Notes: generated from the letters alone by a model not told the origin. A stretch of DNA of 35,862 bases from Campylobacteraceae bacterium (GCA_031276075.1 JAISNU010000038.1:1-35862); one strand, 5' to 3'. Positions 1 to 35,862 are shown, counted from the first letter of the stretch. Translations and numbers: made by a program.

Positions 1-56
1 TTTTTTGTAATACTTTTTCAATAAAATTCATAAGCATAGTTTTATTCCATAAGTGC

Positions 57-85
57 AATAATACGCTCTTCAATTTAATATTATT
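57..85. promoter_or_regulatory. Inverted repeat AATAATA-N15-TATTATT just upstream of the nickel operon; candidate metal-regulator (NikR-like) operator
   Basis: AATAATA at 57-63 and TATTATT at 79-85, perfect 7-bp arms, adjacent to the AGGAG ribosome-binding site and ATG at 102. Assignment to NikR is inferred from context. Confidence 0.35.
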
Positions 86-101
86 TGATAGGAGTATATG
101 T

Positions 102-848
102 ATGAAAGTATTACTAAGCGTTTTGTTTTTAGCTTCGTTTGCGTTTGCGCATTTTCAGAGCGTTATCGTAGATAAGAGCGTTCTTGAACAAAAAGACGGC
201 AATGAGATAGCCATATCTTACGAGTTTACGCACCCGTTTGAGCAAGAACTCATGAATATGGTAAAACCGCAGGATGCGGGCGTTTTCACAGAGGGCAAAA
301 AGGTATCATTTCTTAATTCTTTAAAATCTGCCAAGAAAGATTCTAAAAGCGTTTGGAGTGCAAAATATACGGTAAAAGAGCCCGGCGTTTATCAGTTTTA
401 TGTTGATCCCGCGCCCTATTTTGAGCCTGCGGAAGATAAATTTATAAGACATCAAACAAAAACGATAGTGGACGCTTTTGGTTCCGGCGAAGGGTGGGAC
501 GAGCCGATAGGATTGAAAGCCGAGATTATCCCGCTTTCGCGTCCGTACTCTTTATATGTCGGCAATATATTCAGTGCGCAGGTGTTGTACAAGGGTAAGC
601 CTGTGCCAAACGCCGAAATTGAGATAGAATTTTACAATACAAAAGGCTTAAAAGCGCCGAATGACGCTTATATCACACAAGTTATAAAAGCCGACCAAAA
701 CGGCGTTTTCCATGCTGCGCTTCCTTTCGCGGGCTGGTGGGGATTTGCCGCGCTTATTGACGACGACGAGAGTATCAAAAAAGACGGCAAAGCGTATCCT
801 GTGGAGCTTGGAGCCGTACTTTGGTTAAAAACAGAAAGCGTTAAATAG
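102..848 (+). CDS. nikK: NikK-like DUF4198 periplasmic component of an ECF nickel transporter
   Basis: Signal peptide [16 protein letters not shown] followed by H; DUF4198-like sequence; upstream of nikM/L/Q/O. Confidence 0.75.
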
Positions 849-1255
849 TGTCCGCAAAGCGTTAAGTATTTTTAACGCTTGGGCGGTAAAAATCTGTTTG
901 GCGCGATATTTATTGCGGGAATAACAAGGAAATATCCCATGTATTCTCGCTTTTTTATGTAAAATGCAAATAATAAAAGCGTGTGTGTATTAGATATCGT
1001 TTATATCATGCAAGATTGCTGTTTGGCTGCCGATTATATAAAAGCGGGCATCATATTTTAAAAATTTGTGTTCGGCTTTGTAAAATCTCACGCTTATATA
1101 AAGCCGCCGTTATTTTATGAGTGTAAAAATGACGAATATATCGGCAATACAATGATTGATTTCAGTCGACAAAAAATAAAAGAATTTGCAGTACTTGTAT
1201 GATGAATTTGCGTTTTTATCATTGCAAAAATTTGACACTAAAAAAGGATTAACCA

Positions 1256-1882
1256 ATGCACATAAGCGAAGGTATTTTAGAACCTGAAATTTTAATCGCA
1301 GGCGCTGTTGTATCGGCGGCTGTTATAATATATGCGCTGAAAAATCTAAAAAGCGAGGATATACCGAAAGTTTCGGCATTTTCAGCGCTGTTTTTCGTAG
1401 CGTCTTCCGTGTATGTTCCAATAGGACCGTCAAGCGTTCATCTTATCTTAAGCGGCATTGTCGGCGCGGCGCTGGGTATTCAGGCGTTTACGGCGATATT
1501 TGTGGCGCTGCTTTTGCAGGGGCTTCTTTTGGGATACGGCGGCATGACGACTTTGGGCGTCAATCTGTTTGATTTGGCAACTCCCGCGCTTATAGCTTCA
1601 TGGCTGTTTAGTTTTCGCGTTCATAAAGAGTGGCGGAAGAACGCTTTGTGGTTTGCCGTGGGATTTGTACCTGTGGCGCTCGGCGCGGTTTTACTCTCGG
1701 CTGTTTTGGCGCTTAACGGCGCGTTAATTCCGGGCGATAAGGGCGATGGATTTTTCGTCTCCGCTGCCGCCGCGCTTTTTGCGCATATACCTGTGATGAT
1801 TGTAGAGGGCGTGATAACGCTTCTTGCATTGAGATTTATAGAGAAAGTAAAACCCGAAATTTTATACAAGAGAAACTCATGA
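1256..1882 (+). CDS. nikM: Energy-coupling factor nickel/cobalt transporter S component CbiM/NikM
   Basis: Starts MHISEGIL, the typical CbiM/NikM N-terminus with conserved His2; multiple TM segments; next to Q and O components. Confidence 0.9.
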   Translation: MHISEGILEPEILIAGAVVSAAVIIYALKNLKSEDIPKVSAFSALFFVASSVYVPIGPSSVHLILSGIVGAALGIQAFTAIFVALLLQGLLLGYGGMTTLGVNLFDLATPALIASWLFSFRVHKEWRKNALWFAVGFVPVALGAVLLSAVLALNGALIPGDKGDGFFVSAAAALFAHIPVMIVEGVITLLALRFIEKVKPEILYKRNS

Positions 1883-2292
1883 TACGCAAAATATTTTTAC
1901 TGTTGTTATTTGGCGCGGCGGTTTTATCCGCCCATAAGTTAAATCTGTTTTTGTACGACGAAAATGGAACGCTTTTTATCCAAAGCTATTTTCACAAATC
2001 CGCTCCATGCAAAAATTGCGAAGTGAAGATAGAGGACGAAAACGGCGTAATATCCGAACTTGTTACCGATGAAGAGGGCAGGGCGCAGGCAAAGGTCGCG
2101 CAAAGCGTTTTTAGTGTGAGTGTGGACGGCGGCATGGGGCATTTTGTGAAAGAAAATTATGAATTAAAAAGCGGCAAATCCGAACAATCTTCCGCGCTTC
2201 CAAAAGATATGACATGGCAAAATACCGCGCTTGGACTTTGCATCATGGCGGCTTTGTTTTTTATATTATGGTTTGTCAAAAGGAAAAAATGA
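1879..2292 (+). CDS. nikL: NikL/NikN-like small membrane-anchored component
   Basis: Signal peptide ending ...LSA|H, small domain, C-terminal TM helix; overlaps nikM stop by 4 nt. Confidence 0.65.
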   Translation: MIRKIFLLLLFGAAVLSAHKLNLFLYDENGTLFIQSYFHKSAPCKNCEVKIEDENGVISELVTDEEGRAQAKVAQSVFSVSVDGGMGHFVKENYELKSGKSEQSSALPKDMTWQNTALGLCIMAALFFILWFVKRKK

Positions 2293-2942
2293 GGACGATT
2301 TCGCCTGCCGCCGCGCTTTTGGCGGCTTTCATGTATGCTGTTTTTACCGCGCTTCAAACGCAGATTATGAGTGCGCTTTTTTTGCCGCCTCTGTTTTTGG
2401 CGTGCATAAAGTTTGACTTTGTTAAACCGTCGCTTCGCAGGCTTTTGTTTTTAAATCTATTTGTCGCGGTTGTAGTCGTCTCGCTTTGCGTAACGGGCGA
2501 TTATGAGCGCGCGCTTTTAATCTTTGTGCGTTCAAATCTCATACTTTTTTTCGTACTTTTGCTTTTTTGCGGCAAAAGCGAATTTGACATAGCTTTGGCG
2601 CTGCGCGACATCAAATGCCCGCCCAAATTTGTCTCCATCGTATTTTTCACCGCGAAGTCAATCTTTCTTTTAAGGCATGAATTTTATCTTTTTCGCCGCG
2701 CTTTATATATCAGAGGATTTACGCCTAAAACCAATCTTTTGAGTTATAAAACGCTTGCGGGATTTGTGGGGATTTTGTTTATTAAGACTTGGGAGAGGGC
2801 GGACGCGCTGAAAAACAGTATGTTTTTGCGCGGCTTTGACGGCGAGATTTATACTTTAAGCGCGCGTAAAGTTTTCAACTATTATGATTTGGCTTTGATT
2901 TTGGCAGTTTTAATATCAATCGCGTTGGGAGTTTTTCTTTGA
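2289..2942 (+). CDS. nikQ: ECF transporter T component CbiQ/NikQ
   Basis: Hydrophobic CbiQ-like protein from internal ATG MRTISPAAALL; RGFT/RGFD segments typical of the EcfT coupling region. Confidence 0.8.
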   Translation: MRTISPAAALLAAFMYAVFTALQTQIMSALFLPPLFLACIKFDFVKPSLRRLLFLNLFVAVVVVSLCVTGDYERALLIFVRSNLILFFVLLLFCGKSEFDIALALRDIKCPPKFVSIVFFTAKSIFLLRHEFYLFRRALYIRGFTPKTNLLSYKTLAGFVGILFIKTWERADALKNSMFLRGFDGEIYTLSARKVFNYYDLALILAVLISIALGVFL

Positions 2943-3658
2943 GCTGTTCTTTAAATATAAAAAATGTTGCGATAAAAAGGGACGGCAGGACGCTTTGCGA
3001 AAATCTCTCTTTAAATGTCTCCCACAAGGAAAAAATCGCTATCATAGGCGCGAACGGATGCGGCAAAACCACTCTTTTGGAGACAATAGTTGGATTTTGC
3101 GCGCTTGCGCAAGGAGAAATAGAGATATTTCACGAAAAAATCGCTTCAAGAGAGAATTTTAAAAATATCCGCCGCATGGTCGGCTATTTGCTGCAAGATT
3201 CGGATAATCAATTTTTGGCTCCCATAGTTGAAGACGATGTAGCTTTCAGTCTCTTGGCGCACGGCGCGGACAAAAATGAAGCAAGGGCAAAAACGGACAG
3301 GATATTAAATGATTTGGGCATTTCGCATTTGGCTAAAAAGATTGTTTACCACCTCTCAGGCGGTGAAAAAAAGCTTGTCGCGCTTGCGGGAGTGCTGATA
3401 ACAGAGCCGAAACTCATGCTGCTTGACGAACCGACATCGGGGCTTGATTTTGATATGCAGTTGAAATTGACCGAAATACTCAGGAAAATAGATAAAAGCA
3501 TAGTTATCGTTTCACATGACAAAGAGTTTATAGAGGGCGTGGTGGATAAAATATACAAAATCTCCCCGAACGGCTTGAAGCGCATGCTAAATTCCGATAC
3601 CGAGTATATTCATGCGCATGACGGATTGCCGCCGCATACGCACCCGCATGAACATTAA
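2939..3658 (+). CDS. nikO: ECF transporter ATPase CbiO/NikO with His-rich C-terminal tail
   Basis: Walker A GANGCGKTT, signature LSGGEKK, Walker B LMLLDEPTSGLD; tail HAHDGLPPHTHPHEH; TTG start overlapping the nikQ stop. Confidence 0.88.
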   Translation: MSCSLNIKNVAIKRDGRTLCENLSLNVSHKEKIAIIGANGCGKTTLLETIVGFCALAQGEIEIFHEKIASRENFKNIRRMVGYLLQDSDNQFLAPIVEDDVAFSLLAHGADKNEARAKTDRILNDLGISHLAKKIVYHLSGGEKKLVALAGVLITEPKLMLLDEPTSGLDFDMQLKLTEILRKIDKSIVIVSHDKEFIEGVVDKIYKISPNGLKRMLNSDTEYIHAHDGLPPHTHPHEH

Positions 3659-3716
3659 GCTGTTTTTCAAATACGGCGTTTGATATAATATCAGATACCA
3701 TTTTGGAGTAAAATTA

Positions 3717-4321
3717 TGAAAAATATATTTAAAATTTTAAAATTTTTAACGGCGGTCGTTTTTGCCGACGATTATGATGAGATTGCGAAAGCTTCTGAAA
3801 AAAGGCGATTATAAAACTTCGGCAAAGCCGCATGAAAAGCCTGCGATAGCGGAGATGTCAAAAGCTGCGGCGATTAGGGCGCGCTGTATGAGAGCGGATT
3901 GGGCGTGGAACAGGATTTTGACAAATCGGCAAGATTGTGCGAGAAAGCCTACAATGGCAGAATTATTGAATATTGCGGACATTTGGGTTTAAAATACGAG
4001 TTTGGACGGGGAGTAAAAAAAGACTTTATTAAAGCGGCGGAGTTATATAAAAAAGCTTGTGATAACAAAATCTCTGAGGGCTGTCATCTTTTGGCTTTGA
4101 TGTATGCCGACGGCAAAGGCGTTAAACAAGATTATACCAAAGCGGAGGAGCTGTTTTTAAAATCCTGCTATGACGATAAGGGTTCATGTTATTTCTCTTT
4201 AGGCGCAGTATATGAGTTTGGGTTTGATATGAAGAAAAATACCGTTAAAGTAGCCGAATATTACAAAAAAGCGTGCGCTCTGTCGCAGATAGGTTGTGCA
4301 GATTGTGAAAGGTTAAAGTAA
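3717..4321 (+). pseudogene. Sel1-repeat (HcpA-like) protein, decayed by frameshifts and an in-frame TAG
   Basis: Sel1 text continues across frames: MKNIFKILKFLTAVVFADDYDEIAKASEK / KKGDYKTSAK / ACDSGDVKSCGD*GALYESGLGVEQDFDKSARLCEKAYNGR... The TAG sits where a Leu codon is expected. Confidence 0.75.
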
Positions 4322-4847
4322 ATCTGTTGATGATTTATTGTTGCCTTGTTGAGAGTTTTTTATGATATGCGGTTTTGTTTTTGAGAGCGTTGATTGTACT
4401 GTAAAGCGCGATTTCAAAACATTTTTATGAGTATTTTTTATTTCTCTATTTCAAGGCCTCTTTGCGAATTTAACACAACGGTCGCTTTATTATCAAATTC
4501 TATTTTTCCACGCTTTGCCTGCCGTGATAAAATGCTAATTTAATGCAACATTATCTTGTTGCGAGTGTTTAATCCTTTATTTTCTTGCGAGAACAGTACT
4601 ATTATTTTTATATTTATGACGCTTAGCTTAATACTTTACGCAATAAATTTTATTCCCGTACGCTCGGAAATCTAAAAGACAAAATGAGATAAAGTAATTA
4701 ATAAAAAAATTAAAAAATATTAGATTTTAAGGATTAAAACAAAAAGAGTTTATTTTCCATCATTGCGAGCGCGGCAATCCAAAATTTATAACAACAAAAA
4801 TACTATCATTATAGAAAAATAAGCATTTTTTCTATATTTGTAATTAT

Positions 4848-4896
4848 GGATTGCTTCGTCGTGCCACGCTTCGCTCGCAGTCCTCGCAATGACGGA
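4848..4896. repeat. Dispersed palindromic repeat (GGATTGC...GCAATGACGGA family)
   Basis: ggattgcttcgtcgtgccacgcttcgctcgcagtcctcgcaatgacgga; same consensus as the copies at 9.8-10.3 kb and 32-33.6 kb. Confidence 0.85.
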
Positions 4897-5290
4897 AGGT
4901 GGGATTGCCGTGCCTTCACACAACAGTTTGTAATGATGGATAAAGAAAGTTCCAGTTTTTTAATGAAATATTTTGATAATGCGCTTCACATTGGAAATGT
5001 TTTGCTTCATAAAAGCACTTTGCTTGTTCCTCAACGACTCGCAATAACGGAAGAGGGCGCATGCGCTTTGCAAGGTTGCGGGAATAACGGGAATAACAGA
5101 GAATGGGACGCATGTATTTTGTCTGTTGTATGGCGGTGAAATGACAAAAAGGGGATAAAAAACCGCTGATAATACGGTCGCAAAAATGCTCCAAAGTTTC
5201 AAAAAAGCAAAAAACGCTTTGATAATATTTATTTGATTATGCCGTTTTGCTGCATGTCGGAATATTATGCAAAAGACGCTTTAAATATAG

Positions 5291-7003
5291 CTATTTTTTA
5301 TCCAAATACGGTGCGATATACCGCTCATACCGCAAAAATTTCAATTTGGATATATCTACAAGCACAAGACCATCTACACAATCGTTAAAGTCAGGGTCAA
5401 TACCAAAATCCATAAACTGTACTCCGCCTTGTTCGCAGAGTTCCGAATACTGTTTATAAAGCGTAGGAATACCGCAATTCATATTGTTAAGCATACTTTT
5501 GAGCGAGCGCATATCTTGCTGGTAGTCGTTGCCGTTAAACTTCTCTAACGCCAATAATTGCGTTTTGGGATACGGGCGTTTGGAGACGGCGATTAAAGTT
5601 TTGGGAGAGAAATAGAGTCTATAAAATGATATCAATAAGTCGCGCGCAACTACAGGCATTGATGAAGATATGGAGACGGGTCCGAACAAATACCTGTACT
5701 TAGGATTTTTTGCCATATACGCCCCGATACCCTGCCATAAATAATCCAATCCTTTCTTACCCCAATATTTAGGCTGTATGAAACTTCTTCCGAGTTCAAC
5801 GCCGTACTTTAAAATCTCATTCATCTGTTCGTTATAGTCAAACAGAGTATCGCTATATAGCGTCTTTGTGCTTTCATACCCTTCCGTAGGCGTAAAACGG
5901 TAAGCTCCGACTATATCAAGCTGATGATTATCCCATAATATCAAATGATAATAGTAGTTATCGTAACAATCCAAATCAAGCCTTTTCCCGCTCCCTTCTC
6001 CTACGGCTCTAAAAGCTATCTCCCTTAATCTTCCAAGTTCGTGTAAAACAGGCGAAAATGTCTCGTCTTCGCCTATTTTATATAGATAGATAATCTTATT
6101 ATCGGGCGTTTTACCTAAAACCTCGCATTTCTCAAGCGCAGTTTTAAGAGCTATCCGCTCGGACGGTAAAGCTATCGGCGCTTCGCCTTTAATGCATCCT
6201 TTTTTGCCTTTGCCTATTTGATATGTATGTTTTCTTAGAGATTTGGCTGTTTGAGCAGGCGATATTTTAGAGTTGCTCCAATACTCATACGGTATTCGCT
6301 TGCCTATTCTTATTCTTATGCCTTTGCCTCTTTGTTTGAACATTTCGTGTACTAAAAGATATGTGGACAGAGGTTTATAAATCATAGACGAAAGATAAAA
6401 CAGGATACTGTTCCTGCCTTTTATGTGAACAGGCACTATACTGGCATGTACTCTGGAAGCCAATCTCACAAATCCGCTGTTCCATTTACAATCTTTTATC
6501 CCTTTAAGACTAAATCTTGATACCTCTCCTGCCGGAAACACTATCAATGCCCCTCCGCCTCTCAAATGCTCTTGAAGTTCTCTAATCTGATGGCGTCCGG
6601 TTTGTCCTCCCATATTGTCAACGAGTATAAATATATCTTCCAAAGCCCTAACATGAGAGAGGATACGGTTGGACATAGTTTTAACATCGGGTCTTACCGA
6701 AGATATCATCTTTAACAGAGCCAAACCGTCAAGCAAGCCGGTAGGGTGGTTAGATACGAATATTACCGTTCCATGCGAGGGGATATTTTCCAAATCAGCG
6801 CTGTCGCTCTCGCAGCGAAACTCAAAATAACGCAGCATTTCATCAACGCAATCCATACCTTTAAGGCTTGGGTATTTTTTTTCAAACTCTATAAACTCTT
6901 TTTCATGAAACAGATGAGGCAATATCCACTTTAAAAGCTTTTCACGCCATTTGGGTAATTTATGCTCTTGGGATTGCTGTTGTATGATAGCGTCAAAATA
7001 CAT
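5291..7003 (-). CDS. Bifunctional acyltransferase: N-terminal PlsC-type lysophospholipid acyltransferase plus C-terminal GNAT/OlsB-like domain (OlsF-like)
   Basis: N-terminal FVSNHPTGLLDGLAL (NHxxxxD-type), FPAGEVSR, VPVHIKGRNS; C-terminal DIVGAYRFTPTEG...ELGRSFIQPKYWGKKGLDYLWQGIGAYMAKNPKYRYLFGPVSIS, like OlsB/hemolysin-type GNAT proteins. 6 bp downstream of pstB. Confidence 0.7.
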   Translation of the reverse strand: MYFDAIIQQQSQEHKLPKWREKLLKWILPHLFHEKEFIEFEKKYPSLKGMDCVDEMLRYFEFRCESDSADLENIPSHGTVIFVSNHPTGLLDGLALLKMISSVRPDVKTMSNRILSHVRALEDIFILVDNMGGQTGRHQIRELQEHLRGGGALIVFPAGEVSRFSLKGIKDCKWNSGFVRLASRVHASIVPVHIKGRNSILFYLSSMIYKPLSTYLLVHEMFKQRGKGIRIRIGKRIPYEYWSNSKISPAQTAKSLRKHTYQIGKGKKGCIKGEAPIALPSERIALKTALEKCEVLGKTPDNKIIYLYKIGEDETFSPVLHELGRLREIAFRAVGEGSGKRLDLDCYDNYYYHLILWDNHQLDIVGAYRFTPTEGYESTKTLYSDTLFDYNEQMNEILKYGVELGRSFIQPKYWGKKGLDYLWQGIGAYMAKNPKYRYLFGPVSISSSMPVVARDLLISFYRLYFSPKTLIAVSKRPYPKTQLLALEKFNGNDYQQDMRSLKSMLNNMNCGIPTLYKQYSELCEQGGVQFMDFGIDPDFNDCVDGLVLVDISKLKFLRYERYIAPYLDKK

Positions 7004-7009
7004 GGCAAA

Positions 7010-7795
7010 TTACCCGAATTTACCCGTGATATACTCTTCCGTAAGGCGTTCTTTGGGGGTTACAAAAAGCTCTTTTGTGGGGCTTAACTCTATCAAATCC
7101 CCAAGATACATAAATGCCGTGTAGTCGCTCACACGCGCAGCTTGCTGCATATTGTGCGTTACGATTATGATGCTGACATCGTTTTTAAGCTCGGTTATGA
7201 GTTGTTCTATTGCCTGCGTTGAGATAGGATCAAGCGCGGATGTAGGCTCGTCAAATAAAAGCGCCTGCGGTTCAACGGCTATCGCGCGCGCTATGCAAAG
7301 CCTCTGCTGCTGACCGCCTGAAAGCGCGTTAGCGTCGCTTTTTAACCTGTCTTTGACTTCATTCCAGATAGCGGCTCCTTTTAGAGCTTTTTCTATTCTG
7401 TCGTTTAATTCGGATTTTGCCCTAACGCCTTTGAGTTTCAATCCGTATGCGATATTGTCCCAGATAGACATGGGAAACGAAGTCGGTTTTTGGAAAATCA
7501 TGCCTATCTTAGTGCGCAAATCAATCAAATCAGTTTTAGGTTCAAGTATGTTTTGGTTATTAAAGATGATTTTACCTTTGTAAATATTGCCCGCATATAA
7601 ATCATGAATACGATTAAAGCAGCGTAGCAGCGTAGTTTTGCCGCAGCCGCTCGGACCTATCAGAGCGGTGATTTTATGCTTTGCTATGGGCATATTTATA
7701 CCTCTTAAACTGCTTTGCTCTGTATTGGCATATGTAAAAGAGAGGTTTGCGACCTCAATGGCTTTTTTTTCTTGAATATCCGCTATGGTTGCCAA
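7010..7795 (-). CDS. pstB: Phosphate ABC transporter ATP-binding protein
   Basis: [51 protein letters not shown]; typical PstB. Confidence 0.95.
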
Positions 7796-7796
7796 G

Positions 7797-8627
7797 CTAT
7801 CTCCTCTTTTTGATTATCAATCTGCCCATTATATTTATCCCAAGAACAAATATAGAAAGTAAAAACGCCGCCGCCCAGCCAAGAGACTGCCAATCGGCAT
7901 AAGGACTTGTGGCGTAATTGAACATTGTAACCGTAAGCGACGATACGGGCGCGTTTAAGTCCATGCTGAAAAAGTTATTATTAAACGATGTAAACAGCAG
8001 CGGAGCCGTTTCGCCGCTGACTCTTGCGACTGAAAGCAGCGCTCCCGTTAAAATGCCTATTTTCGCGCCTCTATATACGACGCCTATTATCACTTTATAT
8101 CGCGGCGCGCCGAGAGCGGACGCGGCTTCTCTTTGCGTTTGCGGTACAAGAGTAAGCATATCGTCGGTTACTCTTAAAACTATCGGTATCATTATAACGC
8201 TCAACGCTGCTATACCCGCCCAACCCGAAAAGTGTCCGACAGGGTGGACTAAGATAGCGTAGATAAATGCTCCTATAACTATTGAGGGCGAACTCATCAT
8301 GATGTCGCTTATATCGCGTATGAAATTTGCTATTTTGCTTTTATGCGTGTATTCGCTCAAAAATGTACCTGCCAGCACGCCTATGGGGATACCAATGAGC
8401 GAGGCGAAAAATACCAGTATGCCTTGACCGACAAGAGCGTTTTTGAGTCCGCCGCTTTCTATGCCGCTTGGCGCGGTATTGTGCAAAAATATATCAAGAT
8501 TGAGCGCGGCAAATCCTTTATAACACAGCACGAAAAGTATCCAAAACAAAAAAGCTATGCCTATTACCGCGCTTATAACGCAAAGGGTCAATACTATACG
8601 GTTCACGGCGACGCGCCTGTTTTTCAT
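7797..8627 (-). CDS. pstA: Phosphate ABC transporter permease
   Basis: PstA-type permease, e.g. [48 protein letters not shown]. Confidence 0.93.
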
Positions 8628-9484
8628 ACGCGCCCCCTCAATTTTCTAAAAAAGACGAATTTGGCGATGCCTATGACGATAAAACTAATCGCGAACAGTA
8701 TAAACGCCAGATAAAACAGAGATGAGTAATATAAAGCGCCGTCGGCTTCGGTGAATTCATTTGCCAAAGTTACGGGTATAGATGTCGCGGCTGAAGTTAT
8801 GGCGCTTGGCAGTTTATGAACATTTCCCATTACGAAAGTTACCGCCATAGTCTCTCCTATCGCGCGCCCCAAAGCCAATATTGCAGCGCCCAAAATCCCT
8901 GCTTTTGCATAGGGAATAATTACGCTTTTGATGACATCCCATTTTGTCGCGCCCAGAGCATAAGCGGACTCTTTCAGGATATTTGGCGTTGTATTCATGG
9001 CGTCTCTTGCAACTGATGCCATAAACGGCAGTATCATGATGGATAGCACTATACCCGCCGTTAAAAGCCCAAGCCCGTTTCCGCCGAACAGCGCGCGCAA
9101 AATCGGCGCAAAGTAAAACAATCCCCACATGCCGTAAATGACCGAAGGAATTGCGGCTAAAAGTTCTACCGCCGTTCCGACAGGGGATTTTAACCTCTCG
9201 TGCGCTATCTCGCTTAAAAATATTGCTACCCCAAGCGCTAAAGGCACAGCTATTAGCATGGCTATCATGGTAGAAAGAATAGAACCTGCTATCGCGGGAA
9301 ACCCGCCGAAAATTTCAAGATTCGGCGCCCATTTTGAAGAGGTCAAAAAGCCAAATCCGAAAGCTTCTATCGCAGGTTTGGCTTCGTTTAGCAATACGGC
9401 GAATATGGCTATGAGTATGATTAATATGCCGTACGCCATAAAACGGGTAACATTTAAAAAGAGAAAATCGCCTGCTTTATTCAC
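8624..9484 (-). CDS. pstC: Phosphate ABC transporter permease
   Basis: PstC-type permease: ESAYALGATKWDVIKSVIIPYAKAGILGAAILALGRAIGETMAVTFVMGN. Confidence 0.93.
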   Translation of the reverse strand: MNKAGDFLFLNVTRFMAYGILIILIAIFAVLLNEAKPAIEAFGFGFLTSSKWAPNLEIFGGFPAIAGSILSTMIAMLIAVPLALGVAIFLSEIAHERLKSPVGTAVELLAAIPSVIYGMWGLFYFAPILRALFGGNGLGLLTAGIVLSIMILPFMASVARDAMNTTPNILKESAYALGATKWDVIKSVIIPYAKAGILGAAILALGRAIGETMAVTFVMGNVHKLPSAITSAATSIPVTLANEFTEADGALYYSSLFYLAFILFAISFIVIGIAKFVFFRKLRGRV

Positions 9485-9827
9485 AAACTGCCTTTTAAAT
9501 TAATTTTGTATTTTAGTAACACTATATTGCGAAACGGTTACAGAGATTTTTTACAACGCGGCATTGTAAGACCAAATAGTTCCGCTTTTATGATTTTTAA
9601 AAGCTGTTTGTAATGAAGCTCTTATGCAGGCTATTATAAGGGCAGGTTGAACCAAAATAAGCTTTGTAATGAAACTCTTATTTTTAGCGGCAGTATTTAT
9701 TCGCAATGCAAATTTAAAAATAGATATAATCTAAGCCTCATGAAAACAGCAGGCTTTTTATTGATAAGATTGTTATGAAAAATAAGCCGTCTTCCGTCAT
9801 TGTCATAAGGCGGAAATTCTTTTATCG

Positions 9828-9868
9828 CCGTCATTGCGAGGAGTGCGAAGCACGACGACGCAATCCAG
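9828..9868. repeat. Dispersed palindromic repeat copy in the pstS-pstC intergenic region
   Basis: ccgtcattgcgaggagtgcgaagcacgacgacgcaatccag. Confidence 0.85.
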
Positions 9869-9975
9869 AAAATACCTGCCCCCCGTCATTATAAAAGGAA
9901 TGGCTATCTTTTTTCCGTTACTAATAGAATTGCAAGCTTGTGAAGGATAAGCAATCCAAAAAGCGCCCTTTCCCT

Positions 9976-10020
9976 CCGTCATTGCGAGGAAGGAGTGTAA
10001 CGACTGACGAAGCAATCCAA
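9976..10020. repeat. Dispersed palindromic repeat copy in the pstS-pstC intergenic region
   Basis: ccgtcattgcgaggaaggagtgtaacgactgacgaagcaatccaa. Confidence 0.8.
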
Positions 10021-10096
10021 AAAACAATCCAAACATGCAGATAAAAAGTTGTTTTTGTTTATTATTAACAATACTATTTTTGTTATTGTAAAGAGT

Positions 10097-10135
10097 GGAT
10101 TGCCGCGCTGACTTTGTCAGCTCGCAATGACGGAA
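10097..10135. repeat. Dispersed palindromic repeat copy, opposite orientation
   Basis: ggattgccgcgctgactttgtcagctcgcaatgacggaa; internal GCTGAC-ttt-GTCAGC hairpin. Confidence 0.82.
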
Positions 10136-10249
10136 AGAGGGGGTACATCTTTGTGAGGGGTAGGAGTAAATCGTTTAAAAGCGTTGCAAATAGCTAAAAA
10201 AAGGCGTACATATGCTTTGCTGAGGGGGGGGTTTGCTAAAATAATCTCT

Positions 10250-10298
10250 CCGTCATTACGAGGAGTGCGAGCGAAGCGCGGTATAACGAAGCAATCCA
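10250..10298. repeat. Dispersed palindromic repeat copy in the pstS-pstC intergenic region
   Basis: ccgtcattacgaggagtgcgagcgaagcgcggtataacgaagcaatcca. Confidence 0.85.
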
Positions 10299-10360
10299 AA
10301 CATATAAATAAAGCCTGTCCGTCCTGAAATAGTGAATTTTCTACATGTAAGATAATTTTA

Positions 10361-10405
10361 AAAGCCCGTAGTAGCAACATCTTTTACATATATCGCTGCT
10401 ACGGG
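10361..10405 (-). terminator. Stem-loop downstream of pstS; candidate terminator or attenuator
   Basis: CCCGTAGTAGC (10365-10375) pairs with GCTGCTACGGG (10395-10405) with one internal mismatch on the minus-strand RNA; followed on the minus strand by CTTTT. Confidence 0.5.
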
Positions 10406-10445
10406 AAGGGAGGGAAAATCAAAAGTAAAATCTAAACAAACCTTC

Positions 10446-11444
10446 TTAATTTAGCTTATTGTCTTTCCAGTATTCGCGAATAAGATTTTTGGTTTCGACA
10501 GGCAGCGGAACATAGCCTAATTTTATCAACTCTTTATCGCCTTTTTCGAACGCCCAGTTAAAAAATGTAACTATCTTTTTATTTGTATCGGGCTTGTCGG
10601 TCGGTAAAAGTATAAATGTACCCGCTACGATAGGATAAGCATTATCGCCGTCCTGCAAAACCAAAAGCTGATAAAAATTATCGGCTTTACTCCATTTCGC
10701 GCCTTTAGCGGCAGCTTTAAAATTATCGTCATTCGGACTTACCCATTTGCCGCTTTTAGTTGTAAGCGTAGCGCGCGGGAGATTATTTTTAAGCGCATAC
10801 GCATTTTCAAGGTATCCGATGGAGTTTGGCGTCTGTTCTATCATGGATGTAACTCCCTCATTTCCTTTTGCGGCGATTCCCACAGCCCAGTCTATCGCTT
10901 TTCCGATACCAAAGCTATCTTTCCACTCTTTGCTCACGCCTGCCAAGAAGCTTGTGAAGTTAAATGTCGTACCTGAACCGTCGCTTCGTCTAATGACTGT
11001 AATATCGGCGTTTGGAAGTTTTAGATTTGGATTGTCTTTGGCGATTTTGGCATCATTCCATTTTTTGATTTTGCCAAGATATATATCAGCTAAAATCTCA
11101 TTTCTTAGTTTTAGCTCGCCGTCTTTAATGCCGTCTATATTGTGAGCCAAAACTATAGAACCGATAAGCGATGGAAATTGCAGCAGTTTTGCACTGCTCA
11201 AATCCTCATTTTTAAGCGGTTCGTCGCTTGCGCCGAAATCAACGACTCTTGAAGTTATCTGTTTAATGCCGCCGCCCGAACCTATGGATTGGTAATTTAT
11301 CTCGCTGCCGCTCTCCTGCCCGTATGAATATGCCCAGCTAAAATACGCCGGTGCGGGAAATGATGCCCCTGCGCCGTTGATTTTGTCCGCCGCAACTAAA
11401 GCCATAGAACATAACATCAAAGATGCGATACTCTTTTTCAACAT
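10446..11444 (-). CDS. pstS: Phosphate ABC transporter substrate-binding protein
   Basis: Signal peptide; INGAGASFPAPAYFSWAYSYGQESGSEINYQSIGSGGGIKQI, VIRRSDGSGTTFNFTSFL; classic PstS. Confidence 0.95.
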   Translation of the reverse strand: MLKKSIASLMLCSMALVAADKINGAGASFPAPAYFSWAYSYGQESGSEINYQSIGSGGGIKQITSRVVDFGASDEPLKNEDLSSAKLLQFPSLIGSIVLAHNIDGIKDGELKLRNEILADIYLGKIKKWNDAKIAKDNPNLKLPNADITVIRRSDGSGTTFNFTSFLAGVSKEWKDSFGIGKAIDWAVGIAAKGNEGVTSMIEQTPNSIGYLENAYALKNNLPRATLTTKSGKWVSPNDDNFKAAAKGAKWSKADNFYQLLVLQDGDNAYPIVAGTFILLPTDKPDTNKKIVTFFNWAFEKGDKELIKLGYVPLPVETKNLIREYWKDNKLN

Positions 11445-12098
11445 TTTTGTCTCCTAAAAAAAATTTCATGCGAAAGTATATGTGATATTTATTGCATAAA
11501 GGTTACGCTTGCATACAGGGTAAAATTCAAATAAAACTGTAAAACGCCCTATTAAATGTTTATATGATTTTTTAATTTGCATGCCATACATCGTTAAAAT
11601 TATTACAATGTAAACGGCGCATTAAACATGGCAATATTAGCGGGCTATTATAGAGTTAAAATAATAGCTAAAATGAAGCGTATATTAAACTGTAAAAAAT
11701 AAATAACAGGGGCTAAACTATAAAATAGAATGTTATAAAACCTGCTATTAAGTTAATTGTTATATCCTTAAAATTTTTTTGAGATTACAGCAATTAACAG
11801 TTTCACTTGTGGACGCAAAATATTGGGTATTTTAGCCGGCGGAGTTGTTATGGGCTTATCATCTTTACAGGCTATTATCCTGTTTAATTATGCTGCAAAG
11901 CTTAGCCGCGCTGTGTAAAAATCGCGGCTTTTTATTTTTACCTTATGCAAAAATATCTTCATGTATCGTCAAATTTCGTACAAAATCAAACCTTATAGAA
12001 ATAACAGACAAAAGCGTTGATTGCTGACTATTAAAAAGCCATGTACTTTGTAATTTAAACAAAGACTATAAAAAAAGGCTTTGCAAAACTTGAAAAAT

Positions 12099-14333
12099 CT
12101 AAAAAGTCCTTCCCATGGTAAATTCAAAACTGCTTACTCTGTCGCCGTCCTCTTTTTTGACGGGCTTTGCAAATATAAACTGTATTGGTCCCATAGGAGA
12201 TATCCACTCTAACGCCGCGCCCATGGAAGCGCGTTTTTCGTCAAAGCCGCTGTCGCCTATCATGCCGTAATCGAAAAACAGCGCCCCGCGCATTTTTATC
12301 CTCTCTACCATTGGAAAGCTAAGTTCTACGGAGTTTAAAAATGATATTTTACCGCCCATAAGGGCGCCGTCTTCATTTTTGGGTGAAATGGAGTTGCTCT
12401 CAAATCCTCTCAACGAACCTACGCCTCCGAGATACAGTTTTTCATTGTAGGGCAGATAACCTTTTTCCTCTATCCATCCAAACTGCGCTTTATAACGCAA
12501 TATCAAGTCATATCCTATACTGTCTTCAAGTCCGTAAAATGTGGCAAATCTTGTAGAGCTTTTCATAAACTCCTGATCGCCGCCGAGTCCCGCAAATTCA
12601 AAAGAGGTACTCGCTGCTATGCCGCGTCTTGGCAGATAATAGTCGTCTGTATTGTTAAATGAAAGGCTTGGCGTGATTGAACTTTTAAGCGCTTTTGCCA
12701 GGTAGCCGCTTGTATCCTTGTCTATATCGTGTCTAAGCGCCGCGCTGATATCGCTAAGTTCGGAAGTTTCATAAGTATATCTTAATGCAGCAGACATGTA
12801 ACGACCCAGTTTTCGTCCCGAAGCGATATAAAAACCGCTTGTCAATTCGTCATAATCGTAATAGTCATAATCTTTTCTGTAAACGCTGCCGCCAAGACTG
12901 TAAACGGAGTCAAAAATGCGCGGATTTGATGCGGATACAGACCCCGAAAGCTCTCTGTCTGAACGCTCCACATCTATTGAAGTGCTTACGCCGCTTCCTA
13001 AAAGATTGCTTTCAGACACATACGCATTTATCAAAAAACCATCGCTTGAACCGTATCCAATGCCGCCGCCGATAGTTCCTGTCTGCCTCTCTTTGACTTC
13101 AACTATCAAATCTATCTCATTTTGTGAAACACGCTCCTCTTTAATGGTTACATCTTCAAAGTAGCCTGTCCGCCTCAAAGCGTCCCTTGAATCTCTAATG
13201 TCCGTTCTGCTATATAAATCTTTTGGGGCAAGATATACATCGCGGCGTATGACTCTGTCTATTGTTGCGGTATTGCCCATGATACGCACATCTTTAATAT
13301 AGACTTTGTCTCCCGGTACAACTTTGTATATGAGATTGACTGTATTGTTTTGGTCGTTTTTGTCTATATCGGGATAAACTTTCGCATAGGCATGACCTTG
13401 ATTGGCTATCATATCTTCAAGAGTTTTGGCGTCTTTTCTGAGTTTTGTTATATCAAAAGTATCTTTTTTTTGCAGCAGAAAATTGCTCTTTACAACTTCA
13501 ACATCAATAAAGCCTTCCGGAATATCTATCGCAGTATCGCCTACTTTGTATCTCTCTCCCTCTTCTATCTTGTATTCCAATTTAGCATTATAATTATCAA
13601 ATGAAACTCTCAAAAACGGCGCGCTTACATTCGCATTCAAATACCCCTCTTTATAGTAAACATCTCTGATTTTTGAGGCGTCCTGTTCCAATTCAAAAAG
13701 ATTAACTTTTCCATCGTTTCTGCCCCACATCCAGCCCATAAATTCGCGTTCTTTGTTTGAGACAAAAGGTTCAAAATCACTGTAATCCAATTTCTCTGCG
13801 CCGTACATATCAACGCTTTTAATAATGATATTTTCACCTCTATTAACGATAAATTCCACCTCTATGCTCTGTTCGTTAAGGCGGCTTGTTTCCACATCTA
13901 CGACCGTATCAAAAAAGCCTTTTAATTCGTAAAACTTCTTTATCTGCTCTTTGGCAAATTCTATCTTGTCCATATCGTATATTTCACCCTTTTTGATATT
14001 GGAAAAAGAGTTGATAGAGTCTTTGTCGTTATCGCCCACGCCGTTAATATCAACTTTTGCTATAATGGGCTTCTCTTTTACATGTATGGTGATAACTCCA
14101 TCCTCTTCATCTATCCATACATCTTCAAAGTATTGCTGGCGAAAAAGCGTTTTCAGCGCATTGTCAATAGTATCAATATCAATCTGCTGCCCGATTTTCA
14201 ATCCCATCATATCTATGGCAGTCTCTTTGGAGAGATATAAAAGCCCTTCAAATTTAATATCCGCTATCTGTTTGGCGTTAGATGCGTTACTTAAAACGGC
14301 AATGCATGCAAAGGAGAGTAAAACTTTTCTCAT
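12099..14333 (-). CDS. bamA: Outer membrane protein assembly factor BamA (Omp85), POTRA repeats plus beta-barrel
   Basis: Repeated POTRA text, GGIGYGSSDGF, LYLGGVGSLRGFESNSISP, MGAALEWISPMGPIQFIFAKP, C-terminal F. Start moved to MRKVLLSFACIAVLSNASNA (signal peptide). Confidence 0.93.
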   Translation of the reverse strand: MRKVLLSFACIAVLSNASNAKQIADIKFEGLLYLSKETAIDMMGLKIGQQIDIDTIDNALKTLFRQQYFEDVWIDEEDGVITIHVKEKPIIAKVDINGVGDNDKDSINSFSNIKKGEIYDMDKIEFAKEQIKKFYELKGFFDTVVDVETSRLNEQSIEVEFIVNRGENIIIKSVDMYGAEKLDYSDFEPFVSNKEREFMGWMWGRNDGKVNLFELEQDASKIRDVYYKEGYLNANVSAPFLRVSFDNYNAKLEYKIEEGERYKVGDTAIDIPEGFIDVEVVKSNFLLQKKDTFDITKLRKDAKTLEDMIANQGHAYAKVYPDIDKNDQNNTVNLIYKVVPGDKVYIKDVRIMGNTATIDRVIRRDVYLAPKDLYSRTDIRDSRDALRRTGYFEDVTIKEERVSQNEIDLIVEVKERQTGTIGGGIGYGSSDGFLINAYVSESNLLGSGVSTSIDVERSDRELSGSVSASNPRIFDSVYSLGGSVYRKDYDYYDYDELTSGFYIASGRKLGRYMSAALRYTYETSELSDISAALRHDIDKDTSGYLAKALKSSITPSLSFNNTDDYYLPRRGIAASTSFEFAGLGGDQEFMKSSTRFATFYGLEDSIGYDLILRYKAQFGWIEEKGYLPYNEKLYLGGVGSLRGFESNSISPKNEDGALMGGKISFLNSVELSFPMVERIKMRGALFFDYGMIGDSGFDEKRASMGAALEWISPMGPIQFIFAKPVKKEDGDRVSSFEFTMGRTF

Positions 14334-14419
14334 CAAATATCCATTAGGCAAAATTTTTTTATAAAGTCGGTATAATACCATTTTAATAATAAATATTCAA
14401 AACTTTCAAGGATATTAAA

Positions 14420-15247
14420 GTGACAGTTGGGATTATAGGGCTTGGGCTTATCGGCGGTTCAATGGGTTTGGCGCTGCAAAATACAAAACTTGTAAAAAAA
14501 GTTGCAGGACTTGACAATAATGTGGCGCACTGTGAAGAGGCGTTGAAACTCGGACTTGTGCATGAGATAGTAAATTTTGAAGATATAAAAAAATGCGATG
14601 TGGTATTTTTGGCAACGCCTGTGGACGCTATCATTACGATAATGCAAAATCTCACGGATATTGACGCAAATACGACTTTGATAGATTTGGGCAGCACAAA
14701 AGAGGAGATAGTAAAAAATACGCCCGAAATTTTGCGCAAAAATTTCATACCCGCCCACCCTATGACAGGTACGGAAAAATTTGGTCCCGGCGCGGCGTTT
14801 GCGACCCTTTACAATGGCGGTGTTGTCGTAATATGCAAAAATAAAGAGATAGAAGATATTCATTTGACGCGCGCTGTGCAGATATTTTCGCATATCGGCA
14901 TGAAAATATTTTTTATGAACCCCAAAGAACACGACTCTCACACTTCGTATATTTCACACATGCCGCACGCGCTAAGCTACGCTTTGGCGAATAGCGTTAT
15001 GCGCCAAGAAGACCCTAAGAGTATTCTTATCTTGGCGGGCGGCGGTTTTCGCGACATGAGCCGCGTTGCTAAAAGTTCGCCCGTGATGTGGAGCAATGTA
15101 TTTAAGCAAAACAGAGAAAATGTTCTAAAAGCTATCAAAAATTTTCAAATAGAGCTTGAAAAGTGCCGCGTCATGGTAGATGGGCAAAAGTGGGACGAGC
15201 TTGAAGAGTGGATGAAAAATGCTACGACGCTGCATAAAATTTTGTAA
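14420..15247 (+). CDS. tyrA: Prephenate dehydrogenase
   Basis: GIIGLGLIGGSMGLAL Rossmann motif; HPMTGTEKFGPGAA; HDSHTSYISHMPHALSYAL. GTG start. Confidence 0.92.
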   Translation: MTVGIIGLGLIGGSMGLALQNTKLVKKVAGLDNNVAHCEEALKLGLVHEIVNFEDIKKCDVVFLATPVDAIITIMQNLTDIDANTTLIDLGSTKEEIVKNTPEILRKNFIPAHPMTGTEKFGPGAAFATLYNGGVVVICKNKEIEDIHLTRAVQIFSHIGMKIFFMNPKEHDSHTSYISHMPHALSYALANSVMRQEDPKSILILAGGGFRDMSRVAKSSPVMWSNVFKQNRENVLKAIKNFQIELEKCRVMVDGQKWDELEEWMKNATTLHKIL

Positions 15248-15312
15248 TTTTTATTTTATGCGTCAAATATAAAAATTTGATATACTTTCATAAATTATTT
15301 CAAGGGCGGTAT

Positions 15313-15675
15313 ATGAAAACAGGAGACAGTGGCATAAAACGGATTTTCAAGGCGTTTATTTATTCATGCGACGGATTTATAGAGAGCGTTAAAAGCGAAG
15401 CGGCATTCAGGCAGGAGTTGGCGCTGTGCGTCGTGCTGCTTATCGTGGCTTTATTATTACCTGTTACTATTATAGAAAAACTGTTTTTAATCAGTACGCT
15501 TTTTTGTGTGCTTTTGATGGAGCTTGTAAATACGGCGATAGAAGCAGTCGTGGACAGAATCTCGGATAAAATCCATCCGCTTTCTAAAAAAGCAAAAGAT
15601 GTAGGAAGTTTGCTTGTTTTGCTCTCTTTTATATATTTGGGCATAGTCTGGATAACTGTTGTATGCAGTATTTAA
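15313..15675 (+). CDS. dgkA: Diacylglycerol kinase
   Basis: AFIYSCDGFIESVKSEAAFRQEL and LMELVNTAIEAVVDRISDKIHPLSKKAKDVGS, hallmark DgkA. Confidence 0.93.
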   Translation: MKTGDSGIKRIFKAFIYSCDGFIESVKSEAAFRQELALCVVLLIVALLLPVTIIEKLFLISTLFCVLLMELVNTAIEAVVDRISDKIHPLSKKAKDVGSLLVLLSFIYLGIVWITVVCSI

Positions 15676-15677
15676 CT

Positions 15678-17069
15678 CTACTCCAAAACTCCGGGCAAGT
15701 TAAACGAAAATTCTGAGCCTTCGTTTAACTTACTCTGAATTTTCAGTTCAATTCCATGCATTTTCAAAATATATGAGACAAAAGTCAATCCAAGCCCCAA
15801 AGAGTTGTCCCAACTCCTGCCTTCTACGCGGTAAAACTTGTCGGTGATTTTGTCTGTCTCCTCTTCAGCTATCCCGATACCGCTGTCTTTGACGCTGAAA
15901 ACACCGTTTTTCAACTTTACGCGTACAGCGTTTTCCGAATATTTCAAAGCGTTGCTGATGAGGTTTGATACAACTATTTCCATCATTTGAGCATCCGCCT
16001 TAACAAGCGTCCTCTCGCCTTCGTAAATAATCTCTCTTGAAGGTTCGGCGATGGAAAACGAAGCGGCAATATCCTTAGTTAATGCGTCAAAGTCAAACTC
16101 GCTCATTTGAAACGGCAAATCGCCGTTTTCAAGTTTAACCGCCAAAGAGAGACGATCTATCATGTCTGAAATTTTTTGGCTGTTTTTTTCTATCTTTTTT
16201 AAAAATTTTTTTCGTATTTCCGCGTCTATATTTTCATCTTCATTCAGTGTTTGCGCATATCCTATAACAGATGCTATCGGGTTTTTAAATTCATGGCTTA
16301 TAGCGGAGATAATGTCGCTTTTTTGCCTGCTTAAAAGCCTGATTTTGGCTGTATATTTTCTTTTATGCTTCGCACTTTTTTCAAGCCTTTTTGCAAGTTT
16401 TTTCAGATATATTCCAAGTTCTGCGAACTCTCTTGCAAAGCCAAAATGAAACTCTTTTTTATAATCTTTGTCGGCAAGCGCCGTACATGCGCTATTTAGC
16501 TTCAGTACCTCGTTTCTTATGTTTTTGCTAAATCTATTTATCCAAAAAAAGCCGATTAGCAGCACAAGAGCAAATATCGCGACAATGCTTGTCCAAATGA
16601 GATAAAAACTTTTCATGACAAGATTTAGCGGCGTAGTAACGCGCACAAAATAGAAAGTCTCGCCGATTTTCACTCTGCTTGCCGCATTTAAAAAATCTTC
16701 TTTCAGAGTATGCGAATATCTTACTGCCATGCCGTATTCATGAGAGCGCGCCTGCATTATTTCAAGCCTGTTGTTGTGATTTTCCATGACTTCTATATCC
16801 GCCGCGCTGTCAGCCAAAACTACGCCGTCATCGCCGATAAGCGTTATGCGCAGACCAGAACTTTCTCCAACCTCTTTTACATAAGCGTCAAAATCGCTTT
16901 TATAAATAATGGAAGTTTTAATAATATTAAGCGTTGTTTTTAGAACATTTTCATATTTGTCAAATTCCATCTGTTTACAGAAAAAATAGCTTGCCGTACC
17001 AAATATGCAGATAAGTACAATCACCATCACAGTAAGCTGTTTTGCCACATGTTCATGAAGTCTTAACAT
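15678..17069 (-). CDS. Sensor histidine kinase, PhoR-like by context
   Basis: H-box AISHEFKNPIASVIGYAQTL, N-box NLISNALKYSENA, G1 KDSGIGIAEEE, G2 GLGLTFV. Start taken at MLRLHEH. Confidence 0.85.
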   Translation of the reverse strand: MLRLHEHVAKQLTVMVIVLICIFGTASYFFCKQMEFDKYENVLKTTLNIIKTSIIYKSDFDAYVKEVGESSGLRITLIGDDGVVLADSAADIEVMENHNNRLEIMQARSHEYGMAVRYSHTLKEDFLNAASRVKIGETFYFVRVTTPLNLVMKSFYLIWTSIVAIFALVLLIGFFWINRFSKNIRNEVLKLNSACTALADKDYKKEFHFGFAREFAELGIYLKKLAKRLEKSAKHKRKYTAKIRLLSRQKSDIISAISHEFKNPIASVIGYAQTLNEDENIDAEIRKKFLKKIEKNSQKISDMIDRLSLAVKLENGDLPFQMSEFDFDALTKDIAASFSIAEPSREIIYEGERTLVKADAQMMEIVVSNLISNALKYSENAVRVKLKNGVFSVKDSGIGIAEEETDKITDKFYRVEGRSWDNSLGLGLTFVSYILKMHGIELKIQSKLNEGSEFSFNLPGVLE

Positions 17070-17153
17070 AACAAATATATAACCTTTCTTGCCGTTGTTA
17101 TGCGAAAAGCGCGGCAATTTAGCATAATACAGAGCGCTTTTTTTAATCTAATC

Positions 17154-17822
17154 TTAGCATAATATATAACCGATTCCCCATATTGGTTTGATATATTTTT
17201 TAGTTTTTTTCGGATCAATTTTTTTGCAAAGTCTGCTTACGGCGACATTTACGGTTCTTCCTTGAAATACTTCGTCATTCTGCCAAAGATTTTCCAATAA
17301 AAAATCGCGGTTTAAAACGCTGTTTTTATTCTGTATAAAAAGGTTTAAAAGATCAAATTCAAGTCTTGTGAGGTCGGCTTTTTTATCGCTCACAAAAGCT
17401 TCGCGCGACTCCAAATCCAGCAAAATATCCTTAAAAGATATCTTTTTTGCCTCATGTTTGGTTCTGCTTATCAGAGCTTTGGCGCGCAAAATAAGTTCTT
17501 GCATGTTAAAGGGCTTTTTCATGTAGTCGTCTCCGCCGCGTAAAAATCCCTCCTCCACTTCGCTGTCCTTATCTTTTGCCGTTACAAAAATAACAGGAAT
17601 GTTTATCCCTTTTTTGCGCAGATGCTCTACAAATTCGCTTCCTTCGCTCTCTTTCAAATTTCTGTCCACTATCAGTAAAGCGCACGGTTCTTCGCTTAAA
17701 AACTTTTCTACATTTTTTACGGACAAAAATCCTACCGCGTCAAATTCGGCTCTGTTTAAATGAAACTCCATGAGTTCAAGCAAATCCTGCTCATCTTCAA
17801 TAATAACTACGGTGTCTTTCAT
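17154..17822 (-). CDS. OmpR/PhoB-family response regulator
   Basis: Receiver domain (IEDEQDLLELMEFHL, LLIVDRNL, FVTAKD, KKPF) plus a winged-helix DNA-binding domain; start MKDTVVII. Confidence 0.87.
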   Translation of the reverse strand: MKDTVVIIEDEQDLLELMEFHLNRAEFDAVGFLSVKNVEKFLSEEPCALLIVDRNLKESEGSEFVEHLRKKGINIPVIFVTAKDKDSEVEEGFLRGGDDYMKKPFNMQELILRAKALISRTKHEAKKISFKDILLDLESREAFVSDKKADLTRLEFDLLNLFIQNKNSVLNRDFLLENLWQNDEVFQGRTVNVAVSRLCKKIDPKKTKKYIKPIWGIGYILC

Positions 17823-17829
17823 GAAACTC

Positions 17830-18492
17830 CTAATACAGCCTAAGTTCCCCGCCGCTTTTAACATAAAGGACAAGTTTTGCTATGGCAACAGACCTGTCCG
17901 CCATCTTTTCAAGCTTTCTCATTGTGCTTAACATTTGTATGTGGTTTGCGCTAAAATCCAGCTCTCTGCCAAGCGCGCTTAATACATTTTTCTCCAAAAT
18001 CGCGTACAAATCATCGCTTTTGCTCTCTTCCACTTTCACTTTTCTGTATGCATCTTCGCCGTTGTCAGCGCTGTTTATCATGCCGATTGCAGCAGTTACT
18101 GCGCCAAAGGAGGATTTGTAAAGCTGCAAGGCGTACTCTTTAAATATATGAAAATATCCCGTATCTGCTATATGAAATGCCATATTTTTTGCAAAACCTC
18201 TCATGTTATCCGTGATTCTTACCATTTCGTTTGTAATTTTAAGATACGATACAAGTTCGCGCAAATCCTTCGCTTCTGCCCCAAAAAGCGCTAAAGATGT
18301 TATTATATCATTATCGGCGGCGTTGGCGTTAGTCTCTATATTTTTCAGTATATTTTTAGCGCTTTCAAACTCTTCGGCGTCAAACCGTTTAAGCCCTTCA
18401 AAAATTGCCCTGCCGGCTTCAATAATAACAGAACCGAATTTTTCTATATCCTTTCTGATTTTGTTCAATTTCTCTTCGTTTCGTGAAAGCAT
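17830..18492 (-). CDS. phoU: PhoU-domain protein
   Basis: Helical PhoU-type protein (LRELVSYLKITNEMVRITDNMRGFAKN; MRKLEKMADRSVAIAKLVLYV), next to the PhoB/PhoR-like pair. Confidence 0.82.
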   Translation of the reverse strand: MLSRNEEKLNKIRKDIEKFGSVIIEAGRAIFEGLKRFDAEEFESAKNILKNIETNANAADNDIITSLALFGAEAKDLRELVSYLKITNEMVRITDNMRGFAKNMAFHIADTGYFHIFKEYALQLYKSSFGAVTAAIGMINSADNGEDAYRKVKVEESKSDDLYAILEKNVLSALGRELDFSANHIQMLSTMRKLEKMADRSVAIAKLVLYVKSGGELRLY

Positions 18493-18549
18493 AAAATAAT
18501 CCTCTTTGATTTAAATTCCCGATAGTACTAAAAAATCGTTACGAAAGCA

Positions 18550-19800
18550 TTACAGTTTATCGCTCATACCAAGCCGCATTTTTTCGCGTATTTTATCCAT
18601 GCCGATATAAAACTCTTTCATGGCGTTCATGAAAAGATAATCCCCAAAAGGCGTTGTTACTATCATTTTATCCTTCTCTTTTACCGCTTTTATAAATTTC
18701 AGCGCGGCAAGTTCGCAAAAAAGTCCTTTAAATTCCTCTTTTTTCATGCTTCCGCCGTATAGCCCGTTCAACATGCCGTAATAGAGTATGCTTTTTTTTG
18801 AAAAACTTTTTCCGTAAGCGGCGGAACTTCCGCATCTGTTTATGGATTTGGCATAATTATCAAGTGAAAATTCATTTATATGCAGCCTGCCGTCCAAAAA
18901 GCTGAACGCTCCCGCTCCCGCCCCGATGTATTCGTTTTTATCTGCCGCGTACTCATCTATTAAATCCGTCTGTTTTTTCATAAACGACCATCCGCGTTTT
19001 ATGGGATATGTTTCTTGCAGTTCTTTTTTGATAATATGAAAATAGAGCTTTTCATTTTCAGCATTAAATGCTCCCATTTTCTCTCTGATGCTGTTTTTAG
19101 TAATGGAAGAGACCATCAAAGGGTACAGGCTTGCCTGTTCGGGAGACAATTTTTTCAACATTTCAATATCGCGCATGAGAGACTCTTTTGTTTGGCTTGG
19201 AAAATTAAAAATAATATCTACGCTTGTTATTGGAAGTATTCCCGTTATATTTCTGATTTTTTCGGCGAGTTCCAGTCCGCTGCCGAATTTATCATATCTG
19301 TTTGTTATTTTTAATAATTCGTCGTCAAATGTCTGCACGCCCACAGAAAGCCTGTCCACAAGTCCTTTCAGCCGCTTGACGCTCTGCGTTGATATACGCG
19401 CAGGATCGCTTTCGCATGAGACATGGCGGATAGAAAATATACTTTTTGCAAACTCTATCGTTTTTATCAAATGATCCTCGCATAAAAGAGGCGAACCGCC
19501 GCCTATGATAAGCCTCTCAAAGCTGCAGCCGAGCGATTTGATATGCAAAAGTTCAAGTTTTAAATATTTAAAATAATCATCGGCGCGCTGTTTGGAAAAT
19601 ATAAATTTATGAAATGAGCAGTAAGGGCAAAACATCGTACAAAACGGTACATGTATATATAAAAATAACTTTTTGCCGCCGCCGTTTGGCGGTGGAAATT
19701 TTTCATTCGCATGCAAATATTTGTTAATATGGAAATTTATAAAATGACTAAATAATTTTATAATTTTATTTTCAAAATATTCATTCAAAGCGTTCTCCAA
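18550..19800 (-). CDS. Coproporphyrinogen III oxidase-like radical SAM protein (HemN family)
   Basis: Radical SAM motif CTMFCPYC (CxxxCxxC), IIGGGSPLL, RLSVGVQTFDDELL, ASLYPL; HemN-like overall. Confidence 0.82.
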   Translation of the reverse strand: MENALNEYFENKIIKLFSHFINFHINKYLHANEKFPPPNGGGKKLFLYIHVPFCTMFCPYCSFHKFIFSKQRADDYFKYLKLELLHIKSLGCSFERLIIGGGSPLLCEDHLIKTIEFAKSIFSIRHVSCESDPARISTQSVKRLKGLVDRLSVGVQTFDDELLKITNRYDKFGSGLELAEKIRNITGILPITSVDIIFNFPSQTKESLMRDIEMLKKLSPEQASLYPLMVSSITKNSIREKMGAFNAENEKLYFHIIKKELQETYPIKRGWSFMKKQTDLIDEYAADKNEYIGAGAGAFSFLDGRLHINEFSLDNYAKSINRCGSSAAYGKSFSKKSILYYGMLNGLYGGSMKKEEFKGLFCELAALKFIKAVKEKDKMIVTTPFGDYLFMNAMKEFYIGMDKIREKMRLGMSDKL

Positions 19801-20169
19801 AAGAGTATTTTATCTTATGAAAATTATTTTGTACTAAAATTTTACGAAAATAACGGAGGCAAAGATGAAAAAATTAAGCGTTGAAAGCTCCGTCTGGATA
19901 AACAGAAAAACATCCATTTATCGGCAAAAGACGCATAAAGCTTTTAGAAAAGATAGACGAAACAGACTCTCTTTTAAAAGTTGCAAAAGCCGCGAAGATG
20001 AGCTATCAGGCGGCATGGGATAAAGTATTAATGATACGGCTCGTCTTGTAAAAAGCGTTACAGGAGGCAAAAACGGCGGCGGAAGCGTCTTGACGGACGA
20101 GGGGCATATGTGCTGTACGACAAACTCTATGAATAGCAGAAATATTTTTTGAGAGCATAGAGAGCATAT

Positions 20170-20442
20170 AGCGTCTAATTTCCATTTTTTAAGCTCTTTT
20201 GTCTCAATATTTGCCTTCCATTTCCTTGACTGCCTTGCCACCTCTTCAGTTTTGCGCAATTCTTTTGTCTCAACATTTGCCTTCCACTTCCTGCCCGCAG
20301 GACTTTTCTCATTTTCAAAGCTTTCTCCGATAACATTCTCAAGATGATTGCCTATGTCTTTTAATAGCTGTTGTTTATGCTGTGCAATTAACAGCAGATT
20401 TTCCAACGGCTTTGTATTTGCATTGATAATTTTAACTTCCAT
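20170..20442 (-). pseudogene. Mu-like phage virion morphogenesis protein (gpG family) fragment inside modE
   Basis: MEVKIINANTKPLENLLLIAQHKQQLLKDIGNHLENVIGESFENEKSPAGRKWKA resembles gpG-type proteins (SFENExSPxGxxWK); the ORF then runs into antisense modE. RBS AAGGAG upstream of the ATG. Confidence 0.55.
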
Positions 20443-20443
20443 C

Positions 20444-20472
20444 TTGAAAAACTCCTTTTAAAGTTGTATAAT
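20444..20472 (+). promoter_or_regulatory. Sigma70-type promoter TTGAAA-N17-TATAAT
   Basis: TTGAAA at 20444-20449, 17-nt spacer, TATAAT at 20467-20472; points into the structured element at 20481-20580. Confidence 0.6.
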
Positions 20473-20479
20473 AGTATAA

Positions 20480-20608
20480 ATTATGCAGAGGCGATTCCGG
20501 GCTGGGAATCCTGCAAGGAGCCTGCCACTCTCCAAGAACAAGCGAAACTCTGGTGTAAGCCCGTTCCAGAGCCTGCATAAAAAGGGTTGGCAACCCTTAG
20601 ATTTTTAT
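20480..20608 (+). ncRNA. Candidate small structured RNA with terminator-like hairpin
   Basis: Closing arms TTATGCAG (20481-20488) / CTGCATAA (20573-20580); internal hairpins GATTCC/GGAATC (20493-20510) and CTCTGG/CCAGAG (20548-20571); then AAGGGTTGGCAACCCTT followed by AGATTTTTATT. No match to a known RNA family recognised. Confidence 0.4.
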
Positions 20609-21217
20609 TACTTCTCCCTTTTTCTCCAATCTCTTTTTGTCTTTTCAATATTCTTAATTTTATGCAAAATAGATAATTATGACGAGTTTGAGCGGATTTT
20701 AAACAGAAAGACTCTGCGAACAAGCGCGCGCAACCAGCTTTACGGCAAAATAACCGCGATAAAAAAAGAGGGGCTGATGATCGTTATAGAGACGGATGTG
20801 GACGGTATTTTAATAAAAGCTTCCATTACCGTTAAAAGCGCGGAAGAGTTAGCGTTAAAAACAGGCTCGTTTGTTTGGCTTATCATCAAGGCTTCTTGGA
20901 TAGAGATTGCGCAAGATGAAGGCGAAAATGTCTTTAACGCTGTTGTGAGCGCGTCAGAAACCAAAGCAAACAGCGTGGAAAATAGTTTTATCGTAGAAGA
21001 TAAGATAATCGTTGTCGCTATGTCTGCCACTCCGTTAGAAATCGGCGAAAAGGTAAAAATCTTTATAGACAAAAGTAAAATTATAGTCGGTATTTAACTG
21101 TTTTTTTGAAAATTGCTTAAAATTTAAGCAATAAATAGTCTATTTTTTCAATAGTCTAAGCAAAAATAAATCACTATTTCGTTATATTTCCAATCATACA
21201 ATGAAAGGAGACAGAAT

Positions 21218-21967
21218 ATGCGTTTATTGATTGGTTTGTTTACTCTGATGCTTTTTTCGGCTTGGAGTTTTGCGGGTGAAGTTAAAGTTGCCGTTGCGGC
21301 TAATGTGCAGAGCGCTTTTGATGATTTGGTGAAAGCTTTTAACGAGGATAATCCTTCCGTTGTAATCGTTCCCGCGTTTGGCGCCAGCGGTGCTTTCACG
21401 ACTCAGATTAAAAACGGCGCGCCGTTTGACATATTTGTTGCGGCGGATGTAGATTTCCCAAAAGAGATTGTAAAAGCAGGACTTTCGGCGAACGAACCTA
21501 AAGTTTATGCGCAGGGCGCAGTTGCACTGTTCGGCAAAAAAGCTGATTTTTCAAAAGGCTTAAAAGTTGTGCTTGACAAAAATGTGGATAAAATCGCCAT
21601 CGCCAATCCGAAAACGGCTCCTTACGGCAGAGCAAGCGTTGAAGCTTTGGAAAAAGCTGGTTTGCTTGGCAAAGTGGAGAGTAAATTTGTTTACGGCAAA
21701 TCAATCGGCGATGCTTTAAGCCTTGCTATTGCGGACGCAAGTTTGGGTTTTGTAGCAAAATCATCGTTTTACACTCCAAAAATGGCAGAGTATAAAGAGG
21801 GGACGCATTGGATAAGCGTAGATCCAAAACTATATACGCCGATTGAGCAGGCGGCTATTATCTTGAAAGATGCTGCGGACAATAAAGAAGCAAAAGCGTT
21901 TTACGACTTTTTATTCACGCAAAAAGCAAAAAATATCTTTATAAGTTACGGCTACAATGTTCCATGA
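21218..21967 (+). CDS. modA: Molybdate ABC transporter substrate-binding protein
   Basis: Signal peptide; VKVAVAANVQSAFDDLVKAFNEDNPSVVIVPAFGASGAFTTQIKNGAPFDIFVAAD. Confidence 0.94.
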   Translation: MRLLIGLFTLMLFSAWSFAGEVKVAVAANVQSAFDDLVKAFNEDNPSVVIVPAFGASGAFTTQIKNGAPFDIFVAADVDFPKEIVKAGLSANEPKVYAQGAVALFGKKADFSKGLKVVLDKNVDKIAIANPKTAPYGRASVEALEKAGLLGKVESKFVYGKSIGDALSLAIADASLGFVAKSSFYTPKMAEYKEGTHWISVDPKLYTPIEQAAIILKDAADNKEAKAFYDFLFTQKAKNIFISYGYNVP

Positions 21968-22359
21968 GCCAAATAAAAGCCGTTATTTGCGATATTTTGT
22001 CGTCAAGCAGTATTAATATTGTGAGATTTCGTCATGGTAAGCAGATGCTTGCGATGATAAGTCTCGGACTTAAAAATATAAAAACAGGCGATGAGGTTAT
22101 TTTAAATATCAAATCCTCGCATGTAGGCATCGCCAAAAACTTTGAGGGCATTTTGAGTTTTGAAAATCTGCTTGACGCAAAAGTGAAAGAGTTTGACAAA
22201 GGCAAGATGTTATGCGTTGTCAAGCTTGATTTTGAGGGGGAGATTTTGGAGTCTATTCTAACGCGCGATACATTTGACAAACTGTTGCTAAAAAAAGGCG
22301 AAATGGTAAAAGCGCTGATTTTGGCAAGCGAAATCTCCATACAAAAAGTCTTGCCATGA
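21964..22359 (+). CDS. TOBE/Mop-domain molybdenum-binding protein
   Basis: Two Mop-like segments ([20 protein letters not shown]..., [28 protein letters not shown]...) located between modA and modB. Confidence 0.72.
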
Positions 22360-23060
22360 ACGCCGTATTTGAGACGCTAAAAGGGTTTAGTTTTGAGCCG
22401 TTTTTTTTGTCGTTCAAATTGGCTTTGACGGCAAGCGTTATACTTTTTTTTATAGCTTTGCCGCTCTCATGGTATCTTTCTCAAACAAAATCAAAATTCA
22501 AACCGTTTCTTGAAGCCCTCACCGCTCTGCCGATAGTTTTGCCGCCGTCCGTGCTGGGATTTTATATATTGTACGGGCTTGGACAGCATTCGCCTGTGGG
22601 AGCGTTTTTTAGAGACATTTTTGATATAAGGCTTGTTTTTAATTTTACGGGACTTGTTATAGCAAGCTGTTTTTATTCGTTTCCGTTTATGGTGCAGCCT
22701 TTGCAGAGCGGTTTTGAGAGTCTGAATAAAAATCTGCTCGAAGCTTCGTATATAAGCGGCAAAAGTAAAATGAAGACTGTTTTTAAAGTCGCTCTGCCAA
22801 ATATAAAGCCTTCGCTAATTACGGCTTTGATTATTACTTTTGCGCATACTGTAGGTGAATTCGGCGTGGTTTTGATGGTAGGCGGAAGTATCCCGCATGA
22901 AACGCGCACGGCTTCTGTGGCTATTTTTGAATTTGTAGAGACTTCCGACTATTTGGGCGCTCATATATATAGTTTGATTATGATAGCGATAAGTTTTACC
23001 GTTTTACTGCTTGTTTATGTTTTTAACCACAAGCAAAAACAGATAAAGCTGCCGCAATGA
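22356..23060 (+). CDS. modB: Molybdate ABC transporter permease
   Basis: [55 protein letters not shown]. Confidence 0.94.
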
Positions 23061-23911
23061 TAAATATAAATATTAGAAAAAGTCTGCACGGAAGCGGCGG
23101 CAGTATGGATTTGCGCGTAAATGTATCGCTTGAAAGCGGAAGCTTTACGGCATTAACAGGTCAAAGCGGCAGCGGAAAAACAACATTTTTAAGAATACTT
23201 TCAGGTCTTGAACAAGCTGATGGAGAGATAATTACAGACGGCGAAATATGGCAAAATGAGAAATTTATTTTGCCTCCGCAAAAAAGAGGCATAGGTTTTG
23301 TGTTTCAAGATTATGCTCTGTTTCCAAATATGAGCGTGGAAGAAAATCTGCTTTTCGTTAATAAAGATATAAAACTTGCAAAACATCTTTTGGAAATTAC
23401 GGAACTTGGCGAATTTAAAAAAAGAGCTGCAAATACTCTAAGCGGCGGGCAAAAACAGCGTGTTGCACTGGCAAGAGCGCTCATGAACAGACCCAAACTT
23501 TTACTGCTTGACGAACCGCTTTCTGCGCTTGATCCTGCTATAAGGGCAAAACTTCAAAGCGAAATTGCAGCGCTTCACAAAGAGTTTGCGACGACCACTG
23601 TTTTGGTTAGCCACGATCCAAGCGAAATATATAAATTGGCTTCAAAAATGATTGTTTTAAAAAACGGCGCGGTAATGGATATCGGAGCGCCTTCCAAATT
23701 GCTTTTGAAAACGAGCGGCAGTCAAAAATTTTCATTTGAGGGCGAGTTATTGGATATAAAAAAGATAGATGCGATATATGTTGCAGTTATTGCTATAGGG
23801 CGGCAGATTGTGGAAGTGGTTGCTGACGAAAGCGAACTTGACAGAATTAAAATCGGCGCAAAAGTAGCCGTGAGCGTAAAAGCATTTACGCCGAATATCA
23901 ATCCCGCTTAA
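23057..23911 (+). CDS. modC: Molybdate ABC transporter ATP-binding protein
   Basis: [49 protein letters not shown]-terminal TOBE-like domain. Confidence 0.92.
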
Positions 23912-23942
23912 ATTTTTATCCGAATTTGTGTACAATGCCTTT

Positions 23943-24437
23943 ATGGATTTAATCGTATATTTTTTAAATGAATTGAAACAAAAAGCTCTCATCAAATATA
24001 ATCTCAAAATCAAAACCGTTATTAAGATTAACCTCAAAGGCAGCCGCCTCATAGGTCAATGCGTCAAAGAGGGTAAAAAGAGTTATATTATCAGACTTCA
24101 TGCAAAACTTTTAAACGAATTTAAACAAACATATATAAAAGATGTTTTAACGCACGAGTTTGCTCATGCTGTGCAGATGGAGCTGTTTTTAAAGTCTAAA
24201 CCTCATGGCAGAGAATGGAAAAGTATCGTTGAAAATCTAAGCGGCGCGCCGTATAAAAAATCAAACATTGATTATCGTTTAAGAAACAGCAGAACAATGA
24301 AAACATATCTCTATACATGCGCTTGCGGCGAACACCATATTACCGCCGTCAGACACAATAAAATCACACGAAATATCATGATATATAAATGCAAAAAATG
24401 CAAAGAAGTGATAAAATTGGCTGATATATTAGCTTAA
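23943..24437 (+). CDS. SprT-like zinc metalloprotease-type protein
   Basis: HEFAHAVQ (HExxH), HGREWKSIVENL, and CACGEHH...CKKC zinc ribbon. Confidence 0.78.
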   Translation: MDLIVYFLNELKQKALIKYNLKIKTVIKINLKGSRLIGQCVKEGKKSYIIRLHAKLLNEFKQTYIKDVLTHEFAHAVQMELFLKSKPHGREWKSIVENLSGAPYKKSNIDYRLRNSRTMKTYLYTCACGEHHITAVRHNKITRNIMIYKCKKCKEVIKLADILA

Positions 24438-24654
24438 CTTAAATCAGTTAAACACTAGTAAAAATAATTATCTGTAGATAAGATATAATATAATATTTTT
24501 CAATAATTTGAATAAAGCTATCATGAAGAGTAGCTTTGATAAAATTTACCTTTAATGTTTTTGCGCTATGAAAATAACTATTTTTAAATTATAAATGCGC
24601 AAAAAAGATTTTTGATAGAATATCTCATAATTTTAAAAGGCTTGGGGGAAACTT

Positions 24655-24675
24655 ATGATTAGGTCAATAACATGA
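24655..24675 (+). other. Short upstream ORF (MIRSIT*) overlapping the cmr1 start codon as ATGA
   Basis: Purine-rich GGGGGAA at 24644-24650, then ATG ATT AGG TCA ATA ACA TGA; the TGA overlaps ATG at 24672. Confidence 0.4.
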
Positions 24676-25685
24676 ATATTTCAAGATTTGTAAATAATGA
24701 ACTTATTCAATGCGAAGTTGAATTTGTTACACCGGCATTTTTAGGCGGAGCGGACCAAAACGCCGAATTAAGAACAGCGCCTTTCAAAGCGTCTTTGCGC
24801 TGGTGGTGGCGAGTTTTATTTGGAGCGCAGCATGGCGAGAAAATATATGAAAAAGAGAGCGAGTTGTTTGGCTCGACGGATAGTGCTTCAAAAGTGAGAA
24901 TTGAAGTTTTGGGAACGCCTGCTATTGATAAAGCCGATCTTGCAAAGGATAACTTCAAAGGTAAAAAGCAACAAGTGGAAGGCAAGAGTTTTCGCATTGA
25001 TGTCATTGATTACCTTGCGTATGGGCTTTATGCTCGCGACAATGTTCGTCGTGGCAATGTATATCATAGAAACCATTTTGCCGCAGGTTCACGCTTTAAG
25101 CTCACCGTTTACGCGCCAAAAGAACACAAAGAGGAGATCGTCGCCTGTTTAAAGGCGTTATTTGCTTTTGGCGGCGTGGGTTCCAGATCAAGAAATGGTT
25201 TTGGTTCTTTGCGCCTTATAAACGATGCATTGCCAAACATGACGACCAAAATAGATTTTACACAAAATCCGAAGGAATATCCTACGCTAAATAAGGCTTC
25301 AAAGTTGTTTGAAACACAGCAATTTGATAATTGGGAAAAGGCGCTTTCCGATGTAGCCATTGCATACAAAAGCGCCCGATCGGCGTTAGAACTAAAGCAT
25401 AATTTTGAAATCAGAGGGCTATTGTCGCGTCCAATAGAGGTTAGAAATGAAAGGATTACCGATAATATAAGAAAAGATCGTAGTCCGAAACAGTTTATTA
25501 TACATATAGCCAAAACAAGCGACAATAAATATATAGGGCGGATTTTAACATTGCCGATTATATTTTATGAAGCAAATAATCGCGCAAAGTACGATGATAT
25601 GATCAAAAAAATGCACACAGCGCTTTCAAAAAATATGAATGATAAAACAGATGATATTTCGGAGTTTTTAGGAGTTGCTAAATGA
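24672..25685 (+). CDS. cmr1: Type III-B CRISPR RAMP protein Cmr1
   Basis: CEVEFVTPAFLGGADQNAELRTAPFKASLRWWWRVLFG; Gly-rich FGGVGSRSRNGFGSL. Confidence 0.92.
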   Translation: MNISRFVNNELIQCEVEFVTPAFLGGADQNAELRTAPFKASLRWWWRVLFGAQHGEKIYEKESELFGSTDSASKVRIEVLGTPAIDKADLAKDNFKGKKQQVEGKSFRIDVIDYLAYGLYARDNVRRGNVYHRNHFAAGSRFKLTVYAPKEHKEEIVACLKALFAFGGVGSRSRNGFGSLRLINDALPNMTTKIDFTQNPKEYPTLNKASKLFETQQFDNWEKALSDVAIAYKSARSALELKHNFEIRGLLSRPIEVRNERITDNIRKDRSPKQFIIHIAKTSDNKYIGRILTLPIIFYEANNRAKYDDMIKKMHTALSKNMNDKTDDISEFLGVAK

Positions 25686-27232
25686 GATACCTTGTTGTTT
25701 TTTCAATCACGCCCGTTCAAGCGTTTATTGGTAGAGCAAGAAAGTTACGGGATTTTTATGTTAGCTCAAAGATTTTGTCTTATTTGGCAAGTGCAGGTTT
25801 TAATGCCGTTAATGGCAAAAAAGTGTATCCTTCCGCGCAATCAAAATCCATACCAAATAAATTTGTTTTTTCTATAGAGGCAGATAAAGAGGAGCAAGTA
25901 AAAAGCGAATTGGAGCGCATAGAGCAATCAATTCAAAACGCATGGTTAGAGCTTGCGGATATAACCAATGTTCCAAGATGCAGAGTTAATGACTATTGGA
26001 ATTATTCGTGGGCAGCAGTTCCATATAAAGACGAAAAAGAGTATAAGCAAGCGCATTCCAAAGTACAAAAATTGCTTGCAGCTATAAAGTTAAAGCCTCG
26101 TAAAATCCGCAAATCTCAAACAGGTAAAAAATGTCCGTTATGCGGTGAAAACAGCGTATGGCGAGAAGATTTTGGCGCAAATAAAGATGAGAAGCTATGC
26201 GGCGTATGCGCGATTAAGCGGCTTTTACCAGAGAAAATTACAAAGAATCATCAATTGTATAGTATTTTTTCAGATAAATATCCTTCGGTAACAGAAATTG
26301 CCATGCACAGATACATTGGAAAGTATGGTTTAATAAATGAATACGAGATAGAGAGCTTGCAAGAAGAGACTAAGTATAATGAGTTAAAAAATAAATATGG
26401 CAAATCGCCGTCAAATAAAGAGAAATATTACGCTCTTTTGGCAATGGACGGCGACAAAATGGGCGATCTTGTTAATAAGAAAACAACACCAGATGAACAT
26501 TTGGGATTATCTCAAAAACTTGATAGTTTTAATGGTGAGGTAGAAAAAATTGATTGTTTTGATAAGAGAAAAGGGAATGCCAAATTAATTTATACCGGTG
26601 GAGATGATATATTTGCGGTTTTGCCGCTTGAAAATGCAATTAGCATTGCAAAAGAGATTCGCGAATTATATATGAAAAAAGTTGTAAAAGATGAACCAAC
26701 AACAACTATTTCTGCTGCAATAGTGATAGCGCATCACAAAGAGCCATTGCGCGAAGTGATACAGGATACGCATCGTGTTTTGGATAAAATCGCTAAAGAA
26801 AAAGCGGGCAGAGACGCATTGGCGATCAGATTAAAAAAGCGAAGCGGCGGCGATCGCGATCTGTTTTTTCAGTGGAAGGCGACAAATCCATTTAAACCTG
26901 ATGAAACGCTTTTTGATTCACTTCTTAAAATTAAAGAGGCGCTATCGGAAAGCGCGCTAACTTCCAGCTTGATATATCGTTTAGCGCAATTAAAAGATGC
27001 TATTGGTGTGCAAGGGATTAAGAGTGAACAAATACTTAAATTGTTTGAGTATGAGGTCGCTCATTCTATTGGAGAAGAGAATGTGAAAGAAAATGCAAAA
27101 AGGCTTGCGGGACTTTGTTTGGCACAAGCATTTAATCAACAAGGTGAATTAAAAGAATTTAATCCAGAAGCAGTTGCGATAGCACATTTTTTAGCGAATG
27201 ATAACGATGATAAAAAAATGGAGGACAAATAA
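25682..27232 (+). CDS. cmr2: Type III-B Cas10/Cmr2, short form without an N-terminal HD nuclease domain
   Basis: N-terminus goes straight into FSITPVQAFIGRARKLRDFYVSSKILSYLA; zinc finger CPLCGEN...CGVC; cyclase motif YTGGDDIFAVLP (GGDD at 26597-26608); 516 aa. Confidence 0.92.
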   Translation: MRYLVVFSITPVQAFIGRARKLRDFYVSSKILSYLASAGFNAVNGKKVYPSAQSKSIPNKFVFSIEADKEEQVKSELERIEQSIQNAWLELADITNVPRCRVNDYWNYSWAAVPYKDEKEYKQAHSKVQKLLAAIKLKPRKIRKSQTGKKCPLCGENSVWREDFGANKDEKLCGVCAIKRLLPEKITKNHQLYSIFSDKYPSVTEIAMHRYIGKYGLINEYEIESLQEETKYNELKNKYGKSPSNKEKYYALLAMDGDKMGDLVNKKTTPDEHLGLSQKLDSFNGEVEKIDCFDKRKGNAKLIYTGGDDIFAVLPLENAISIAKEIRELYMKKVVKDEPTTTISAAIVIAHHKEPLREVIQDTHRVLDKIAKEKAGRDALAIRLKKRSGGDRDLFFQWKATNPFKPDETLFDSLLKIKEALSESALTSSLIYRLAQLKDAIGVQGIKSEQILKLFEYEVAHSIGEENVKENAKRLAGLCLAQAFNQQGELKEFNPEAVAIAHFLANDNDDKKMEDK

Positions 27233-28092
27233 TGATTTGGTATGAATTAACGCCTTTTGATACATTGTTTTTTCGAGGCGGGATTCCATTGGAAACTGGA
27301 CTGCCTGTTTCGGATGTTTTGTTTCCACCTCCGCCCTCTGTGATTGCAGGTGCAGTTTGGACTGCTGGCAAGCAGGATTTTTCAAAAGATCCAAGCGTTA
27401 AAATCGGAGCTATTTTATTGAAAAAATGTGATAAATACTATGCACAAGCGCCGTATTCATGGTTTGTATCAAAAGGTGAAGCAGGAGATGGTAAAATTTT
27501 TAAGTCAAGAGAACTTAATGATACAAATTCAGTTTGTTCCGTAAATGCACCTATTCCATGGATAGAAGAGAATGAAGTTGAAAATATCGGTTCTCGATGG
27601 ATAAATATAGAGTTATTTGCAAAAGACGACAAATATAAAAAGGAAGATTTTTTTAACAACGAAGACCGCGCAGGAATAGCGATAAACTATAAGCGAAAAA
27701 GTGCAGAAGAGGGTAAATTATTTATGGCGCGGCATATTCGTCTGTGTCAAGGCGTTACAATTGCTATTGCGATTGACAACGAATATGGTTTAGGCGATAA
27801 AGGCGTTATGCGTTTGGGTGGAGAAGGACGTATGTGCTCTTATGAAAAGATAAAAACACCACCTAAGCTTCCAAATGCCAATAACGGCAGGCATTTTTTG
27901 GCACTTGCACCGATTTTATGTAGTGAAGAACGCAAAGATGAGCTTTTGAGTAAAGTATTTGCAGCTAAAACATTTGTCGTATCTGGGTGGAATATGAGAT
28001 TAAATGATCACAAGGCTTCGCAGACATGGTTTTGCGCAGGTTCAGTTTTTACTGAAAAAATAGGCGATCAGTGCATCGCTTTATCACAATAA
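27232..28092 (+). CDS. cmr3: Type III-B CRISPR protein Cmr3
   Basis: YELTPFDTLFFRGGIPLETG...FPPPPSVIAGAVWTA; RLGGEGRM. Confidence 0.9.
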   Translation: MIWYELTPFDTLFFRGGIPLETGLPVSDVLFPPPPSVIAGAVWTAGKQDFSKDPSVKIGAILLKKCDKYYAQAPYSWFVSKGEAGDGKIFKSRELNDTNSVCSVNAPIPWIEENEVENIGSRWINIELFAKDDKYKKEDFFNNEDRAGIAINYKRKSAEEGKLFMARHIRLCQGVTIAIAIDNEYGLGDKGVMRLGGEGRMCSYEKIKTPPKLPNANNGRHFLALAPILCSEERKDELLSKVFAAKTFVVSGWNMRLNDHKASQTWFCAGSVFTEKIGDQCIALSQ

Positions 28093-28105
28093 AAGGAAAA
28101 GTAAA

Positions 28106-28897
28106 ATGAGTTACAATATTTCTATTTTGGTTATGTATGCGCTTACGCCGTGCCATGCAGGAAGCGGTTCGGCTCTTGGAGTAGTAGATCTGCCGATTCA
28201 GCGCGAAAGGCACACAAACTATCCGACTATTTATTCATCGAGCATGAAAGGTGCATTTAGGGCAAATTTCGAACGCTCCAAAGGTGAAGAATTGACAAAA
28301 AGTATTTTTGGAGAGTCAAACTCTAACGATAGCTATGCAGGAGCAGTCAGTATAAGCGATGCTAAGATTTTGGCATTTCCTATGCGTTCGTCCGTTGCGC
28401 CTTTTGTATGGATTACATGCCCGACTGTGTTGGATCGCTTAAACCGCGATCTTAGGTTAGCAGGGAAAGAAAAAATTGAATACAAAGAGCAGTCAAAAGA
28501 TAACAATGAAGAGGCGATTGCGCTTAAAGGTGATTTGCAAGGCGATATACTCATAGAAGACTATCAAGTTAGCGTAAAAGAAACATGCGAAATAAAAAGC
28601 GAGTTATTTGCGCAAACTACACGACTTTTATTAGTCAGTGATAAAGTATTTGATTATGGAGTGTCAAATTGCACACAAATTAATGCACAAATTGCGATTA
28701 AACAAGAAAGCGGCTCTACCGAAGTAGGTACGCTTCGTTATCAGGAAGAATTGCCGTCAGATACGCTAATGTATTGCACAATTGCATATAAAGACAGCAA
28801 AAACAAAGAGCAAATACAAGAAGCGGTTTCAAAATATATTCAAATTGGCGGTAGCGAAACGCTTGGACGCGGTGTATTTGAATTAGAGTGGAAATAA
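28106..28897 (+). CDS. cmr4: Type III-B backbone protein Cmr4 (target RNA cleavage subunit)
   Basis: PCHAGSGSALGVVDLPIQRERHTNYPTIYSSSMKGAFRANFE; C-terminal IQIGGSETLGRGVFEL; conserved Asp at 28187-28189. Confidence 0.93.
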   Translation: MSYNISILVMYALTPCHAGSGSALGVVDLPIQRERHTNYPTIYSSSMKGAFRANFERSKGEELTKSIFGESNSNDSYAGAVSISDAKILAFPMRSSVAPFVWITCPTVLDRLNRDLRLAGKEKIEYKEQSKDNNEEAIALKGDLQGDILIEDYQVSVKETCEIKSELFAQTTRLLLVSDKVFDYGVSNCTQINAQIAIKQESGSTEVGTLRYQEELPSDTLMYCTIAYKDSKNKEQIQEAVSKYIQIGGSETLGRGVFELEWK

Positions 28898-28907
28898 GGG
28901 GGCAGCT

Positions 28908-29303
28908 ATGCAAACTAGACAGCAAAAACGCGCCGAATTTGCGTTAAAGAAAATTGGTTCGGTTAAAATAGACGAAAAAACGGCGAATTTTTACGCAGGC
29001 GCACCAACGATGATACTGTCAAACGGTCTTGGTCAAACAATGGCTTTTTTGCTTTCAAAAAAGGAAACGGACAAGGAAAGGAAGTTGTTTGACATTTTAA
29101 AAGAGTGGCTTACTACGGAGAAAAATCCACTTTCCAATCTAAAAGATAAACAAAATGCCGCTTTTTTGCAAGCATTTAACGAGTTACAAATTAACAAGTA
29201 TCTTGAAGCGCAAACTGAAGCATTGCGTCTTTTAGAGTGGCTCAAACGATATGCAAAGGCGTTTGGAGAGAAAGAGTGGGAGGCAAAAAATGCCGATAAA
29301 TAA
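28908..29303 (+). CDS. cmr5: Type III-B small subunit Cmr5
   Basis: Small helical protein QTRQQKRAEFALKKIG...YAGAPTMILSNGLGQTMAFLLSKK; position between cmr4 and cmr6. Confidence 0.88.
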   Translation: MQTRQQKRAEFALKKIGSVKIDEKTANFYAGAPTMILSNGLGQTMAFLLSKKETDKERKLFDILKEWLTTEKNPLSNLKDKQNAAFLQAFNELQINKYLEAQTEALRLLEWLKRYAKAFGEKEWEAKNADK

Positions 29304-30345
29304 AGTCAGCTCCAATAGGCAGGGCAGTAAGCAAAGTTTAGACGATTTTTTTGCTTCCCGCAAGGACAATCAACAGCGAAATAGTGGAAATAAGCAGAGT
29401 AATTCACAAGGCAGTAAATCTAATAATGGTTATAAAAGTCAAAACAACAACAATAGCGGAAGAAACAATAATGGTAATACGAGAGATGAAAACAGCGGTA
29501 ATGGGCTTTATCCAATACCCCAGCATCTTGTTGAATTGTTGAAAAAAAGCACTGCAAATTTCTCTCTTTCATTTGTGCGTTTGATGGAGTGGAGAATTAA
29601 TGATGATGCCACAGAAAAAATAAAAGATCCAAAAGACCTTAAAGATCAAAATAAGTCTATATTATCGGCAAAGAAATTTTGCGATGATGCGAACAAAAAA
29701 CTTCCAAATATACAAAATGAACTGAATTTAATTCATAACCGCCAAAAAGAAATAATAAGCGAATTAGGCACTTTGCCTATAGAGATAAAAGCAAAATTAA
29801 TTTCACCGTTTATTTCAGGGCTTGGTGCAGGACATCCGAATGAAACGGGGATGATATTAGACCGCAATACGGGCTGCCCGTTTATTCCTGCAAGTTCAAT
29901 CAAAGGCGTTTTGCGTTTAGCTTATGCTATAAACCTTGCCAAAGATAATCAAGATATTATTGAAGATAAAGAATTGGATAAATATTTTGGCTCTACGGAT
30001 GCAAATAATAGCAAGCATGGGCAGCTTGTTATTTTAGACGCATATCCCACAAGTGCGCCTAAAATTAAATTGGATATTATGAATCCTCATTATAGTGATT
30101 ATTACGGCAAAAAAGAAAATCACAAACTGCCAATTGAAACAGAAAATCCTGTGCCGATTAAATTTATTAGCGTAAAAGAAGGAACAGAATTTATCTTTCG
30201 CGCTTTTTTTCTGCCGTTTCATAGTGAAACTTTTACCGAAAATGATAAAAGCGCAATTAAAGCTGCATTCAAAAAAGCTTTTAACATTGTGGGCTTTGGT
30301 GGTAAAACGGTGATCGGTTATGGGAGATTTGAAACAATTAAATAA
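29290..30345 (+). CDS. cmr6: Type III-B RAMP protein Cmr6 with N-terminal Asn/Gln/Ser/Gly-rich extension
   Basis: ISPFISGLGAGHPNETGMILDRNTGCPFIPASSIKGVLRLAYA; C-terminal GFGGKTVIGYGRFE. Start MPINKVSS overlaps the cmr5 end. Confidence 0.88.
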   Translation: MPINKVSSNRQGSKQSLDDFFASRKDNQQRNSGNKQSNSQGSKSNNGYKSQNNNNSGRNNNGNTRDENSGNGLYPIPQHLVELLKKSTANFSLSFVRLMEWRINDDATEKIKDPKDLKDQNKSILSAKKFCDDANKKLPNIQNELNLIHNRQKEIISELGTLPIEIKAKLISPFISGLGAGHPNETGMILDRNTGCPFIPASSIKGVLRLAYAINLAKDNQDIIEDKELDKYFGSTDANNSKHGQLVILDAYPTSAPKIKLDIMNPHYSDYYGKKENHKLPIETENPVPIKFISVKEGTEFIFRAFFLPFHSETFTENDKSAIKAAFKKAFNIVGFGGKTVIGYGRFETIK

Positions 30346-30356
30346 GGGAAAATATT

Positions 30357-31598
30357 GTGAAAATAGTTACTGTTGTTGGCATGTTGAATAAGGAAAAAGC
30401 AAATTATGGATATGATGACCAACTCAAGGAAAAATTTGGGGAACTGAAAAAGAGCGGTTATTATACCAATATGCTTCCATTGTTGATAGATAATTTTGAC
30501 TATGAGATAGTTCCTATATTCACCGAAAAGGCAAAAAATGTTCAAATAAGCGTATTGAAAAATGAGTTTGGCACAGATTATTCTCATATCTTTGATGGAA
30601 AATATCTTATTGATGACGAAAAAAATTATTACGATATATTATCGCTAATCAATGAAGCTATTACAGAGGATAATGAATATATCATAGATTTAACTCACGG
30701 TTTTAGGCACATTCCCATTTTGGCTACTATTGCATTAATCACTCATAATATAAGCAACTCGTCAAATATAAAACATATATTATTTGCCAAAGAGATAAAA
30801 CATGAAAAAGAGTATGAAATAATTGATCTTAAAGAGTATTTAGAGTTAGCAAATATGTCTTATATGCTCGCTTCATTTGCGGATAATTATACGGTTTCTA
30901 AAATAGGTAAATTTACCAATGAATCATTTCAAGCTTTAAGTAACAGTCTTAGCAATTTGTCAAATAAAATATTGTCAAACTCAATTAAGGATATTAATGA
31001 GAGTCTGAAAATGACCATAGATAATATTAATGTAATTAAGAATGATAGGAAAATATCGGCATTGCGGCATAATTTGGCAAAGGTTGAAGAGCATATAAAA
31101 GAACTTCAAGAAATAAGTAAATGTGAATATTTAAAATCAAGACAATCGTATGAATTTTCAGAGTTATTGGGAAAAAAAGGATATTTATTGAATGCAATAA
31201 CTTTACTATTTGAAGCGATAGGCTACTACTGTTTGGAGAAATTTAAATTAATAGACAAGAGCGTGAAAGAGCATATAGAATTATATTCTAAAGAACAAAA
31301 AGGGCAAAAGATCACATATGAATTAACAAATAATTCTCGCAAGTTTGTAAAAAAACTTAAAGGCATATATCTTGTTAAAAATGAGAATGTTAAAAAAATA
31401 ATTATTGATTTTCTTAATAGCAAAGAGAATATAGAACAATTTAGAGAATTCATTATAAAGGCGGAAGATTTAAGAAATGATTTGGCTCATGGAAATAACG
31501 GTGAAAGTATAGAAGATGCAAATTTGGAATTTAAAAATTTATTAGATCAATACAAAGAATTTTGTATTGATAATGATATTTTAGCAAAACGACAATAG
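30357..31598 (+). CDS. CRISPR-associated CARF-HEPN ribonuclease, DxTHG-motif / Csx1-like (TM1812-like)
   Basis: IIDLTHGFRHIP (DxTHG at 30687-30701); C-terminal HEPN motif RNDLAH (Rx4H, 31473-31490); 11 nt after cmr6. Confidence 0.82.
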   Translation: MKIVTVVGMLNKEKANYGYDDQLKEKFGELKKSGYYTNMLPLLIDNFDYEIVPIFTEKAKNVQISVLKNEFGTDYSHIFDGKYLIDDEKNYYDILSLINEAITEDNEYIIDLTHGFRHIPILATIALITHNISNSSNIKHILFAKEIKHEKEYEIIDLKEYLELANMSYMLASFADNYTVSKIGKFTNESFQALSNSLSNLSNKILSNSIKDINESLKMTIDNINVIKNDRKISALRHNLAKVEEHIKELQEISKCEYLKSRQSYEFSELLGKKGYLLNAITLLFEAIGYYCLEKFKLIDKSVKEHIELYSKEQKGQKITYELTNNSRKFVKKLKGIYLVKNENVKKIIIDFLNSKENIEQFREFIIKAEDLRNDLAHGNNGESIEDANLEFKNLLDQYKEFCIDNDILAKRQ

Positions 31599-31976
31599 AT
31601 GAAAAAACTTTTTATATTGATGAATCATAACCTGATGGAGAGTCAAATCAAGGAAGCTAAAGAGGTTTTAAAAATTGACGAGATTATAGATTTGAGTGAC
31701 AGCACTTGGGCAAATATAGATCCCGATAAAGAAAAAATTACATACGAGCTTACAGCCTATAAAGAGCGCTTAACCGCTGAAGCTAACAAAGATAATTATC
31801 TGTTGGTGCAAGGCGATTTTAGCGCGACATACAGCATGGTAAATTTTGCATTTATAAACGGAATTATTCCTGTATATGCCGTAACCAAAAGAGAATCCAA
31901 AGAACAGATAATTGACGGCAAAGTGGTTATTACGAGAGAGTTTATCCACGCAAGGTTTAGAGAATATGAACAGTAA
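31599..31976 (+). CDS. csx20: Csx20-like CRISPR accessory protein (putative cyclic-oligoadenylate ring nuclease)
   Basis: MKKLFILMNHNLMESQIKEAKEVL...LLVQGDFSATYSMVNFAFINGIIPVYAVTKRES; begins directly after the upstream stop codon. Confidence 0.75.
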   Translation: MKKLFILMNHNLMESQIKEAKEVLKIDEIIDLSDSTWANIDPDKEKITYELTAYKERLTAEANKDNYLLVQGDFSATYSMVNFAFINGIIPVYAVTKRESKEQIIDGKVVITREFIHARFREYEQ

Positions 31977-32626
31977 TAGATAAACTTACCAAAAAAATGT
32001 ATTTTTAAATCCTATTGCGATTTATGAAAATTATAAACTTTAACCGCAATAAGATAAAATGGTATTTACAGCAGGCATTAATTTTATTGCTATTATCAAA
32101 CGAGACAGAAGTAGCATGGTTTTAAGATAATAGACATGAGATTTTGCAAAAGAGTAATATTTAATACATGCGTTTTTATCATGCGCGGGAAATATGGATT
32201 GCTTCGTCGCTGCACTCCTCGCAATGACAGAAAAAGAATAATAACAGGAGCAATTGAAAGCACAAATAATGACCTTGCAATGATAAAGACAGGTGTTTTA
32301 TGGATTGTTACCATTTTTGCAATGACGGGAGGGTCGTTTTCCTGCGGAGTATCTGTTTTATGTCGTTGCAAGCTGCTATATGAGAGCGCGGTAATCTTTG
32401 CAAATAACGATCAATTTTGTAATTGTGAGCCGTTGGAAATGGCGCGGCAATCCACTTTTCTTCGTCATTGAAAACATTATATAACAGCACATCATTTTAT
32501 CATTGCGACTGCGAGCTTGCGAAGCAGGAAACAGTTCCTTCTTCTTTTAGTAATTTCCCATGTTCCTTTATGCCATTCCTGTGTACTTGGGAATTTATAT
32601 ATTCCGTCATATGAATTTCCATCTTG

Positions 32627-32823
32627 CCGTCATTGCGAGGACTGCGAGCAAAGCGTGGCAGGATGAGGCAATCCAGACGCGAAGCGTTATGAAACATCAA
32701 GATATTATGATTAAAAAACATGAAATAACTTAAATTTGGAGTTGATAATTTATATTTTTAGTTTTTTATTTTCTGGATTGCTTCGCCGCAAGCGGCTCGC
32801 AATGACGGAAGAGGTGTTTTTTT
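32627..32823 (+). repeat. Long direct repeat, copy 1
   Basis: ccgtcattgcgaggactgcgagcaaagcgtggcaggatgaggcaatccagacgcgaagcgttatgaaacatcaagatattatg...cggaagaggtgttttttt; near-identical to 33241-33438. Confidence 0.9.
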
Positions 32824-33240
32824 AGATTGCTGCGGCACTACATCCCTTGTAATGACGGAGAGGATACACTCTTGCATAATGGAGCATAATAGATTCCCGC
32901 CTGTGCAGGAATGACAGAAATGAACAAAAATTATAAAAGAAAAATAATGAAAGACAAAATACAATTGATTACCGCGCCGCAAACAACTTACAATAGCACA
33001 AAAATAACACCTTTTTCATCATTGTGAGGAATACAATGACAAAGCTATCAAGTTTGTGGACACAAGGAGGGATTGTGAAGAGTTACATGCAGGAAATACA
33101 ATGACAAAGCAATCCTTCCTCTCCGTCATTGCGAGACACATAGTGTCGCGGCAATCCAGAAATAATAAAAAGACAAAACAAATCCATAGTCTTATTTCAT
33201 CGTTGTGTAAAAATTTTGTTTTATAAATAAAGCAACAATT

Positions 33241-33438
33241 CCGTCATTGTGAGGACTGCGAGCAAAGCGTGGCAGGACGAGGCAATCCAGACGCGAAGCG
33301 TTATGAAACATCAAGATAGTGTGATTAAAAAACATAGAATAACTTAAATTTGGAGTTGATAATTTATATTTTTAGTTTTTTATTTTCTGGATTGCTTCGC
33401 CACCGCACTTCTCGCAATGACGGAAGAAGTGTTTTTTG
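33241..33438 (+). repeat. Long direct repeat, copy 2
   Basis: Near-identical to 32627-32823, including the unique core gcgttatgaaacatcaagat...aataacttaaatttggagttgataatttatatttttagttttttattttctggattgcttcgcc. Confidence 0.9.
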
Positions 33439-33817
33439 GATTGCCGCACTGAGCGCATCAGCTCGCAATGACGGATATAGTGGGAGATTGCCACCATGCC
33501 GTTTTCGAGGAAACATTTCAGGAATATGCTTCGTCTTGCTTCACACTCCTCGCAATGACAGAAGAAGTGTTTTTTTGGATTGCCGCGACACTATGTCCTT
33601 CGCGATGACAAAGCGTTTCTATTTTTTTATTTCATAAAAATTATAAATCTTATAATCTCTAAATATTATACTAAACAGATACAAAAACTCAAATATTTTA
33701 AGCAGGTTATAATATTTGAACATATATAATACCAATTAAACAGATAAATTAACTATACTTTTTTAGTAAAGTATTTATTGAGATATTTAATTCTTGTAAA
33801 AATTTAAGGAGGAAGTT

Positions 33818-34966
33818 ATGAGTTTAGGCATTTTTTGGTTTCTGCCCACAGGCGGCGACGGCAGGTATTTGGGAAGGTCGGCGACTGCAAGACCTGTGAG
33901 CAACGCTTATCTTAAACAGATAGCGACGACTGCCGAACATCTTGGATATGACGGGCTTTTGATACCGACAGGAAGCGGCAATCTTGACCCGTTCATCACT
34001 GCCGCAACATTGGCAAATGTAACAAGCAAAATCAAACTTTTAGTAGCTTTGAGGACTTCGGCTACGGGAGGACCTACGGTATTTGCAAGGCAGACCGCTA
34101 CATTAGATGAAGCGTTAAACGGCAGATTGATACTCAATGTAGTTCCCGGAGCTTGGCCTGAGGAGCTTGCGGCTGACGGAATCTTTTGGAATCACGACGA
34201 AAGATACGAAGCGGCAGACGAGTTTTTGACTGTCTGGCGCAGACTTTTAAGCGGCGAAAAAGTTACTTATAAGGGTAAATATTATCATGTAGAAAACGCT
34301 CAAAATCTATTTCCTCCCGTCCAAAGACCTCATCCGCCTTTGTATTTCGGGGGTTCGTCGGATGCGGCTCATGATTTGACGGCAAAGCACATAGACGCAT
34401 ATCTTAGCTGGGGCGAACCGCCTCATTTGGTAGCGGAAAAGATAGCAGATGTGAAAAAAAGAGCCGCCGCGCTTGGACGGACTGTGAGATTTGGCATAAG
34501 GCTGCAAATCATCGTCCGCGAAACGGAAGAGGAGGCATGGGCGGCGGCGGAGAAACTTATAAGCCATTTGGATGACGATTTGATAGCTGCTGCGCAAGCC
34601 AATCAAAACAGTTCCGACTCCATAGGACAGCGCCGCATAACATCTTTGCATAAAGGCGATAAGAGCAAGCTTGAGATAAGCCCAAATCTTTGGGCAGGTA
34701 TCGGCTTGATAAGAGGAGGCGCAGGAACGGCGCTTGTTGGGGATCCTAAGACTGTGGCGGCAAGACTGCAAGAGTATGTAGATCTTGGGGCGGATACTTT
34801 TGTGCTTTCAGGCTATCCGCATTTGGAAGAAGCTGTGCGTTTTGCGGAGCTTGTTTTCCCGCTTTTGCCAGATAAAAAACCGTTTACCGTTGAAAACGAT
34901 GTGGTAACGGGCGGCGCGTTTGATACGAGACTGCTTTCAAGCAATAAGCATGTTAAAGCTTCGTAA
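33818..34966 (+). CDS. ssuD: FMNH2-dependent alkanesulfonate monooxygenase (SsuD-like luciferase family)
   Basis: [18 protein letters not shown]...[31 protein letters not shown]...[18 protein letters not shown]; strong RBS aaggagg. Confidence 0.88.
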
Positions 34967-34978
34967 AAAGGTTTGAAA

Positions 34979-35434
34979 ATGGCTCATGAGATTTTAGAAT
35001 TGCTAAATGACCCGAAAAGTGTGAAAATCCTTGTCAGTATTGATGACGAGGGTCTGCCTCACCCTGTCGTCAAAGAGTCTTTAAGAAGCGAGAATGACGA
35101 TATTGTTTATACCGAATTTCTTGAGTCTTCAAACACAAACCGCTTTTTAACAAAAGCCCTTTGGTTTGACAAAAAAGTCGTTATTTTATTGCTCACTCAC
35201 GATAAACGCAGTTTTAAAATCACGGCAAAGCCCGTAAAAGCCATAGTGAGCGGCAAGATATTTCAAAAATATTACGAAGAGGTTCTAAGCAGATATAAAG
35301 ATTTTGATTTATCCACTGTGTGGGTATTGAAGCCTTTGGAGATTAGCGAGCAGACGCTTCAAAAAAGAGTGGACGAAGAAACGCGGGATAGACCTTACTT
35401 TTTGCATTTGGACAGACTTGCAAAAGGAGCGTAA
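34979..35434 (+). CDS. Pyridoxamine 5'-phosphate oxidase-like split-barrel flavoprotein
   Basis: MAHEILELLNDPKSVKILVSIDDEGLPHPVVKESL..., consistent with the PNPOx-like fold; tightly linked to ssuD. Confidence 0.5.
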   Translation: MAHEILELLNDPKSVKILVSIDDEGLPHPVVKESLRSENDDIVYTEFLESSNTNRFLTKALWFDKKVVILLLTHDKRSFKITAKPVKAIVSGKIFQKYYEEVLSRYKDFDLSTVWVLKPLEISEQTLQKRVDEETRDRPYFLHLDRLAKGA

Positions 35435-35862
35435 ATGAGTGCAGGAAGAGGACTTACATTAGACGAAATAGCGGACAAATATCCCGAGTTTCCGCGCCTT
35501 GTGCTGTTGAAAACAGACATTCAACGAAGGGGCGTTTATTATACTCCCGAAGCGCTTGATGCGGTGGATCCCGATATTCATCATTTGGGCGGAACGGATA
35601 TTTTCGGCAGCCGCGACGGTAAATTAAAATACCGCCCCGAATCTTTCAGTCTGCGCGACGGCACATCTGTCATAAGCACGCCCACACCTTTGGAAAATGA
35701 CCCTTATGTGGTTGATTTGATAGACGGAAAGCTTGTTTTGACGGATAATGAACATATTCTTGAAGAGGTATTTTATTGGGAAAAGCCGGATTATTATGAT
35801 AAAAGAACTTCAAGCGGCGCGCTCATGCAAAATGTGGTAGGTTCGCGTCCGCAAAGGCTTTA
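35435..35862 (+). CDS. Conserved protein, N-terminal part only (truncated by window end)
   Basis: Open frame MSAGRGLTLDEIADKYPEFPRLVLLKTDIQRRGVYYTPEALDAVDPDIHHLGG...VVGSRPQRL running off the window; 0-nt gap from the previous stop. Confidence 0.65.
   Translation, partial: MSAGRGLTLDEIADKYPEFPRLVLLKTDIQRRGVYYTPEALDAVDPDIHHLGGTDIFGSRDGKLKYRPESFSLRDGTSVISTPTPLENDPYVVDLIDGKLVLTDNEHILEEVFYWEKPDYYDKRTSSGALMQNVVGSRPQRL

Follow-up and report, generated by a model that had tools for sequence, protein, structure and literature searches.

The operon analysed here probably encodes a streamlined, functional type III-B (Cmr) CRISPR system, which would most likely take its crRNAs from a type I-B system of the same genome, signal through cyclic oligoadenylate (cOA) to a Csx1 effector, be reset by a Csx20 ring nuclease, and have arisen from a fuller operon. 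We put the probability of this reading at about 0.8. The window, i.e. the whole stretch of DNA that was analysed, is an entire contig of 35862 bases (G000:C160), and its ends are assembly ends. It belongs to a Campylobacteraceae genome (G000) of 1.88 Mb in 165 contigs, which is 99% complete.

In the proposed mechanism, crRNAs would most likely be cut by the type I-B Cas6b from repeats ending ATTGAAAT, and the processed molecules would be loaded onto the Cmr1-6/Cas10 complex. Pairing with a phage transcript would cause Cmr4, in which the relevant Asp is conserved, to cut that RNA. The same pairing would lead the palm domain of Cas10, which carries the GGDD motif, to build cyclic oligoadenylate, most likely cA4. 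Binding of cA4 to the CARF domain of Csx1 would then switch on the HEPN RNase, whose motifs are present, and Csx20, by analogy with its family, would break cA4 down and so allow the cell to reset.

The operon and the state of its genes

Eight genes, cmr1-cas10-cmr3-cmr4-cmr5-cmr6-csx1-csx20, occupy positions 24672-31976 of the plus strand, and every reading frame is intact (Table 1). They lie where, and on the strand on which, an earlier note on this DNA had placed them, and its proposal that they form one operon, with overlaps or with no gap longer than 13 nt, is borne out. The cmr1 and cas10 genes overlap by 4 nt and cas10 and cmr3 by 1 nt; gaps of 13, 10 and 11 nt separate cmr3 from cmr4, cmr4 from cmr5 and cmr6 from csx1, respectively; csx1 and csx20 abut (0 nt), and the overlap of cmr5 and cmr6 is at most 53 nt and varies with the choice of start codon. 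In profile searches all eight proteins matched the expected families, each in at least two libraries, and the complete set of type III-B genes (cmr1, cas10/cmr2, cmr3, cmr4, cmr5 and cmr6) is found in a single locus. The GC content of csx1 (27.5%), csx20 (35%) and the cmr genes (35-40%) would fit separate histories of these parts. As was also claimed before, the 35862-base window contains no CRISPR array, cas6, cas1 or cas2 that we could find, the sole trace being one decayed repeat; no tRNA or Rfam match was found in it either.

Table 1. Features of the 35862-base window
Feature	Coordinates	Strand	Details
cmr1	24672..25685	+	337 aa; TIGR01894 57 bits, PDLC01445 6e-25
cas10/cmr2	25682..27232	+	516 aa; TIGR02577 147 bits (cut-off 79); GGDD, no N-terminal HD region
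cmr3	27232..28092	+	286 aa; PF09700 1e-25, PDLC01361 3e-34
cmr4	28106..28897	+	263 aa, backbone subunit; TIGR02580 205 bits; Asp D28 in GVVDLPIQRE
cmr5	28908..29303	+	131 aa; PF09701 3e-29
cmr6	29251..30345	+	364 aa; TIGR01898 120 bits; later start at 29290 possible
csx1-type CARF-HEPN effector	30357..31598	+	413 aa, GTG start; PDLC01828 3e-117
csx20, putative ring nuclease	31599..31976	+	125 aa; NF040559 132.4 bits (cut-off 70)
Decayed copy of the G000 I-B CRISPR repeat	9646..9675	+	7/30 positions off consensus

The assignment of Cas10 to the GGDD type was confirmed by a match of its palm domain to PF22335 (1e-35) and by the GGDD motif itself (residues 306-309), which is invariant across an alignment of five homologues. 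The Cmr2_N domain begins at residue 4 of this protein, whereas homologues L046 and L048 (termite-gut Fibrimonas; Desulfocapsaceae) have approximately 190-220 extra N-terminal amino acids with an LHDPPHK/LHDPVHK motif. The HD nuclease region is therefore absent from this Cas10, and defence should rest on cutting of the target RNA and on cOA signalling. Since a recognisable HD domain is present in Cas10 of 39% of type III loci (PMC11229360), its absence is common. The GVVDLPIQRE segment of Cmr4 aligns with GVVDQPIQRE in Cmr4 proteins of known structure (e.g. 4W8W and 4RDP), and the conserved Asp suggests that this subunit cuts RNA.

The genes were also compared, codon position by codon position, with those of a related locus in a genome of the same genus (G011). 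In the seven genes that the comparison took in (cmr1, cmr3-6, csx1 and csx20; cas10 was left out), the difference was 0.11-0.22 at position 2 versus 0.44-0.52 at position 3. The values for positions 1/2/3 were 0.22/0.11/0.45 in csx20 and 0.30/0.19/0.49 in csx1. This pattern is as it would be under purifying selection.

Effector and ring nuclease

The product of csx1 has the parts of a CARF-HEPN effector that the earlier note had recognised in it: the CARF motif DLTHG and a HEPN motif of the R-x4-6-H type (R373-x4-H378; R373NDLAH378) are intact, and both are conserved in a five-protein alignment. A sequence search of solved structures gave no real match for Csx1. Its family and its Csx20 partner point to activation by cA4 (PMC12409355).

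Csx20 passes the curated NF040559 cut-off by a wide margin, and its alignment with 11 homologues (12 rows) contains eight invariant columns. The AF2 model of the protein has a pLDDT of 93.6, and in a fold search Sso2081 (Crn1) occupied ranks 2 and 3 (E 0.008, TM 0.42-0.43), rank 1 being a fragment of a ribose-binding protein. The likeness to Sso2081 is supportive, with scores that are modest and below the firm threshold. Another member of the Csx20 family was confirmed as a cA4 ring nuclease in 2025 (Hoikkala et al., PMC12409355), and the G000 protein would be expected to break down the same messenger. The family test and the biochemistry of that other member agree with the earlier placement of this protein in a ring nuclease family, and the fold lends it modest backing. 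No csx20 was detected in viral contigs in a search for close relatives.

The pairing of Csx1 with Csx20 is already known, since Csx20, which occurs in 78 loci, was more common than any other ring nuclease and showed a strong association with Csx1 (PMC12409355), fused CARF-HEPN-Csx20 proteins form a family in PADLOC, and a single 583-aa protein in L107 matches both the CARF-HEPN and the Csx20 parts. Type III loci with Csx1 and Csx20 (PMC12409355) resemble the G000 locus in bringing together a GGDD Cas10 complex, a CARF-HEPN effector and Csx20. There is no difference in kind between them, although the G000 locus is without its own cas6, adaptation genes, array and Cas10 HD domain.

The idea of a matched effector and shut-off pair stood in part. 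An effector accompanied by an off-switch is sound, but the pair is not exclusive: a gene for a two-TM protein (CARF_2M; TM-CARF) separates the HEPN gene from csx20 in both G011 and a more distant relative, G218, and the latter encodes a distinct HEPN protein (18% identical to G000 Csx1) while keeping csx20. The operon thus shows effector exchange with the ring nuclease retained. Because the HEPN effector is exchanged while csx20 stays, the switch appears to be matched to the messenger and not to this effector; this lends support to the idea that a ring nuclease is tuned to its messenger and not to any particular effector.

Guide supply and scattered mini-arrays

The type I-B system of G000 is the likeliest source of guides, given the presence of cas6b pieces and of I-B repeats in the genome, the 8-nt handle of these repeats, and a precedent in Marinomonas. 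Contig C31 carries the C-terminal part of cas6b at its end, followed by cas8b-cas7b-cas5b-cas3b, and stops inside cas4. The N-terminal piece of cas6b is located at the start of G000 contig C161, so that the gene is seen as two contig-end fragments. The contig ends inside cas6b and cas4 suggest an assembly break. Relatives continue past cas4 into cas1, cas2 and an array, and the cas1, cas2 and main array of G000 may lie beyond the end of C31. Pfam searches for Cas6 and Cas1 (PF10040, PF01881 and PF01867) gave no match in the G000 assembly, and it took a protein query from a relative in the same genus to recover cas6b; the family negatives alone would therefore have misled.

The array pattern GATTNNRAC had no match in the genome, because the repeat of this genus ends TATTGAAAT. 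A pattern for repeats ending ATTGAAA did match in G000, and one for the repeat CATGAACCGAAACAAGCGTTGTATTGAAAT gave 38 matches, versus 0 genome-wide for the reversed-pattern control. The same repeat family is present in all 14 genomes of the genus; it forms leadered arrays in several of the genomes read and adjoins the I-B cas operon in two of them (G008 and G012). Its 8-nt handle is ATTGAAAT (the crRNA handle is also given as AUUGAAAU), which is the length that type III complexes use. The term "array-less", which the earlier note had applied to the system, accordingly holds for the window but not for the genome: the search for cas6 and arrays elsewhere, which that note had itself proposed, revealed cas6b pieces, an I-B module and approximately 25 repeat clusters, and an orphan system is rejected at the genome level. 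A single contig is not a safe basis for describing a system as array-less.

In Marinomonas mediterranea (Silas et al. 2017, PMC5576922), a III-B complex has been shown to work with type I crRNAs. Both there and, as we infer, in G000, a Cmr complex shares the genome with a type I system and can draw on the Cas6 and crRNAs of that system. The partner in Marinomonas is of type I-F, the III-B system possesses an array as well, and the sharing was established by experiment, whereas in G000 any sharing would probably be with a type I-B partner. Several observations weigh against guide sharing, namely that cas6b is known as two contig-end fragments, that neither a PF01867 cas1 nor a leader-bearing array is present in the G000 assembly, and that the G218 locus has its own cas6 but no adjoining array. 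A search for the main-array leader in G000 gave seven matches at two mismatches versus seven in the control; this leader is absent or not assembled.

An unexpected observation, for which we have no convincing mechanism, is that leaderless CRISPR mini-arrays are scattered over G000. Approximately 25 repeat clusters, with 63 repeat copies and 37 spacers of 33-39 nt, were counted in 236 kb of contigs picked for holding repeats, so that their density is not a genome average. The spacers are unique except for one local duplication, and 42 of the 47 sites lie outside ORFs of at least 150 aa, such ORFs covering 72% of the same contigs. First repeats retain the ACAA..TTGT hairpin and the handle, and the leftmost copy is often reduced to ACAAGCGTTGTATTGAAAT (Cas6 hairpin plus handle). 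TTATTAYTATAATC, or a sequence close to it, terminates at least nine of the clusters, most of which run on into a dispersed CGTCATTGCGAGG element. At six such sites the repeat is absent in G002 and G005, as it is in G011 at the two sites checked, and at two of the six G008 has a mini-array built of its own repeat variant.

Local regulation of the CreA kind found no support: between a spacer and the 6 kb around it, the longest match had a mean of 10.5, versus 9.1 after shuffling, and a duplicated pair at C130 (31 and 33 nt) accounts for much of this excess. The mini-arrays resemble the ectopic repeats of CreTA (Cheng et al. 2022, PMC9458426) in being degenerate repeats outside arrays, the first of which is more diverged. 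CreTA, however, represses a toxin, and its one or two repeats lie at the cas locus, whereas G000 has approximately 25 clusters genome-wide, with no toxin or local target found. No spacer target turned up in viral_contigs, which were searched with one 22-base core (exact match) and with one codon-degenerate pattern.

It is unlikely that guides come mainly from these mini-arrays instead of one main array. The number of clusters and spacers, and the hairpin and handle kept in the first repeats, argue for such a source, but no leader or promoter was identified, and G008, the closest relative compared in detail, has a main leadered array as well as mini-arrays. Moreover, the main array of G000 is perhaps unassembled, C31 stopping inside cas4 where relatives continue. 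Equally doubtful is the broader proposal that memory is dispersed in these leaderless intergenic units, each offering a Cas6 hairpin and handle, and feeds both I-B and a free-standing Cmr. If the mini-arrays do make guides, they would represent a form of CRISPR memory that we did not find described in the literature searched.

Relatives and descent of the locus

A close Cas10 is encoded in 2 of the 249 genomes of the order, G011 (same genus, 72%) and G218 (another family, 63%). G011 is the Campylobacteraceae MAG Ct408_bin2 (contig L045), which we take, from the isolate name, to be of termite-gut origin. In G218, contigs C161, C15 and C208 join via exact 119-nt overlaps at each junction into the locus cas6-cmr1-6-csx1b-TM-CARF-csx20-WYL-cas2-cas1-cas2; no array adjoins it, although its own cas6 is present. 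The G011 locus, which is split within cas10 across two contigs, reads cmr1-6-csx1-TM-CARF-csx20-WYL, and no cas6, cas1/cas2 or array was found at it. Neighbouring genes differ among the three loci.

The G218 locus shares with that of G000 orthologous cmr1-6 genes (59-74% identity) and csx20, and differs in its HEPN protein and in the presence of cas6, WYL, cas2-cas1-cas2 and the TM-CARF gene. Compared with these fuller relatives, the G000 locus is without cas6, cas1/cas2, the WYL regulator and the membrane CARF effector. It looks like a stripped form that would have descended from a fuller operon by stepwise losses, whose order we infer; gain in G218 is possible instead. The same missing parts, and the absence of a leader-bearing array from the assembly, could mark an orphan relic, i.e. 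an operon that has been cut off from its guide supply by the lack of a cas6, cas1 and array of its own and is being lost. Eight intact frames, conserved catalytic motifs, the codon pattern relative to G011, and the existence of repeats and cas6b pieces in G000 make this decidedly unlikely. Least probable is that the operon's own cas6 and array lie close by, past the contig ends. In favour of this are the two contig ends that bound the window, and the arrangement in G218, where cas6 immediately precedes cmr1 and cas1/cas2 follow csx20. Against it, there is no array in 24.7 kb upstream or 3.9 kb downstream, sprT and not cas6 is found upstream of cmr1 (the upstream ORFs being named in part), the same-genus G011 locus is likewise without cas6 and array, and PF10040 and PF01881 are unmatched in G000.

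The G000 operon, read as an intact but slimmed-down type III-B system made of parts of known kinds, is a clean example of the paring down of such a system to complex, effector and off-switch. The next closest named Cas10 proteins are those of Candidatus Fibrimonas termitidis and of another Fibrimonadales MAG (39-40%).

CARF effectors and the csx1 gene

Both close relatives by Cas10 (G011, of the same genus, and G218, of another family in the order) carry, between csx1 and csx20, a gene for a two-TM CARF protein that is not found in the window, and whose layout resembles that of the cA4-gated membrane effectors Cam1 and Cap1. The GC content of csx1 is 27.5% in the window, versus 35-40% in the cmr genes, and is also low in G011 (26.6%), a compositional pattern as though the effector had come in separately. 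A 583-aa protein of locus L107 matches both a CARF-HEPN effector and Csx20; judging by these matches, it would join on-switch and off-switch in a single chain.

Coordinates of features and locations of mini-arrays
Feature	Location
csx1	window 30357-31598
Two-TM CARF protein (PADLOC CARF_2M)	L027:4742-5419; L025:224-895
583-aa protein	L107:1115-2866
Cas12a-like gene (G011:C117)	L126:2177-6001
Mini-array contigs, source genome (G000)	C8, C42, C45, C54, C68, C74, C76-C78, C84, C112, C119, C125, C130, C133, C137, C144, C147, C156
Mini-array loci, G000	L142-L145, L178-L193
Mini-array loci, same-genus relative G008	L215, L216
Palindromic element clusters	window 4770-5064, 9780-10312, 32195-33600
Direct repeat	window 32627-32787, 33241-33401

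Other CRISPR loci of the genus

The I-B loci of the genus (L176, on G000:C31, L125, L132 and L134) appear to have cas6 and cas4 in common, while their cas8/cas7/cas5/cas3 modules differ; in G000 both contig breaks lie within these common genes. G011 also has a 1274-aa Cas12a-like gene, accompanied by cas4-, cas1- and cas2-like genes and an array of five repeats, the label being based on sequence appearance, array and neighbours rather than a family search.

Mini-arrays and dispersed repeats

About 25 leaderless CRISPR mini-arrays, mostly intergenic and with mostly unique spacers of 33-39 nt, are scattered in G000. Those of G008 are built of its own repeat variant, and none were found in genomes G002, G005 and G011 at the sites compared with G000. 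A palindromic, dispersed element (CGTCATTGCGAGG ... GCAATCC) occurs in clusters in the window, and many G000 mini-arrays are bordered by it at their right end. Just 3' of csx20 lies a 161-nt direct repeat (96% identity).
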